From: Candidatus Kryptobacter tengchongensis
GTDB taxonomy: Bacteria > Bacteroidota > Ignavibacteria > Kryptoniales > Kryptoniaceae
Direction of reading: 5' to 3'
DNA: 64,000 bases
Assembly (NCBI GenBank): GCA_001485605.1
Contig: FAON01000016.1
Span: 1-64,000, forward strand
Below are positions 1 to 64,000 of this stretch, piece by piece. The notes under the pieces were generated by a model. It had not been told where the DNA came from. It did not search any database and worked only from the letters and a program-made list of their open reading frames with translations. The stretch's first letter is position 1. Each line of letters begins with the position of its first letter. The position numbers and the translations under genes are program-made.

Positions 1-870
1 TTGTAATTTAATCATTTTTAACTCTTCATCAGTGTGAATCGAACCTGTGAGGGATTGAAACTTGAAGCTTGACCAGATTTGAAATACATATTCGTGACAG
101 TGTGAATCGAACCTGTGAGGGATTGAAACACTAATTGAGCTTGGAAATTACCAGGACGCGTGCGATGTGTGAATCGAACCTGTGAGGGATTGAAACAAAA
201 CAGGTTTCAAATCCCTGGGGAGTTTAATAACTGGTGTGAATCGAACCTGTGAGGGATTGAAACCTTTTTTTGTAATGTTTCAATTATAAATCCTTTCAAT
301 TCACTTGTGTGAATCGAACCTGTGAGGGATTGAAACGTATCGTTGGGGATTTCAAATACCAAATAAAATTTCGTGTGAATCGAACCTGTGAGGGATTGAA
401 ACTTTCCCATACTCCTTTAAACCACTCCCGTTACAATTGTGTGAATCGAACCTGTGAGGGATTGAAACGTTTTTGCTATTTTTTTTACTTATTTTCAAAA
501 TACTGGTGTGAATCGAACCTGTGAGGGATTGAAACATTGCTTGAAAAAATGGGGGTTAACGATTTGGATTATGTGTGAATCGAACCTGTGAGGGATTGAA
601 ACTAAAATAATAATCGCAATCCAAACCCTTCACATCACTGTGTGAATCGAACCTGTGAGGGATTGAAACGCTTCATTTCAAAAACATCGTGGTGTTGCGT
701 TGGCTTGTGTGAATCGAACCTGTGAGGGATTGAAACTGCAAAAAGATGGTAAACTTTTTGAAATTTTGATTTTGTGTGAATCGAACCTGTGAGGGATTGA
801 AACAACTCCTCTTTAGTTCTTATATAAATTCCATTCTTGCGTGTGAATCGTACCTGTGAGGGATTGAAAC
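1..870 (+). CRISPR. CRISPR array, distal (trailer) end, 13 repeats
   Basis: Thirteen 30-nt repeats start at 32, 100, 167, 234, 307, 373, 439, 506, 573, 640, 707, 774 and 841. Each begins GTGTGAATCG and ends GGGATTGAAAC. The first twelve are identical; the last (841-870) has one change (A to T at repeat position 11), the usual sign of the trailer end. Spacers are 36-38 nt, except the fourth (264-306), which is 43 nt. Bases 1-31 look like part of another spacer, so the array continues off the left edge. The 3' end ATTGAAAC matches the 8-nt crRNA 5' handle typical of type I-B/III-like systems, so transcription is probably left to right, with leader and cas genes to the left. No cas gene is in the window, so the subtype is not determined. 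Confidence 0.98.
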
Positions 871-1010
871 CTTCAGAAGGATTGGTAGAAAACCTTGCCT
901 TCCAAAATTTGTTAAAAAAATTAAACCTACTTTTATATCCAATCATTTTCCCTTTCTGATGTGGGGGAATGAAATTATAAGTCAGGTGAGTTTTTGACAA
1001 GCTATAAAAC
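871..1010. other. AT-rich spacer between CRISPR array and flavin operon
   Basis: This stretch holds no convincing gene. It lies just past the degenerate last repeat and before the promoter at 1011. A short match to the 3' half of the repeat (GTGGGGGAATGAAAT, 961-975, 12 of 15 bases) is the only trace of repeat-like sequence. The other half of the repeat is not there, so I do not count it as a repeat. Confidence 0.5.
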
Positions 1011-1039
1011 TTGACTTTTTTGTCTTTCTTTGTTATATT
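1011..1039 (+). promoter_or_regulatory. Sigma70-like promoter of the apbE operon
   Basis: A -35 box TTGACT (1011-1016) and a -10 box TATATT (1034-1039) are separated by 17 nt. The predicted transcript start is near 1046, giving a leader of about 30 nt before the apbE ATG at 1075. This is the clearest promoter in the window. The palindrome at 1042-1060 sits on the predicted start site. Confidence 0.65.
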
Positions 1040-1041
1040 TT

Positions 1042-1060
1042 ATTTAGATTAAATCTAAAT
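1042..1060. promoter_or_regulatory. Palindromic operator over the apbE transcription start
   Basis: A perfect inverted repeat, ATTTAGATT-A-AATCTAAAT, has 9-bp arms around one central base and lies directly after the -10 box. A repressor bound here would block transcription initiation. The shape (TTAGxTTAAxCTAA core) resembles sites of DtxR/MntR-type metalloregulators, whose known sites look like TTAGGTTAACCTAA. That family assignment is inference; no such regulator is encoded in the window, and the NikR at 10208 recognises a different type of site. Confidence 0.6.
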
Positions 1061-1074
1061 AAATATAAGGCAGA

Positions 1075-1989
1075 ATGAACAGATCCATCAAACTTTTCTT
1101 TGCTCTCATCTTGTTTAAGGTTGCGATGGCGCAGGGAACAAGTTATTATCTTATGGGAACATATGCTTACATTGAACTGCCTTCGCAAAATTTGAATCTC
1201 ACTGCTTACAAATATCTAAAGGAAATTGAAATGAAACTTTCCGACTACCTTGACTCTTCAGAGGTTTCAAAGATAAATTTAAATGCTGGGGATAAATTTG
1301 TTAAGGTTTCCGATGTTACGCTTGAAGCGATAAAAAACTCAATTGAAATTTCTCGGAAAACATGGGGCTTTTTTGATGTTACATTTGGAGCTTTAACGAT
1401 CAATGCTAAAAGGTTGGGTAAAATATCGGAAGATAGTGCCCGCAAACTTATTAACTTTATGGATATAGTAATTTCTGGTGATAGCGTAATGCTGGCAAGA
1501 AAAGGAATGTCAATTGACCTTGGAGGGATAGGGAAGGGATTTGCAATTGAAAAAACATATAATTATTTGAAGATAAACTCTGGGTTTATCTCAATTGGTG
1601 GTGACATGAAGGTTTGGGGGCATAAAAGGACGCTTGCAATTAAAAATCCAATAGAAGGTGGTGCGCTTGTTCAAATGATCAATTCAAAAGATGTCAGTAT
1701 TTCAACATCTGGAAATTACCTGAGAAAACATATTGAGACAAGAGATGATAAAATTGTTCAAATAACGGTTGCGCATGAAAACTCAACCTTTGCAGATGCC
1801 TATGCAACTGCTCTTTTCGCAATGTCAAAAGATTTGAAGGAAAAATTTTTGAGTGAAAATCCTGATGTTGGTGTTTTAATGCTTTATGAGGATGGTTCTG
1901 TTTTCATGAATAAGAAATTCAGGGAATTTTTTGAGGTAATAATTTTCAAAGATGCTGCTAAATATATTTCAAAAACAAAAAAGAGGTAA
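1075..1989 (+). CDS. apbE: FAD:protein FMN transferase (ApbE family), exported
   Basis: ApbE transfers FMN from FAD onto a Thr of target proteins outside the cytoplasm. The 304-residue product starts with a signal peptide (about 1-19, ending AMA). It then shows the family landmarks: MGTYAYIEL (27-35), GFFDVTFGAL (98-107), IDLGGIGKGFAIEK (147-160), GGD (175-177), STSGNY (210-215) and ADAYATAL (240-247), with the metal-binding Asp in the last. Length is normal for the family. It is the first gene after the promoter and palindrome. A likely substrate is the FMN-binding protein at 3427, which carries the TGAT attachment motif. The family call is firm; the physiological role of the operon is not known from the sequence. 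Confidence 0.95.
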   Translation: MNRSIKLFFALILFKVAMAQGTSYYLMGTYAYIELPSQNLNLTAYKYLKEIEMKLSDYLDSSEVSKINLNAGDKFVKVSDVTLEAIKNSIEISRKTWGFFDVTFGALTINAKRLGKISEDSARKLINFMDIVISGDSVMLARKGMSIDLGGIGKGFAIEKTYNYLKINSGFISIGGDMKVWGHKRTLAIKNPIEGGALVQMINSKDVSISTSGNYLRKHIETRDDKIVQITVAHENSTFADAYATALFAMSKDLKEKFLSENPDVGVLMLYEDGSVFMNKKFREFFEVIIFKDAAKYISKTKKR

Positions 1990-1993
1990 AGGG

Positions 1994-3358
1994 ATGAGAA
2001 CAAGCTTAAGGATATTGTTTTTTATAAGCATATTGTTCATGTTGATGTTTGATTTTTCATTCGCTCAATCAGAGGAGGAAAAAATTAAGCAAATTGAGGA
2101 GCGAATTAAACGCTTGGAGCTTGAGGTTTTGAAAATTAAAGATATAAATGAGCAAAGAGAGCAGATGGTTCGGGAAATTGAAGCACTCAAGGAAGAAATA
2201 AGACAACTTCGTCTTGAGGTTGCGATGCCGGAAATTGAATTGAAATCATATTTTGGGCTTGGTCCGGCTGCATCAAAAATTTATTATACCCCAAGGGGTC
2301 TCTCAATCGCCGGATATGGTGAGATAACCTATGAGAATTACATTGATAACTCAAAAACTGACAGAGGGGATGTGTTAAGATTTGTACCATACATCGGATA
2401 TAAATTTACAGATAACATTATTGTTAACACTGAACTTGAAATTGAACATGCAGGAATTGGAAATGTTGGGAATAGAAATCCGGAGATTTATGTTGAGTTC
2501 CTGTATGTTGATTTTATTTTACATCCAAGATTTAACATAAGGACTGGTTTATTTCTTATTCCAACCAGTAGGATGAACGAGTTTCATGAACCGCCTGTTT
2601 ATTTTGGGGTGTTGCGTCCAGATGTTGAAAGATTTATAATTCCGACGGTATGGAGGGAACTTGGAGTTATGGTTTATGGTGAGTTCACAAAGGGGTTTTC
2701 TTACAAGGCTGGGATAGTGAATGGCTTGAGGACAGATTTGATAGGTGATTGGATTGCTGGGGGAAGGCAAAGAGGGGCAACAATCAATTTTGATAAATTT
2801 GCAGGAAGTTTTGGAGTTGTTTTTGAAGTTGTTAAGAATCTGACGCTTGCCTCCTCACTTTATTATGGTGCTGGAAGTGATAAAGCGGGTGCAAGCGAGA
2901 GGGGAAGTGAAGATGCAAGATTTTCGCTTTTGACGACCGAGGGCGGAGTTCAACTTAAAAACTTATCTATTAAAGGCTTATTTGCATATGGCAGTGCAAA
3001 AGGCAATGATGTTTACAAAAGTCGGAGTGGAAGAGCAAGCAAGGTCTATGGTTGGTATTTGGAAGCGGGTTATAATTTAATTCCATTAATTAATCCTGAA
3101 ACAGTCATCTCATTTGCTCCATTCGTAAGATATGAAAAGTATAATCTCAACAAAAATGTCTTTACGGGAAATTTAGATCCAACAAAAGATAGAAGTGTAT
3201 TTACAATTGGGCTTGACTTTAAACCGCATCCTCAAGTTGTTATAAAAGCGGATTATCAAATTCGCAACACTGCATCCAATCTCCCCGCAGGTAAGGGAGT
3301 GGGGAAAGATGAATGGAAAATTGATCAGTTTAATATAGGGATTGGTTTTATATTTTAA
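1994..3358 (+). CDS. Outer-membrane porin-like protein with N-terminal coiled coil
   Basis: The 454-residue protein has a signal peptide ending FSFAQ, then a charged heptad-rich coiled coil (about residues 28-80, many Glu/Lys/Arg/Leu). A long region of alternating aromatic and hydrophobic strands follows, ending in FNIGIGFIF, a typical outer-membrane barrel C-terminus with a terminal Phe. This layout resembles OprO/OprP-type or coiled-coil-anchored porins. The ATG at 1994 was chosen over the upstream in-frame start because AGAGGTAAAGGG is a good ribosome site just before it and the signal peptide starts there. It follows apbE by 4 nt, so it is co-transcribed. The substrate is unknown; with an FMN transferase and an FMN protein, transport of metal ions or of an electron shuttle is possible but unproven. 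Confidence 0.75.
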   Translation: MRTSLRILFFISILFMLMFDFSFAQSEEEKIKQIEERIKRLELEVLKIKDINEQREQMVREIEALKEEIRQLRLEVAMPEIELKSYFGLGPAASKIYYTPRGLSIAGYGEITYENYIDNSKTDRGDVLRFVPYIGYKFTDNIIVNTELEIEHAGIGNVGNRNPEIYVEFLYVDFILHPRFNIRTGLFLIPTSRMNEFHEPPVYFGVLRPDVERFIIPTVWRELGVMVYGEFTKGFSYKAGIVNGLRTDLIGDWIAGGRQRGATINFDKFAGSFGVVFEVVKNLTLASSLYYGAGSDKAGASERGSEDARFSLLTTEGGVQLKNLSIKGLFAYGSAKGNDVYKSRSGRASKVYGWYLEAGYNLIPLINPETVISFAPFVRYEKYNLNKNVFTGNLDPTKDRSVFTIGLDFKPHPQVVIKADYQIRNTASNLPAGKGVGKDEWKIDQFNIGIGFIF

Positions 3359-3373
3359 AAGTCATTGAAATTT

Positions 3374-3397
3374 CCCCCAAGCTTTTGGGCTTTGGGG
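3374..3397 (+). terminator. Hairpin between porin and FMN-binding gene
   Basis: CCCCCAAGC and GCTTTGGGG can pair around TTTTGG with one mismatch; an alternative is CCCAA-GCTT-TTGGG. No T-run follows, so it may be a partial terminator or an mRNA-stabilising hairpin that lowers expression of the two downstream genes relative to apbE and the porin. Confidence 0.3.
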
Positions 3398-3426
3398 ATA
3401 AATTTTAAAAATTATTAAGAAGAGAA

Positions 3427-3939
3427 ATGTTAAGTGTTTTCTTGTTAATTTTATTGCTTGCAATTCAAGGTAAGAAACCAGAAGAAGTTTTAAGTGAGAT
3501 TTATCCTAATTCAAAGATTGAGATAAAGAATATTACTATCTCTGATTCACAGGCTGAGAAAGTTAAGGAGTTGTCGGGAATCAAAATTGAAAATAGGCTT
3601 GTTACATTTTATTTGGTTAAGGTGAATTCAAAAATCAAGGCGTATGCTTATGTTGATATTCATATCGTAAGAACTCATCCAGAGGTTGTATTGTATGTTT
3701 TAAATGAGCGTGGGGAGATTGAATTAATACAAATTCTTTCTTTCAAAGAACCACCTGAATATATGGCAGATGATAACTGGCTGAGATATCTTAAGGGCAA
3801 GACAATAGGGAAAGATCTATTAAGATTAAGAAGAGATGTCCCGAACATGACGGGTGCAACTCTTACATCTAAGGCAATAACTGATAACGCAAGGAAAATC
3901 ATAGCTTTGTGGAAAGTAATTTTTGAGGAGGTGAAATGA
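3427..3939 (+). CDS. FMN-binding domain protein, membrane-anchored or exported
   Basis: This 170-residue protein has a short hydrophobic N-terminus (2-14) that could be a signal or anchor. Near its end is the motif TGATLTS (142-148) in the context DVPNMTGATLTSKA. This matches the [S/T]GAT[S/T] motif of FMN_bind domains, where ApbE links FMN through phosphate to a Thr (here probably T145). Related domains occur in NqrC, RnfG and NosR, but the rest of an Nqr or Rnf complex is absent. The gene lies in the apbE operon and overlaps the next gene by 4 nt (ATGA), so a functional pair with the duplicated membrane protein is likely. It is probably a one-electron flavin carrier on the outer face of the cytoplasmic membrane; the partner is inferred. 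Confidence 0.85.
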   Translation: MLSVFLLILLLAIQGKKPEEVLSEIYPNSKIEIKNITISDSQAEKVKELSGIKIENRLVTFYLVKVNSKIKAYAYVDIHIVRTHPEVVLYVLNERGEIELIQILSFKEPPEYMADDNWLRYLKGKTIGKDLLRLRRDVPNMTGATLTSKAITDNARKIIALWKVIFEEVK

Positions 3940-4886
3940 GATTTTTTTGGACTGGAAGTTTAAAGGGTTATAAACCAATTCGTATTGGCATTTTCCTTTT
4001 CACGATTTTTATTTTTTTATTTTGGGCTGGTGCTTTTGTCCATTTTGGATTTAAGTATGGTTACTCAGTTGAGAAAGTTGAAAGATATTTCTTCGGCGAA
4101 TCTGATTTCCCGTTTGAGATTTCAATTGCTCAAATTTATGAAGAAGCACATATAAGTCTTTTTGTGTTTGCTCTTCTTTTCTTGTGTGTTTCCGCTTTAG
4201 TTATCTATTCGGGGATTGATGAAAGGTTTAAACTTGGGTTAATTTTGAGTTTGGCGATCTTGGTTATTTTGTATTCTTTTTCTGATTATATTGTTATTTT
4301 GCTTGGGCGGGGGTATGCTTTTTTGAAAATTTTTGTTTTTTTGCTTTTTCAATGCTTGATTTTTTTGTCATTGGTGATCATTTGGTTTAAAAGGTTGGAG
4401 AATCGTAAGGGTAATGGGGCATCAAAGTTTCTTGCAATTTTAATTTTTTCTTTTGCCCTCTTAAATCTTGCTTTTGTCGGCTTAAATTTTGCATTGTTTG
4501 AGAGAAAAATTGGGTTTAGCATTTCAAATGTGGTTGATTATTATCTGGGTAACCCCGAAAGATTTATGAAGCCAAAATCGCTTTCTGGGCTTGTTGAGGT
4601 TTCATATTTTCATTTTCTGGCAATGGCTTTGTATTTGATAACGCTTATTCATTTCGTTTATATCGTTAGCGATAGGTTTAATATCGCTTTGACAATTTTT
4701 CTTTTTGTTTTTGCTTTTATTGATAATCTTGGTGGAATTTTGATTGTTATGTTTGGGCGGGCATTTGCAGGTGTTAAGTTATTTTCTTTCTTTTTATTTC
4801 AATTTTTACTTTTTCTGTCATCTCTGATTTTGATTTACAGGTTGATAACTTTGAAATTCAACTTCCCCAATCGCGGGCGTATCTGA
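3936..4886 (+). CDS. Membrane protein with tandem-duplicated four-helix unit
   Basis: No named family was recognised. The 316 residues hold about eight hydrophobic helices in two matching halves (about 15-150 and 165-303). Matching segments are [12 protein letters not shown] (43-54) with [12 protein letters not shown] (194-205), EEAHIS (69-74) with EVSYFH (221-226), [10 protein letters not shown] with [10 protein letters not shown], and GRGYAFLK (124-131) with GRAFAGVK (274-281). In the aligned E-x-x-H-x-H-like motif the first copy keeps the first His (H72) and the second copy the second (H226). His residues in helices could bind haem or metal; this is inference. The start overlaps the FMN-binding gene (ATGA) behind a GAGGTGA ribosome site. 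Its 3' end overlaps that of the convergent nadE by 29 bp. Confidence 0.75.
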
Positions 4887-5697
4887 AGTCAATGTTTATT
4901 GTCCTATATGAGATCTTTGCAATTATTGGTGGTCTTCTTTTGAATTGGTTTCTTTGAACCATAAGCTTTATCCTTTCTATTGTTTTTCTGTCAAAGCCAA
5001 GTTCAACCAGTTCATCATCCGTTTTTCGTTCATCAATCATAAAGTATAAAAGTTTATCCACAACTTTATAGGATAAACCAAGTTCATCTTCATCAGTTTG
5101 ACCGATCCAGAGGTCTGCGGTTGGTTTTTTGTCAATTATTTTTCTTGGCACGCCGAGTTCTTCGGCAAGTTGCCATACTTGTGTTTTATAGAGGTCCCCA
5201 AGCGGGTTTATTGCGCTTGCCATATCCCCGTAGAGAGTTCCGTATCCAAGCAAAAGCTCTGTTTTATTGCTTGTCCCGATAACAAGAGCTTGTTCTCGTG
5301 CGGATAGATCATATAGAACTATCATTCTCATCCTTGCCATGACATTCCCGCGTCTTATTTTATCCATATCTGGAAATTTTTCAAAGTAGGGGTCGCACAT
5401 CGGGGTTATATCAACAAATTCACTTTTAATTCCAAGGTTTGAGATTACAAGTTTTGCGTCTTCAATGCTATCTGGTGAGCTTGTTTTATATGGCATTATT
5501 ACACCGAGGACATTTTCAGGTCCAAGTGCTTCAGCAGAAAGGTAAGCCGAAACGGCTGAGTCAACACCTCCAGAAACGCCGATGACTCCTTTTTTGAGCC
5601 CGAACCTTGTTGTTTCTTTTCTAATGAAATCAACCAAAATTTTTCGGACTATTTTCATATTAAGCTTTAAATCCTTCGCTTTTTCAAGTATCTCCAT
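4858..5697 (-). CDS. nadE: NH3-dependent NAD+ synthetase
   Basis: This enzyme amidates deamido-NAD to NAD with ATP and ammonia in the cytoplasm. The 279-residue protein has the N-type ATP-pyrophosphatase loop SGGVDSA (42-48), [14 protein letters not shown] and [13 protein letters not shown], all typical of NadE. There is no N-terminal glutaminase (nitrilase) domain, so ammonia is the direct donor. GAAGG precedes the ATG. It is the last gene of a minus-strand run with the sugar dehydrogenase/acetyltransferase fusion (35 nt upstream) and SppA. Its end overlaps the end of the convergent membrane-protein gene, so transcription interference between the operons is possible. Confidence 0.95.
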
Positions 5698-5732
5698 GTT
5701 TTGCCTTCTTTTTGTTTTAAAATGTCAGTTTT

Positions 5733-7316
5733 TTAAGATTCAACTAAACTTACTTTATTTTTACTTTTCTTGTAAATTCTACCGCATTTTCCACACGAGG
5801 CTTTTCCTTTTTTAAAATTCAACTTTTCACCGCATTCACATACCCAACCACTTAACTTTGCGGGGACGCCAGTTACAATTGCATAATCTGGAACATCTTT
5901 TGTTACGACAGCTCCTGCGCCGATCATTGCCCATTTTCCAATTGTTATTCCGCAAAGAATTGTTGCATTTGCCCCAATTGTTGCTCCTTCTTTCACAAGT
6001 GTCGGAATCCATTTTCCTCCTTTGGGATATTTTGCTCTTGGGTTTAGGTCGTTTGTAAATACGGCTGATGGTCCAACGAAGACATAATCCTCAAGCGTTA
6101 CAAGGTCATAAACCGAGACATTGTTTTGGAGCTTTACGCCATTTCCAAGCACTGCTCTTGATCCAATGAAACAGTTTTGTCCAATTATACAATTTTTCCC
6201 GATTTTTGCGCCTTTCATTATATGTGAAAAGTGCCATATTTTTGTCCCTTCGCCTATCTCACATGGTTCGTCAATTATTGCTGTTTCATGGGCATAGAAT
6301 TTTTTATCCATCTTTAAGGTCATTCCATTATTTTGTAATGATTTCACCGCAAGCTCAAGGACTTTAAGGACATTCAAAGCTTCGTATCCATCCGTTAAAG
6401 GTTTTGTTCTTTTGTTAACACACTCAATAAAGTGGATGCATGCGTTTTTTAATGGTTCTTCATTTGGGATTTTAATTATTTCTGGGTTTGCTTTTTTAGC
6501 TATTGGTAGATTGCCTTCCCATTCAATTTTGTGGGAATAGAGGACGAGCTTATCTTCAGGTTCGGTATCATCAAAAACAGCCATTTTTTTTGTTCCGATG
6601 ACGATAAGTTTCTGTTCTTTGTATGGATGAAGCCAGCTGACGAAGATGTGAGCCCTTATGTCGTTTTTGAATTCAAGATATGTTAAAGTGATATCGCATG
6701 GAATTTTGGGGTTTGTTTTTTTATCGGCGTCATTGGAGAAAAGATAATTTTCCCCAACGGATAAAATTTTGTTTGGCATTTCTCCTATGATTGAAAGTAT
6801 AAGCGAAACATCGTGTGGTGCAAAGCTCCACAATATGTTTTCTTCTTTTCTAAATTTGCCGAAATTTAATCTATTTGAGTAGATGTATTTTATCTCACCA
6901 ATTTCTCCAGATTGAATTAATTTCTTTAATTTTACGATAGCGGGATGATATTGAAGGACATGGTCAACCATAAGAATCAGATTTTTCTCCTCGGCGATTT
7001 TCACAAGTTCAATGGCATCTTCAAGTTTTAGTGCAAGCGGTTTTTCAACGAAAACATCTCTTCCAGATAAGAGGAAAATCTTGGCGAGTTCAAAGTGCGT
7101 CTCTGATGGTGTAGCGATTGCGACTGCTCTTATATCTGGGTCATTTATAACTTCATCAATTGAAGTTGTATATTTTGCTGGGAATTTATTTTTTAGTTCG
7201 TCAAAATTTGTTCTGTTGATATCGCACACGGTTTTTAAAGCGCCGATCTCAAAAAAATTTCTCACAAGATTTTTGCCCCAACTTCCAGAGCCGATGACGG
7301 CGACGAATTTTTCCAT
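5733..7316 (-). CDS. Sugar dehydrogenase / N-acetyltransferase fusion with zinc ribbon
   Basis: Three parts are fused in 527 residues. Residues 1-330 are a Gfo/Idh/MocA dehydrogenase, with the nucleotide loop GSGSWG (9-14) and the family EKP motif (91-93). Residues about 338-490 are a left-handed beta-helix acyltransferase of hexapeptide repeats, such as [14 protein letters not shown]. Residues 491-512 form a zinc ribbon with C493-x-C495 and C508-x-x-C511. In WlbA/WlbB-type pathways these two enzymes act on UDP-GlcNAc-derived uronic acids: WlbA oxidises C3 and WlbB acetylates the resulting 3-amino group. The product would be an amino-sugar acid for LPS or another surface glycan. The aminotransferase between the two steps is not in the window, so the exact sugar is unknown. 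The start lies 2 nt after the sppA stop. Confidence 0.85.
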
Positions 7317-7318
7317 TT

Positions 7319-9685
7319 TTATTCAGGAAATTTATTTAAAATCAAATTTATAAGAGTTGACCTGATGAAACCACTTTGAATTCCAAAAAGTGATGGGACG
7401 GGATAAAATTTGATTTCGTATTTTTCTTTTATTTTTGCTTTTTCTTTAGCGAAATCAATTGCTCTTTTTAACCCGCCAAGTTCGTCAACAAGTTTTAAAT
7501 TCAATGCCTGTGTTCCTGTGTAAACTTTTCCCTGTGCTAATTTTTCAACTTCATCAAGTGTCATGTTTCTGTTCTCTGCGACTTTTTGTTTAAAGTTAAG
7601 GTAAGTATATTGAAGTGCGTTCTCAATGCCTTTTCTTTCAATTTCGGTCCAGTGCCTTGTGGTTGAGAACATATCAGAATGTTCGCCTTTTTTATAAGTT
7701 TCAATTTTTATTTTCATGTTTTCATAAAGTTTTTCAAGCACAGGTTTTGAATAAACAACCCCGATGCTCCCTGTTAAAGTTGCTGGATTTGCAAAAATTC
7801 TATCCGAGCTGCACGCAACATAATAGCCTCCGCTTGCTGCAACATTTCCAAATGAAATTATAACTGGTTTCTTTTTTCTTGCTTCCTTCAATGCAGTGTA
7901 AATTTCATTTGAAGCAAGTGCAGAGCCACCGCCACTGTTAACTCTCAAGACTATCGCTTTTACGCTTTTATCTTTTACAGCAGAATTGATTTGTTTGACA
8001 ACTGTTTCAGAACCTGTTAATCTCTCATCAAGAAATGGAAATGGTAAAGGTGGTTGACTTTCACCTGTTACAATTGCGCCGTGGACTCCGATGACGGCAA
8101 TTTTGGGTATCACGCCCCATGTTTTATCCCAGTATCTTCTTTTGTCAAGTTTTATCAGGTTAACATTTTCATCATCACGGTTGTTTGCAAGTTTATTTAT
8201 CAATCTTTTAGCTTCGCTGTAGAAACCAATTTCATCAATAAGCCCGATTTCTTTAGCTCTTGGTGGTATCATTCCACCTGAAATCTCTTCAATGAGTTCT
8301 TCTGTAAAGTTTATATTTCTTGATCTTGAAATTTGTTCTATCATTTGTTTGTGAATTTCTTCAACAAGGGATTTTATCAGTTCGGCTTGATTTTGTGTTG
8401 CTGAATCCGTGTAAATTGAGTGGAAGGTTGATTTGTATTCCCCTGCGGTCATTGCGTCCCATTCAATTCCAAATTTTTCAAAAAAGCTTTTCAATCTTGA
8501 TACATCTATAACGGCGCCATATCCGACGATCATACCTTCGGGAGCTATGACGATTTTGTCAGCGATGCTTGCAAGGTAAAGCTCATTAACCCCAACCATT
8601 TCACCGCCAAGGTAAGCGACAACAGGTTTACCTGCTTTCTTAACTTTTTTTACCGCTTCAGCAAGTTCCTGCGTCAGTCCTTCAAGTTCGTAAAGTTTAA
8701 CTTCGCCATTAAATGGATAAATTTTAAGCAAAAGCCCATTTATATCCCTATCATCCGCTGACCTTTCAATTTCATTGATGATGTCGTGCACGCTTTTCCT
8801 TGGTTTTGAAAGGAGTGAGGGTTGTTCTTTATAATCTGGCATGATTCCACGAATTTCAATTTCTGCTATTTTTTTAATTGGATATGCAAATGTTGGCATC
8901 ACTTCCCGGGTGAAAAAGGCAGATGCGGTTGCTTTTGTGTTTGAGTTGTCGGGATTTGTGAAAATTTTTATCCCAATGTTTTGGAGGTTTATTGAAAATC
9001 CGAAAATGAAAGTTTTTTTATCAGAGAAAGTTTTTGAATTGTCAAGCATAGCAAAAAGATTGAAGCCGTTTATTAGTTTAAATTCAGCACCAATTTTAAA
9101 GTTTTTAATTTTTTGTTTTTCTTTAATGAAAATGTCGGATGAAAGAGTTAAAATATCATTTCCAAGTGGGCGAATTCCAAATCCAGCAATGTAACTTTTT
9201 TCAAGCGGTGTGCTTTGAAAATGTTTTCCTGTTAAGTTATAAGCGGTTAAAGAAAGTGAAATGAAATTAAACGGTCTTGAGATAATCCCAGCATTTATGG
9301 CTGTTTTAAACCTTTCATCGTTGATTTTAAAGTAATCAAAACCAAGCCCAAGTGCAAGCTCTTCTGTTCCAAATCCAGTTGAAGTTGAGATCAAAAGCGA
9401 TGTTTTCTCCTGTATCTTTGTTCTTTTTAGTGCAAAACCAAATCGCATCGTTTGAAGGTAAAACCCAGCGTCATAATTTTTGAGTGATAATTCCCCCGAT
9501 GGTGAAAGATAAAGGGAGAAGTTTGTTTGGTGTTTAAAACCCAAGCTCGCTGGATTAAGTCGTAAGGCTTCTGAACCTTCTGATGTTGCTGTAAAAAGAT
9601 ATCGTTCAAGGTTTGGCAAATATAAATTTTGGGCAACTGTGATGGCAGTTGTTAAAATTAAAACAACAATAAATTTTGCCTTCAT
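7319..9685 (-). CDS. sppA: Signal peptide peptidase SppA with N-terminal beta-barrel-like domain
   Basis: SppA is a Ser-Lys protease that degrades signal peptides and envelope peptides. The C-terminal ~510 of 788 residues form the usual duplicated SppA fold. The predicted catalytic Lys is K418 (in AGEYKSTF) and the nucleophile S618 (in VAASGGYY). Their spacing of 200 equals that of K209 and S409 in E. coli SppA. Before this sits an extra ~260-residue region after a signal peptide (cleavage near VAQ). It is made of alternating strands such as [26 protein letters not shown] and [17 protein letters not shown], which look like an outer-membrane barrel or surface beta-domain. This suggests an SppA held at the outer membrane rather than the inner one. 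It is the first gene of the sppA-fusion-nadE run. Confidence 0.9.
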
Positions 9686-9767
9686 TGAGAAAACCTATTT
9701 TTATTTTCCTTTGGTTCAAAGTTAAGCAAAGAAAAAAAGATATTCAATTTTTAAAATGCGAAAACTT

Positions 9768-9798
9768 TTGATTAGATTTAATGAAGTAAAAATAAAAT
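9768..9798 (+). promoter_or_regulatory. Possible queF promoter
   Basis: TTGATT (9768-9773) is followed 19 nt later by TAAAAT (9793-9798). The spacing is long, but the start site would fall near 9805, only some 7 nt before the queF ATG, implying a very short leader. No preQ1 riboswitch can fit there. The rest of the 126-bp divergent gap would hold the sppA promoter, which I could not define. Confidence 0.3.
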
Positions 9799-9811
9799 TT
9801 GTCTCAAATCT

Positions 9812-10207
9812 ATGGAGGATAGAAAACTCAAATACGGTGAGGAAGCGATACTTAATGCACAACTTGAGACATGGGAGAATCCTTATCCCGATAGGGATTA
9901 TAAGATTGAGATAACTTTTCCAGAGTTCACATGCCTTTGTCCGAGGTCTGGTTATCCTGATTTTGCGACAATAAAAATAGTTTATATTCCAGACAAGTAT
10001 ATCGTTGAGCTTCGTTCTCTTAAACTTTACCTCAATAAGTATAGGAATGAGTATATTTCGCATGAGGCAGCAACAAATAAAATTTATGATGATCTTGAAA
10101 AGCTCTTAAAGCCGAGGTTTCTTGAGGTGGTTGGTGATTGGAATCCAAGGGGTAATGTGAAGACGATCATAACTGTTTCATCAAAGGACAAACAATTGGT
10201 TAAATAA
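9812..10207 (+). CDS. queF: NADPH-dependent 7-cyano-7-deazaguanine reductase
   Basis: QueF reduces preQ0 to preQ1 in queuosine synthesis, using NADPH. The 131-residue unimodular protein shows [14 protein letters not shown] (39-52), with the predicted catalytic Cys C43 and the proton-relay Asp D50. It also has the QueF signature [14 protein letters not shown] (66-79) and the substrate-binding His-Glu pair in ISHEAATN. Many homologues have Gln where Tyr 48 occurs. The start has no good ribosome site upstream; GGAGG occurs inside the first codons, consistent with a short-leader message. It ends base to base with the convergent nikR. The later pathway enzyme queA is at 59403. Confidence 0.95.
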
Positions 10208-10618
10208 TTAGACTGCTGTTAAGACCAGTTTCCCATTTTCAACGCCTTTAAAGCTCAAAACTTTATCGGTTATCTTTTTTAATTCGCCAGCTTTTCCTTT
10301 CATTATTATAACCTCAAGGCAATGGTCTTTATCAATGTGGATGTGTGTCGTTGAAATTATCATATTGAAATGTTCATGCTGGAAGTCTGTTAGCTTCTCC
10401 TCAAGTTCTCTTTTGGTGTGGTCGTATATAAATGAGAATATTCCGAAGCAGGGTTGATCTTTCTCAATTGCCTGTTCAACGAGTTTTTCTCTGATGAGGT
10501 CTCTTATAGCTTCGGATCTATTTGTATAGCCTTTTTGATGTATAAGTTTATCAAACTTTTCAAGCAGTTCATTTTCCATTGAGACGCCGAATCTAACAAT
10601 CTGTTTATTTTCCTTCAT
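10208..10618 (-). CDS. nikR: Nickel-responsive repressor NikR
   Basis: NikR is a tetrameric repressor with a ribbon-helix-helix DNA-binding part (about 6-50) and an ACT-like nickel-binding part (55-136). The 136-residue protein keeps all four expected nickel ligands: H81, H92, H94 and C100. Their spacing (11, 2, 6) is identical to E. coli H76, H87, H89 and C95. It would repress nickel uptake when nickel is plentiful. No nickel transporter or urease is in the window, but LarC at 19600 is a nickel-cofactor enzyme. The start overlaps the end of the IMPase gene by 14 nt, so the two are translationally linked. Confidence 0.95.
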   Translation of the reverse strand: MKENKQIVRFGVSMENELLEKFDKLIHQKGYTNRSEAIRDLIREKLVEQAIEKDQPCFGIFSFIYDHTKRELEEKLTDFQHEHFNMIISTTHIHIDKDHCLEVIIMKGKAGELKKITDKVLSFKGVENGKLVLTAV

Positions 10619-11399
10619 TTTTATTAAGTCCTTTTTTTATTACCTCAAGCATTTGTTTATGGATCAAGCCGTTGCTTGCGACCACTCCTTTTGTGTAGAT
10701 GCTGAATTTATTACCGTGGAAGTCGGTCACTGTTCCACCGGCTTCTTCAATTATTATTTTTCCAGCTGCAACATCCCAGGGGTTTAGATTAACTTCCCAG
10801 AAGCCGTCAAGTCTTCCGCAGGCTACATAGACGAGGTCAAGCGCAGCTGAACCTAATCGTCTTATTGCTTGTGCAGACATCAGGAAATTGACAAAGTGTT
10901 CAATGCAATTATCAGGATTTTCCTTTACATTGTATGGGAAACCTGTTGCAAGCATGCTTTTTATAAGTGTGTCTGTTTTTGAGACGGAAATTTTTTTCCC
11001 ATTGAGGAAGGCACCTTTACCTTTTTCAGCATAAAATAGTTCGTCAAGGTTTGGGTCGTAGACAACCCCAAGTATTACATCGCCTTTATATTCAAGCGCA
11101 ATGGAGACGCAGAAAACGGGAAATGAGTGAGTATAATTTGTTGTTCCATCAAGTGGGTCAATTATCCATTTGTAATCGGATGTTTCGGTTGATGCACCGC
11201 TTTCCTCGGCGAGTATGCTGTGATGTGGGAATTTGCTTTTGATGAATTCAATTATTTTCCTTTCCGAAGCTTTATCAATTTCAGTGACAAGATTTATCTC
11301 TTCTTTTTTCCTTTCAACATTTTTTACCTTTCCAAGGTTCATTTTCAAAAATTTTCCGGCTTCTTTTGCGATTTCTATGGCGACATTTAGATAATCCAT
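10605..11399 (-). CDS. Inositol monophosphatase family phosphatase (SuhB-like)
   Basis: These Mg-dependent enzymes hydrolyse inositol-1-phosphate or related sugar phosphates, and some act on fructose-1,6-bisphosphate or NADP. The 264-residue protein carries the metal-site residues EESG, the motif WIIDPLDGTTNYTH and the C-terminal NPWDVAAGKIIIEEAGG. The motifs are intact, so the enzyme should be active; the substrate cannot be read from the sequence. It sits 20 nt downstream of rsmI and overlaps nikR. Thermophiles often use such enzymes for inositol-based solutes or as dual FBPase/IMPase; that is only a possibility here. Confidence 0.9.
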   Translation of the reverse strand: MDYLNVAIEIAKEAGKFLKMNLGKVKNVERKKEEINLVTEIDKASERKIIEFIKSKFPHHSILAEESGASTETSDYKWIIDPLDGTTNYTHSFPVFCVSIALEYKGDVILGVVYDPNLDELFYAEKGKGAFLNGKKISVSKTDTLIKSMLATGFPYNVKENPDNCIEHFVNFLMSAQAIRRLGSAALDLVYVACGRLDGFWEVNLNPWDVAAGKIIIEEAGGTVTDFHGNKFSIYTKGVVASNGLIHKQMLEVIKKGLNKNEGK

Positions 11400-11419
11400 T
11401 CTGGGCTTAAGTTTTATTT

Positions 11420-12133
11420 TTAAAAATCAAGTTTTTTACTTTCCTCTGCTCCAGCGATTACAATTACACATTCCCCTTTTTTCTTTTTTTCAATAAAATA
11501 GTTCATCACCTCAATCACATTTCCTCTTATTATCTCTTCATCTGGCATCGTTAAATTGTAAGCAACACATATTTTTCTTTCAACGCCGAGGACTGCTCCT
11601 ATATCTTCAAGCACAGGTATAATTCTATAAGGTGTTTCAAATATCACAGCTGTTCTTTGTTCACCTTTTAATTTTCTTAATTCTTGTCTTCTCTTTTCTC
11701 TTTTTTGAGGGAGCCATCCAAAGTAAACAAATTTTTCAATGTTAAATCCAGAAACTATCAAGGCAAGCAAAAGAGCGGAGGCACCTGGGATCGGAATAAT
11801 TTTAATCCCCTCTCTTATTGCTCTTTTTACGAGAAGTGAGCCAGGGTCCGAGAAAACAGGAGTTCCAGCGTCGGAAATTAGTGCAACATTTTTTCCGGAA
11901 TTTAAATCCTCTATGATTTTATCCACTTTTAAACTTTCGTTGTGCTCATTTAGTGTATCAAGTTCCTTTGGCTCTATTTGATAAGTTCCCAAGAGTTTTT
12001 TTCCTTCCCTTAATTCTTCGCAAACGATTACATCAACCTCTTTTAAAATTTTCAATGCGCGAAGCGTTATATCATCTGGGTTTCCAATCGGTGTAGCGAC
12101 AAGATAAAGCGTGCCTTTCAAAGGTGTTTCCAT
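11420..12133 (-). CDS. rsmI: 16S rRNA 2'-O-ribose C1402 methyltransferase RsmI family
   Basis: RsmI methylates the ribose of 16S rRNA C1402 using SAM, fine-tuning the decoding centre. The 237-residue protein shows YLVATPIGNPDDITLRALK near its start, ALISDAGTPVFSDPG in the middle and IPIPGASALLLAL after it, as in the family. The usual CEDTR after the first motif reads CEELREGKKLL here, and GNL reads GNP, so it is slightly divergent. It overlaps the end of the polysaccharide deacetylase gene by 16 nt and precedes the IMPase gene by 20 nt. Length is a little short (E. coli 286), lacking the C-terminal extension. Confidence 0.85.
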   Translation of the reverse strand: METPLKGTLYLVATPIGNPDDITLRALKILKEVDVIVCEELREGKKLLGTYQIEPKELDTLNEHNESLKVDKIIEDLNSGKNVALISDAGTPVFSDPGSLLVKRAIREGIKIIPIPGASALLLALIVSGFNIEKFVYFGWLPQKREKRRQELRKLKGEQRTAVIFETPYRIIPVLEDIGAVLGVERKICVAYNLTMPDEEIIRGNVIEVMNYFIEKKKKGECVIVIAGAEESKKLDF

Positions 12134-12891
12134 TGTTGGTTTTTTAGTTTTATTTTTGCATAGTTTATTCGGAGTGTGATTTCAGAAAATGAGTTTATTA
12201 AATTTAATTTAAATCGTTCAAATTTTGAATTGTTTATTTTCCTTGCCAAGGAATAGGTTGAGTCAATTGTATAAACTGCGAATCTATGATAAACATTATC
12301 AAATTTTTCTCCATTTGTCAGTGCGTAAATTCCTTCGTAACCGCATTCAAGTGCAAGTTTTACAATTTTTTCGTTGTATCTGCTAAAAGGTGGGGCAAAT
12401 GATTTAACATCTATGCCAAGATTTTTTTCAATTTCGTATTTTGAGCTTTCAAGTTCAAATTTAATTTTCTCTTCGTCAAGAAGAATCAAGGATACATGAT
12501 TTGCTGAATGTGAGCCAATTTCCCAACCGTTGTCATGTAGAATTTTGAGTTTTTTCCAATCAAGATGTTTAAACTTTATTCCGAAGCCGAAATCCCAAGT
12601 GTTGAATTTACCGACGAAATTTGAGATGACGAAAACAGTTGCTTTGAAATTATATTTTTTTAAAATCGGGAAGGCATAGTCAAATATGTTTTCATAGCCA
12701 TCGTCAAAAGTTATGCAGATAAATTTCCCATCATCTAATTTTAAGTTTCTTGCTTCTGAAACTGTAAGTGATTTATATCCCTCCCTGTGAAGAAAATTTA
12801 TATGTTTTTCAAATTGTTTTGGAGTGACCCTCGTTATTCCGAGTTCAAATTTTGAATCAACTTTATGATATGTTAGAATTGGTATGTTCAT
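12118..12891 (-). CDS. Polysaccharide deacetylase (NodB domain)
   Basis: The ATG at 12891 overlaps the dut stop as ATGA and starts [12 protein letters not shown], a common family beginning. A longer upstream reading would run into dut, so I chose this start (257 residues). The NodB domain shows [17 protein letters not shown] with the metal Asp pair, the metal His pair in SHSANHVSL, and APPFSRYNE. These enzymes remove N-acetyl (sometimes O-acetyl) groups from cell-wall or surface glycans with a divalent metal. No signal peptide is seen, so it may act on a cytoplasmic glycan intermediate. It is translationally coupled to dut. Confidence 0.88.
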
Positions 12892-13337
12892 AACCCTGTG
12901 TGACCGAATCCACCCGATCCCCTTTTCGTTGAGTTGAGTTCGGTTGTTTCTTCCCATTCAACCTTTGCATACTTTGAAATTATCATTTGAGCAATTCTAT
13001 CACCACGCTTGACGGTGAAGTTCTTCTTACCAAGGTTTATAAGAATGATTTTTATTTCACCACGGTAATCTGAATCAATTGTCCCAGGAGTGTTAAGTAG
13101 CGTTATACCATGATTTATTGCAAGCCCGCTTCTTGGTCTTATTTGTGCTTCATATCCTGGTGGAAGCTCAATTGCAATTCCGGTTGGAATAAGCACGATT
13201 TCTCCAGGTTTAATTGTTATTTCATCATCAAGATCAGCGTATAGGTCCATTCCCGCTGAACCTTCTGTTGCATACCGTGGGAGAGGTAGGTCATAATTTT
13301 GGCGAAGACGAATTATTTTCACTTTAATTTTTTCCAT
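12888..13337 (-). CDS. dut: Deoxyuridine 5'-triphosphate nucleotidohydrolase
   Basis: dUTPase hydrolyses dUTP to dUMP and pyrophosphate, keeping uracil out of DNA and feeding thymidylate synthesis. All five trimeric-dUTPase motifs are present in 149 residues: [39 protein letters not shown] and [10 protein letters not shown]. It starts the minus-strand run dut-deacetylase-rsmI-IMPase-nikR. The gap before it holds the hppA terminator, so this operon should have its own promoter in 13338-13358 or inside that gap. Confidence 0.96.
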
Positions 13338-13358
13338 CTTTCAAACGATGAAAAATTT

Positions 13359-13385
13359 TAAAAAAGAGGGACGCAAAGGCGTCCC
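13359..13385 (-). terminator. Rho-independent terminator of hppA
   Basis: Read on the minus strand, GGGACGC and GCGTCCC pair perfectly (7 bp) around CTTT and are followed by TCTTTTTT. It lies about 70 nt after the hppA stop and just before dut, separating the two minus-strand units. Confidence 0.85.
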
Positions 13386-13454
13386 GTTGAAATTTAACTG
13401 TTACTTGATGACATTTATATAATGAACAAGTGAAAAATGTTTTTAAGAGAAATC

Positions 13455-15455
13455 TCATTTGATATTAAATAGTTGAGCAAACCAAGCTTCATGTAAGCTT
13501 TTGAGATAAAGGCCAAAAACAAGCGAAACGATTGACATAAGTTTTATGAGTATATTCATTGATGGTCCACTTGTATCCTTGAATGGGTCACCGACGGTAT
13601 CTCCGACGACAGCTGCTTTGTGTGCTTCTGAGCCTTTTCCGCCAAAATTACCTGCTTCAATATATTTCTTTGCATTATCCCATGCACCACCTCCATTTGC
13701 CATAAAGAGAGCTACCATCACCCCACTTGCAATTGCTCCGGCAAGTAATCCACCAAGAGCTTCAGGACCAAGGATAATTCCGGTTAAAATTGGTGTAATG
13801 ATTGCGAGAATCCCGGGTAAGAGCATTTCTTTTAAAGCGCCAGCAGTTGCGATATCAACACATCTTGCTGTATCAGGTTTTGCTTTTCCCTCAAGGAGTC
13901 CGGGGATTTCTCGGAATTGTCTTCTTACTTCTTCAACTATTTTGAACGCTGCTTTACCGACCGCTTCCATTGTAAGCGCAGCAAATAAGAAAGGCATCCC
14001 GGCGCCAATCAAAAGACCAATTACCGTATTAGCATGAGTTAAATCAATTTTTGTAAGCCCAACTGTTTGTGAATATGCTGTGAAAAGGGCAAGAGCGGTT
14101 AAAGCAGCTGAACCAATTGCAAAACCTTTTCCAATTGCAGCGGTGGTGTTTCCAAGGGCATCAAGCTTATCTGTTATCTTTCTTACTTCTGGTCCAAGGT
14201 GTGACATTTCAGCGATACCACCAGCGTTGTCGGCAATAGGACCATAAGCATCAACCGACATTGTTATTCCAATTGTTGCAAGCATTCCAACTGCAGAAAT
14301 TGCTATTCCGTAAACTCCACCAGTTGCATACGAGATTAAAATTGCTATGGCTATAGCAAGGACAGGATAAGTGGTGCTTTTGAAACCTACAGCTATTCCT
14401 GTAATTATGTTTGTTGCTGCGCCTGTTGTAGCTGATTGAGCAATTGATTTTATTGGTGAGCCTGAGGTATAGTATTCGCTTAAAAGTCCAATGGCAATCC
14501 CTGCGAAAACGCCGGAGACAATTGCCCAAAACGGATTTAGCGCTCCAACAAGATTTTTAACGATGAAGTATGAAAAAACAATAAGTAAACCTTCAGCGAC
14601 AAATGTTGAATATCTCAATGCCTTTTGAGGGTCAATGTTTTGAAAGATCCTGATTGAAAGCGAAGCAAGAAAAGATGCTATTGTCCCGAATGTTATAATC
14701 AGAAGTGGTAAAAGCATCCAGTTTTCTTTATTTGGAACAGCGAGAGTTGAACCAACGGCGATTGTCGCTATTACAGAGCCAACATATGATTCAAAAAGAT
14801 CAGCTCCCATTCCTGCGACATCACCGACATTATCTCCGACATTATCTGCGATTACAGCTGGATTTCTTGGGTCATCTTCGGGAATCCCAGTTTCAACTTT
14901 TCCAACTAGGTCTGCTCCAACATCGGCGCTTTTTGTATAGATTCCACCGCCAACCCTTGCAAAAAGCGCTATTGAACTTGCTCCCATACCGAAGCCACTG
15001 ATTATCGTTGGATCTTTATAGAGAAGATAAAAAATTCCAAGTCCAAGTAATCCGATGCTAGCTACTGTTAATCCCATTACAGCACCACCTGTAAATGAGA
15101 TGACGAGGGCTTTATTCTGACCTTGTGTCGCTGCTTGAGTTGTTCTAACATTTGCTCTTGTTGCTGCTGTCATTCCAATAAATCCAGCAAGCATTGAGCA
15201 AATTGCACCACTTACAAATGCAAGGGCAGTTTCAATTTTTATCACACTCCATAAAATTAAAAACATAACAACAATGAAAACCACCAGCGTTGAATATTCC
15301 CTTTTAAGAAAAGCAGAGGCACCCTTTTGAATCAGCTCGGCGATATCTTGCATCGTTTGATTTCCGGCAGGCTGTTTTTTAATGTAGTAAAAAAGATAAA
15401 TAGCGTAAAGAACACCCAAAAATCCAACAATTGGAGCAAGCATCGTTAAGTCCAT
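13455..15455 (-). CDS. hppA: Membrane-bound ion-translocating pyrophosphatase
   Basis: This integral membrane enzyme couples pyrophosphate hydrolysis to export of H+ or Na+. The 666-residue protein has about 16 helices and the family active-site loop ([33 protein letters not shown]), plus [14 protein letters not shown] near the end. The sequence [11 protein letters not shown] has Ala where K+-independent enzymes carry Lys, so I predict the K+-dependent subfamily. Whether H+ or Na+ is pumped cannot be decided by eye. CGGAGG precedes the ATG. It may make use of pyrophosphate released elsewhere, and PPDK at 56536 is another pyrophosphate-linked enzyme in this genome. Confidence 0.96.
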
Positions 15456-15552
15456 GTAGAAAGCCTCCGTTTTATTTTTTGAAAGATTTGAGGAAAAACT
15501 GAAGCAAATTTAAAAATAAGTCTTTAAATTTTCAAATCGCTTTGGAATTTAC

Positions 15553-15580
15553 CCCCCCTCCCTGATTTTAGGGAGGGGGG
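15553..15580. terminator. Strong 11-bp hairpin between cytochrome gene and hppA
   Basis: CCCCCCTCCCT and AGGGAGGGGGG pair perfectly around GATTTT. There is no T-run on either strand, so it is not a classical terminator. On the minus strand it lies between the end of the cytochrome-barrel gene and the hppA start, where it could block read-through or protect the upstream mRNA. The G-rich arm is on the plus strand. Confidence 0.5.
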
Positions 15581-15681
15581 TGAAGAACGAGCCTTAAATT
15601 AATTTTTAAAACCGGGAAGGATTAAAAGTGATTTCATAAAAAGAAGCGGGATTCAATAAACTTTGAAGTAGATTTTTGATT

Positions 15682-16800
15682 TTACCATCCTTCGAAAATT
15701 CCGCCGTCAACATAATCCCAGAGAATAAAACCAACATAACGATATTTGAAAGGTTTATCACCGTAAACCGGTATTTCCCTGCCAATTGAGATCGCAAGAT
15801 GTCCACGCTTTGTCAAGGCTATATAGATTTTAGGGACAATTGAAATTGTATGTTCATCCATTCCAAGTGTTTTTGTTCCAACAAGTTCAATTCCGGGGAA
15901 AATTCCTCTTTTGCCTTCTGGAATTGAAAGTGTCGTTGAAAGGGCATATATCAATTCGGGATTTCCCTTGCTTTTGTTCGTGGGTGCTTCAATTTTTATG
16001 CTTCCTTGAAGTTCAATTTTTTCACCGATTCCCTTTGCACCTGCAAAATAAGGTATAAGAAAAACTGTTCCTTTGCCAAATCCTTTCGTTTCGCTCCCGG
16101 TTGGAAGAGAAAGTTCAAAACCAGTTGTTAAAATAAGCATGCTCTTATAATTGTCATAAAACGCATACTTCAAGCCAAGTTCAAGATCTCCAATACCTGT
16201 CGTGTTATTAACCGTTGATTTCAGATTTTGTAGTGGAAGTTTGACTTCGTATTGAAATCTTGAACCAAATCTGTTCGCATAGTATAGAATAATTTTTGAA
16301 TTACTTGCACCAGATGTTTCTCTGGTAAAGGTTGGGATTAATAGAAATTCTTGTTCGGGGTAAGCTTTTGTCGCATAGTGTGCACGAATAAAGTTAAGTT
16401 CGCCTTGGGGATATTTTCTCTGGTTAACAAAGGATTTTATGTGTTCAATTATCTCGTAAATTTGTTGTTCACTGAATATTTCTCCAAAAGCTGGCATTGT
16501 TTGAGATAGACCACGGGCATTCCCTCCATATTTTATCACCGCATACCAGTCTTTTCTTGCTTCTCTTGAGTTGAAATATCCGTCTGTGAAATCTGGCGGT
16601 GGGACATCCCAACTTTCTTTTACTTCTTCAGGTATGTTCCCCTTCCCATCTATACCATGGCATTTTGCACAAAATACTTCGTAAATTTGTTTCCCATTCA
16701 TTGTTTTTATCGCTTCAAAATCAATTGCCTGTTCTGTGGTGTCCTGTTGTGCAAAGATCAATCCAGTTGTGAGAAGGACGACAAAAATAATTTTGTTCAT
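15682..16800 (-). CDS. Cytochrome c fused to outer-membrane beta-barrel-like domain
   Basis: Of 372 residues, 1-18 form a signal peptide and about 30-125 a class I cytochrome c: haem motif C44-A-K-C47-H48 and the probable axial Met M102 in TMPAFGE. From about 140 to the end there are alternating beta strands (GIGDLELGLKYAFY, TGFELSLPTGSET, KIELQGSIKIEAP). These recall the MetA-pathway outer-membrane protein family. A haem domain on a barrel is the layout of Cyc2-type outer-membrane cytochromes, but I cannot show homology to Cyc2. It could carry electrons across or at the outer membrane. It lies 29 nt downstream of the DUF2231 gene and is probably co-transcribed with it. Confidence 0.8.
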   Translation of the reverse strand: MNKIIFVVLLTTGLIFAQQDTTEQAIDFEAIKTMNGKQIYEVFCAKCHGIDGKGNIPEEVKESWDVPPPDFTDGYFNSREARKDWYAVIKYGGNARGLSQTMPAFGEIFSEQQIYEIIEHIKSFVNQRKYPQGELNFIRAHYATKAYPEQEFLLIPTFTRETSGASNSKIILYYANRFGSRFQYEVKLPLQNLKSTVNNTTGIGDLELGLKYAFYDNYKSMLILTTGFELSLPTGSETKGFGKGTVFLIPYFAGAKGIGEKIELQGSIKIEAPTNKSKGNPELIYALSTTLSIPEGKRGIFPGIELVGTKTLGMDEHTISIVPKIYIALTKRGHLAISIGREIPVYGDKPFKYRYVGFILWDYVDGGIFEGW

Positions 16801-16829
16801 AGTTTTAAATTTTTGTTTGTTTTTAGAGT

Positions 16830-17255
16830 TTAATAAAGAATGCCAACGCCGTGTTTATAAACAAGTTCTCCACCTCTTAATCCTGTTTGAACTAAAAAGA
16901 ACATGCCAACAAGCGAGATTACAAAGACTATGAGATTCGTTTTGAAGTTAAACTTTCCGGTTCGCATCAGAATCACTTTCAAAATAAATGCGATAAAGAA
17001 AGTAATCCCGGTAAGTTTTGCGAATGTTTCATGGGATTCAATTAATTCTTCAAGATGTGAGACTTTTTCAAAGTTTTCGGCAGATGCCTCACCAGATAAA
17101 ATTGATGGAACAACAAAAATCAAACCTAACAAAAGGAGAAGAACCGACGAATTTTTAATCCAATCCTTTTGGAAAATCATCCAGAGTATTTCAAAGAGGA
17201 CATAGCTTGTTAGGAGGGCGATCGGGAAATGAACAAGCATTGGATGAAGTGGCAT
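16830..17255 (-). CDS. DUF2231-like four-helix membrane protein
   Basis: The start at 17255 gives MPLHPMLVHFPIALL, the characteristic beginning of DUF2231 proteins, with AAGG upstream; a longer reading frame exists but adds an atypical leader. The 141-residue product has four hydrophobic helices, with His residues at the start (HPMLVHFP) and end (GGELVYKHGVG), both typical of the family. DUF2231 genes are often found with cytochromes, and here the next gene encodes a cytochrome c-barrel fusion. Haem or quinone interaction is plausible but unproven. The gene diverges from the two-component system at 17418. Confidence 0.75.
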   Translation of the reverse strand: MPLHPMLVHFPIALLTSYVLFEILWMIFQKDWIKNSSVLLLLLGLIFVVPSILSGEASAENFEKVSHLEELIESHETFAKLTGITFFIAFILKVILMRTGKFNFKTNLIVFVISLVGMFFLVQTGLRGGELVYKHGVGILY

Positions 17256-17417
17256 AGTTTTAACCTTTTTTAGTTTGTAATTTAAGATATAAAGCATTAG
17301 AAAAACATTAAAACGAGATTAGAGTTTATTAATTAAGCGCAGAAAACTTGCTTGTAAATTTTGACGGAATTAACTTTGTTATGGTTACACGATAAACAAA
17401 TAAAATTTAAAGTTGCT

Positions 17418-18086
17418 ATGAAATTGCTTTTGATTGAAGACGAGAAAGATTTGACCAGAACGCTAAAAAAGGGGCTTAAAGAGGCAGGTTATAATGTTGA
17501 TGTGGCATATGATGGCGAATCTGGCGTTTTTATGGCAGTTTCTGGCGAATATGATTGTGTAATTCTTGATTTCAAATTGCCAAAAAAGGACGGGCTTGAA
17601 GTTTGCAGGGAAATAAGAAGAAATAAGATCTCAACTCCGATTTTGATGCTTACCGTTGTTGATGCGGTTGATATGAAAGTTAAATGTTTGGATGCCGGGG
17701 CTGATGATTATCTCACAAAACCATTTTCATTTTCGGAGCTCCTTGCGAGGATAAGGGCTTTGACGAGGCGTGCGAAAACAGCGTCATCATCAATTCAAAT
17801 TGCCGACCTTGTCATCAATCCCATAAGCAGAACCGTAATGAGAGGAGGCAAGAAAATTTATCTTTCTCCAAAGGAATATGATCTACTTTATTATCTTGCG
17901 ATAAATCAAAACAAGGTGCTGACACGTATGGAGATAGCTGAAAATGTCTGGGGGATAAATTTTGACACCGGGACGAACTATATTGATGTTTATATCAATT
18001 ACTTGCGAAATAAAATTGACAAGGGATTTGATAAAAAACTGATTCATACTGTTCGTGGCGTTGGCTATGTTTTAAAGGTGGAATAA
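17418..18086 (+). CDS. OmpR/PhoB-family response regulator
   Basis: The start ATG at 17418 gives MKLLLIEDEKDL; the longer in-frame reading adds an unlikely leader. The receiver domain (1-115) has the acidic pair E7/D8, phosphorylation site D51 in CVILDFKLP, and the conserved Lys in YLTKPFS. The C-terminal winged helix (about 125-222) contains LSPKEYDLLYYLA and VRGVGYVLKVE. It is followed by a sensor kinase 14 nt later. Its divergent position from the DUF2231-cytochrome operon makes that operon a possible target. Confidence 0.95.
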   Translation: MKLLLIEDEKDLTRTLKKGLKEAGYNVDVAYDGESGVFMAVSGEYDCVILDFKLPKKDGLEVCREIRRNKISTPILMLTVVDAVDMKVKCLDAGADDYLTKPFSFSELLARIRALTRRAKTASSSIQIADLVINPISRTVMRGGKKIYLSPKEYDLLYYLAINQNKVLTRMEIAENVWGINFDTGTNYIDVYINYLRNKIDKGFDKKLIHTVRGVGYVLKVE

Positions 18087-18100
18087 AATTTTAAATTGAA

Positions 18101-19501
18101 ATGAACTACAAATCGTTAAAATTTAGGCTTAACTTGTGGTATCTTCTTGTTTTTGTCCTTGCGGTTTTGATATCTGAGATTGGAATTTATATATATCTTG
18201 ACAGGTCACTTCATAAAGAACTTGACATCTTGCTGATGAAGGAAGCGGAGGAACTTACAGGTAAGATAAAGTTTGATGGTGGAAGTTTTATATTTGTTGA
18301 TTCAACTGAGTTTTATGAGGCGGAACATTTTCACTTGAATGAGGCATCGGTCTTTTTCAGGGTGTTGGATGAAAATTTAAATGTTGTTGCTGTATCTGAA
18401 AATTTGAAGAAATGGAATTTTCAAATACCCAAGCCGAGCAAAGAAAAGCTTGGTCGTGCGGATGAAATTACAATAAATGGGGAAAGATTACGAATTTTTT
18501 ATCATCCTATTTATTCGGAGGGCAAATTTCGGGGGGTTGTGGAGACATCAAAGTTTGAGGGAACTGTGCAGACGGCGATGGGACTTTTAAGAACTTCGCT
18601 TATCCTTGCTGTTGTGCTTGCATTTATCATTGCATCGTATGGTGGGAATTTGATTGTTTCAAAGTTAATAAGTCCGCTTGAACAGGTGATAGAAAAAGCT
18701 GATAAGATAACGGCTGAAAATTTAACTGAAAGAATTGAGTTGAAAGATGGAAAATATCCAGATGAAATTATAAAGCTTGTGAATGCGATCAACAGATTAC
18801 TTGAGAGATTGGAAAAATCATTCAGGCAAATATCTCAATTCACATCCGATGTCGCCCACGAGCTTTTAACACCGCTCTCTGTTATAAAAGACGAGGTTGA
18901 AATAACATTGATGAAGAAAAGACGCTTAAGCGAGTATATTAACACTTTAAATTTAATTCAGAAACAAACGGACAGAACGATTTCAATAATAAAATCAATG
19001 CTTTATCTTGCTAAAGCTGATGCTGGAATTGTAAGAGCGAATACGCAAAAGGTTTATTTAAACGATTTAATTCGTGAATTGATTTTAACATTCAATTTGA
19101 AAGCAAAGCAGAAAAATGTGAAATTGAAATTTTATTGTAATTCCGATGTCGTTATAAATACGGATGAGAAACTTCTTTTTGAAGCTTTGCGAAACATAAT
19201 TGACAATGCAATTGAATATACTGGCTCTGGTGGTAAAGTTGAAGTAACCTGCGAAAGGATAGATGACAAGGTGAAAATTACCGTATCAGATACGGGGATT
19301 GGAATTAGCGAGGATGAGTTACCTTATATTTTTGACAGGTTTTATCGGGGTAAAAACGCTTTTGAAATAAATCCATCTGGAACAGGTCTTGGTCTTTCTC
19401 TCACAAAAGCCATAATTGAAATCCTCTCGGGTCAAATTAAAGTTTCAAGCCAACTTGGAAAAGGGACGGAATTTGTGATTTACCTTCCCGAGAAATTATA
19501 G
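18101..19501 (+). CDS. Sensor histidine kinase (CusS/heavy-metal type)
   Basis: The 466-residue kinase has two membrane helices (about 12-33 and 163-182) around a ~130-residue periplasmic sensor. A HAMP domain (183-240) follows, then the phospho-acceptor H253 in DVAHELLTPLS and an ATPase domain with the N box (NIIDNAIEYT), DTGIGI and GTGLGLSLTKAI. The order and size match CusS/CzcS-like metal sensors or related envelope-stress kinases. It pairs with the regulator just upstream. The signal is unknown; the sensor has several His and acidic residues (EAEHFHLNE) that could bind metal. Confidence 0.93.
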   Translation: MNYKSLKFRLNLWYLLVFVLAVLISEIGIYIYLDRSLHKELDILLMKEAEELTGKIKFDGGSFIFVDSTEFYEAEHFHLNEASVFFRVLDENLNVVAVSENLKKWNFQIPKPSKEKLGRADEITINGERLRIFYHPIYSEGKFRGVVETSKFEGTVQTAMGLLRTSLILAVVLAFIIASYGGNLIVSKLISPLEQVIEKADKITAENLTERIELKDGKYPDEIIKLVNAINRLLERLEKSFRQISQFTSDVAHELLTPLSVIKDEVEITLMKKRRLSEYINTLNLIQKQTDRTISIIKSMLYLAKADAGIVRANTQKVYLNDLIRELILTFNLKAKQKNVKLKFYCNSDVVINTDEKLLFEALRNIIDNAIEYTGSGGKVEVTCERIDDKVKITVSDTGIGISEDELPYIFDRFYRGKNAFEINPSGTGLGLSLTKAIIEILSGQIKVSSQLGKGTEFVIYLPEKL

Positions 19502-19599
19502 TCATAATTTTTTGCGTTAACGACTTAACTAAATCTCCTGCCTTGCTTATATCATTTTGAGAAATTAAATTTTATCAAAAATTAATTGATCTCACGAAG

Positions 19600-20766
19600 A
19601 TGAAAATTGCTTACTTTGATGCGTTTTCAGGGATAAGTGGTGATATGACCATAGGTGCTTTCATTGATGCGGGGATTGATTTTGAGGAATTTAAAAACGA
19701 AATTCAAAAGTTGAACTTAAAAAATTTTGATGTCAAGATAAAAAAAATCACAAGGCATGGGATAAATGCGACGAAATTTGATGTAGTCATAAAAGAAGAT
19801 AGAGAGGCTCATCGGAATCTTTCGGAAATCTTTGAGATAATTGACAAGAGCAATTTATCTGATTTCGTCAAGAAAACGTCTCAAAAAATTTTCACAACTC
19901 TTGCTCAAGCTGAGGCGAAAATTCATAATGTTGCAATTGATGATGTTCATTTTCATGAAGTTGGAGCGGTTGATTCAATAGTTGATATAGTTGGGACTGC
20001 GATTTGCATTGAAAAGTTTGGGATAGAAAAGATTTTTGTTTCAAAAATTCCGCTTGGTTCGGGCGGTTTCGTTCAAACGCAACATGGGAAAATGCCAGTT
20101 CCATCTCCAGCAACGGTTGAAATCTTAAAGAATTTTCCAGTTATTTTAACAGATGTTTCTTTTGAGTTGACGACTCCAACGGGTTCTGCCATAGTTGCAA
20201 CGCTTGCTGAATATGGGCTTGAAAAAGAAACGATAAAAATAAGCGCAATTGGATATGGCGCGGGGCAATTTGAAATCCCAGACCGTCCAAATCTTTTGAG
20301 AATTATCATCGGCGAAATCCCGTTAAAATACGGGGAAGAAAAACTTCTTTTAATAGAAACAAACATAGATGATATGAACCCAGAGGTTTACCCTTATGTT
20401 ATTGAGAAGCTCTTGTCCTCTGGGGCAAATGATGCTTACCTTGTCCCGATAATTATGAAGAAAGGTCGTCCTGGGATCTTGCTTTCAGTTCTTGTTTCAG
20501 AGTCAAAACTTGATAATGTGTTAAAAATTATCTTTACGCAGACGACAACGCTTGGTGTTAGAGTAATTGAGATCAAAAGAAGGAAGTTGCCAAGGGAACA
20601 AAGAGAAATTGAAACCCCATTTGGGAGAGTGAAATTTAAACTTGTTTCAATTGATAATGTTGAGCGACTCATTCCAGAATTTGAAGAATGTAAAAGAATA
20701 GCTGAAGAGAGAAATCTTCCATTGATTCAGGTTTATAAAATTCTTGAATCGTTGGTAAATCAGTAA
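19600..20766 (+). CDS. larC: Nickel pincer cofactor biosynthesis protein LarC
   Basis: LarC inserts nickel into the pyridinium dithiocarboxylate mononucleotide to make the nickel-pincer cofactor of lactate racemase and relatives, using CTP. The 388-residue protein has YFDAFSGISGDMTIGA at the start, DDVHFHEVGAVDSIVDIVG, ELTTPTGSAIV and ETNIDDMNPE, all typical of the family. Unlike the Lactobacillus gene, which needs a programmed frameshift, this is one uninterrupted frame. larA, larB and larE are not in the window, so the recipient enzyme is unknown. A nickel repressor (NikR) is encoded at 10208. Confidence 0.93.
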   Translation: MKIAYFDAFSGISGDMTIGAFIDAGIDFEEFKNEIQKLNLKNFDVKIKKITRHGINATKFDVVIKEDREAHRNLSEIFEIIDKSNLSDFVKKTSQKIFTTLAQAEAKIHNVAIDDVHFHEVGAVDSIVDIVGTAICIEKFGIEKIFVSKIPLGSGGFVQTQHGKMPVPSPATVEILKNFPVILTDVSFELTTPTGSAIVATLAEYGLEKETIKISAIGYGAGQFEIPDRPNLLRIIIGEIPLKYGEEKLLLIETNIDDMNPEVYPYVIEKLLSSGANDAYLVPIIMKKGRPGILLSVLVSESKLDNVLKIIFTQTTTLGVRVIEIKRRKLPREQREIETPFGRVKFKLVSIDNVERLIPEFEECKRIAEERNLPLIQVYKILESLVNQ

Positions 20767-20798
20767 GCTAATCTCAAAAAATTTCTTGCAAGAGGTTT

Positions 20799-23297
20799 AT
20801 GAAGAACCTTTATGTCAATGTGGCACTTCCAGTTCCTGTGAATAAGCTTTTCACTTACATTGTTCCCGATGAATTAAGGGATGATGTCGCCGTTGGGAAA
20901 AGAGTTATAGTTCCATTTGGGGAGCAGGAGCTGACGGGGATCATAGTTGAGGTTTCAACTCAAAGTGGGTGGCATAGGTTAAAGGAGATAAAAGATGTGC
21001 TTGATCAGGTTCCAGCTTTTTCCGAGGAAATGTTAAAGCTTACGAAATGGGTTGCAGATTATTATCTTGCAAGTTGGGGTGAAGTTTTGAAGACAGCCCT
21101 TCCTGCAGGAACCGTTCTTGAGAGCAGGAGTATTGTGAGACTTCGTCGTCAACTTGAGCCAGAGGTTTTGTCAAACATGGAGAAGAGCTCGCCAAAGAAA
21201 GCGGAGGTTTTAAAATTTCTTATAAGTCAAAATTCACCAGTTGCCATAAAGACTTTAAAGAACAAGTTTCATTTTAAAAACATTTATTCAATTCTTCACT
21301 CACTTGAATCTCTGGGTTATATTGAAATTGAAAGGTATCTCCCAGAACAAAAGGCGAAAATAAAGTTTGAGAAATTTGTTTCAATATCAAAAAGCTATGC
21401 TGATAACTCAAAGAAATTAACACAGGTAATTGAGGAGCTTGAAAAGACATCACCAAAGCAAGTAGAGATTTTATTGTTTTTGCTTGCCCGGTTGAAAAAA
21501 GGTGAGAGCGAAGTTTTACTCTCTGATCTATTAAGGGTAACGGGGGCAAGTATGCAAACGGTAAAAAAACTTGCTGAAAGAGGGCTAATTGAGATTTATA
21601 AAAAGGAAGCAATTAGAAAATTTGAATATGAATTTGATGAGCCCGATAAAAAGTTTGAGTTAAACGAATATCAAAAGAAAGCGCTTATTGAGATAAAAAA
21701 GGCAATTGATTCGGAAAGTTTTAAAACATTTTTGCTTTATGGTGTAACTGGCAGTGGAAAAACGCAAATTTACATTGAAGCGATAAAGGAGATAATAAAA
21801 CTTGGTAAAACAGCGATTGTTCTCGTTCCCGAGATTTCGCTTACCCCTCAGATTGTAAATCGCTTTAAGAAAAGCTTTGGTGATATCGTCGGAGTTCTTC
21901 ACAGCAGAATGTCAATTGGGGAAAGATATGATTCATGGAGGATGATAAAAAATGGGGTTTATAAAATTGTGATTGGTCCAAGGTCTGCAATTTTTGCACC
22001 ACTTGATAAAATTGGATTGATAGTTGTTGATGAGGAGCAGGAAAGTTCATACAAACAGTTTGATTTGCCCCCGAGATATAACGCAAGGGATGTTGCCATA
22101 ATGAGGGGAAGGATAAATAACGCTGTGGTTATACTTGGGTCTGCTACGCCATCGCTTGAGTCATACTACAACGCAAAGTTGGGGAAATATCACCTTCTTG
22201 TTTTACCTGAACGAGTTGATAACGCAAAGTTGCCGAAAATTGAGGTTGTTGATATGATAAAAGAGAGAAAAGAACACGCAAATAAAACATCAATTTCAAC
22301 TCTTTTGACCCAGAAAATTGATGAGAGAATTTCACGAGGGGAAGGGATTATAATTTTCCAGAACAGGCGTGGATATTCAACTTATATTGAGTGTCAGGAT
22401 TGTGGTTATGTTGAGATGTGTGATAATTGTAGCGTCACTTTGATCTTTCATAAAGCAGGCAACCACTTGAGATGCCATTATTGTGGGTTTGTTAAAAGCG
22501 TCCCTGAAAAATGTCGCAGATGTGGAGGAATTAAGCTTAAATTAAAAGGGGTTGGAACTCAAAGAGTTGAGGATGAGCTGGCACAGATTTTTTCAAGTGC
22601 GAAGATTATACGGATGGATCTTGACACGACGATGGGTAAGAAATCATATGATAAAATTATGCAAAGGTTTGCAAATGGTGAAGCCGATATTTTGTTGGGG
22701 ACTCAAATGGTTGCAAAAGGTCTTGATTTTTCAAGGGTAACGCTTGTTGGGGTTATCTCTGCGGATATACCGATGCTCATCCCAGATTTCAGGTCAAGCG
22801 AAAGGACATTTCAACTTCTCACACAGGTCGCTGGAAGAGCTGGCAGAAGTGAAAAGGAGGGTGAGGTTATAATTCAAACATTTCAACCAGATCATTATAT
22901 CTTTAATTACGTGGTTGAGCATAAAACGCTTGAATTTTACGAACGAGAATTAAAAATAAGAAAGGAACTTAACTATCCTCCATTTACACGGCTTATATTA
23001 ATTGAATTTAAGGGGAGAAACGAAAAAAATGTTGAGCTCGCCTCGGATGAATTTGCAAAGGAATTAAGATCAAAGGTCCACTTACCAGTTCAAATTCTTG
23101 GTCCAGCTCCAGCTGCGATACCGAAGATAAATCAAAATTACAGGTATCACATAATAATGAAAATTCCCAAAAATGTTGATAAGACTGGTGGTGAGATCGC
23201 TGGGATAATATGGCAGTTGAAGGAGAAATTTGAAGTGAAATTAAATTCAAAGGGTGTTAAATTAATAATTGATGTTGATCCGCAAAATACTGTTTAA
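20799..23297 (+). CDS. priA: Primosomal protein N', replication restart helicase
   Basis: PriA recognises stalled forks and reloads the replicative helicase. The 832-residue protein has the N-terminal fork-binding domain, the Walker A site GVTGSGKT (about 313-320), the DEEQ box (VVDEEQESSYKQ) and GSATPSLESYY. Its zinc-binding Cys cluster includes CQDCGYVEMCDNC, CHYCG and CRRCG, followed by a C-terminal helicase lobe (GTQMVAKGLDF, QVAGRAGR). AAGAGG precedes the ATG. It overlaps the following Omp85 gene by about 26 nt. Confidence 0.97.
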   Translation: MKNLYVNVALPVPVNKLFTYIVPDELRDDVAVGKRVIVPFGEQELTGIIVEVSTQSGWHRLKEIKDVLDQVPAFSEEMLKLTKWVADYYLASWGEVLKTALPAGTVLESRSIVRLRRQLEPEVLSNMEKSSPKKAEVLKFLISQNSPVAIKTLKNKFHFKNIYSILHSLESLGYIEIERYLPEQKAKIKFEKFVSISKSYADNSKKLTQVIEELEKTSPKQVEILLFLLARLKKGESEVLLSDLLRVTGASMQTVKKLAERGLIEIYKKEAIRKFEYEFDEPDKKFELNEYQKKALIEIKKAIDSESFKTFLLYGVTGSGKTQIYIEAIKEIIKLGKTAIVLVPEISLTPQIVNRFKKSFGDIVGVLHSRMSIGERYDSWRMIKNGVYKIVIGPRSAIFAPLDKIGLIVVDEEQESSYKQFDLPPRYNARDVAIMRGRINNAVVILGSATPSLESYYNAKLGKYHLLVLPERVDNAKLPKIEVVDMIKERKEHANKTSISTLLTQKIDERISRGEGIIIFQNRRGYSTYIECQDCGYVEMCDNCSVTLIFHKAGNHLRCHYCGFVKSVPEKCRRCGGIKLKLKGVGTQRVEDELAQIFSSAKIIRMDLDTTMGKKSYDKIMQRFANGEADILLGTQMVAKGLDFSRVTLVGVISADIPMLIPDFRSSERTFQLLTQVAGRAGRSEKEGEVIIQTFQPDHYIFNYVVEHKTLEFYERELKIRKELNYPPFTRLILIEFKGRNEKNVELASDEFAKELRSKVHLPVQILGPAPAAIPKINQNYRYHIIMKIPKNVDKTGGEIAGIIWQLKEKFEVKLNSKGVKLIIDVDPQNTV

Positions 23298-25023
23298 AGT
23301 TCTCACAATTTTTCTCTTTTCAGAATTTCTTCTATCGCAGCCGTTGAAAGTTGAAATTTACGGCAACAGATATTTGCCTTTAAGGGAAATAGAGAAACAA
23401 GTTTATGAGATCATCGGAGGGGGTGGAGTTTCAGGGGAAGAGATAGAAACATTGAAAGGCAAAATTTTAAATTTATATATTGAAAACGGATTTTATTTTG
23501 CAAAGGTTGAGTCAATCAAAGTAGATGGCAAGTTAAAAATTTATATTAGCGAGGGAAAGCAAGCGAAATTGGGGGAAGTGGAAATCTCTGGAAATGAAGC
23601 TTTATCGGTTGAGGATATAATTGCAATTTCTGGTTTTAAAAAAGGGGACATATTTTTGCCGGGGATTTTAAAAGACAAAATCAGGAGAATTCTTGACACA
23701 TATTCAAACATTGGATATCCACTTGCGAGGGTTGAGGTTGCAGGTTTGAATTTTGATGAAAATGGATTTGTAAACTTAAATCTTAAAATAAACGAAGGTA
23801 GCTTGATAAAAATTGAGCAGGTAAAAATTGAGGGTAATAAATTGACCAAAGAATCTCTAATTTTGCGAGAAATGAGGATTAAAAAGGGGGAAATTTATCG
23901 TGAGAGGAAATTCAACCAGATAAGAAATAGACTTGTGAAGCTTGGGTTATTTGAGGTGGTTGAGGAACCTGAAATTTTTTTCTCCGACACGATAAGTGGG
24001 GTTTTGATAAAGGTTAGAGAAGTAAGACCGAATTTTTTTGATGGTGTAATTGGCTATGTTCCGAGGACTGAAACATCGGGTGGATATTTCACGGGATATA
24101 TAAATATAGTTTTGAAAAATTTATTTGGCACAGGGAGAAGGTTTGGGGCAAGGTGGAATGCTGAAACACGGGAAACGCAGGAATTTGAACTTAATTATTT
24201 TGAACCGTATGTATTAAGTTTTCCGTTAAGTGCGGAGGTTTCTTTTCATCAGCGAAAGCAGGATTCAACTTATGTCGTTAGAGAACCAAAATTGAATCTT
24301 TCGTTTGAACTGACAAGCTCGGAGAAGGTTTCAGAAATTTTAAAGGCGTCGTTTTATATCTCTCAAAGGACGGTGATCCCAACTGCGACTGAGTTCATAG
24401 GTTATCAAATTTTTGAAAGCACGAGTTTAAATGCGGGGTTTGGGGTTTCATACGATTCAAGGGAGAATTTAGATTTTCGGGCTTCGGGGATTTATTTTTC
24501 AAGTTTTTATGAGGTTGGTAGGAAGAGGATCATTGGACCTGAAAAAATGTTAACATCTGAAACAAGGCGTAAAATTAACATAAACAAATTTCACCTTTCG
24601 CTTGATTTTTATCTTAATTTTGAAAAAATTTTAAAAAGTGTTCTCGTTCCGAGGTTTAACGCTGTGGTGGTGTATGGTGATGGGATTGATGAAAGTGACG
24701 CTTTCAGGTTTGGTGGGATGAGGACATTGCGTGGATATAGGGAAAGGGAATTTCTCGCAACACGAGCGATATGGTTAAACCTTGAAAACAGGTTTATGGT
24801 AAATCAAGAGTTTAACATATTTTTATTTTTTGATGTGGGATATATTTATCACCCTGTAATTTTGCCAAGGATAGCGAATTCATTTGAAGCGATAAGATAT
24901 GGCTATGGCATAGGGATAAAGTTAAAAACCGGGATTGGAAAGTTGAATTTGATTTATGCTCTGGGAAGGGGTGACTCTTTTAAAACAGGGAAAATACATG
25001 TTGGGATTGAAAGTGAGTTTTAA
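23272..25023 (+). CDS. Omp85-family outer-membrane protein with POTRA domains
   Basis: The ATG at 23272 is used (a TTG lies one codon before) and overlaps the end of priA. A signal peptide (ending LLSQ) leads into POTRA-like units at about 25-105, 105-180 and 180-255, with LGEVEISGNEAL and IEQVKIEGNKLT marking typical starts. Residues about 260-583 form a barrel with the Omp85 motif TLRGYRE and a terminal Phe. BamA has five POTRAs and TamA three, so this 583-residue protein is nearer TamA in layout. It probably helps insert outer-membrane or surface proteins; whether it is the main BamA of the cell is unclear. Confidence 0.85.
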   Translation: MLIRKILFKVLTIFLFSEFLLSQPLKVEIYGNRYLPLREIEKQVYEIIGGGGVSGEEIETLKGKILNLYIENGFYFAKVESIKVDGKLKIYISEGKQAKLGEVEISGNEALSVEDIIAISGFKKGDIFLPGILKDKIRRILDTYSNIGYPLARVEVAGLNFDENGFVNLNLKINEGSLIKIEQVKIEGNKLTKESLILREMRIKKGEIYRERKFNQIRNRLVKLGLFEVVEEPEIFFSDTISGVLIKVREVRPNFFDGVIGYVPRTETSGGYFTGYINIVLKNLFGTGRRFGARWNAETRETQEFELNYFEPYVLSFPLSAEVSFHQRKQDSTYVVREPKLNLSFELTSSEKVSEILKASFYISQRTVIPTATEFIGYQIFESTSLNAGFGVSYDSRENLDFRASGIYFSSFYEVGRKRIIGPEKMLTSETRRKININKFHLSLDFYLNFEKILKSVLVPRFNAVVVYGDGIDESDAFRFGGMRTLRGYREREFLATRAIWLNLENRFMVNQEFNIFLFFDVGYIYHPVILPRIANSFEAIRYGYGIGIKLKTGIGKLNLIYALGRGDSFKTGKIHVGIESEF

Positions 25024-25030
25024 AAAAATT

Positions 25031-25864
25031 ATGGGAATAGTCAAGATAGTAAGACCTTCAAATGTTTTGATCACTGGTTTAACTATATTTGTCAGTGTTT
25101 GGATTTTTGGGAGCGAAACTTTTGAATTGTTCAAACTTGCTTTAGTTGCAGGGATTGCTGGGGCTTTGATTGATGCTGGGGGGAATGTGATAAATGATTT
25201 TTTTGATGTTGAGATTGATAGAATAAATAAACCACGTAGACCAATTCCGTCTGGATTGATAAGCAGGGAATTTGCTTTGTTTGTTTATTTTATTTTGACG
25301 ATCTTTGGTTTATTTGTTGCGTCGTTTTTAAATAAAATAGCGTTTATAATTGCAATTTGCTCTGCTTTTGTGATTTTTCTTTATAGTTATAAACTTAAGA
25401 GAATTCCACTCCTTGGAAATTTTACAGTTGCCTTCTTGACTGGACTTGCATTTGTCTTTGCAGGAAGCGTGGTCGGGAATTTTAAAGAGCCTTTGTTCCC
25501 ATTTATTTTTGCTTTTATGATAAATTTTGGGCGCGAGGTTCTTAAAGATATTGAGGATATTGAAGGAGATTTAAAGGCAGGGGTAAGGACATTTCCGATA
25601 GTTTATGGGGTTAAGTGGGCGGTTTGGGTTTCGGTTTTCATTTTTGTTGTTTTGATCTTTGTAACTATAGTTCCTTATCTTGCCGGAATTTATAACCATT
25701 TTTATGCTCTCATTGTTTTGCTTGTTGATGCAGGTTTGGTTTTCGTCATATTTTCCTTGATAAGGGATAGTAGCAAGTATAATTTGAACAGATTGAGCAA
25801 TATTCTTAAATTTGAAATGTTAATTGGTTTATCCGCAATTTATTTTGGAAGTTTGAGATGGTGA
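25031..25864 (+). CDS. UbiA prenyltransferase, archaeal DGGGP-synthase-like type
   Basis: This membrane enzyme has about nine helices and the two Asp-rich motifs of the UbiA family: NDFFDVEIDRINKPRRPIPS and KDIEDIEGDLKAG. That combination resembles enzymes often annotated as geranylgeranylglycerol-phosphate geranylgeranyltransferases. These occur in archaea and also in many FCB bacteria, where the true substrate is often unclear. The start is uncertain: ATG 25031 follows the Omp85 stop by 7 nt, ATG 24998 overlaps it. Alternatives are a quinone or haem prenyltransferase, but neighbouring genes give no hint. Confidence 0.8.
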   Translation: MGIVKIVRPSNVLITGLTIFVSVWIFGSETFELFKLALVAGIAGALIDAGGNVINDFFDVEIDRINKPRRPIPSGLISREFALFVYFILTIFGLFVASFLNKIAFIIAICSAFVIFLYSYKLKRIPLLGNFTVAFLTGLAFVFAGSVVGNFKEPLFPFIFAFMINFGREVLKDIEDIEGDLKAGVRTFPIVYGVKWAVWVSVFIFVVLIFVTIVPYLAGIYNHFYALIVLLVDAGLVFVIFSLIRDSSKYNLNRLSNILKFEMLIGLSAIYFGSLRW

Positions 25865-25881
25865 AGACATCTGAGGGTGAA

Positions 25882-26544
25882 ATGATGCGAATAGAGAATG
25901 AATTCTATGAGCAGGGTTATTCAATTATAGCAGGGGTTGATGAAGCGGGATGTGGACCTCTTGCTGGACCTGTGGTTGCATGTGCTGTCATCCTACCGAA
26001 AGGTTATTTTAATTCGTTGATTTACGATTCAAAAAAAGTTTCTCCAAAATTGAGGAGGGAACTTTATGGGGTGATCTCGGAGAATGCGATTGATATAGGA
26101 ATTGGAGTTGCCTCAAACGATGAGATAGATAAATTTAATGTAAGAGGGGCAACGAAACTTGCGATGATTAGAGCATTGCTTGAACTTGAGGTAAAACCAG
26201 ATGTCGTTCTTGTTGATGGGAATTTTTTTGATGTTAATTTCTGGATGTTAAACCATGATGGCAGAAAAGTTGTGATTAAAAACATAATAAAAGGTGACAG
26301 GAAGTCAATCTCAATTGCGTCTGCCTCAATTATTGCGAAGGTTTTGAGAGATAATTTCATGGAACATTACGATGAAATTTACCCTGGTTATAATTTCTCA
26401 AAGCATAAGGGTTATCCTACTGAGGAACATCTTTCAGCGATAAAAAGATTTGGCGTTACAGAGATTCACAGGAAAACTTATAAGCCAATTCAAAAATTTT
26501 TAAAAGCGTTAAAACAATCAAGATTGTTTGATGAGGAGAAATGA
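25882..26544 (+). CDS. rnhB: Ribonuclease HII
   Basis: RNase HII removes RNA from RNA/DNA hybrids and cuts 5' to misincorporated ribonucleotides. Family motifs are AGVDEAGCGPLAGP (first metal Asp/Glu), KDSKK-type YDSKKVSPK, VLVDGN and SIASASIIAKVLRD, plus HKGYPTEEH. I chose ATG 25882 because GAGGGTGA is well placed before it; an ATG at 25858 is also in frame and would overlap ubiA. The gene overlaps yraN by 17 nt. Confidence 0.95.
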   Translation: MMRIENEFYEQGYSIIAGVDEAGCGPLAGPVVACAVILPKGYFNSLIYDSKKVSPKLRRELYGVISENAIDIGIGVASNDEIDKFNVRGATKLAMIRALLELEVKPDVVLVDGNFFDVNFWMLNHDGRKVVIKNIIKGDRKSISIASASIIAKVLRDNFMEHYDEIYPGYNFSKHKGYPTEEHLSAIKRFGVTEIHRKTYKPIQKFLKALKQSRLFDEEK

Positions 26545-26884
26545 TATAGGGAAACTTGGCGAAGAGATTGCTGTTAAGTTTTTATCTGGTAAAGGATATA
26601 AGATTTTGGAAAGGAATTTCAGATATGGGCATGGTGAAATTGATATAATTGCGATGGACGGTGAAGTTCTTGTATTCGTTGAAGTTAGGACAAAATTTTC
26701 AGATAAATTTGGTATGCCAGAGGATTCTGTTACGCTTAAGAAAAGAAAACAGTTGAAAAAGATTGCATCCGCTTTTCTTGAAACGCACGATGTAAATTTT
26801 TCTGAATGTAGATTTGATTTTATTGGAATAATGTTTAAAAATAGGAAGCCTCAAATAAATCATATTGAAAATGCATTTCAATAA
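26528..26884 (+). CDS. YraN/UPF0102 endonuclease-like protein
   Basis: The 118-residue protein has the UPF0102 core: GKLGEEIAVKFL, GYKILERNFRYGHGEIDIIA and VFVEVRTKF. These residues match the PD-(D/E)xK-type nuclease fold of Holliday-junction-resolvase-like proteins (E26-like Glu, D, E-x-K/R). It usually follows rnhB, as here, so a role in DNA maintenance is inferred. The biochemical activity of the family is not settled. Confidence 0.9.
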   Translation: MMRRNDIGKLGEEIAVKFLSGKGYKILERNFRYGHGEIDIIAMDGEVLVFVEVRTKFSDKFGMPEDSVTLKKRKQLKKIASAFLETHDVNFSECRFDFIGIMFKNRKPQINHIENAFQ

Positions 26885-26901
26885 AAAAGTGGAGGTGCAA
26901 A

Positions 26902-28674
26902 GTGAATCTTGCCCTTGCGATGTTTTTATCAGTTATAGGTTTATTGCTTGGTTTTCTCACCTGGGGTAAATATGTAGCTCACAAAGTGGGTGTGAATCCA
27001 GAAATTCCGACACCAGCGGTTCGGATAAATGATGGGGTTGATTATGTGCCGACCAAACCTCTTGTTCTTCTTGGGCATCATTATGCTTCAATTGCAGCAG
27101 CAGGACCAATTGTTGGTCCAACGCTTGCTTTGATTTATGGCTTTGTTCCCGTGTGGTTATGGCTTTTGCTTGGGGTGATTTTCATTGGAGCGGTTCATGA
27201 TTTTTCGGCATTATTTGTAAGTGTAAGGGAAAATGGTCGTTCAATTGCTCACATAGCAAGGAAAACGCTTGGGAATACTGGTTTTGCTTTTTTTCTTTCA
27301 TTCGCAATTTTGCTTATTATGCTTGTAAATGCTGCTTTCCTTCAACTTACGGCGATAGCTTTAACCTCTTATTATCCAATTTCAAAGCTTGGGCTTCCTC
27401 CTGATCAAACGCTTTTGAAAACGGAGATTATAAATGGTGAGGTCTATGGTAAGATAGGGGGTATAGCCTCAACCTCTGTTATAATTATCACGGTCTTTGC
27501 TCCGTTTATCGGTTATTTGCTATACAAAAAACACATAAAAACATATATTGCAAGCATCATCGCTTTAGTTATAGCTTTATTTTCGGTCATCATTGGTTTT
27601 AGATATCCCGTTACGCTTGATCCTAAATTATGGATGGTGGTAATTTTGATTTATTCTTTTGTTGCTTCTTGGATACCTGTTTGGATAATTTTACAGCCTC
27701 GGGATTTTATAAATGTTCATTTTCTATACATTGGTCTTTTCAGTTTAGTTTTGGGGATTATCGGGAGCGGTTTTGCTGGTGTTAAAATTCAAATGCCAGC
27801 TTTTAACATAAATTCCGAATCAATAGAAGCTCTCGGGACGGTATGGCCATTTTTATTTGTGACCATAGCGTGTGGGGCTGTTTCAGGGGCTCATGCTTTG
27901 ATTGCAACTGGAACAACATCAAAACAGCTTGCTAATGAAAAGCACGCTCATCTTATTGGGTACGGTGCGATGCTTCTTGAGTCATTGCTTGGGCTTTCAG
28001 TTGCACTTGCGATACTTGGTGCGGTTGATTTTGAGCATTATAAGGAGATTGTGTGGCCAATGCAGGGAGGTCACCTGAGACAGGGGAATGCACCGCTTGC
28101 TTTCGCTGTAAGCGTTGGTAAAACACTTAACACAGGACTTGGAATACCTATCTCGTATGGAACTATATTTGGAATTTTAATGCTTGAGGGATTTTTGGTA
28201 ACAACAATTGACACCCTCTTTAGATTAATGAGATATTTCTTTGAGGAGTTATGGAATGTTTTATTTGTTAAAAAACCAGCAATTTTAAATTCAAGGGTTT
28301 TCAATTCAATTTTAGGTATAGCGCTCACGGCGTTGCTTGCTTTTACTAACGGTTATCAGAAAATTTGGCCCATATTTGGTTCGGCAAACCAACTTTTAGC
28401 AGCTCTCACACTGGTTGCTGTAACTGCATGGTTTGCTCAAAGGTCTGTTAAAGCATATTTTGCTGCTATTCCCGCTGGATTTATGATTTTGACGACAATA
28501 GCTTCGCTTTCTATCCTCCTGAAAAGATATATTGAATCAAAGAACTTAACATTAACCATAACCGATATTCTTTTGCTATTTTTAGCTATCGGAGTTGTAC
28601 TTTTGACATTTAAATACTTTTTCAAACTTCGCCATGAATTGGAAAGGGAGAAGGTCGCAGAACCAGTGAAGTAG
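26902..28674 (+). CDS. cstA: Carbon starvation protein CstA-like transporter
   Basis: CstA-type proteins import peptides or pyruvate across the inner membrane. The 590-residue polytopic protein has about 16 helices and typical segments HHYASIAAAGPIVGP, GAVHDFSALFVSVRENGRS and FGSANQLLAALTLVA. The start is GTG, supported by GGAGGTG eight bases upstream. E. coli CstA is about 700 residues; this shorter form is common outside the enterics. The likely substrate cannot be chosen from the sequence. Confidence 0.93.
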   Translation: MNLALAMFLSVIGLLLGFLTWGKYVAHKVGVNPEIPTPAVRINDGVDYVPTKPLVLLGHHYASIAAAGPIVGPTLALIYGFVPVWLWLLLGVIFIGAVHDFSALFVSVRENGRSIAHIARKTLGNTGFAFFLSFAILLIMLVNAAFLQLTAIALTSYYPISKLGLPPDQTLLKTEIINGEVYGKIGGIASTSVIIITVFAPFIGYLLYKKHIKTYIASIIALVIALFSVIIGFRYPVTLDPKLWMVVILIYSFVASWIPVWIILQPRDFINVHFLYIGLFSLVLGIIGSGFAGVKIQMPAFNINSESIEALGTVWPFLFVTIACGAVSGAHALIATGTTSKQLANEKHAHLIGYGAMLLESLLGLSVALAILGAVDFEHYKEIVWPMQGGHLRQGNAPLAFAVSVGKTLNTGLGIPISYGTIFGILMLEGFLVTTIDTLFRLMRYFFEELWNVLFVKKPAILNSRVFNSILGIALTALLAFTNGYQKIWPIFGSANQLLAALTLVAVTAWFAQRSVKAYFAAIPAGFMILTTIASLSILLKRYIESKNLTLTITDILLLFLAIGVVLLTFKYFFKLRHELEREKVAEPVK

Positions 28675-28954
28675 TAGGATGATTGCGTTGAGAAATTTGG
28701 CGATGTGAAGTTTCCTGTGTAATTTAAAGACAAAGGGAAAAATTTTAATAATTTTTTGGGATGAAGGTAATGAGGCGGTTAAGACGATTAAGATGTTGTC
28801 ACAGCAAAGAGAGAAGCGTTAAGAAAATATTGATAATTGAAATTGACACAGGTGTTTGTGTCCTTTGCGATGAGCAATGAGAGTATAAAACCATTTAGTT
28901 GAATTTAGATAAGGTTTTTGATATGTTAAATTCAAAGAATTAAGTGTTGTAAAG
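28675..28954 (+). promoter_or_regulatory. Gene-free leader with promoter for the propeller protein
   Basis: This 280-bp gap lies between cstA and the large repeat protein. TTGAAT (28899-28904) and TATGTT (28922-28927) are 17 nt apart and form a credible promoter with a start near 28934, about 20 nt before the ATG at 28955. A short hairpin, GACACA/TGTGTC (28845-28862), has no T-run. A 39-codon frame at 28761-28880 lacks a ribosome site and recognisable content, so I do not call it a gene. Confidence 0.5.
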
Positions 28955-31900
28955 ATGAGGCGATTAAAATTTTTTATCCTGCTTTTTGTTTTCTCTGTTA
29001 AGTTAGATGCGCAGACTATAGAGGAGAACTTCTGGGTAACTAATGGAACTGTTTGGGCTACTGCAAAAGATGGGAATATATTGTATTTTGGGGGAATTTT
29101 TACTCAAGTTTACAGACCAATAGTGGGCGAAGCGATTGTTGATAGGTTTACAGGTGATGCATATCTTAATTTTCCCAGAGTTTATAATGGCGTAAATCCC
29201 GGAATAGTATACGCAGTTATAAGCGATGGAAACGGGGGATGGTATATAGGAGGAAATTTTACGCAAGTTGGAAATGTAGCAAGAACAAATATTGTTCATA
29301 TTTTGCCTGATGGCTCAGTTGATCTATCTTTCCTTCCTAACGGAGCTAATAATATTGTAAGAGCGCTTGCTGTAGATGGGAATTATCTTTATGTTGGTGG
29401 GGATTTTACGAATATAAACGGGGTTGCAAGGAATAGAATTGCAAGAATTAATTTGGCAAATGGAAGCGTTGACTTATGGAACCCAAATGCTAATTCTAGT
29501 GTATATTCCATCTTACCTTATGGAGGGGTTGTTTATGTTGGTGGCACTTTTACATCAATTGGGGGAGTGACAAGAAATCGGCTTGCTGCACTTGATGTAA
29601 CAACTGGGAATCCAACTACATGGAACCCAAATGTTGGAAACGGAGCAGTGATGACAATGGCTATATATCCGTCAACTGGTACTTTATTTATCGGTGGAAC
29701 GTTTACAAATATAGCTGGGATTGTTAGGAATCGTATTGCTGGGGTTAGCATATCAACAGGTGCGGTTACATGGTATCCGGCAGGTGGAGCGAATAACACT
29801 GTTTATTCACTTGCTATCGGTATTTCATATGGCGATTTTTTATTTGTTGGGGGAGCTTTTACAACTATTGGAGGAATCGCGAGAAATCGTTTGTGCGCTT
29901 TTAATTTGTCTACGCCAGGTATTCCATTAGAACCATGGAATCCAAACGCAAACAATACTGTATATTCAGTTTATGTTATGGGCATGGAACTTTATGTCGG
30001 TGGTGCTTTTACGCAAATATCAGGGCAGGTGAGAAATAGAATTGCAAAATTTGATTTTTCAACTTCAGTTGCAGTTTTAACCTCATGGGATCCGTCAGCG
30101 TTTAACAACACTGTTTTTACATTGGGAGGTTATAATGATAGAATTTATATCGGGGGAAATTTCGGTGGCATCAATTCCAGGGCAAGAAGTAATTTAGCAA
30201 GCATTGATTTATCAACCGGAAATTTAACGAGTTGGAATCCGGGGACGAATAACACAGTTTTAGCCATGCATATTGCCGGAGGTTATCTTTTCATAGGTGG
30301 ACAATTTACAAATGTGGCAGGTCAAGCGAGAACGAGATTAGCTTCGTTTAATTTGAATGACGGAAGTTTAACCTCATGGAATCCATCTGCAAGTGGTGAT
30401 GTGAGATGTTTTGCTTCTTCTGGTTCAATTCTCTATGTAGGGGGTGCATTTACAATCATAACTCAGGGGGTTAATCGGACGAGAAATCGTCTTGCTTCAT
30501 TTAGCATTGCTACGGGGCAGTTAACCTCATGGAATCCATCTGCAGATGGCATAGTTTATTCATTGTTCGTATATGGAAATCACCTTTATGTGGGTGGTGC
30601 ATTTACCACGATTGATGGACTTACAAGGAACCGTCTTGCGAAATTTGATATTACAACAGGTGAATTATTGAGTTGGGCACCGAGCGCAAATAATGCTGTA
30701 TGGTCAATTTTAGTGCAGGGTTCAGTGGTTTATGTAGGGGGTCAATTTACAACAATTAACGGAACAGCGAGAAATTATATTGCAAGCATAGATGCGAACA
30801 CGGGTGCGTTACTGTCCTGGAATCCAAATGCAAATAATACAGTATATTCTCTTGCAATTACAGGTACAACGGTCTATTGCGGAGGAGCGTTTACAACTAT
30901 CGGTGGTTCTACAAGAAATCGCCTTGCTGGAATTGATAAAAATACTGGAACCGCGACCCCATGGAATCCGAATGCAAATAATATTGTATATACTTTGCTT
31001 TTGTCAATTGAATCCGGGCGTGTTTATGTAGGTGGACAATTTACTCAGATTATGAATTTTCCCAATCAATCCCTTGCGAGTTTGACAATACCTGATATTA
31101 TGGAGCAACAGCTTGTGGTTGGATTTGCAGTAAGTTCAATTTCTGTTGTGACGGGTTCAACGGGAAACAGTGTTTATGTCCTCCTTAGATGGCTTGATAG
31201 GACGCCACCAGAGCAAGGTGTGTATAGCTTTACATTTGAAATTACAAGTTCAAGTATCAGTGTCAATTCGTCAAATGTTTTTTTACATCCATCAATTTCT
31301 GGAAGTTTCACAATGAATAAGGTAAATATTCCAAATGGTGTGAGGGTCACAATAGTTGGGAATACTTTTTCATCACTTCTTATTGATAATGGGGATTACG
31401 AGGGCTCATATCTTGTTGCGATTTTAAACTTTGATGCCCCATTGGTTGATGGAACTTATTACATAAATTTAGCAAATGTTTCACCGGCAGAGATTCGTCT
31501 TGTTAATCCGCCGCATACTTCTTCATTTTTTGGAATTACAGATGGATACACCACGCTTGAAGTTATTTCATTTACACAATTCCCGATCAGCGTTCCTTAT
31601 TTCATACCGTCTGGCTACACACAAAGCAGAAAATACGGTGATATAAACTGGGATGGGAATATTGATATTTCAGATATTACATCTATTGCCGACATTGTAA
31701 TAGAAAATTATCTTGCTGTTCCAGTAAATGATCCAGTAACGGGGTCAAGGAATTTTTATGGTGGTGGACCCAATCCAAATGATTATGATGGTTCAAATCC
31801 AGATAAAGCAGATAGGAGAAGTGCTGATGTTTATGGAAGCGGTGGAGATGGAGATCCAACGAATGGCGAGGGGGATGATATAATTACACAAATGGATCTT

Positions 31901-32737
31901 GCAGTGGTGGTGGATGCCGTTACCAGTGGAGCATGGCCATCTTATCCGGGAGTTATAAGCGCAATTGTTGGCAAACCAGCTTTTAAAATAGATGAAGAAC
32001 ATGGCAGGGAAAAATTGATGATTTTGAGAAAAGGTGAATCTCAGGCAAATGTGTTTGTCAAATTTGAAATTTTTGAGCCAGGGGACAAGTCAGCCAAGAT
32101 GAGAATTAAGGTTATTAATAATGAAGAAAGATTGCGGGGAATTCAAATTGAGCTTAAAACTTCTATTTTGCAGAGAATAGATGATATCTGGAAAATGCCC
32201 GATGCGGTTGGCTTAAATTTTGTTTGGACAATAAACCAATCTAATAAGCTGGTTATTCTCATCTACGCCGATGGTGGAAAGTATTTTAAAGCTGGCGAAA
32301 GTGTGCTTTTAACAATTCTTATTCCAGGATTAACAATAGAGCAATTAATTGAAGCAGAGCCAGTTATAATTTCAAGCGTTGGTAATGTAAGCAAGATCGC
32401 AATGTTTGAGGTTTCAAACGCGAATTTGAATGAGTTGCCATCTGAGTATAAGTTGTATCCGAATTATCCAAACCCATTTAATTCTGAGACAGTTGTTAAG
32501 TTTGATCTCCCTGAATATTCAAGCGTAAGGTTGATTATATGGGATGTGTTAGGTAGAAGGGTTAGAACTTTGATTGATGGGAATGTTGATCCAGGGCATA
32601 AAGTTGTCAGCTGGGATGGGAGAGACGATTTTGGGATACAGATGAGCTCAGGGGTATATTTCATCACTATGTTTGCAACTTCGCTTGATGGGGGTAGGGA
32701 GTTTAAGGGGGTTAGAAAAATTTTGCTTATCAAGTGA
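28955..32737 (+). CDS. Secreted two-propeller repeat protein with cohesin-, dockerin-like and T9SS domains
   Basis: This 1260-residue protein begins with a signal peptide ending LDAQ. About 30-715 are 14 repeats of ~48 residues with the core LYVGGxFTxIGGxxRNRLA and the end SWNPNANN; 14 suggests two seven-bladed beta-propellers. About 721-885 is a cohesin-like beta-sandwich. About 892-990 is a dockerin-like double EF-hand region (GDINWDGNIDISDITSI and GDGDPTNGEGDDIITQMD), with Asp-rich calcium sites. About 1165-1260 is a type IX secretion C-terminal domain starting LYPNYPNPFN and ending VYFITMFAT...RKILLIK. It is therefore probably exported by T9SS and held at the cell surface. Its ligand is unknown. 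Codon use in the repeats is like its neighbours, though the amino-acid composition is rich in Asn, Gly, Thr and Ser. Confidence 0.85.
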   Translation: MRRLKFFILLFVFSVKLDAQTIEENFWVTNGTVWATAKDGNILYFGGIFTQVYRPIVGEAIVDRFTGDAYLNFPRVYNGVNPGIVYAVISDGNGGWYIGGNFTQVGNVARTNIVHILPDGSVDLSFLPNGANNIVRALAVDGNYLYVGGDFTNINGVARNRIARINLANGSVDLWNPNANSSVYSILPYGGVVYVGGTFTSIGGVTRNRLAALDVTTGNPTTWNPNVGNGAVMTMAIYPSTGTLFIGGTFTNIAGIVRNRIAGVSISTGAVTWYPAGGANNTVYSLAIGISYGDFLFVGGAFTTIGGIARNRLCAFNLSTPGIPLEPWNPNANNTVYSVYVMGMELYVGGAFTQISGQVRNRIAKFDFSTSVAVLTSWDPSAFNNTVFTLGGYNDRIYIGGNFGGINSRARSNLASIDLSTGNLTSWNPGTNNTVLAMHIAGGYLFIGGQFTNVAGQARTRLASFNLNDGSLTSWNPSASGDVRCFASSGSILYVGGAFTIITQGVNRTRNRLASFSIATGQLTSWNPSADGIVYSLFVYGNHLYVGGAFTTIDGLTRNRLAKFDITTGELLSWAPSANNAVWSILVQGSVVYVGGQFTTINGTARNYIASIDANTGALLSWNPNANNTVYSLAITGTTVYCGGAFTTIGGSTRNRLAGIDKNTGTATPWNPNANNIVYTLLLSIESGRVYVGGQFTQIMNFPNQSLASLTIPDIMEQQLVVGFAVSSISVVTGSTGNSVYVLLRWLDRTPPEQGVYSFTFEITSSSISVNSSNVFLHPSISGSFTMNKVNIPNGVRVTIVGNTFSSLLIDNGDYEGSYLVAILNFDAPLVDGTYYINLANVSPAEIRLVNPPHTSSFFGITDGYTTLEVISFTQFPISVPYFIPSGYTQSRKYGDINWDGNIDISDITSIADIVIENYLAVPVNDPVTGSRNFYGGGPNPNDYDGSNPDKADRRSADVYGSGGDGDPTNGEGDDIITQMDLAVVVDAVTSGAWPSYPGVISAIVGKPAFKIDEEHGREKLMILRKGESQANVFVKFEIFEPGDKSAKMRIKVINNEERLRGIQIELKTSILQRIDDIWKMPDAVGLNFVWTINQSNKLVILIYADGGKYFKAGESVLLTILIPGLTIEQLIEAEPVIISSVGNVSKIAMFEVSNANLNELPSEYKLYPNYPNPFNSETVVKFDLPEYSSVRLIIWDVLGRRVRTLIDGNVDPGHKVVSWDGRDDFGIQMSSGVYFITMFATSLDGGREFKGVRKILLIK

Positions 32738-32817
32738 TCTTGTTTATCTTTTTTTGTTTTATTAACTTTTGAATGAAGATAGTAATTTCACGCAGGTAAA
32801 ATTTGTAATAGTTAATC

Positions 32818-33450
32818 ATGTTGAAATACTTCACTGCGTTTTTGCTTGGCTATTTGTTTGGGTCAATCCCGACTGCTTTTATACTTGTTAAGTTATTTAA
32901 GAGGATTGACATCCGCAGGGCAGGAAGTGGAAATGTTGGGGCTTTGAATGCGTATGAGGTTACAGGTTCAGCCTTAATTGGGATTGTGGTTTTAGTTGTT
33001 GATGTTTTAAAGGGTTTTTTCGCTGTTAAAATTTGTCAGGATTTGTTTGCGAATGATTCAATTGTGGTTTTAATTTCAGGTGCTTCATCTGTTCTTGGTC
33101 ATAATTTTTCTGTTTGGATAAGTTTCTATGGTGGGCGTGGGCTTGCTACTTCGGTTGGTGTTTTTATGGCTGTGAATCCTTCATTGATTTTTATTTGGTG
33201 TATTCTGTGGTTAATCGCTTATGCAAAAATTCAAAATGTTCACGCTGGAAATATATGGGCAACTATTTTTACCCCTTTGGTTATCGCTCCAGTTGTTAGA
33301 TTTTTTAATTCGTTTAGCCGTATAAATACGAGCAATGAGAATTTTATCCTTTTTGTAATTTTAATTTCGCTGTTAATTTTCATCAAACATTTTAAGCCAC
33401 TTGTTCAACTTTTCAGAGAGAGAAAAATTTTAAAAAATAAATTTCGGTAA
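32818..33450 (+). CDS. plsY: Glycerol-3-phosphate acyltransferase PlsY-like
   Basis: PlsY uses acyl-phosphate to acylate glycerol-3-phosphate in the first step of phospholipid synthesis. The 210-residue polytopic protein has LLGYLFGSIPTAF, RRAGSGNVGALNAY and FYGGRGLATSVG. The last motif usually reads GGKGVAT and the second GSGNxGATN, so both are divergent: Arg replaces Lys. This could be a variant PlsY or a paralogue with a different acceptor. htrA follows 4 nt later. Confidence 0.85.
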   Translation: MLKYFTAFLLGYLFGSIPTAFILVKLFKRIDIRRAGSGNVGALNAYEVTGSALIGIVVLVVDVLKGFFAVKICQDLFANDSIVVLISGASSVLGHNFSVWISFYGGRGLATSVGVFMAVNPSLIFIWCILWLIAYAKIQNVHAGNIWATIFTPLVIAPVVRFFNSFSRINTSNENFILFVILISLLIFIKHFKPLVQLFRERKILKNKFR

Positions 33451-33454
33451 AGCG

Positions 33455-34666
33455 ATGTTTAAAGGTGCGAGGAAAGGTTTTCTCTTTTTTGGCTTTTTAT
33501 CTGTTTTGTTGATAGGTATGCTCGTTGGATATTCTATAAACTCGCTCACTGCAAGCGTGAATCATAATAATTCTCATTCAGTTGAAGGAAAAGTTTATAG
33601 TGAGTCAAATCATCTTGAAGTTTCACATTATGATGTTACGCAGAATGTTTATGATGCGAGGCATAATGCAATTACAAAAGCAGTTGCGAAGGCAAGTCCT
33701 GCTGTCGTTGGTATAAATGTGACCGCAATTGAGGAATACACCGATCCTTTCTTTAGATTTTTTGAGGACGATCCATTTTTCAGATACTTCTTTGGTGATA
33801 GGTTCAAATATCGTGTCCCTGTTAGAAGTCTTGGTTCAGGGTTTATAATCTCGCCCGATGGTTATATAGTTACAAATGAACATGTAATCGGGAATGCAAG
33901 AGAAATTGTTGTAACTCTTTCAACTGGAGAAAAATATAAAGCAAGGCTTGTGGGTAAAGACCCTGTATCTGATATCGCTGTTTTAAAAATTGATGTAAAG
34001 GAGAAATTGCCATATCTTGTATTTGGAAATTCTGATGATGTTATAATTGGTGAATGGGCAATTGCGATGGGGAATCCATTTGGTTTATTTGAACTTGGGA
34101 ATAAGCCGACCGTTACGGTTGGAGTGATAAGTGCGGTTAAAATGAACCTTCACTCGGTTGGGGGAAGGATTTATAAAGATATGATTCAAACCGATGCAGC
34201 AATTAACAGTGGGAACAGCGGTGGACCGCTTTTGAATGCATTGGGTGAGGTGATAGGGATTAACACTGTTATTTATACCCCAAATCAGGGAAATGTTGGG
34301 GTTGGATTTGCAATCCCGATAAACAGAGCTAAAGTTATAATTGATGAACTTATCAAGAAGGGGAAGATTGAGCGTGATTTCAGAATTGGGATGAGAGTTC
34401 AAACCCTTGATGAGAACTTAGCGAAGTATTTTAATCTTTCAAAAACAGAAGGAGTTATAGTTACTGATGTAGCTTCAGGAAGCCCGGCGCAAAAAGCTGG
34501 ACTTAAAGAGGGTGATTTAATTATTGAAGTTAATGGTGAACCGATAAAGGATGAACAAAGCTTGATTGAGATAATTCAGATGGCGAAGGTTGGTGATGTT
34601 TTAAGTTTCAAAGTGATAAGAGATGGGAAAGAGGTTATAATTAAAATGAAACTTGAAAAGGCATAA
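33455..34666 (+). CDS. HtrA/DegP-type serine protease, membrane-anchored
   Basis: This periplasmic quality-control protease has an N-terminal helix (7-29) without an obvious cleavage site, so it is probably anchored. The trypsin-like triad is H143 (TNEHVI), D173 (SDIAVLKID) and S255 (NSGNSGGPL), followed by one PDZ domain (about 300-400, [19 protein letters not shown]). One PDZ is the DegS-like layout; DegP and DegQ have two. A Phe-rich segment before the protease domain ([15 protein letters not shown]) resembles the LA loop of other HtrA proteins. The stop codon overlaps the purB start by 1 nt (TAATG). Confidence 0.94.
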
Positions 34667-35970
34667 TGATCCCGAGATATACAAGACCTGAAATGGAAAA
34701 GATATGGTCGGATGAAAACAAGTTTAACATCTGGCTTCAAATTGAGATACTTGCTGTTGAAGCGCATTCAAAACTTGGGCTTGTTCCAGAGTCGGCGGTT
34801 GAAGAGATAAAGAATAAAGCAAGATTTGATGTTAAAAGAATTCTTGAAATTGAAGCAAAGGTAAAGCATGATGTTGTTGCTTTTTTGACAAGTGTTTCTG
34901 AAAGTGTTGGCGATGTCTCAAAGTATATACATTATGGGATGACCTCTTCAGATGTTCTTGATACTTGTCTTGCAGTTCAAATGAAACAAGCCGGGGAAAT
35001 TATACTTGATGACCTTGAGAAATTATCTCAGGTTTTAAGAGAAAAGGCAATCAAGCACAAATATACTATAATGATTGGGCGAACACATGGTGTTCACGCT
35101 GAGCCGATAACTCTTGGTTTTAAATTTGCGCTTTGGTTTGAGGAGACAAAGAGAAACATTGATAGAATGAAAAGGGCAGTTGAAAATATATCTTATGGTA
35201 AAATTGCTGGCGCAGTTGGAACTTATGATAATGTTAACCCTTTTGTTGAAAAATATGTCTGTGAAAAACTTGGTTTGAAGGTTGAGCCAGTTTCAACGCA
35301 GATAATCCAAAGGGACAGGCATGCTGAATATCTAACGACGCTTGCCATCATTGCTTCATCGCTTGAGAAATTTGCAACTGAGATAAGACATCTTCAAAGA
35401 ACCGAGGTCCTTGAAGCGGAAGAGTATTTTTCCGAGGGACAGAAAGGTTCATCCGCCATGCCACATAAGCGAAATCCGGTAAGATGTGAGAGAATATCCG
35501 GGCTTGCGAGGGTTGTGAGAGCAAATGCTCTTGCTTCGCTTGAAAATATAACACTTTGGCATGAAAGAGATATATCTCATTCTTCGGTTGAAAGAATAAT
35601 TATTCCTGATAGCACAACAATTGTTGATTTCATGTTAAATGAGATGATTGACATAATTGACAAACTTCTTATTTACCCTGATAGAATGTTGAAAAATTTG
35701 AGTTTGACAAATGGTTTGATTTTTTCTCAAAAGGTTTTGCTTGCTTTGATTGAAAAGGGGTTAACACGGGAAAAAGCGTATGAACTTGTTCAAAGGAACG
35801 CAATGAAATGCTGGAAGACAGGGGAAAGGTTTGCTGAACTTTTAAAGAGAGATCCCGATGTTTCAATGTATATGAGCGATATGGAAATTGAAAAAATCTT
35901 TGATTATGGAAGTGTCCTTGAGAAAATTGACTTTATCTTTGAGAGAATCGGAATTGAAAAGCAAAGTTAA
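34666..35970 (+). CDS. purB: Adenylosuccinate lyase
   Basis: PurB cleaves SAICAR and adenylosuccinate, releasing fumarate, in purine synthesis. The 434-residue protein has [10 protein letters not shown], the general-base region [14 protein letters not shown] and the signature [11 protein letters not shown] with the catalytic Ser loop. Length is normal for the short (Thermotoga/Bacillus-like) type. The start overlaps the htrA stop by one base, so it depends on translational coupling. Confidence 0.96.
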
Positions 35971-36276
35971 ATTTCCCTGTGTATTTTTTGCGGATTGACA
36001 GTGGTGAACTTAAACCAGAAGTTGTTGAAAAGTTAAGGAAAATCTTTAAATGTAAGAAAAAGTTTTTAAGTCGTAATGAATTCCAGAAGAAATTAGAAGA
36101 ATCTTTACATGCTGAAACTATCTTTATGTGAGAAATCTTTGCCGATGAATGGAAGGATAAGTTTAGTAAGATTGGAGATCACAGAGACTCGGTTGATGGG
36201 AGATGGAAATTATCTCAATTCGCTTGATTTAACATAGAGGTGAAATTTACAAGTAAAACAAAAAGGAGAAACTGAC
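35971..36276. other. 306-bp gap holding a decayed small gene
   Basis: Most of the gap is taken up by the broken frame described at 35979-36227. The last 40 bases hold the ribosome site of the aldehyde dehydrogenase (AAAAGGAGAAAC). No RNA gene, hairpin terminator or clear promoter was seen, so purB may lack its own terminator. Confidence 0.5.
35979..36227 (+). pseudogene. Broken small ORF with in-frame TGA
   Basis: From GTG 35979 a frame runs 50 codons to TGA at 36129-36131, then continues in the same frame for 31 more codons to TGA 36225-36227. Both parts look like protein: GELKPEVVEKLRKIF, SRNEFQKKLEESLHAETIF, then EIFADEWKDKFSKIGDHRD. Composition is charged and helical. I recognise no family. 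The simplest reading is a nonsense-mutated remnant, also lacking a clear start. Recoding (selenocysteine) is not supported, as no Sec machinery or SECIS-like hairpin was seen, and TGA serves as a normal stop elsewhere (e.g. nadE-side genes, ubiA, ispD upstream gene). Confidence 0.45.
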
Positions 36277-37770
36277 ATGTCGGAAGTCTTCAAAAATTAC
36301 ATCAATGGTAAATGGGTTGATGCAAAATCTGGAAAGACATTTGAGAACAGAAATCCTGCTAATTGGGATGACTTAATTGGTGTGTTCCCGAAATCAGGAC
36401 CTGAGGATGTTGAGGAGGCTGTGAAAGCAGCAAGAAAGGCATATCAATCTTGGCGGCTTGTTCCGCCACCCAAAAGAGCTGATATAATTAAAAAAGCTGC
36501 TGATCTTCTTGTTCAAAGGAAAGAGGAAATTGCGCGTGAGATGACCCGAGAGATGGGCAAAATTTTGCTTGAAACGCGCGGTGATGTTCAAGAGGGAATT
36601 GATACGGGATACTACGCAGCTGGTGAAGGTAGAAGATTGTTCAGTTATACAACCACATCTGAATTGCCAAATAAATTTGCTATGGCTATTCGTCTTCCAG
36701 TTGGGGTTGCTGGAGTTATAACACCGTGGAACTTTCCTATGGCAATTCCAACTTGGAAAATTTTCCCTGCACTCGTTGCTGGAAACACTGTTGTATTTAA
36801 ACCTGCCTCTGATACCCCAAAAACAGCAACGACGCTTGTTCAAATTCTTGAAGAGGCTGGTATTCCCGAAGGTGTTGTCAATCTTGTCCATGGCGGTGGA
36901 ACTGATGTCGGAATGGCAATTGTAAAACATCCAGATGTTGATTTGATAAGTTTCACAGGTTCAACAGCGGTTGGAAAGATCATCTCAAAAGAATCTTCTG
37001 ATACGTTAAAGCGCGTTTCACTTGAGATGGGCGGAAAAAATGCTCAAATAGTTCTTGAAGATGCAAATCTTGAACTTGCGCTTGATGGCGTTCTTTGGGG
37101 TGCTTTTGGAACTGCGGGGCAAAGATGCACTGCAACAAGCAGGTTAATTTTACACGAGGCGATTTATGACCAGTTCATTGAAATGCTTGTTGAAAGAGTT
37201 AAAAAGCTAAAAGTTGGAAACGGGCTTGATGAATCAACAGAAATGGGTCCAGTTATAAATGAAGCCCAACTTAACAAAATTCACCAATATGTTGAGATTG
37301 GAAAACAGGAAGGCGCTAAGCTATTAATAGGTGGACATAGATTAACGGGTGGGGAATATGATAAAGGTTGGTTTTATGCACCGACGATTTTCGTTGATGT
37401 TCATCCGAAGATGAGAATCGCACAAGAAGAAATTTTTGGACCGGTGCTTTCTGTGATAAAAGTCAAATCGTTTGAAGAAGCAATTGAGGTTATAAATGAT
37501 AGCACCTATGGATTGTCCTCCTCAATTTATACGAGAGATGTGAATAAGGCGTTTAAGGCTATAAGAGATATTCAAGCTGGGATCACATATATCAATGCTC
37601 CAACAATTGGGGCTGAAACTCATCTTCCTTTCGGTGGTGTGAAGCAAACCGGCAATGGGCACCGTGAGGGTGGGTGGACGGTGTTTGACTTCTTTACCGA
37701 GATAAAGACAGTGTATGTTGACTACAGCGATAAATTGCAAAGAGCACAAATTGATACTTATAAAGAGTGA
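36277..37770 (+). CDS. NAD(P)-dependent aldehyde dehydrogenase
   Basis: The 497-residue enzyme oxidises an aldehyde to its acid. Active-site residues are C284 (AGQRCTATS) and E250 (LEMGGKN), with the cofactor region [11 protein letters not shown] and FTGSTAVGK. The ending [19 protein letters not shown] resembles semialdehyde dehydrogenases of the aminoadipate- or ketoglutaric-semialdehyde kind, so an amino-acid or sugar-acid semialdehyde is likely, but the substrate is not fixed. AAAAGGAGA is a strong ribosome site. A terminator follows at 37777, so the gene is probably its own unit. Confidence 0.93.
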
Positions 37771-37776
37771 AGAAAT

Positions 37777-37802
37777 CGGGGGGTTGAACTGCCCCCGTTT
37801 TT
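37777..37802 (+). terminator. Rho-independent terminator after aldehyde dehydrogenase
   Basis: CGGGGG and CCCCCG pair around a 9-nt loop and are followed by TTTTT. It begins 7 nt after the stop codon. Confidence 0.9.
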
Positions 37803-37942
37803 CTTGTTTATCTTGATAAATTACTTTTAATGTTTTATATTTGAACAAGAGGCGTGTAATCATGTCTTTTTTTCTTGAACTTTTCTGAGTTGGGCGGGAA
37901 AGGAGTTATTTAGTTTTTGCTTTATTAAATAATTTTTCAACT

Positions 37943-40900
37943 ATGACTGGAAAAGCGCTTGCAACTTTATTGGCATTTTTTCTTATCCTGATTACCGCAG
38001 GTTTGATTTATTTTAATGAACATGTGCTTATAAATAACTTTGAGAACTATGCCCGTAGCAAAGTTGATGTCCTTCTCTCAAATTTAAAACATGAAATAGA
38101 AGCACACCTTGTTAAGGGTGAGGTTGATAATCTTTTTAAATTTATCAGTAGTTACAAAAATTTTCCAGATGTGAAGTTAATAGCGATATTTGATAGCGCT
38201 GGCAATCTTATGTTTTATGTGGGGGATAGAAATGAAATTTCCCTGAATCTTTTACGCCAGCCAAATGTTTTAAGGTATAATCCTGATAAAAAACTTTATG
38301 AGATTTTTTCACCTGTTAAAGGTGAGAATGGGAATGTTGCAAATATCCTGCTTAAGGTAGAGGTCGTGCCATATAGAGAGCGTATAACAAAAACAAATCT
38401 GCTTATATTCAGTGTCATTGCTTTTATCATAATTTTGAGCTTCATTGGTATTGTGTCAAGTTTCAACCGTAGAATTATAAAGCCAGTTTCAAGGGTTTCA
38501 GGGCTTATGCAGGATATAGCGCGCGGGGTTTACAATGTTCAGCTTGAGGTTCCTCAATCATCTGAAATTCATGAGTTTGCCGAAAATTTCAATCAAATGG
38601 TTAAACTGCTTGATGAGAAAGAAAGACGCCTTGAAAAGCAAAAATCGCAATTTAAAATAATTTCTGAAATTTCACGGCTTGGGCTTGATATAAAATCCAC
38701 TGATGAATTTTTCAAAAAGGTTGTGGAGCTTATAAGAGATGAATTCAACTTCTTGAATGTTCTTTATTATGTTGTTGATTCATCAAAAAAATTAAGATTG
38801 GAGGCAATTTCAGGTTATCTTGAAAATTATATGGATGAAAATTACACCCTTGAAGTTGGTTATGGAATTCCCGGTTCCGCAGCTTTACTTGGCGATATGG
38901 TTGTTATAAACGATGTCTCAAAAAGTCCGCAGTTCATCCCACTTTATGAAGCCCCAATTCAATCTGAAATGGCTATACCTGTTAGAAAAAAAGGTAAAGT
39001 TGTTGGTGTTCTTGATATAAGTTCTGAAAAGGTAAACGCATTCACAGCTGAAGATGTTAGAGTTTTCAGAACTATATCCGAAACCATAACTGTAATACTT
39101 GAAAAGTTTGACTCAACGATGGAAAATATAAAATTGCTCTTCAAGCTTGAATCGGTTTATAAATTAACGCGTGATCTTGTCCTTGCAAAGGACATTGATA
39201 AAATTTTTGAAAACGCTGTCAAGATAATTTACTCTGTCCTTGGGAAAAAAGAAGTGGTAGTTGAAATTTATGAGAGAGTTGGGGATTTGCTCGTGATGAG
39301 AAGCATTTATGGCTCATTAAAAGAACCACTGCCATATGAATATGTTCAATCAATTAATGAGGGGATAATTGGTAGAGCGGTAAAAGAAAAAAACTCAGTT
39401 TATATTCCTGATCTCATCTTAGAACCTGAAACGAAGAAATTTTATAAAACCACATCTTCGGAAGTTGTAGTTCCGTTAATTGTAAACAATGAAGTTGTAG
39501 GCATTATAAACTGTGAATCCGAGGGGATAAATGCCTTTGATAATGTTGATATCCTTGTCCTCCAGACAATTGCAGATATGCTTTCAATAGCAATTCAAAA
39601 TGCAAATATGTATCAGAAGATCTATGAATCGGAAAGCAAGTACAAAACTATATTTGAGAATTCAAGCGAGGCAATTTTTAGAATTGATCAGGCGGGTAAA
39701 TTTATTGAGGTTAACCCTGCTTTTGTTAAAATTTTCGGTTTCGCGCTGGAAGATAAGATCAATCTTTATGATTTATTTGTCTCTGATGAGACTGCTTCAA
39801 AATTCAAAATGGAAATTTCAACCCACGGGTATATTTCTGGATTTGATGCGCAGTTGAAGAATAAGTTTGGTGATGTTTTGAGTGTTAAAATTTCTCTGAG
39901 AAGCTCGGGTGAGAATTATTACGATGGGGTTATAGTTGATTTGACTGAATATTTAAAGATGAAGGATAAGATTTATGAGGCAGATAAACTTCGTGGGCTT
40001 GCGCAAATAGCTGGGGGGATGGCGCATGAGTTTAACAACATATTTGCTGGAATCCTTGGCTCAGCTCAACTTATAAAGATGAAATTCCCCAAAGAGGATA
40101 AAACATATCATTGGGCTGATATAATTGAAAGAGCAACGGTTAGAGGTGCTGAACTTGTTAAAAAATTAATAGGATATGCAAGAGGTGGGAAATTTAGAGT
40201 TTCAAATTTGAATTTGAACGAACTTATAATTGAAACACTTCAAGGTTTCAGTCCAATTGAAAAAATTGCCATCAAAACCGAGTTTGAGCCTGCGATACCA
40301 GAGATTTCGGGTGACCGTGAACAGATAATTCAAGTTTTATATAACATAATTCAAAATGGAATTGAAGCTATGGAAAACGGTGGGAGTTTGATTATAAAAA
40401 CAGATTATGGATGGTTTGATGAAAAAAGTGTAAGTGACCCCGAATTTGTCGCTGGGGAATATGTTCATGTTTCAATAGAAGATACAGGAACTGGGATGAC
40501 TGAAGAGATTAAAAGCAAAATTTTTGAACCATTTTTTACAACCAAAAGGGCAATGGGGAAAAGTGGGCTTGGGTTGTCAATGGCTTACGGTGTTATTAAA
40601 AGCCATGGTGGATATATAACTGTATCAAGCACCCCGGGAAAGGGTTCAAAGTTTGATATATTTCTACCGGCTTTGAATAGTAAAACTATTGATAAGGAAA
40701 TCCCAAAAACAGAAATGGCAAAATCAAGGTTAAAGATCCTGATAGTTGACGATGAAAAATTTATTAGAATGAGCCTTGCTGAGTTTCTCAACGAACTTGG
40801 GCATGAGGTACTTCAAGCAGGAGACGGGATTGAAGCGATGAAGATTTACAGGGAAAAGAAAGATGAAATTGACCTTGTCATACTTGATGTTACAATGCCA

Positions 40901-41104
40901 TTTATGGACGGATTTGAAGTTTTCAAAGAGATTAAGGAGTTGAATAAAGACGTGAAAGTTATACTTACATCGGGATTTTCTTCGGAGAGGAAAATTATGG
41001 ATTTAATCTCCGTTGAGAAAAATTTAAGGTATGTTCAAAAACCATACCGTGTTGAAGAAATTGAAAAAGCTATAAATAGTTTGTTTAGAGAAGGTCAAGT
41101 ATAA
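37943..41104 (+). CDS. Hybrid sensor kinase with two GAF domains, PAS and receiver
   Basis: This 1053-residue protein has two membrane helices (about 6-26 and 150-170) around a ~120-residue external sensor. It continues with HAMP (about 172-225), GAF (about 245-390), GAF (about 410-555), PAS (about 565-680), HisKA with H695 (GGMAHEFNN), an ATPase domain (QNGIEAMENGG, GKSGLGLSMAYG) and a receiver with D982 (VILDVTMPFMDG). The receiver would pass phosphate onward through an unseen phosphotransfer protein or response regulator. Signals could enter from outside and, through GAF or PAS, from inside. Its end overlaps the convergent ppx/gppA end by 20 bp. No partner gene is adjacent. Confidence 0.93.
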   Translation: MTGKALATLLAFFLILITAGLIYFNEHVLINNFENYARSKVDVLLSNLKHEIEAHLVKGEVDNLFKFISSYKNFPDVKLIAIFDSAGNLMFYVGDRNEISLNLLRQPNVLRYNPDKKLYEIFSPVKGENGNVANILLKVEVVPYRERITKTNLLIFSVIAFIIILSFIGIVSSFNRRIIKPVSRVSGLMQDIARGVYNVQLEVPQSSEIHEFAENFNQMVKLLDEKERRLEKQKSQFKIISEISRLGLDIKSTDEFFKKVVELIRDEFNFLNVLYYVVDSSKKLRLEAISGYLENYMDENYTLEVGYGIPGSAALLGDMVVINDVSKSPQFIPLYEAPIQSEMAIPVRKKGKVVGVLDISSEKVNAFTAEDVRVFRTISETITVILEKFDSTMENIKLLFKLESVYKLTRDLVLAKDIDKIFENAVKIIYSVLGKKEVVVEIYERVGDLLVMRSIYGSLKEPLPYEYVQSINEGIIGRAVKEKNSVYIPDLILEPETKKFYKTTSSEVVVPLIVNNEVVGIINCESEGINAFDNVDILVLQTIADMLSIAIQNANMYQKIYESESKYKTIFENSSEAIFRIDQAGKFIEVNPAFVKIFGFALEDKINLYDLFVSDETASKFKMEISTHGYISGFDAQLKNKFGDVLSVKISLRSSGENYYDGVIVDLTEYLKMKDKIYEADKLRGLAQIAGGMAHEFNNIFAGILGSAQLIKMKFPKEDKTYHWADIIERATVRGAELVKKLIGYARGGKFRVSNLNLNELIIETLQGFSPIEKIAIKTEFEPAIPEISGDREQIIQVLYNIIQNGIEAMENGGSLIIKTDYGWFDEKSVSDPEFVAGEYVHVSIEDTGTGMTEEIKSKIFEPFFTTKRAMGKSGLGLSMAYGVIKSHGGYITVSSTPGKGSKFDIFLPALNSKTIDKEIPKTEMAKSRLKILIVDDEKFIRMSLAEFLNELGHEVLQAGDGIEAMKIYREKKDEIDLVILDVTMPFMDGFEVFKEIKELNKDVKVILTSGFSSERKIMDLISVEKNLRYVQKPYRVEEIEKAINSLFREGQV

Positions 41105-42035
41105 CGCCGTATCTTACTCCTCTATCGCTTGCGATAATTCTGCTAAATTTAAACTTTTTCATAAATTCTCGCAGAATTAAAACTCCGGCGAAAATGACAT
41201 CTTCCCTCCCTTTTGAAATTTGTGGGATTTTTTTGATTTCATCAATGCTAAATTTTTTAAATGTTTTATAGGCTTTTTCAATAGTTTCAAAAGCCATTTC
41301 GTGCATGTTAACTTTTTCTCCATTGTATGTTTCAAGTTTTAAATCATAGGCTGCAAGCGTTGTGATCGTTGCAGCGACGCCAATGAGAGTTGAGTTTTCA
41401 AAGTCAAAATCGCTTTCAATTTTTTTAAATTCTGTGTTTATGAAATTTTTTGCGTTGTTTATTTCCTTCTCAAGGGGTGGTGAATGTTCAAGAAATTTTT
41501 CGGTTATACGCACAGCCCCGATGTTAAGAGATTTAAATTGTTTTATCTCAAATCCATAACCGTTTATTATTTCCGTGCTACCTCCTCCGATATCAATGAC
41601 GGTTATTTTTGAGTTTAAAATTTTTTCATCAAGTCCGCTTACTGCTCCAAGATATGTCAATCTTGCTTCTTCTTCACCAGATATGACTTTAATTTTAATT
41701 CCTGTCTTTTTAACTATGAATTCAATGAGTTCATCTTTATTTTTTGCATCTCTTAAGGCACTTGTTCCGATGGCAATTATTTTATCAACATTAAATTTTT
41801 CAGCGATCGTTTTAAATTCAGATATTGCATTCAAAACTTTTCCGAAGGCTTCTTTTTGTATTAAGCCACTTGCATCAACATTTTTACCTAATCGTGCTAT
41901 GAACTGGGCATTGTATAGGGGGATTATTTTATTATTTTTGATTTCGGCAATTAAAAGAAGAATTGTATTTGTTCCGATATCAATTGATGCAATTTTTGTG
42001 GGTTTATTTTCTCGCAACAGTTGCATACCATTCAT
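41085..42035 (-). CDS. Ppx/GppA exopolyphosphatase/guanosine pentaphosphatase family
   Basis: This ASKHA-fold phosphatase has ASIDIGTNTILLLIAE, AIGTSALRDAKN and VIDIGGGSTEI in 316 residues. The family hydrolyses polyphosphate or pppGpp; the short single-lobe-pair form without a C-terminal HD domain is common. The start codon lies inside the end of prmA (32-nt overlap), so it depends on coupling. An alternative ATG at 42026 gives nearly the same protein. The substrate is not decided by sequence. Confidence 0.9.
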   Translation of the reverse strand: MNGMQLLRENKPTKIASIDIGTNTILLLIAEIKNNKIIPLYNAQFIARLGKNVDASGLIQKEAFGKVLNAISEFKTIAEKFNVDKIIAIGTSALRDAKNKDELIEFIVKKTGIKIKVISGEEEARLTYLGAVSGLDEKILNSKITVIDIGGGSTEIINGYGFEIKQFKSLNIGAVRITEKFLEHSPPLEKEINNAKNFINTEFKKIESDFDFENSTLIGVAATITTLAAYDLKLETYNGEKVNMHEMAFETIEKAYKTFKKFSIDEIKKIPQISKGREDVIFAGVLILREFMKKFKFSRIIASDRGVRYGVILDLL

Positions 42036-42843
42036 TTTCTTTCAGGACATCAATTATTTCAAAATTGTGCATTTGAAGATATTCCTCAATTATTCCATGT
42101 TCAAAGTCAAGGTAACCTGATATGATTAGAAGTCCGTTGTCTTTAAGTTTATTGTAAAACTTTTCCATCATGTTGATGATTGCATTTTTATTTATGTTTG
42201 CAAGGATGAAATCAAAGTCAGTTTCATTCACATCATCAATTGAGCCAAGCATCACTTTAAATTTTTCTTTAACATTGTTAATTTCTGCGTTTTCAATGGC
42301 ATTTTTATAAGCCCAGTGGTCGTTATCAACCCCAATGGCTATTTTAGCACCAAGTTTAATTGCAGCTATTGCAAGTATTCCGGAACCAGTGCCAACATCA
42401 AGAACTTTGCAGTTTGGCTTAATATATTTTTCAATTGCTTTTAACATAAGTCGTGTGGTTTCGTGATGTCCTGTTCCGAAAGCCATTTTAGGGTCAATTT
42501 GAATGATTATTTTCGCGGGGTTATGATATTCTTTCCAGGTTGGTTTTATCACGAATTTTTCGCCGACCTCAATTGGTTCAATGCTTTGTTCCCATATCTT
42601 GTTCCAGTCTTCGTCGGGGATTTCTTTAATTGATATTTCTAAAGTGGGGTTTCCTTTTTGCAAATTTTGAATCAGGTTCAGAATTTCATTTACTTTTTCT
42701 TCTTCTTTGAAATAACATTTGAGCATATTTTCATCTTCCCAACATCCAGCAGTTCCAAGTTCGCCAGCAAGGTAAATTATTTCGTCTTTTACATTTTCAG
42801 GGGCATTTGATATAGATATTTCAATCCAAAAACGCTGTTTCAT
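42004..42843 (-). CDS. prmA: Ribosomal protein L11 methyltransferase
   Basis: PrmA trimethylates ribosomal protein L11 using SAM. The 279-residue protein has the N-terminal L11-recognition domain and a Rossmann fold with VLDVGTGSGILAIAA, the GVDNDHWA acid and LANINKNAI (family form NPP/NIxx). It is first in a minus-strand pair with ppx/gppA. A 122-bp gap divides it from the divergent nfeD gene and must hold both promoters. Confidence 0.92.
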   Translation of the reverse strand: MKQRFWIEISISNAPENVKDEIIYLAGELGTAGCWEDENMLKCYFKEEEKVNEILNLIQNLQKGNPTLEISIKEIPDEDWNKIWEQSIEPIEVGEKFVIKPTWKEYHNPAKIIIQIDPKMAFGTGHHETTRLMLKAIEKYIKPNCKVLDVGTGSGILAIAAIKLGAKIAIGVDNDHWAYKNAIENAEINNVKEKFKVMLGSIDDVNETDFDFILANINKNAIINMMEKFYNKLKDNGLLIISGYLDFEHGIIEEYLQMHNFEIIDVLKENEWYATVARK

Positions 42844-42965
42844 TTTTTCAAGAGAAAAATTTCGTTTAAGAGTTTCATCTGGCGATTAAAGTAGTTATTT
42901 TCTTGCAACAAAGCAAGTTTTTTCGTAAAATTGAAGATGGAAGGCAAATAAAATAAATTCCTCCG

Positions 42966-44258
42966 ATGAGAAATTTAATTTTATTTTTGTTTTTAGGGTT
43001 GGCTCAAGTGTTTGCTGATAATTTTGTTTATGTGATAAAGGTTGAGGGGACGATAAACCCTGCAACTGCTGATTATATTTCCAATTCAATAAGGAAAGCA
43101 ACTGAGGAAGGGGCTGAGTGTCTTATTATAGAGCTTGATACTCCTGGGGGACTTCTTGAATCAACAAGAACGATTGTAAAGGCGATTCTCGGGGCTGAAA
43201 TACCTGTTGTTGTTTTCGTATATCCATCGGGTGCTCGTGCTGGTTCTGCGGGTGTTTTTATAACTCTTTCAGCTCACATTGCTGTAATGGCTCCTGGGAC
43301 AAACATTGGGGCTGCTCATCCGGTTGGGCTTGGTGGCATGGGAGATACTTCAAAGGTGATGGAACAAAAAGTTACAAATGATGCAGCAGCTTTTGTGAGG
43401 ACAATTGCTGAAAAAAGGAATAGGAATGTGAAATGGGCTGAGAGGGCTGTGCGTGAAAGTATTTCCTCAACTGAGACGGAGGCGCTAAAGGATAGCGTAA
43501 TTGATTTGATTGCGAAGGATTTGAAGGATTTACTTGAAAAAATTGACGGACGCACTGTGAAGGTTGATTCAAGGGATAAGGTATTAAAAACAAAAGATGC
43601 GAGGATAAAATTTGTTGAAATGAACTGGCGTGAACGCCTCCTTGCGTTGATAAGTGATCCGAACATTGCTTATATTTTGCTTTTGCTTGGGATATATGGG
43701 ATTTTATTTGAACTTTATAATCCGGGTTCAATTTTCCCGGGTGTAATTGGGGCGATTTGCCTTATCCTTGCGTTTTATTCATTGCAGGCGTTGCCTATAA
43801 ATTACGCAGGGCTTGCGTTGATAATACTTGGTATAATTTTGTTGTTACTTGAGATTAAAATCGTAAGCCATGGGCTTTTGACCATCGGTGGGGCAATTTC
43901 TCTTTTGCTTGGTTCTATAATGTTAATAAATTCACCATTTGAACTTATGCAAATATCATTAACCGTGATAATAACGGCTGTTGCTTTGACGGTTTTATTT
44001 TTTCTCTTCGCAATAGGAATGGCTTTGAAAGCCCAGACGAGAAAACCATCCACGGGGAAGGAAGCGTTAGTGGGCGAGGTTGGAATTGCGCTTACCCAGT
44101 TCAAACCAACTAAAGATGGATGGGCAACCGGTCAAGTCAGAGTTCACGGCGAAATATGGAGGGCGATAAGTCAGGATAAAATTAACCCAAATGAGGAAAT
44201 AGTTGTCAAGGGCGTTGAGGGATTAACATTGAAAGTAGAAAAGGTAGATAAAAAGTGA
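42966..44258 (+). CDS. NfeD-family membrane serine protease (ClpP-like)
   Basis: This long NfeD protein has a signal peptide, a ClpP/crotonase-like Ser-Lys protease domain and several C-terminal helices, then an OB-like soluble tail. The predicted nucleophile is S94 ([10 protein letters not shown]) with K135 (VMEQKVTND); their spacing of 41 equals that of S97 and K138 in the archaeal PH1510 protease. It lies 34 nt before a stomatin gene, the usual partner and cleavage target in the PH1510-PH1511 pair. Its 430-residue length fits the NfeD1b type. It probably works in membrane quality control. Confidence 0.93.
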
Positions 44259-44292
44259 GAAATTAAAAAATCAAAAAATCCGGAGGCAGGCC

Positions 44293-45051
44293 ATGACAAT
44301 ATCACTTTTAACAGTAGTTATAGTTTTCTTAATAATCATACTTTCAAGTGCTATAAGAGTTCTCCGTGAATATGAGAGAGGTGTTGTTTTCAGACTTGGT
44401 AGATTGATAGGGGCGAAGGGTCCAGGACTTATATTTTTGATTCCGATAGTTGATAGGATGGTAAAGGTGAGTTTGAGAACTGTTGTCCTTGATGTCCCAC
44501 CTCAAGATGTTATAACAAGGGATAATGTTTCAATAAAAGTTAATGCTGTAGTTTATTTCAGGGTTGTTGATCCAGAGAAAGCGATAGTTGAAGTTGAAGA
44601 CTACCTTTATGCGACATCTCAGCTTTCTCAGACGACTTTGAGAAGTGTCCTTGGTCAGAGTGAACTTGATGAAATTCTTTCAGAGAGAGAAAAAATAAAT
44701 CAAAACCTTCAGCAAATAATTGATGCTCATACTGATCCTTGGGGCATCAAGGTTTCAATGGTTGAGATAAAACATGTTGATCTTCCTGAGGAAATGAAGA
44801 GAGCAATGGCAAGGCAAGCAGAAGCAGAGAGGGAAAGGAGAGCAAAGGTAATTCACGCTGAGGGTGAATATCAAGCAGCTCAACGCCTTGCCGAAGCAGC
44901 TCAAATCATAGGACAATATCCAACGGCAATCCAACTCAGATTTTTACAAACATTAACCGAAGTAGCTTCTGAAAAGAACTCAACAACAATTTTTCCGATC
45001 CCGATTGAGCTTATAAGACCATTTATTGAAACTGGTGATAAAAAGAAATAG
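44293..45051 (+). CDS. Stomatin/prohibitin-type SPFH membrane protein (slipin)
   Basis: The 252-residue protein has one N-terminal helix (about 5-25), the SPFH domain (about 25-190: [26 protein letters not shown]) and a C-terminal helix rich in Ala/Glu ([18 protein letters not shown]) that forms oligomers. It follows the NfeD protease, the standard operon arrangement. The two probably form a membrane microdomain complex that controls protease activity. CGGAGGCAGG precedes the ATG. The product is close in size to E. coli QmcA and archaeal stomatin. Confidence 0.93.
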
Positions 45052-45062
45052 GGAGGATTTAT

Positions 45063-45977
45063 TTGAAGCTTCTTGTTGTGGGCTCTGTAGCACTTGACAC
45101 AATTGAAACGCCGTTTGACAAAGTAGTAGATGCGCCTGGAGGTTCAGCTCTTTACATTTCAATTTCGGCAAGTTATTTTACTAAATCAATCGGGCTTGTT
45201 GGAATTATCGGTGATGATTTCCCAAGTGATGTAATTGATGATTTGAAGGGAAGGGGTGTGAATCTGAAAGGATTGAAAATTATAAATGGTGGTAAAACAT
45301 TTAGATGGGCTGGGAAATATCATTATGATATGAACACAAGGGAAACCATCTATACTCATTTGAACGTATTTGCTGATTTTAAGCCTGTCATACCCGATGA
45401 GTTTAAGTCAAGTGAGTATGTATGTCTTGGTAATATTGATCCGACCCTTCAGATGAGTGTTCTTGATCAGGTTGATAACCCAAAGCTTGTAATTGCTGAT
45501 ACAATGAATTTTTGGATTGAGAGAAAATACGATGAGTTGCTTGAGACATTGAAGCGAGTAAATGTTTTAATTGTTAATGATGCTGAAGCCAGACAAATTG
45601 CAAGGGAGCCGAATCTAATAAAGGCTGGCAAAAAAATTTTGAAACTTGGTCCCGATGTTGTGATAATTAAAAAGGGTGAGCATGGGGCAGTTTTGATGAT
45701 TGATAGCGTGATTTTTTCTGCTCCTGCTTATCCGATAGAGTCAATCCAAGATCCAACAGGCGCTGGGGATACATTTGCGGGTGGTTTTGCTGGCTGGATT
45801 GCAAAAACAGATGATATTTCGGAGAAAAATTTGAGAAAAGCAGTAATTTATGGAAGCGCAATCGCTTCTTTTTGTGTTGAGGGCTTCGGGATAAATAGAA
45901 TTAGGAATTTGTCATGGAAGGAGATTCAGGAGAGATTTGAGGCTTTTCGGGAAATAACAAAGTTTGAAGTGGATTAG
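45063..45977 (+). CDS. PfkB-family carbohydrate kinase
   Basis: The 304-residue enzyme has the PfkB signature DPTGAGDTFAGGF near the C-terminus, with the catalytic Asp in GAGD, and an N-terminal GSVALDTIETP region. The substrate (ribose, adenosine, fructose-type or other) is not evident. It uses a TTG start, supported by GGGAGG eight bases upstream and by the conserved first residues; no better in-frame ATG exists. It lies 11 nt after the stomatin gene, so it may share a transcript, although no functional link is clear. Confidence 0.9.
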   Translation: MKLLVVGSVALDTIETPFDKVVDAPGGSALYISISASYFTKSIGLVGIIGDDFPSDVIDDLKGRGVNLKGLKIINGGKTFRWAGKYHYDMNTRETIYTHLNVFADFKPVIPDEFKSSEYVCLGNIDPTLQMSVLDQVDNPKLVIADTMNFWIERKYDELLETLKRVNVLIVNDAEARQIAREPNLIKAGKKILKLGPDVVIIKKGEHGAVLMIDSVIFSAPAYPIESIQDPTGAGDTFAGGFAGWIAKTDDISEKNLRKAVIYGSAIASFCVEGFGINRIRNLSWKEIQERFEAFREITKFEVD

Positions 45978-46137
45978 ATGAAAAGGAGAAAGAATTTCCT
46001 CCAATTAAAATGTTAATTAGCCATCTCTTTTTCAGCCGATGTTCTCTTGGTTTCATATCCAGTTAAGATGTTTGAGGTAAATTTTTCCTTCATTTTTATT
46101 AAATTTAACTGCACTTTGTATAACAAAATTGAAAGTG

Positions 46138-48723
46138 ATGGTGAAAAAATCTTTTTTAGTTCTCTGTGTCTTATGTTTTTTGAACCTTAATTTAAGGGCA
46201 CTCCAATCCGAGGTTAAAAAATTCCTTTTCAATGGTAATCCAACCCTTATAGGGCTTGATGCTGGAATGTTTCAAGATACCGAGACAAGATTTAAGGTTG
46301 ACCTGTCTGGGAAATGGCTTGCAAAGATTGATGGAGAGAAAAAGTGGTTTGAGGTGTTAATTCCATCAGCTTATGATTTCACTGGTAAGGTGACATTTAG
46401 AAAAAGCTTCAACCTTCCGGATACGCTTGTTCGGAATAAAACTCTATTTCTTGTCGCTTACGGGATAAATTATGAGTGTAAAGTTTTTGTCAATGGTCAG
46501 TTTCTTACGAGGCACATCGGTGGTTATACATCTTTTGTTGTTAGAATTCCAGATAGAATATTGAACACAGGCGAAAACATTTTGGAAATTCAGGTAAGTA
46601 ATGAGCTTAATTCAAAAACGACCATTCCCCTACGGCATCAGGTCTGGGCGTGGAGAAATTACGGTGGAATTTATAGGGATATTTACATCCTTGTAGCTCC
46701 AAAGGTTTGGATTGACGATGCACGGGTTGTGTATTCGTTTAGTTCTAATTTTTCAATTTTAAACGGCGAAGTTGAGGCTTATCTTTCCTCGGGTGAAATT
46801 TCAAAACTTTTCAACGATAAAAATTTTGATGTAAAACTTCAAATTTTTGAAAAAACTGGCGAAGTATTTATAACAGAGACAAAGCCTTTGACATTTTTTG
46901 TGGATGATTTAAGAAGTTTAAAGATCAAAATTCCATTTACTATCTATAATCCAAATCTCTGGTCACCAGAGACACCTTCGCTTTACATTTTAAAACTTTT
47001 GGTTACAAACCTTGGCAGGGTTGTGGATGAGTTTATCATCGTCACAGGTTTCAGGGATATAAAAATTGGGAATGGAGATATTTATCTGAATGGGAGAAGG
47101 GTTGTTTTGAAGGGGATCTCAAGGCATGAAGATCACCCGAGATTTGGGAACGCTTTAAGTTATGAGGAGATGGAAAGGGATATAATTTTAATAAAGAGCA
47201 TGGGAGCAAATGCTGTTAGGCTTGGACATTATCCAGCGCATCCATATATTTTGAACTTGTGCGATAGATATGGGCTCTTTGTTCTTGAAGAGATCCCAGT
47301 GTGGAATGTTCCTGTGGATATTTTAACAACGGAAAGATATATTTCACTTGCAAAGGATTATGTTTCAGAGATGATCACCAGGGATAAGAATCATCCAAGC
47401 GTTCTGGCGTGGGGCATTGGGAACGAGTTTGATTCTGCAGATGAAGAAGCAAGGAAGTATGTCAAGGAATTGGTTAAATTTGTTAAGTCAATTGACAATA
47501 GACCCGTTTATTACGCCTCAAGGATGATAAAAAATGATGTTTGTGTGGATCTTGTTGATCTTGCATGTGTCAATGTTTACATTGATGATTTTGAAAAATT
47601 TACGGAGAGCATAGAATACTGGAGAAGTAAATATCGTGATAAACCAGTTATAATAACCGAGTATGGGAAAGCGGTTCAAATTGGAAACAGAAATGGTTAT
47701 TCAGATCCTTTTTCGTATGAAAGTCAGGCAAAGTATATACTTGAGCGATACAGGTTGATTCAGGAGATGAATTATGATGGCTCTTTTGTTTGGGTTTTTG
47801 CCGATTGGAGGGGTGAAAGACCTGTTATGACGCTTCCAAATCAAGATTTATATCTTTACACAATGGGGGTTGTTTCGTATGATAGGGAAAAAAGACCAGC
47901 TTATGAGGTTCTGAAGGCGCTTTATACGGATGGGAAAGTCCCAACGCTTGCAATTGGTGATTATTCTGAAAGCATCCCTGCCATCTATACAGTTGCTGGT
48001 ATAGTTCTTTTACTTTTCCTTTCCTATATCTACTACTCATATCGCTGGTTCAGGGAGAATTTTAACAGGGCAACTTTCAGACCTTATAATTTCTTTGCTG
48101 ATGTAAGAGATCAATATATGATATCATTCGGGCAAACAAGTTTGCTTGCGTTAATAATTTCAACAACGCTTGGTGTTTTTATCGGTGGTGTTTTAAACAG
48201 GTTAAAGCAAAATGAGTTTCTTGATTATATCCTAACGCATTTGATCTTCATTGACTGGTTGAAGGTGAAGTTAATTTCAATGATATGGAATCCGGTTGCT
48301 TCTGTGTTATATTGTTCTCTTTTTTCATTTGTTTTGATTTTGCTTTTGACATTTGTCGTTCAAATTTTTTCAGCCTTCGTTCGTGTTAAGGTCTTTTTAA
48401 ATGATTCTTATTCTATTGTCGTATGGTCTTTTCTGCCTGTTATATTTTTGATTCCGATTGACATAGTTTTATATAGGGTGATAGGGAATTTTGAGGCTGG
48501 GATTATGATAGTTTTGCTTGGTTTGATTATCATTTTGATTTCATTCGTGAGGTTGATAAAGGGAATATCAATAATTTATGAGGTGAGTCAATTGCGTGTT
48601 TCTCTTTTCTCGCTGGGTTTAATTCTGATCTTGTTAAGTGCTTTTTTGATTTTTTACGATTTCAAATTTTCATCGCTTGCATATTTGAAGTTTTTGTTAA
48701 ATATTTTAAATAGTGTAAAATAA
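46138..48723 (+). CDS. GH2 glycoside hydrolase fused to a multi-helix membrane domain
   Basis: The 861-residue protein has a signal peptide and the GH2 sugar-binding, immunoglobulin-like and TIM-barrel domains (about 25-605). The acid/base is E430 (GIGNEFD) and the nucleophile E508 (IITEYGK); both agree with beta-galactosidase and beta-glucuronidase patterns. Residues 615-861 add six or so hydrophobic helices, like a Yip1-type domain. The enzyme part would then face the periplasm or outside, held by its own C-terminus. The sugar is unknown. I use ATG 46138; a TTG three codons earlier is in frame. It lies 15 nt before smc. Confidence 0.88.
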   Translation: MVKKSFLVLCVLCFLNLNLRALQSEVKKFLFNGNPTLIGLDAGMFQDTETRFKVDLSGKWLAKIDGEKKWFEVLIPSAYDFTGKVTFRKSFNLPDTLVRNKTLFLVAYGINYECKVFVNGQFLTRHIGGYTSFVVRIPDRILNTGENILEIQVSNELNSKTTIPLRHQVWAWRNYGGIYRDIYILVAPKVWIDDARVVYSFSSNFSILNGEVEAYLSSGEISKLFNDKNFDVKLQIFEKTGEVFITETKPLTFFVDDLRSLKIKIPFTIYNPNLWSPETPSLYILKLLVTNLGRVVDEFIIVTGFRDIKIGNGDIYLNGRRVVLKGISRHEDHPRFGNALSYEEMERDIILIKSMGANAVRLGHYPAHPYILNLCDRYGLFVLEEIPVWNVPVDILTTERYISLAKDYVSEMITRDKNHPSVLAWGIGNEFDSADEEARKYVKELVKFVKSIDNRPVYYASRMIKNDVCVDLVDLACVNVYIDDFEKFTESIEYWRSKYRDKPVIITEYGKAVQIGNRNGYSDPFSYESQAKYILERYRLIQEMNYDGSFVWVFADWRGERPVMTLPNQDLYLYTMGVVSYDREKRPAYEVLKALYTDGKVPTLAIGDYSESIPAIYTVAGIVLLLFLSYIYYSYRWFRENFNRATFRPYNFFADVRDQYMISFGQTSLLALIISTTLGVFIGGVLNRLKQNEFLDYILTHLIFIDWLKVKLISMIWNPVASVLYCSLFSFVLILLLTFVVQIFSAFVRVKVFLNDSYSIVVWSFLPVIFLIPIDIVLYRVIGNFEAGIMIVLLGLIIILISFVRLIKGISIIYEVSQLRVSLFSLGLILILLSAFLIFYDFKFSSLAYLKFLLNILNSVK

Positions 48724-48738
48724 AAGTTACAGGGGTAG

Positions 48739-51700
48739 ATGTATCTTTCACGACTTGAGATATTTGGTTTTAAGTCATTTGCTCATAGGGTTGAGTTAAA
48801 ATTTAACGGCGGAATAACAGCAATAGTTGGTCCAAATGGTTGTGGCAAAACTAACATAGTTGATGCAATAAGATGGGTTCTCGGGGAGCAAAGAGCCAGC
48901 GTTTTAAGAAGCGATAAGATGGAAGATGTAATCTTCAATGGGACAAAAGAAAGAAAACCGCTTGGAATGGCTGAGGTTTCAATTACAATTGAGAATACGA
49001 AGGGGATTCTACCGATGGAATATTCAGAGGTCACCATAACGAGAAGAGTTTTTAGATCAGGGGAAAGTGAGTATTTTTTGAATAAGGTTCCGTGCAGGTT
49101 GAAAGATATAATTGACTTATTCGCTGATACTGGTATGGGGGCTAACGCTTACTCTGTGATTGAGCTGAAAATGATTGAATCGCTTTTGAGTGAAAAGGCA
49201 GAGGAGCGAAGAAAACTTTTTGAGGAGGCAGCTGGCGTAACAAAATATAAACAAAGGAAAAAAATAACTTTCAGAAAACTTGAGGATGTTAAAAATGATC
49301 TTTCAAGAGTAAATGATATAATTCGGGAGGTTCAAAAAAATGTCGCATCGCTTGAGAGACAAGCAAAAAAAGCCGAAAAATATAACCAAATCCTTGAGGA
49401 ATTAAGAAGAAATGAAATTGAACTGTTTGAGAGAGAATATTCAGAACTTCACAGAACTTTGATATATCTTGAGGAGACATTGAACGCCGAAAGGAATAAA
49501 AAAATAAGCGCTGGGGACGAGCTCTCCCGTGGAGAACAGCTTCTTGAGGTGTTGAGAGGCGAGCTTAGAACAATTGAGGAGCAAATTGAAGAGATACATT
49601 CAAAAATTGAATCCGAAAGCAAGGAATTAAGCTTGACGGAGCAGGAAATTGTGCTTTTGAAGGAAAGAAAAAAGGTTTTTATAGAGAGAATTGAAAAAAT
49701 ATCAAATGAAAAACTTGAACTTCAACATCGGATTTATGGATTAAATCAAACAATTGAACAGAAAAAATTAACTTTTGAAGCTATCTCAACCGAGAGGAAA
49801 GCTTTGCAGAGTGAATATATTGAGAAAAAGAAAGAACTTGATGGGATATCCCGAGAGCTTGACGAGAAAAGGGTCACCGTGAGGAATTTGAATGAAACAT
49901 TGATTGAAAAGATGGATGAAATTTCACGGAAAAGAAGCGAGATTGAAAAAATCAAGGGAAAGATGGAGAATTTCAAGGGTAAGATGGATTTGTTAAGCGA
50001 TGAGAGGAAATCGCATGAAAAAGATATAAATGAGGCTGATTTTGAATTAAGTGTTCTTTTTGAGAGGAAAGCCACGCTTTTGAATGAGCTTGTGAGCGCA
50101 GAGAGAATACTAAATGAAAAGGAAGCATTGAGGGAAAATCTAAGATCAGAAATTGAGGAGTTGCGAAGGAAATCTTTTGCAATTCAGAACGAGATTGGGA
50201 AAAAAGTTTCAAAAATTGATTTTCTGAAAGAGTTAATTGAAAAACATGTTGACTTATCCGAGGGGGCACAATTTCTTGTGCAGAGTTATAATCCAAATTT
50301 TAAAAGTGTTTCAGATATAATTGATGTTGAGCCTGATCTTTCGCTTGCGATTGAGTCCGCACTTGGGGAATCAGCAGGCTATCTGATCGTTGATACTGTT
50401 GAAGAAGCTGAGAAAGCAATTGATGTTTTAAAATCACAAAATAAGAGTAAGGTTACATTTATCTGCCTTGATAAAATTCCTGAGAATTATGCGTCAAATC
50501 TTCCCATCAATGGCGATGGGGTGATCGGTTGGGCGAATGAGCTTGTCCTGTGTGAGAAGAAGTTTAAGAAAATTGTTGATCTTTTGCTTGATGACTTTCT
50601 CGTTGTGAGAGATAAAAATTCGGCAATTGAAGCGTTGAAAAATTATGGGAATGTTAAATGTGTGACACTTGAAGGTGAAATTTATACAGATGAAGGCTTA
50701 ATCAAAGGTGGGAGCACTAACGGGTCGTCCCAGAGCATCATTGGAAAGAGAAGACAGATTGAAATCCTTGAAAATGAAGTTTCAAGGCTCAAAGAGGAAT
50801 TAAACCATGTTCAGAGTGAAATTGATAAGAAAATTCGTGAATTTGAGGAGATAAATTTAAAAGGGCTTGCTGATGTTGTGAGAAATGTCCAATTATCAAT
50901 TTCCGAGGTTGAGAAGATGATAAATCAAGCTGAATATAGAAAAGCCAGAGCGGTTGAAAGAATTGGAGAGATTGACAAGGAAAGGGAAGAGATCAGCAAC
51001 GAGATAAAAATGCTTACTGAAGTTCTTGCAAGTCTTGAGGGTGAGGTTTTGATGCTTGAAAAGGAGAAAGAGAAAATTGAGTATGAACTTTCAGTTGCGA
51101 CATCTGAATTTGAAACACTTGAGAGAGAATGGAGCGAGAAAGCAGAGCATGTCTCTGAACTTAATATCAAACTTGTCTCGCTTGAAAATGATGAGAAAAA
51201 CATTGATTTGGAGATAAAACGACTTGAGGATGAAGTTGTGAGGGTTTCAACGAAGATAAGTGAGTATGATGTTGAGATTGAAGAGAGCAAAATTCAAATT
51301 GAAGATATGGAGTTTGAAATTGTTGAGTTAAGCGAGAAGCGAAATATGCTTGAAGGTGAAGTTTCAATGCTTCATGAAAGGTTAAAGGAAATTCAAAGGC
51401 AACATAATGAAAAATTAGTTGAAATTCAAACGCTGGAGAGAAAAATAAAGGAAGAGAGAGCAAGGTATGAGGAATATGTCAGTGCGATGCATGATCTTGA
51501 GATAAAGATAAATGAAATAAGATTGAAGATGCAAAATTTGAAGGAGAGAGCATGGGAGGAATACCAGGTTGAGCTTGAATACAAGGAATTTGCAGATCAT
51601 AACATTGGGGTTTTGAAAGAGGAAGTTGAGAATTTGAAAACGAAATTGAAACTCCTTGGTCCTGTGAATTTACTTGCATTTAACGATTATCAGGAAGAGA

Positions 51701-52281
51701 AGAAGCGACTTGAATTTTTGATATCACAGAGGGACGATTTACTTGAATCGGAGAAAACGCTTAAGGAAACCATTGACGAGATCAACGCAACAGCAGAAAA
51801 AAGATTTCTTGAGACATTTGAGAAGATAAGGGAAAATTTCAAGAGGACATTTGAGATACTTTTTGGACCAGACAGTGAAGCGGATTTGAAGCTTGTTCCT
51901 GATGAAAATGGAAATGTTGACCCGCTTGAATCAAAGATAGAGATAATGGCGAAGCCTAAAGGGAAGAGGTTACAATCAATTGATCTTTTATCAGCTGGTG
52001 AAAAAACATTGACGGCGATAGCACTTTTATTTGCGATTTACCTTGTTAAGCCAAGTCCGTTTTGTGTTCTTGATGAAGTTGACGCACCACTTGACGATGC
52101 AAACATTGACAGGTTTATAAACCTTTTGAAGGGTTTCTCAAAAGATACGCAGTTTATCATAGTCACACATAATAAGAAAACGATGGAGGCAGCTGATACG
52201 CTTTACGGAGTGACGATGGAAGAAGAAGGTGTTTCAAAAATTGTCTCGGTTAGGTTTAAGCAGGGAATTGAACAAGGTTAA
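48739..52281 (+). CDS. smc: Chromosome partition protein SMC
   Basis: SMC is the condensin ATPase that organises and segregates the chromosome with ScpA and ScpB, which are not in the window. The 1180-residue protein has the Walker A site GPNGCGKT (31-38), long coiled coils (about 170-495 and 665-1005) around a hinge (about 510-645), and the C-terminal signature and Walker B: LLSAGEKTLTAIALL and FCVLDEVDAPLDDANID. The signature has Ala where most bacteria have Gly (LSGGE). Length is normal. Confidence 0.97.
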   Translation: MYLSRLEIFGFKSFAHRVELKFNGGITAIVGPNGCGKTNIVDAIRWVLGEQRASVLRSDKMEDVIFNGTKERKPLGMAEVSITIENTKGILPMEYSEVTITRRVFRSGESEYFLNKVPCRLKDIIDLFADTGMGANAYSVIELKMIESLLSEKAEERRKLFEEAAGVTKYKQRKKITFRKLEDVKNDLSRVNDIIREVQKNVASLERQAKKAEKYNQILEELRRNEIELFEREYSELHRTLIYLEETLNAERNKKISAGDELSRGEQLLEVLRGELRTIEEQIEEIHSKIESESKELSLTEQEIVLLKERKKVFIERIEKISNEKLELQHRIYGLNQTIEQKKLTFEAISTERKALQSEYIEKKKELDGISRELDEKRVTVRNLNETLIEKMDEISRKRSEIEKIKGKMENFKGKMDLLSDERKSHEKDINEADFELSVLFERKATLLNELVSAERILNEKEALRENLRSEIEELRRKSFAIQNEIGKKVSKIDFLKELIEKHVDLSEGAQFLVQSYNPNFKSVSDIIDVEPDLSLAIESALGESAGYLIVDTVEEAEKAIDVLKSQNKSKVTFICLDKIPENYASNLPINGDGVIGWANELVLCEKKFKKIVDLLLDDFLVVRDKNSAIEALKNYGNVKCVTLEGEIYTDEGLIKGGSTNGSSQSIIGKRRQIEILENEVSRLKEELNHVQSEIDKKIREFEEINLKGLADVVRNVQLSISEVEKMINQAEYRKARAVERIGEIDKEREEISNEIKMLTEVLASLEGEVLMLEKEKEKIEYELSVATSEFETLEREWSEKAEHVSELNIKLVSLENDEKNIDLEIKRLEDEVVRVSTKISEYDVEIEESKIQIEDMEFEIVELSEKRNMLEGEVSMLHERLKEIQRQHNEKLVEIQTLERKIKEERARYEEYVSAMHDLEIKINEIRLKMQNLKERAWEEYQVELEYKEFADHNIGVLKEEVENLKTKLKLLGPVNLLAFNDYQEEKKRLEFLISQRDDLLESEKTLKETIDEINATAEKRFLETFEKIRENFKRTFEILFGPDSEADLKLVPDENGNVDPLESKIEIMAKPKGKRLQSIDLLSAGEKTLTAIALLFAIYLVKPSPFCVLDEVDAPLDDANIDRFINLLKGFSKDTQFIIVTHNKKTMEAADTLYGVTMEEEGVSKIVSVRFKQGIEQG

Positions 52282-52306
52282 TAACTCAAACTATTTTAAT
52301 GTGTGC

Positions 52307-53017
52307 ATGAACATAAAAGTTTTTTGCGATTTTGACGGGACAATAACAAAAAATGATGTCGGGGACTTGTTTTTTGAGACATTTGGTGATAGGAATTATT
52401 ATTCTTCGCTTGTTGTAAAGTGGCGTGACTATGAAATTTCTTCAAAGGAGATGTGGGAAAAAATCGCCGAAAAAGTTAAAGTTGATTATGTTGAAGCGGA
52501 AAAGTTGATACTTTCTCAGGAAATAGATATCTATTTTATTGATTTTGTAAAGTGGGCAAGGGAAAATGAAATTGAGGTTTTCATTTTGAGCGACGGTTTT
52601 GATTTTTATATAAAGCGAATCCTTGATAAGTATGGTCTTTTTGATGTTAAGTTTTTTTCAAACAAATTGTGGATTGAAGATGGGAGGGTAAAGGTTGATT
52701 TTCCATATCCAGATTCAATATGTCGCATTTGCGGGAATTGCAAGCGAAATCACATGCTAACACTTTCTGGTGATGATGATATAATTGTTTATATCGGGGA
52801 TGGCTATTCAGATAGATGTCCAGCGGAGTATGCTGATGTAGTTTTTGGAAAGAAAGAACTTTTGAAGTATTGCAGGGCGAAAAACATCCCGGTTTATGAG
52901 TTTGAGACATTCAAGGATGTGATGGAACAGTTTGAAAGATTTTTAAGTGGTAGAAAAAGGCTACGGAAGAGATGGCAAGCGGAACTTAAACGAAGGGAAG
53001 TTTTTATGAGGGAATAA
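52307..53017 (+). CDS. HAD-superfamily phosphatase, MtnX-like
   Basis: The start at 52307 gives MNIKVFCDFDGT, where DFDGT is the HAD motif I with the nucleophile Asp (residue 8); a longer reading overlaps smc. The 236-residue protein also has LSDGFDFYIKRI (motif II) and YIGDGYSDRCPAEYA (motif IV), and the pair CRICGNCKRNH seen in MtnX-like phosphatases of methionine salvage. The substrate could be 2-hydroxy-3-keto-5-methylthiopentenyl-1-phosphate or phosphoserine-like. The rest of the methionine salvage pathway is not near, so the function is tentative. The C-terminal ~30 residues are strongly basic. Confidence 0.82.
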   Translation: MNIKVFCDFDGTITKNDVGDLFFETFGDRNYYSSLVVKWRDYEISSKEMWEKIAEKVKVDYVEAEKLILSQEIDIYFIDFVKWARENEIEVFILSDGFDFYIKRILDKYGLFDVKFFSNKLWIEDGRVKVDFPYPDSICRICGNCKRNHMLTLSGDDDIIVYIGDGYSDRCPAEYADVVFGKKELLKYCRAKNIPVYEFETFKDVMEQFERFLSGRKRLRKRWQAELKRREVFMRE

Positions 53018-53042
53018 TTCTAAAAATAAAAAATTCTTCAGA

Positions 53043-53630
53043 GTGAAATCGGACTTCAGACAGAAAATTTTTTCTTATAGGAGTTATACTCCGATTCCAT
53101 TTTTAATTGTAATGGTTATTTTTGCAAGACCAACTGTGTTAAGTTTAATAGTTGGTTTCGTTCTGGCACTGGTTGGTGAGATTGTAAGAATTTGGGGTGT
53201 CGGATATGTTGGAGCTGAAACAAGGACGACAGGTCCAGTTGGGGGTAGCAGGCTTGTCACAAATGGACCTTACGCCTATGTTCGGAATCCGCTTTATATT
53301 GGGAATATGCTTATGTATCTTGGTTTTGGGGTTATGTCAATGGCTCTTTTCCCTTATTTTCAAATCGTTGGTTTGGTTTATTTTTTTATCCAGTATTATT
53401 TAATTGTGACGCTTGAGGAGGAATATTTGAGCAGGACATTTGCGGATGAGTATGTAAGATATTATAAAAGTGTCCCGAGGTTTATCCCGAAATTGAAGAA
53501 ATATGAATTTGCTGGAAATTTGAGTTTTAATATCAAAGAAGCGTTGAGGTCAGAGCGAAGAACTTTACAAGCATTTTTTGGTGTCACAGTGTTAAACATA
53601 ATTATTTTTCTTGTGAAAAATAATTTTTGA
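53043..53630 (+). CDS. Isoprenylcysteine carboxyl methyltransferase/PEMT-like membrane protein
   Basis: This 195-residue membrane protein has four to five helices and the ICMT/PEMT-type SAM-binding stretch GPYAYVRNPLYIGNML, then EEEYLSRTFADEYVRYY, typical of the family. It probably methylates a lipid or isoprenoid-linked molecule; many bacterial members have no known substrate. It uses a GTG start with a weak ribosome site (TTCAGAG), so the start is less sure. It lies 25 nt after the HAD gene and just before lpxB, so it may share their transcript. Confidence 0.8.
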   Translation: MKSDFRQKIFSYRSYTPIPFLIVMVIFARPTVLSLIVGFVLALVGEIVRIWGVGYVGAETRTTGPVGGSRLVTNGPYAYVRNPLYIGNMLMYLGFGVMSMALFPYFQIVGLVYFFIQYYLIVTLEEEYLSRTFADEYVRYYKSVPRFIPKLKKYEFAGNLSFNIKEALRSERRTLQAFFGVTVLNIIIFLVKNNF

Positions 53631-53644
53631 ATGTGTTGTAAATT

Positions 53645-54793
53645 ATGTCAAAGAGATTAATGGTAATAGCAGGTGAGGCTTCTGGGGATTTGCATGCTGG
53701 GAAAGTTGTTTGTGCGATAAAGAAAAATTTCCCAGAGGTTGAAATCTTCGGCGTGGGCGGGGAAAGGATGAAAAAATGCGGGGCGGAGATAATCTATAAT
53801 ATATCTGAAATTTCATTTATCGGTTTTGTTGATGTGGTGAAAAATTTTAAAAGGGTCATTGATTTTGAAAACCTATGCAAGCACGAACTGTTAAGTCGCA
53901 AGCCAGATGCAGTTTTACTCGTAGATTATCCTGGGTTTAATCTTAGATTTGCAAAATTTGCAAAAGAGAAAGGTTTCAAAGTTTTTTACTACATCGCTCC
54001 ACAGGTCTGGGCATGGGGTAGGAGAAGAATTCAGATTTTGAAAAGTTATGTTGATGAACTTTTCGTTATTTTCAGGTTTGAGGAGGAATTTTTTAGAAGG
54101 TATGGTGTGAAAGCTAAATTCGTGGGTCATCCGTTGCTTGAGGATTTGAGGGGAGTTGAATCTGTAAGTGAGGGTGACTTTTTTGAAAAATATGGAATTG
54201 CAAAAAATAAAATTGTGTCTTTTTTCCCAGGAAGCAGAAGCCATGAGGTTAAGATGATGCTTAAGACGATGATTGAAGCAGGGGAGATGATAAGGAAAAA
54301 GTTTGATGTTGAAGTCGTCTTCAGCAGAGCAAGAACGATTAGTGAGTCTGAAATAAAAAATTTAATAGGTGAAGATTTTCGTAAATTTAAATTCGTTGAA
54401 AATTCACATGAGTTGTTAATGGTTTCATATGTTTCCGTTGTGAAAAGTGGGACAACATCTCTTGAGGCGGGAATTCTTGGGATACCGATGGTCGTGTGTT
54501 ATAAAACTTCCCCTATAAATTATCTTTTAGGACGTTTGCTTGTCAAAACAGATGTGATTGAGAGTATTTCACTTCCAAACATAGTGCTTTGTAAGAAAGT
54601 GGTTCCAGAGTTAATCCAAAAGGATTTCACAAAAGAGAAGATATTTGACGAGGTCAGCAGATATCTTGAGGATGAGAATTTATATAACAGCACTAAAGAT
54701 GAACTTTTAAAAATCAGGCAGATTCTCACCTTTGAATCTGATGGTAAGAGCACATCTGAAATCGTCGCTGAAAAAATCGTTTTGAATTTATGA
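53645..54793 (+). CDS. lpxB: Lipid-A-disaccharide synthase
   Basis: LpxB joins UDP-diacylglucosamine and lipid X to make the lipid A disaccharide at the inner face of the membrane. The 382-residue GT19 enzyme starts VIAGEASGDLHAGKVV, followed by FGVGGERMKKCGAE, YIAPQVWAWGRRRI and SFFPGSRSHEV, all family landmarks. Its presence, with lpxK directly after (ATGA overlap), shows the cell makes lipid A and therefore has a true outer membrane. Confidence 0.97.
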   Translation: MSKRLMVIAGEASGDLHAGKVVCAIKKNFPEVEIFGVGGERMKKCGAEIIYNISEISFIGFVDVVKNFKRVIDFENLCKHELLSRKPDAVLLVDYPGFNLRFAKFAKEKGFKVFYYIAPQVWAWGRRRIQILKSYVDELFVIFRFEEEFFRRYGVKAKFVGHPLLEDLRGVESVSEGDFFEKYGIAKNKIVSFFPGSRSHEVKMMLKTMIEAGEMIRKKFDVEVVFSRARTISESEIKNLIGEDFRKFKFVENSHELLMVSYVSVVKSGTTSLEAGILGIPMVVCYKTSPINYLLGRLLVKTDVIESISLPNIVLCKKVVPELIQKDFTKEKIFDEVSRYLEDENLYNSTKDELLKIRQILTFESDGKSTSEIVAEKIVLNL

Positions 54794-55836
54794 TGATAAG
54801 TTTGTTTAAAATCTGGCGAGGCTTAAGATTTTTGCTAATTCCTTTTTCGTTTATCTATTGGGTTATAGTTGTGTTAAGAAATTTATTTTATGATAGAGGA
54901 ATTCTTAAGGTTAAAAAGCTTCCACGACCAGTTATCTCGGTTGGGAACATTCTTGCTGGGGGGACAGGTAAAACTCCAATGGTTGAGTGGATAGGTAAGT
55001 ATTTTTCTACGCTTGGGAAAAAGGTTGCGATTTTAAGCCGTGGCTATGGAAGAAGAACAAGGGGATTTGTCCTTGTAACAGATGGTGAGAAAATTTTTGC
55101 AAACGCAGACGAATGCGGAGATGAGCCGTTTCAAATGGCGTTAAAATCAGTTGAAGAAAAACTTGGATGGATTGTTGCAGTCTGTGAGGATAGATATATT
55201 GCGGGCATTAAACTTCTTGAAAATTTTGATGTTGATGTTTTTCTTCTTGATGATGGTTTTCAAAGGAGGGATTTACATAGGGATTTTGATATCGTGATCA
55301 TCTCTGGTGAGGAAACAAATGAGTTTTTAATCCCAGCGGGTTTAAAGCGTGAGCCGTTGAGCTCATTAAAAAGAGCTAATGTGTTGTGTTTTCGGGATGA
55401 AATTGATGTGAAAAATTTCAATCGGTATCTTGGTGAAGATAAATTGCGGGTCAAATTTAGATATGAACTTCTTGAAATACGGAAATTTTTTGATTATATT
55501 TTAGACAAAAGTGAGTTTTCAAGTAAGAAAGCAGTGGCTTTTTCAGGCATCGGAAAACACATAAATTTTGTAAAATTATTGAAAGACAATAATTTTTGCG
55601 TTGTAAAGGATTTTGAATTTCCCGATCACTACAGATATACTTGGATGGATATTGAAGATATAGTCAATTTTCTTAATTCAACTGGAGCGGAATTTGCGAT
55701 CACGACGGAAAAGGATTATGCGAGATTGTTTGAGATGAGAGAATTGAAAAATTTTCCTTTTTTTTATACGAGGATAGAAGTTAAGTTTCTGGAAGGGGAG
55801 AACGATTTAAAACAAAAGCTTTTGGAGCTGGTTTAG
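54790..55836 (+). CDS. lpxK: Tetraacyldisaccharide 4'-kinase
   Basis: LpxK phosphorylates the 4' position of the lipid A precursor. The 348-residue membrane-associated protein has an N-terminal hydrophobic segment (about 13-33) and the P-loop region VISVGNILAGGTGKTPMV, followed by LDDGFQRRDLHRDFDIV and FSGIGKHINFV. It overlaps lpxB by 4 nt. The gene abuts the next one exactly (TAG-ATG). Confidence 0.96.
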   Translation: MMISLFKIWRGLRFLLIPFSFIYWVIVVLRNLFYDRGILKVKKLPRPVISVGNILAGGTGKTPMVEWIGKYFSTLGKKVAILSRGYGRRTRGFVLVTDGEKIFANADECGDEPFQMALKSVEEKLGWIVAVCEDRYIAGIKLLENFDVDVFLLDDGFQRRDLHRDFDIVIISGEETNEFLIPAGLKREPLSSLKRANVLCFRDEIDVKNFNRYLGEDKLRVKFRYELLEIRKFFDYILDKSEFSSKKAVAFSGIGKHINFVKLLKDNNFCVVKDFEFPDHYRYTWMDIEDIVNFLNSTGAEFAITTEKDYARLFEMRELKNFPFFYTRIEVKFLEGENDLKQKLLELV

Positions 55837-56517
55837 ATGATAAAGGTGGGGGTTTCTTACTGTGATAGCAACCTTGAGAATTATATTAACTGGCTTAGGA
55901 GGGCATCTGTTGAAGTTGAGCCAGTGATTTTGTCTTATAAAGAACTTAACAGTGATGATCTTAAAAAATGTGATGCTCTTTTACTTACTGGAGGTGATGA
56001 TGTTCATCCTGAGTTTTATGGCGAGTCGGAGAGGGAAGGTGACAAATACAACCGTGATAGGGACTGGTTTGAATTTAAACTTCTTGATATTGCCTTTTCA
56101 AAGGATTTGCCAATTTTGGGGATTTGCAGGGGATTGCAGTTGACGAATGTTTATTTGCGTGGGAGTTTGGTTTTTGATATTCAAACGGTTATAGGGACAA
56201 ATCATCGCAAGGATGAAAATACTGGAGATGATAGGTTGCATAATATATTCGTTTTTGATGATTCAAAGCTTTTTAAAATTGTTGGAGAGAGGGAGGGGAT
56301 CGTTAATAGCAGTCATCATCAATCAGCTGATAGGATTGGTGAGAATTTGCGTATTAGTGCGAAGTGCGATGATGGGGTGATTGAAGGTCTTGAGTGGGTC
56401 GGTGATGATAGATTTGTTTTACTTGTTCAGTGGCATCCTGAAAGGATGAAAAATTTTGAGAGCGTTTTTTCAAGGAATTTGCTTGAGGCATTTATCAATT
56501 CAATTATTCAAAAATAA
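55837..56517 (+). CDS. Class I glutamine amidotransferase (gamma-glutamyl hydrolase type)
   Basis: The 226-residue protein has LLTGGDDVHPEFYG, the nucleophile Cys in GICRGLQL and the catalytic His in QWHPER. This is the peptidase C26 pattern of PuuD-like gamma-glutamyl-GABA hydrolases or para-aminobenzoate-type folate hydrolases. It has no synthetase partner nearby, so it probably acts as a stand-alone hydrolase of a gamma-glutamyl compound. Its start abuts the lpxK stop, so it may be carried along in the lipid A transcript without sharing its function. Confidence 0.85.
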   Translation: MIKVGVSYCDSNLENYINWLRRASVEVEPVILSYKELNSDDLKKCDALLLTGGDDVHPEFYGESEREGDKYNRDRDWFEFKLLDIAFSKDLPILGICRGLQLTNVYLRGSLVFDIQTVIGTNHRKDENTGDDRLHNIFVFDDSKLFKIVGEREGIVNSSHHQSADRIGENLRISAKCDDGVIEGLEWVGDDRFVLLVQWHPERMKNFESVFSRNLLEAFINSIIQK

Positions 56518-56535
56518 ATTCTGGAGGTTGAGGTA

Positions 56536-59337
56536 ATGGCGAAAAAATATGTTTATTTTTTCGGTGGTGGCAAAGCTGAAGGAGATGCTGATATGAAAAA
56601 GTTGCTTGGTGGGAAAGGTGCAAACCTTGCGGAGATGACGAACATAGGTTTGCCTGTGCCGCCTGGATTCACGATCACAACCGAGGTTTGCAGTTATTAT
56701 TACAAACATAATCAAACATATCCAAAGGGACTTGAAGAACAAGTTAGAAAGGCACTTGCTAAAGTTGAGAAACTTGTCGGAAGGAAGTTTGGTGATCCGA
56801 AAAATCCACTTCTCGTTTCGGTCAGGTCAGGTGCTCCTGTATCAATGCCCGGGATGATGGATACAATTTTAAATTTGGGTTTGAATGATGAAACGGTTAA
56901 GGGTTTAGTTGAACAAACTCAAAATGAAAGGTTTGCTTGGGATGCTTATAGAAGGTTTGTTCAGATGTATGGTGATGTTGTTCTCGGATTGAAACCAGAA
57001 ACGAAGGAGGAAAGAGACCCATTTGAGGTTTTAATTGAGGAGAAGAAGAAAGCCAGAGGAGTTGAACATGATATTGAACTCACGGCTGAAGATTTGAAGG
57101 AGCTTGTTTACGAGTTTAAAGAATTGATAAGAAAAAAGAAAGGGGTTGATTTTCCTGATGATCCGTGGGAACAGCTCTGGGGTGCAATCGGGGCTGTTTT
57201 CAGATCATGGATGAATCCTAGAGCTGTTGCTTATAGAAAAATTTACAACATTCCCGATGACATGGGAACTGCTGTTAATGTTCAAACGATGGTCTTTGGA
57301 AATATGGGAAATGATTCTGGAACTGGTGTTGCGTTTACGAGAAATCCCGCAACAGGCGAAAATGAATTTTATGGTGAGTTTTTGATGAATGCTCAAGGTG
57401 AAGATGTTGTTGCGGGGATAAGGACTCCATTGCCGATATCAAAGCTGAAAGAAGTCATGCCACATGTTTATGAGCAACTTCTTGAGGTTAGAAAGATTCT
57501 TGAGAGCAGGTTGAAAGATATGCAGGACATTGAATTTACGATAGAGCGTGGGAAACTTTATATGTTACAAACGCGCGCTGGAAAAAGAACAGGATTTGCT
57601 GCCATAAGGATAGCGGTTGATATGGTTGAGGAGGGTTTAATAACTAAAGAAGAAGCCTTATTGAGGATAGAGCCTGATGCTTTAAATCATCTTTTGAGAC
57701 CAATTTTTGACGCTGCTGAGAAGGAGAAAGCTATTAAAGATGGTCGCCTCCTTGCAAAGGGATTGCCTGCGGGTCCGGGTGCAGCAACTGGTAAAGTTGT
57801 ATTTCATTCTGAAGATGCTGAAGAGTGGGCAAGGCGTGGGGAAAAGGTAATTTTAACAAGAATTGAAACTTCGCCGGATGATATAAAAGGGATGTATGTA
57901 GCTGAGGGGATACTGACCTCTCGTGGAGGAATGACATCCCATGCAGCACTTGTTGCACGGCAGATGGGTAAAGTTTGTGTGGTCGGCTGTGGTGCGCTTG
58001 ATATTGACTATGTCAAAAAAGAAATAAGGGTTAACGGGCAGGTTATAAAAGAGGGAGATTATATCTCAATTGATGGATCAACGGGCGAAGTCATACTCGG
58101 AAAGATAACGACAAAGCCGAGTGAGGTTTTGCAGGTTTTGGTTGAAAAAACGCTTAATCCTGATGAAGCTCCTGTTTACAAGCAATTTGAGAAATTGATG
58201 AAATGGGCTGATGAAGTAAGGAAATTGAGAATAAGAACTAACGCTGACCTTCCAAAGCAAGCGGAGGTTGCCGTTGCATTTGGGGCTGAAGGAATTGGGT
58301 TAACCCGAACTGAGCACATGTTTTTTGAAGGTGATAGAATTATCTCAATGAGAAAAATGATCCTTGCTGATACGAAAGAAGAAAGAGAGGCAGCTTTAAA
58401 TGAGCTTTTACCTTTGCAAAGACAGGATTTTTATGGAATCTTTAAAGTTATGGGTGATAGACCTGTGACGATAAGGACGCTTGATCCACCGTTGCATGAA
58501 TTTTTACCGCACACGGATGAGGAGATAAAAGAGTTTTCTGAAAAAACGGGTATTCCTGAAGAAAAGATTCGTAGAAAGATTGCTGAACTTAAAGAATTTA
58601 ATCCGATGCTTGGTTTTAGAGGTTGTCGTCTTGGAATTGTTTATCCAGAAATTACAGCAATGCAAACAAGAGCGATTATTGAAGCAGCGTGCGATGTTGC
58701 CAAGGAAGGTATAAAAGTTAAACCAGAGATAATGATACCACTTGTTGGGCATGTAAATGAGCTCAAGAATCAAGAGAAGATCGTCCGTGAAGTTGCCGAA
58801 AAAGTTATGGAAGAAAAAGGTATTAAGATTGAATATTCTGTTGGCACTATGATTGAAGTTCCAAGAGCAGCGATAACAGCAGATGAGATAGCAACTGTTG
58901 CGGAGTTTTTCTCGTTTGGCACAAATGATTTGACACAGATGGGAATGGGGCTTTCAAGGGATGATTATGAGAAATTCATTTACAAATATCTTGACCTTGG
59001 AATTTACGATAAAGACCCATTCCAAACGATTGATGTTAAAGGCGTTGGTGAGTTGATGAAAATTGGTGTTCAAAAGGGTCGTTCTGTGAGACCGAATTTG
59101 AAAGTTGGAATTTGTGGGGAGCATGGCGGTGATCCAGCAACGATTGAATTTTGCCATAAAATTGGGCTTGATTATGTGAGTTGTTCGCCATATCGTGTTC
59201 CAATTGCGCGACTTGCTGCTGCACGAGCTGCGTTAATTTATGATGGAGTTGAGAAAACTGTCTCTGTAAAGAAAACGAACAAAAAAGCTGTAAAAAAGGT
59301 TAAGTCAAAAGTAAAGGCAAAGGTTAAAGCGCGATGA
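56536..59337 (+). CDS. ppdK: Pyruvate, phosphate dikinase
   Basis: PPDK interconverts pyruvate, ATP and phosphate with PEP, AMP and pyrophosphate. The 933-residue enzyme has [20 protein letters not shown] at the start, the swivelling phospho-His loop [16 protein letters not shown] and the C-terminal PEP site ([11 protein letters not shown] with the catalytic Cys). The last ~23 residues form an added Lys-rich tail ([15 protein letters not shown]...), unlike the usual end. It links to hppA, as both handle pyrophosphate. Ribosome site CTGGAGGTTGAGG; a strong terminator follows at 59345. Confidence 0.97.
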
Positions 59338-59344
59338 ATTCAAG

Positions 59345-59371
59345 GCGGGGGATTTTACTCCCCCGCTTTTT
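59345..59371 (+). terminator. Rho-independent terminator after ppdK
   Basis: GCGGGGG and CCCCCGC pair perfectly (7 bp) around ATTTTACT, followed by TTTTT. It lies 8 nt after the ppdK stop and 32 nt before queA. Confidence 0.92.
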
Positions 59372-59402
59372 AAATTTAAAAAACAAGCATTTATAAAAGA
59401 TT

Positions 59403-60443
59403 ATGAAACTTTCAGATTTCAACTATCAACTTCCCAAAAATTTAATCGCGAAATATCCTGTTGAGCCAAGGGACAGTGCAAAGCTGCTCGTTGTTGACAG
59501 AAAAACGAAAACATTTGAAGATAAGATCTTTACTGATATAATTGATTACCTTGAGGAAGGTGATTCGCTTGTTATTAACAAGACGAAAGTTTTCCCAGCA
59601 AGATTGATAGGGCGGAAGGAGAAAACAGGAGCGAAAATTGAAATACTTTTGCTCCGTGAGCTTAATCCCGAGGAACATCTCTGGGATGTTTTAGTTGAGC
59701 CAGCTCGCAAAGTTAGGATTGGGAACAAAATCTACTTTGGTGATAATAACGAGGTATATTGTGAGGTTATTGATAACACTACATCCCGTGGAAGGACTTT
59801 AAAATTTCATTATACGGGTGATTTCTTCAGTTTCATAGAAAGGCATGGGGAAGTTCCGCTCCCACCTTACATAAAAAGACAACCTGATGAGAGAGACAAG
59901 GAATGGTATCAAACTGTTTATGCTGAGGTTGTCGGTTCTGTTGCTGCTCCAACGGCGGGGTTGCATTTTACTACAAGGTTATTGAAAAGAATTGAGAAAA
60001 AAGGTGTTAAGATCGTCCCTATCGTTCTTCATATAGGCATCGGGACATTCAGGAAAGTTGAAGTTGAAGATTTGAGCAAACATAGAATGGATTCTGAATA
60101 CTTTGAAATTTCCCCAGAGAGCGCTCGTATGATAAACGAGACAATTGATAAAAAGAAAAGCGTCGTTGCTGTTGGAACAAGCGTCGTGAGAGCGCTTGAG
60201 TCAAGTGTGACCGCAGATGGGCATGTAAAACCTTACAGGGGGTGGACGGATAAATTTATCTATCCACCGTATGATTTTAAAATAGTGAACAAACTTATAA
60301 CCAATTTCCACATGCCTGAATCAACACCTCTTATTCTTGCTGCTGCGTTTGCAGGGCTTGATCTTTTAATGCAGGCGTATAAGCATGCGATCAAAAGTGG
60401 TTATAGATTTTTAAGCTATGGCGATGCAATGCTTATAATCTAA
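59403..60443 (+). CDS. queA: tRNA preQ1(34) S-adenosylmethionine ribosyltransferase-isomerase
   Basis: QueA moves the ribosyl part of SAM onto preQ1 in tRNA to form epoxyqueuosine. The 346-residue protein starts MKLSDFNYQLPKNLIAKYP, followed by VINKTKVFPARLIGRK, GEVPLPPYIKR, SVAAPTAGLHFT and NFHMPESTPLIL, all standard QueA signatures. queF at 9812 makes preQ1 from preQ0. The ribosome site is not strong. The gene has its own unit after the ppdK terminator; the APC gene follows 27 nt later. Confidence 0.96.
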   Translation: MKLSDFNYQLPKNLIAKYPVEPRDSAKLLVVDRKTKTFEDKIFTDIIDYLEEGDSLVINKTKVFPARLIGRKEKTGAKIEILLLRELNPEEHLWDVLVEPARKVRIGNKIYFGDNNEVYCEVIDNTTSRGRTLKFHYTGDFFSFIERHGEVPLPPYIKRQPDERDKEWYQTVYAEVVGSVAAPTAGLHFTTRLLKRIEKKGVKIVPIVLHIGIGTFRKVEVEDLSKHRMDSEYFEISPESARMINETIDKKKSVVAVGTSVVRALESSVTADGHVKPYRGWTDKFIYPPYDFKIVNKLITNFHMPESTPLILAAAFAGLDLLMQAYKHAIKSGYRFLSYGDAMLII

Positions 60444-60470
60444 AACTAATCCCCCTTTGTTTTTTCCGCT

Positions 60471-62324
60471 ATGCGAACCCTGATTTTCTTTGTCATAAAT
60501 TTTTCACTTTTAATTATTTTTGCTCGTCTTCTTAGGAGAAAGAACCTGTTAAGTTATTTTGATTCTGGGCGATGGTGGATAACATGGTTTGCAGTTTCAA
60601 TCATAACATTGATGGATGAACTTACATCAATCTATTATGCGCCGTTTGAAGCATATAGGTTCATTGGAATAAAAGCGATAATTTATATAGCTCTTACTTC
60701 TCTTTTCATCCGTTTTCTTTCAACCAGAATGGTTGAAATAGCCGAGATCCTTGAGGTGCACGGCATAAAAGGTGGCGGAGTTTATTCATTTTCATATCTT
60801 GTTCTCGGTCCAACTGTTTCTTTTATAGCGGTTGCATCAATTCTTGTGGTATATATTTTGACTGCTTCAATTTCAACTGTAAGTGCAGTTGAAAACGGTC
60901 TTGCGTTTATTTCAATGCCTTCACATGTTAAGTTCGTTCTTAAAATTCTTCTCGTCTGGTTCATAGCGGGGCTTAATATCTTGGGGATAAGGGAGAATGC
61001 AAAATTTACATTTGCAATTTTTATTTTTGCCTCTTTTGTGCTTTTGAATTTAATCACTGGTGGAATTTTAAATTTTGAACAATCCTCGGTGATAAGAGTT
61101 AAAGAGGCGTTTTCACTTTTTTTATCAGACATCAATGATAAATCAATTTTTAAATCTTACGCAAATCTCGTAACAGGGATAGGAAGTTGCATCCTTGCTT
61201 ATTCTGGAATTGAGTCTGTTCTTCAGACGGCATCTCTTGTTAGAAGCTGGCATGATATAAGAAGAGCATATATTTTTCTTGCCCTCACAGTTGGGGTGGC
61301 GACACCGCTTATTGCTCTCTTCGCTCTTTCTTCAAACATTGAGCTTGAAAAACATGAAACAGATTTAATCCCAGCATTTGCTGAAAGTGTAAATGGCTAT
61401 TGGTTTGGAATAATTGTAAGTGCGCTTGCAAGCATAACCTTGATAATGGCTGTTAACACAGCAATGGTTGCATCCTCCGAATTGATAGAGAAAATATGCG
61501 AAAGATATAGCTTTCCGTGGCTGATGAAGTTGAATCGTCGTGGTTCACTTTATAGAATTCATGTTTTTAATGCAATTTTTTATTCACTCATACTTTTAAT
61601 AACGAGTGGAAGTCAGGCAGTGCTTGCCGAGATGTATGCTATTGGGCTTGTGGCAAGTTTTTCAATTAACATTGGCTCTCTTGTGATTTATCGTTATCGC
61701 ATGGGAACAAAGGAAATAACATATCATACATCAAGAACGGGTACCCTGATTCTTTTCATTATGACATTTAGCATTTTTATTTACATAGTTTTACATCGCA
61801 TTTATGGGGCTTTGTTATGGTTATTTATGACGCTTTTCTTTTTGTTTGCTGGATTAAGAATTTCAAAGTTTAGAGCCCCAGAGATCCCAGTCAGACGAAG
61901 CACCGATAGCCCTATGGATGTGGTTTTTGCAATTGCAGATATTGATTCCGATGAAATCCATATCCATTTCAAAAGACCAAAGGAAAACATTGAAAATGTT
62001 GATGCTAATTCAATTTATGTGAGTTTTTATTCGCCACGACTTGATAGACCTGAAAAAGGTTTACCAAGGCATTTTTGGATTTCAATTCAACCGAAAATGA
62101 ATTTGTTTGATATGATAGTTGGGTTGCTCAACACGATAAGATATGAAGTTCCATCCGAAAAGAAAATTCATATTCACTTTGGTTGGCCACTTTCATCTTG
62201 GATTGATAGATTATCAACTGGGATAATGGTTTATAACATCATAAATTTGCCTAAAAAGTTTCCGGAATTTATCTTTCATATTGATTACATCGCCGAAAAC
62301 GAAAAGAACGGAGGAAGAGATTGA
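60471..62324 (+). CDS. APC-superfamily transporter with C-terminal soluble domain
   Basis: The 617-residue protein has about 12-13 helices in the first ~460 residues, with the APC-fold features GGGVYSFSYLVLGP and AYSGIESVLQTASLV, then a ~150-residue hydrophilic C-terminal part. That part includes FAIADIDSDEIHIHFKRP and IHIHFGWPLSSWIDR and does not match a domain I know, though its fold might be regulatory. The substrate is probably an amino acid or amine, but this is weak inference. It overlaps ispD by 4 nt. Confidence 0.75.
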   Translation: MRTLIFFVINFSLLIIFARLLRRKNLLSYFDSGRWWITWFAVSIITLMDELTSIYYAPFEAYRFIGIKAIIYIALTSLFIRFLSTRMVEIAEILEVHGIKGGGVYSFSYLVLGPTVSFIAVASILVVYILTASISTVSAVENGLAFISMPSHVKFVLKILLVWFIAGLNILGIRENAKFTFAIFIFASFVLLNLITGGILNFEQSSVIRVKEAFSLFLSDINDKSIFKSYANLVTGIGSCILAYSGIESVLQTASLVRSWHDIRRAYIFLALTVGVATPLIALFALSSNIELEKHETDLIPAFAESVNGYWFGIIVSALASITLIMAVNTAMVASSELIEKICERYSFPWLMKLNRRGSLYRIHVFNAIFYSLILLITSGSQAVLAEMYAIGLVASFSINIGSLVIYRYRMGTKEITYHTSRTGTLILFIMTFSIFIYIVLHRIYGALLWLFMTLFFLFAGLRISKFRAPEIPVRRSTDSPMDVVFAIADIDSDEIHIHFKRPKENIENVDANSIYVSFYSPRLDRPEKGLPRHFWISIQPKMNLFDMIVGLLNTIRYEVPSEKKIHIHFGWPLSSWIDRLSTGIMVYNIINLPKKFPEFIFHIDYIAENEKNGGRD

Positions 62325-63007
62325 AGGTAACTGCAATAATTCCAGCTGGAGGATATGGAAGGAGAATGAACGCGGGTATACATAAACAGCTGATAGAGAT
62401 ATCTGGAAAGCCGATTTTAGTTCATACGCTTGAGAAATTTCAAAATTGTAATTGCGTTGATTCTATAATAATAGCAACAGCTCCGGAAATTTTGCTTGAA
62501 GTTGAGAATCTTGTTAAGAAATTTAACATAACGAAAGTTGTTGAGGTCACAATCGGTGGAAATGAAAGACAGGATTCTGTTTACAATGCTTTGCAAATGA
62601 TGGTTTACCATCATACAGAGATAGTTGTTGTTCATGATGCGGTTAGACCTTTTATAACATGTGAAAAAATTTGTGAAGTTATTTCGGCTTGCAAGGAGAC
62701 CGGAGCAGCTATCCTTGCGGTTCGCCCAAAGGAAACTGTTAAGCTTGGTGGGGAGGACAGTTTTGTTGAAAGGACGCTTGATAGAAACTTGCTTTGGCTT
62801 GTGCAAACCCCACAGGCGTTTTATTATACAGTTTTACAACAGGCGTATAAAAAAGCTTATACTGATTCCTTTTATGGAACGGATGATTCATCTCTTGTTG
62901 AGCGAATTGGTGTCAAGGTCAAAATTGTTGAAGGGCTGTATGAAAATATAAAGATAACAACCCCGGAAGACATTGAATTTGCAAAAATGTTGCTTGAAGG
63001 GCGGTAA
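62321..63007 (+). CDS. ispD: 2-C-methyl-D-erythritol 4-phosphate cytidylyltransferase
   Basis: IspD activates MEP with CTP in the non-mevalonate isoprenoid pathway. The 228-residue protein has AIIPAGGYGRRMNAG with HKQLIEISGKPILVHTL (common form PKQ; His replaces Pro), VHDAVRPFI and VQTPQAFYY. It starts with TTG in an overlapping TTGA with the APC stop; GGAGG is 6-7 bases upstream and the conserved first residues support this start. It shows the cell makes isoprenoids by the MEP route, supplying UbiA and quinones. Confidence 0.94.
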   Translation: MKVTAIIPAGGYGRRMNAGIHKQLIEISGKPILVHTLEKFQNCNCVDSIIIATAPEILLEVENLVKKFNITKVVEVTIGGNERQDSVYNALQMMVYHHTEIVVVHDAVRPFITCEKICEVISACKETGAAILAVRPKETVKLGGEDSFVERTLDRNLLWLVQTPQAFYYTVLQQAYKKAYTDSFYGTDDSSLVERIGVKVKIVEGLYENIKITTPEDIEFAKMLLEGR

Positions 63008-63027
63008 ATTTTTTAAATTTTAAAAAA

Positions 63028-63101
63028 GCGCCTGTAGCTCAATTGGACAGAGCAGCGGACTTCGGATCCGCGGGTTGGGGGTTCGAGTCCCTCCAGGCGC
63101 G
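63028..63101 (+). tRNA. tRNA-Arg (anticodon TCG)
   Basis: The sequence folds as a normal cloverleaf. The acceptor stem is GCGCCTG (63028-63034) with CAGGCGC (63094-63100). The D-arm is GCTC...GAGC. The anticodon stem GCGGA/TCCGC encloses the loop CTTCGGA, giving anticodon TCG (reads CGA, and other CGN by wobble). The T-arm is GGGGG-TTCGAGT-CCCTC. G at 63101 is the discriminator, and CCA is not encoded. It lies 20 nt after ispD and may be cut from the same transcript. Confidence 0.95.
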
Positions 63102-63103
63102 CT

Positions 63104-63130
63104 AAAGAGAATTGCTTGATATTTCTCTTT
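63104..63130 (+). terminator. Weak hairpin after tRNA-Arg
   Basis: AAAGAGAA and TTCTCTTT pair perfectly around an 11-nt loop. The following bases are ATTGTGG, without a T-run, but part of the 3' arm is T-rich. It could end or stabilise the tRNA transcript. The next 130 bases up to the convergent gene hold no other feature. Confidence 0.4.
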
Positions 63131-63263
63131 ATTGTGGTTGATTTTAAGGCATCTTGCGACCTCATTGTTGCCCGATCTGAAGGGGTTATTTGAACAATGA
63201 TAAAAAAGAACTGTTCAGACAAACTTAAAAACAAATTTTCGTTAAAGTCATTCAATCTGTTTT

Positions 63264-64000
63264 TTAAATTTCCAAATCTTTTGAAATCAATTCTATATCC
63301 CCACCTGATGTAGAAGCTTTAATCGTTGTGCCAGAATTTGATTTTCCTATCCAGCCTTTGAGTTCAGAGTGTGACTTTGTTTCAATTTTTATAGGGAAGT
63401 CAACTTTTATATCTCCGCCGGATGTTTTAAAATCAATGTAGGCGTTTAAATTTGAAGGCGCATAAATTTTTACATCTCCGCCGGAGGAGGACAATCTTGT
63501 TATTCCCGAAGCCAAGATAAATTCAACATTTATATCACCACCAGATGAAGAAGCTGAAACAGAACCAGTTAGTTTGTTTATTGTTATATCACCACCTGAG
63601 GATTTTGCTTCAAGTTCTCCCTGGTATTCACTAACGATTATATCCCCTCCAGCTGTTTTTATTTCCCCGGAGCCTGCACAATTTCTAAGGCGTATATCCC
63701 CGCCTGCCGATGAAGCATAAGTCCTTCCCCTCAAATCCTTTGCATGGATGTCGCCACCTGCAGATGAAAGATCAAAGTTATTTGACTTAAAGTTTTCAAT
63801 CTTGATATCTCCGCCTGTGCTTTTCACAGTGAGATCGGATAAACTATCGGGTGCATTTACCACAAGCTGAGCCATTTCAACCCATTTTCTACCAAAAAGA
63901 AACAACTCGGAAAAATCAAACCAAGGAATTTTTTTCTTCCGTTTTATCTTAATAGTTAAGCTGTTTTCTCCTTCCTCAAATGAGATGTTGAGTTCTTTTA
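63264..64000 (-). CDS. DUF4097-like beta-solenoid protein, 5' end outside window
   Basis: The frame is open from the right edge to the stop at 63264, so the beginning of the gene is missing; the Met at 63905 is internal. The visible part has nine repeats of about 20 residues built on S-[ST/A]-GGDI (for example STGGDIKIENF, SSAGGDIHAKD, SSSGGDINVEF, TSGGDIKVDFP). This is typical of DUF4097/adhesin-like right-handed beta-solenoids. Such proteins are often envelope or surface proteins near sigma/anti-sigma genes. The part before the repeats (about 50 residues in view) includes a basic KIKRKKKIPW run. Function unknown. Confidence 0.75.
   Translation of the reverse strand, partial: KELNISFEEGENSLTIKIKRKKKIPWFDFSELFLFGRKWVEMAQLVVNAPDSLSDLTVKSTGGDIKIENFKSNNFDLSSAGGDIHAKDLRGRTYASSAGGDIRLRNCAGSGEIKTAGGDIIVSEYQGELEAKSSGGDITINKLTGSVSASSSGGDINVEFILASGITRLSSSGGDVKIYAPSNLNAYIDFKTSGGDIKVDFPIKIETKSHSELKGWIGKSNSGTTIKASTSGGDIELISKDLEI

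Follow-up and report, generated by a model that had tools for sequence, protein, structure and literature searches.

The window, by which we mean the whole stretch of 64,000 nucleotides analysed here, belongs to the 2.68 Mb genome of the hot-spring bacterium Candidatus Kryptobacter tengchongensis (G000 in the following) and contains four adjoining genes of interest (Table 1). On the minus strand, a gene for a DUF2231 membrane protein is transcribed first and is followed by CB, a fusion of a cytochrome c with a predicted barrel. A response regulator gene and a histidine kinase gene diverge from this pair. The coordinates given in the original prediction were correct (CB at 15682-16800 on the minus strand; DUF2231 starting at 17255 and stopping at 16830), and the divergent two-component system that it had placed beside DUF2231-CB is kept in 6/6 Kryptonia genomes carrying CB. 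The kinase-regulator/DUF2231-CB order is constant in these six genomes, while the outer flanking genes on both sides of the four-gene cassette differ between Kryptonia lineages. This is good evidence that the cassette is a functional unit.

In the divergent intergenic region, the block GATTAGAGTTTATTAAT at 17317-17333 is mostly or nearly invariant in the six Kryptonia and, judging by this conservation, may be a candidate site of the regulator. Promoter and terminator scans performed no better than shuffles (4 vs 5.4 and 1 vs 1.5, respectively).

Table 1. Features of the cassette in the window, and cupredoxin-like genes in other loci. Residue numbers refer to the encoded proteins.
Feature	Position	Strand	Basis
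CB (cytochrome c-barrel fusion), 372 aa	15682..16800, stop included	minus	ORF and domain matches; orthologues (75-81% identity) in 5/6 other same-genus genomes
CB signal peptide, residues 1-17	16750..16800	minus	by eye: charged start, hydrophobic run; helix 3-16 in model
CB class-I cytochrome c domain, residues 34-127	16420..16701	minus	PF13442, PF00034
CB haem c attachment motif C44-A-K-C47-H48	16657..16671	minus	83/83 aligned sequences
CB M102, likely second axial haem ligand	16495..16497	minus	83/83; His-Met spacing 51-56 residues
CB linker, residues 128-149	16354..16419	minus	most conserved stretch of the family
CB 12-stranded barrel (predicted), residues 150-362	15715..16353	minus	AlphaFold2 model, fold matches, PF13557
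CB C-terminal W372	15685..15687	minus	aligned W in 83/83
DUF2231 four-helix membrane protein, 141 aa	16830..17255	minus	PF09990 1e-17; model pLDDT 91, four helices
DUF2231 invariant H4	17244..17246	minus	18/18
DUF2231 invariant H75	17031..17033	minus	18/18
Divergent intergenic region	17256..17417	.	between DUF2231 and response regulator genes
OmpR-type response regulator	17418..18086	plus	domain matches; ATG at 17418, conserved start
Sensor histidine kinase	18101..19501	plus	domain matches
Cupredoxin-like genes	L073:9105-9911; L079:2609-3364; L132:7081-7887, 9096-9860; L173:18370-18999		homology

Cytochrome, linker and barrel of CB

The N-terminal part of CB matches Cytochrome_CBB3 (PF13442) at 7.3e-10 and Cytochrom_C (PF00034) at 2.2e-8. 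Conservation was read from an alignment of 83 CB sequences, made up of the window, two Kryptonia genomes and 80 loci (the best 80 of 164 relatives). The residues C44, C47, H48 and M102, from which a haem c domain had originally been proposed, are present and invariant in 83/83, as are P103 and W372. Cys 74 and Cys 125 occur together in 70 of these sequences, are both missing in 11 (including all six Kryptonia) and occur singly in 2, a pattern that makes a disulfide between them likely in most members. Mean pairwise identity is highest in the linker (0.68 for residues 128-151), followed by the cytochrome (0.52) and the barrel (0.43).

In the case of the C-terminal part, which had been described as barrel-like, the profile and the predicted fold both point to a barrel. 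CB matches Phenol_MetA_deg (PF13557) at 4.3e-6 with 27.4 bits, the cut-off being 22; one of two other family members scanned reached 19.9 bits and the other had no match. The AlphaFold2 model, built on a shallow alignment of 18 relatives, has a mean pLDDT of 79 and 12 long strands over residues 150-362, with a pLDDT below 50 for residues 365-372. When this predicted model was compared with known structures (VIA-align), the best match was FapF (5o65; Z 23.1, 219 residues, 2.5 A), and the COG4313 channel of Pseudomonas putida also matched well (4rl8; Z 21.9, 216 residues, 2.6 A). The KdgM group ranked lower, with Z 18.8, and so did autotransporters, with Z about 17.

CB can be superposed on 4rl8 from residue 142 onwards. 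In that channel the segment before strand 1 is described as folding into the lumen, and the 12-strand pore as narrow, with 10-12 A in the absence of the plug; the COG4313 relatives are presented there as uptake channels for hydrophobic molecules (excerpts of PMC4493636). As the linker is the most conserved stretch of CB and occupies the same place as the lumen segment of 4rl8, it may plug the barrel, which would put the cytochrome at the periplasmic mouth. On the predicted model, the CB linker is likely to correspond to the N-terminus that plugs the lumen in COG4313 channels.

DUF2231 and the divergent two-component system

The neighbour with conserved histidines was correctly recognised as DUF2231, since PF09990 is matched with 65 bits (cut-off 26.4) and H4 and H75 are invariant in 18/18 sequences, together with G55 and G128. 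The protein has the conserved start MPxHP and was modelled as four helices with a pLDDT of 91. Loop charge (2.3 and 2.6 Lys/Arg per sequence on one side) places the invariant residues at the periplasmic face. Deriving a function from the fold was tried and given up: every match had an E above 0.5, and the proteins matched were designed ones, respiratory subunits and four-helix bundles of a generic kind. A sequence search of the PDB returned chance matches only.

Regarding co-occurrence, DUF2231 adjoins CB in 6/6 Kryptonia but is not a general partner, as in the other genomes searched it lies elsewhere or is absent. Three of nine other DUF2231 proteins scanned (L160, L161, L164) are fused to a PSCyt1 cytochrome domain. 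The cytochrome is of planctomycete type, and the fusions occur once with PSCyt2 and PSD1 and twice with leucine-rich repeats. Taken together with the DUF2231-CB cassette, such domain combinations make an electron-transfer role of DUF2231 plausible. Two more DUF2231 genes of G000 (contigs C5 and C3) have unrelated neighbours and no haem protein nearby, which weakens the view that DUF2231 always serves a cytochrome.

The two-component system had been labelled a metal sensor. The best NCBIfam models were those of heavy-metal subfamilies: for the response regulator cztR/silR/copR (TIGR01387; 256.7, below the cut-off of 279.2), and for the histidine kinase cztS/silS/copS (TIGR01386; 241.4, below the cut-off of 292.55). 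As both scores fall short of the curated cut-offs, this label did not hold as an assignment and describes a resemblance.

Relatives of CB and their gene neighbours

Besides the orthologues within the genus (Table 1), the sixth other genome (G005, 71% complete) gave a weak cytochrome match only. Identity is 78-81% to CB of Kryptonium thompsonii, Chrysopegis kryptomonas and a Kryptonia MAG. Scanning 84,980 species genomes yielded 164 confirmed CB relatives, of which the best 80 were studied. Because the scan was seeded by two conserved peptides, one from the C terminus and one from the cytochrome, it favours members in which both are retained. These best 80 of 164 span at least eight phyla: Kryptonia, Ignavibacteriota, Bacteroidota, Rhodothermota/Balneolota, Acidobacteriota with Aminicenantes, Gemmatimonadota, Latescibacterota, Myxococcota with Thermodesulfobacteriota, Pseudomonadota, Planctomycetota, and single MAGs elsewhere. 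No plasmid-borne CB was found by tblastn in 72,556 plasmid records.

In a 395-genome phylum sample, a barrel-only query picked up another 13 strong relatives, at E 1e-23 or better, in addition to G000 and G021, and 13/13 have the cytochrome domain in front. The original prediction had named homologues without the cytochrome domain as evidence against the fusion; the outcome was the opposite, the domain being kept in every close relative. The same sample holds many paralogous barrel-only proteins of 270 aa at E 1e-4 to 1e-7. One of the 13 strong relatives, L044 (G284:C26:71533-72504), has an in-frame TAG just upstream of the CB haem motif beside an intact pentahaem gene, so that its CB is either a pseudogene or a sequencing error.

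In the maximum-likelihood tree of the 83 sequences, the Kryptonia form a clade with a support of 100/99 (bootstrap/SH-aLRT). Together with L070, L071, L072 and L081 they make up a ten-member clade (100/93) without the pentahaem cytochrome described below, and the other 73 members include all 65 pentahaem loci. The pentahaem label needs three changes on this tree, compared with 16 in shuffles. Altogether this indicates that a pentahaem-linked CB family and a small family free of pentahaem parted long ago, with the CB of the window in the latter. A side observation concerns L143, a MAG labelled Dehalococcoidia, whose CB is almost identical to a gammaproteobacterial one (tree distance 0.01-0.02). 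Chloroflexota have no outer membrane, and this is therefore probably a binning error.

The most frequent neighbour of CB is a pentahaem cytochrome of about 550 aa with five CXXCH motifs, which adjoins it in 65 loci (again among the best 80 of 164). In 64 cases it lies downstream of CB on the same strand, with the genes often overlapping, and in one it is divergent (L128). All five motifs are seen in 63 of the 65 neighbours, L095 and L141 being fragmentary. A close form of this protein was defined by 54-58% identity and E below 1e-180. CB occurs in 15 genomes of the 395-genome sample, the close form in 11 of these, and in 11/11 it adjoins CB; it was found in 0/380 genomes of the sample without CB. 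Neither the seven Kryptonia genomes (0/7) nor G021 has a pentahaem gene, which is why this partner was missed in the original prediction.

The pentahaem partner is weakly like MtrC/MtrF domains, and two sequences scored 28.4 and 30.7 bits with the ExtKL model NF040886, below its cut-off of 250. A lipobox-like motif before the first haem was found in 0/57 sequences tested. Distant pentahaem forms (35-41% identity) occur in ten further genomes of the 395-genome sample that have no CB. A T9SS sorting tail (PF18962) is present in three of four distant forms scanned (L175:4954-6825, L176:4488-6380 and L177:4413-6293), from which export of this branch to the cell surface would follow; going by these tails, they are probable surface cytochromes outside the MtrC/OmcA families.

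A cupredoxin-like protein adjoins CB in three of the 80 loci, with four genes in L073, L079 and L132, the latter having two copies, one on each side. These neighbours share 40-55% identity and the pattern LHN...C-D-x-H-x-W-M, which may be a copper site. Three of the partner proteins gave a weak carboxypeptidase-regulatory match and no Pfam or NCBIfam model above cut-off. A homologue (44-48%) lies beside the aa3-oxidase genes of G000, so that this family with its carboxypeptidase-regulatory-like tail is seen both beside CB and beside oxidase genes. No redox partner next to CB was identified in 9/80 loci (best 80 of 164), namely L070, L071, L072, L080, L081, L085, L122, L131 and L144, the contigs of L070 and L072 ending near CB. 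In L131, a Desulfurellaceae MAG, a VIT1-type iron/manganese transporter gene (L131:9045-9815) directly follows CB, the sole metal link seen.

The genome G000 encodes two haem-copper oxidase subunits, several other cytochromes c and three C554-type multihaem matches. A cluster of C554-type multihaem cytochromes at G000:C4:266543-277915 is a candidate for the iron redox pathway claimed for Kryptonia, which is said to be unique and not homologous to Mtr (excerpt of PMC4737851). CB itself might be among the genes of that proposed pathway in Supplementary Fig. 8 of the same paper.

Proposed electron port and comparison with known systems

From the computed domains, barrel fold, haem-ligand conservation and gene pairings we infer the position of the haem, the exchange of electrons, the contacts with partners and the regulation. 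In this proposal, CB serves as an electron port in the outer membrane; its substrate would be a small redox-active species, and its partners would be exchangeable. Located in the outer membrane, the barrel would be partly plugged by the conserved linker and would hold the haem domain where it opens to the periplasm. A single haem does not reach across the membrane, and a pore of 12 strands is narrow (as described in excerpts of PMC4493636), so that a wire through the barrel is excluded. With one haem and a pore too narrow for a second protein, a small solute would have to come to the haem within or below the pore, as has been proposed for Cyc2 (in the parts of PMC8406198 consulted). Thus, a small redox-active solute, either a metal ion or a small electron shuttle, would enter the narrow pore and swap one electron with the CB haem, which would pass it to a periplasmic or inner-membrane partner. 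This partner is probably the dedicated pentahaem cytochrome in most bacteria, a cupredoxin-like protein in a few and DUF2231 in Kryptonia, with its invariant histidines on the periplasmic side of the inner membrane. Expression of CB in Kryptonia would be controlled by the neighbouring two-component system. As guesses, the inward direction, with electrons flowing from an external donor to an oxidase, seems slightly likelier, and a metal ion such as Fe(II) would come first as substrate.

We give this port, as a whole, an even chance of being correct. It is favoured by the invariance of the haem ligands and W372, the barrel fold, the pentahaem pairing, the cupredoxin-like neighbours, the PSCyt1-DUF2231 fusions, the Kryptonia cassette and the oxidases of G000. 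Counted against it are the single haem and narrow pore, the COG4313 relatives described as hydrophobic-uptake channels, the nine of 80 partnerless loci and the restriction of DUF2231-CB adjacency to Kryptonia, as well as the putative nature of any haem on DUF2231, for which the fold search gave nothing below E 0.5. A broader version is a tentative possibility that we regard as somewhat doubtful: CB would represent a third class of cytochrome-porin that arose independently, with a plugged COG4313 barrel of 12 strands, and would be a standard outer-membrane electron port in many phyla, served by the pentahaem cytochrome in most, by a cupredoxin in some Gemmatimonadota and Acidobacteriota, and by DUF2231 in the hyperthermophilic Kryptonia, DUF2231 then being a new haem- or quinone-binding inner-membrane link.

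CB could also be a substrate channel with a built-in acceptor, taking up hydrophobic or aromatic molecules while its haem, at the periplasmic opening, receives the electrons of their oxidation or works for an attached dehydrogenase. This would fit a barrel of the PF13557/COG4313 type, the ties of COG4313 to hydrophobic uptake (in the excerpts of PMC4493636) and the degradation of aromatics ascribed to Kryptonia (excerpt of PMC4737851). We consider it unlikely, as neither dehydrogenase nor catabolic genes accompany CB in the loci with neighbours tabulated and the steady partner is a multihaem cytochrome. A barrel that does no more than fix the cytochrome c to the outer membrane, so that electrons remain periplasmic, among the pentahaem, cupredoxin or inner-membrane partners, would not need the constraint seen in the linker and barrel (mean identities of 0.68 and 0.43). 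Moreover, the surface-sorting tails of three of the four distant pentahaem relatives scanned suggest that this cytochrome family works outside the cell. Such an anchored carrier, although consistent with the canonical His-Met class-I domain, like that of soluble and CcoP-type cytochromes, and with the lipobox count of 0/57 in the pentahaem partner, therefore appears improbable.

A role in metal stress is a remote prospect in our judgement. Here, the two-component system would sense copper or another metal and CB would oxidise the metal at the outer membrane for detoxification. The regulator and kinase do resemble the CzcRS/CopRS subfamilies, PcoB is among the lower fold matches of CB, and the VIT1 gene adjoins CB in L131; against this, both NCBIfam scores lie below cut-off and the six Kryptonia have no genes for metal efflux on either side of CB.

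Few single-protein outer-membrane electron ports are known (Cyc2, Cyt572), and these are used as marker genes for iron oxidation. As CB relatives occur in many phyla, cultured marine and saline bacteria included, and usually beside a pentahaem cytochrome, they probably represent an unrecognised kind of outer-membrane electron gate. The simple signatures, namely a haem domain, a P-x-G-E linker and a W at the C terminus, together with the constant pentahaem partner open the family to screening and testing. Cultured carriers of the CB-pentahaem pair include Fodinibius sediminis, Vreelandella zhuhanensis and Kineobactrum sediminis. If CB swaps electrons with outside substrates, it would reveal extracellular redox chemistry in unsuspected organisms and would also provide a test of DUF2231 function.

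No description of the CB family was found in the titles and abstract openings listed by searches of the open-access literature. The COG4313/PF13557 channels (Pput2725, 4rl8) and FapF share the 12-stranded fold with CB, which adds a cytochrome c in front; the word cytochrome has 0 occurrences in the COG4313 paper (PMC4493636). The MtrCAB, MtoAB and PioAB systems likewise combine a redox protein with an outer-membrane barrel, but there a 26-strand barrel surrounds a decahaem wire (as outlined in PMC8406198), and CB, with one haem and 12 strands, was excluded as a conduit of this type. In the Geobacter ExtHIJKL system, the periplasmic pentahaem protein ExtKL has an outer-membrane protein next to it (excerpts of PMC6148476), and the CB partner is weakly like ExtKL. 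ExtI is described as integral to the outer membrane and free of haem, whereas CB has a haem of its own. No homologues of ExtH, ExtI or ExtJ were noted.

The closest layout is that of Cyc2 and Cyt572, with a signal peptide, an N-terminal one-haem c domain and then an outer-membrane barrel (as presented in excerpts of PMC8406198 and PMC10654088). This resemblance had been predicted, and the profiles and the predicted fold bear it out. As in Cyc2, the single haem of CB means that the substrate must reach it (same sources). The suggestion of a separate invention is supported as well, as the Cyc2 barrel is reported there to have 16 strands of the OprO/P or PorB type, while that of CB has 12 predicted strands of the COG4313/FapF type. 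The Cyc2 hallmark A.P.FAR[QK][TY] upstream of CXXCH (given in the consulted part of PMC8406198) was searched as P.FAR[QK][TY] and found in 0/83 CB sequences; a PxL after CXXCH, with 2-5 residues between, was also found in 0/83, its position in Cyc2 being four residues after. CB further differs from Cyc2 in its Met ligand, its conserved linker and its own partner gene. Membership of CB in Cyc2 was thus rejected on motifs and barrel type, with the published descriptions of Cyc2 as the reference; Cyc2 was absent from the PDB fold matches listed for CB, which carries no weight either way. In conclusion, fused cytochrome-porins were already known in Cyc2 and Cyt572, and CB is a separate family with another barrel, another cytochrome signature and another partner.
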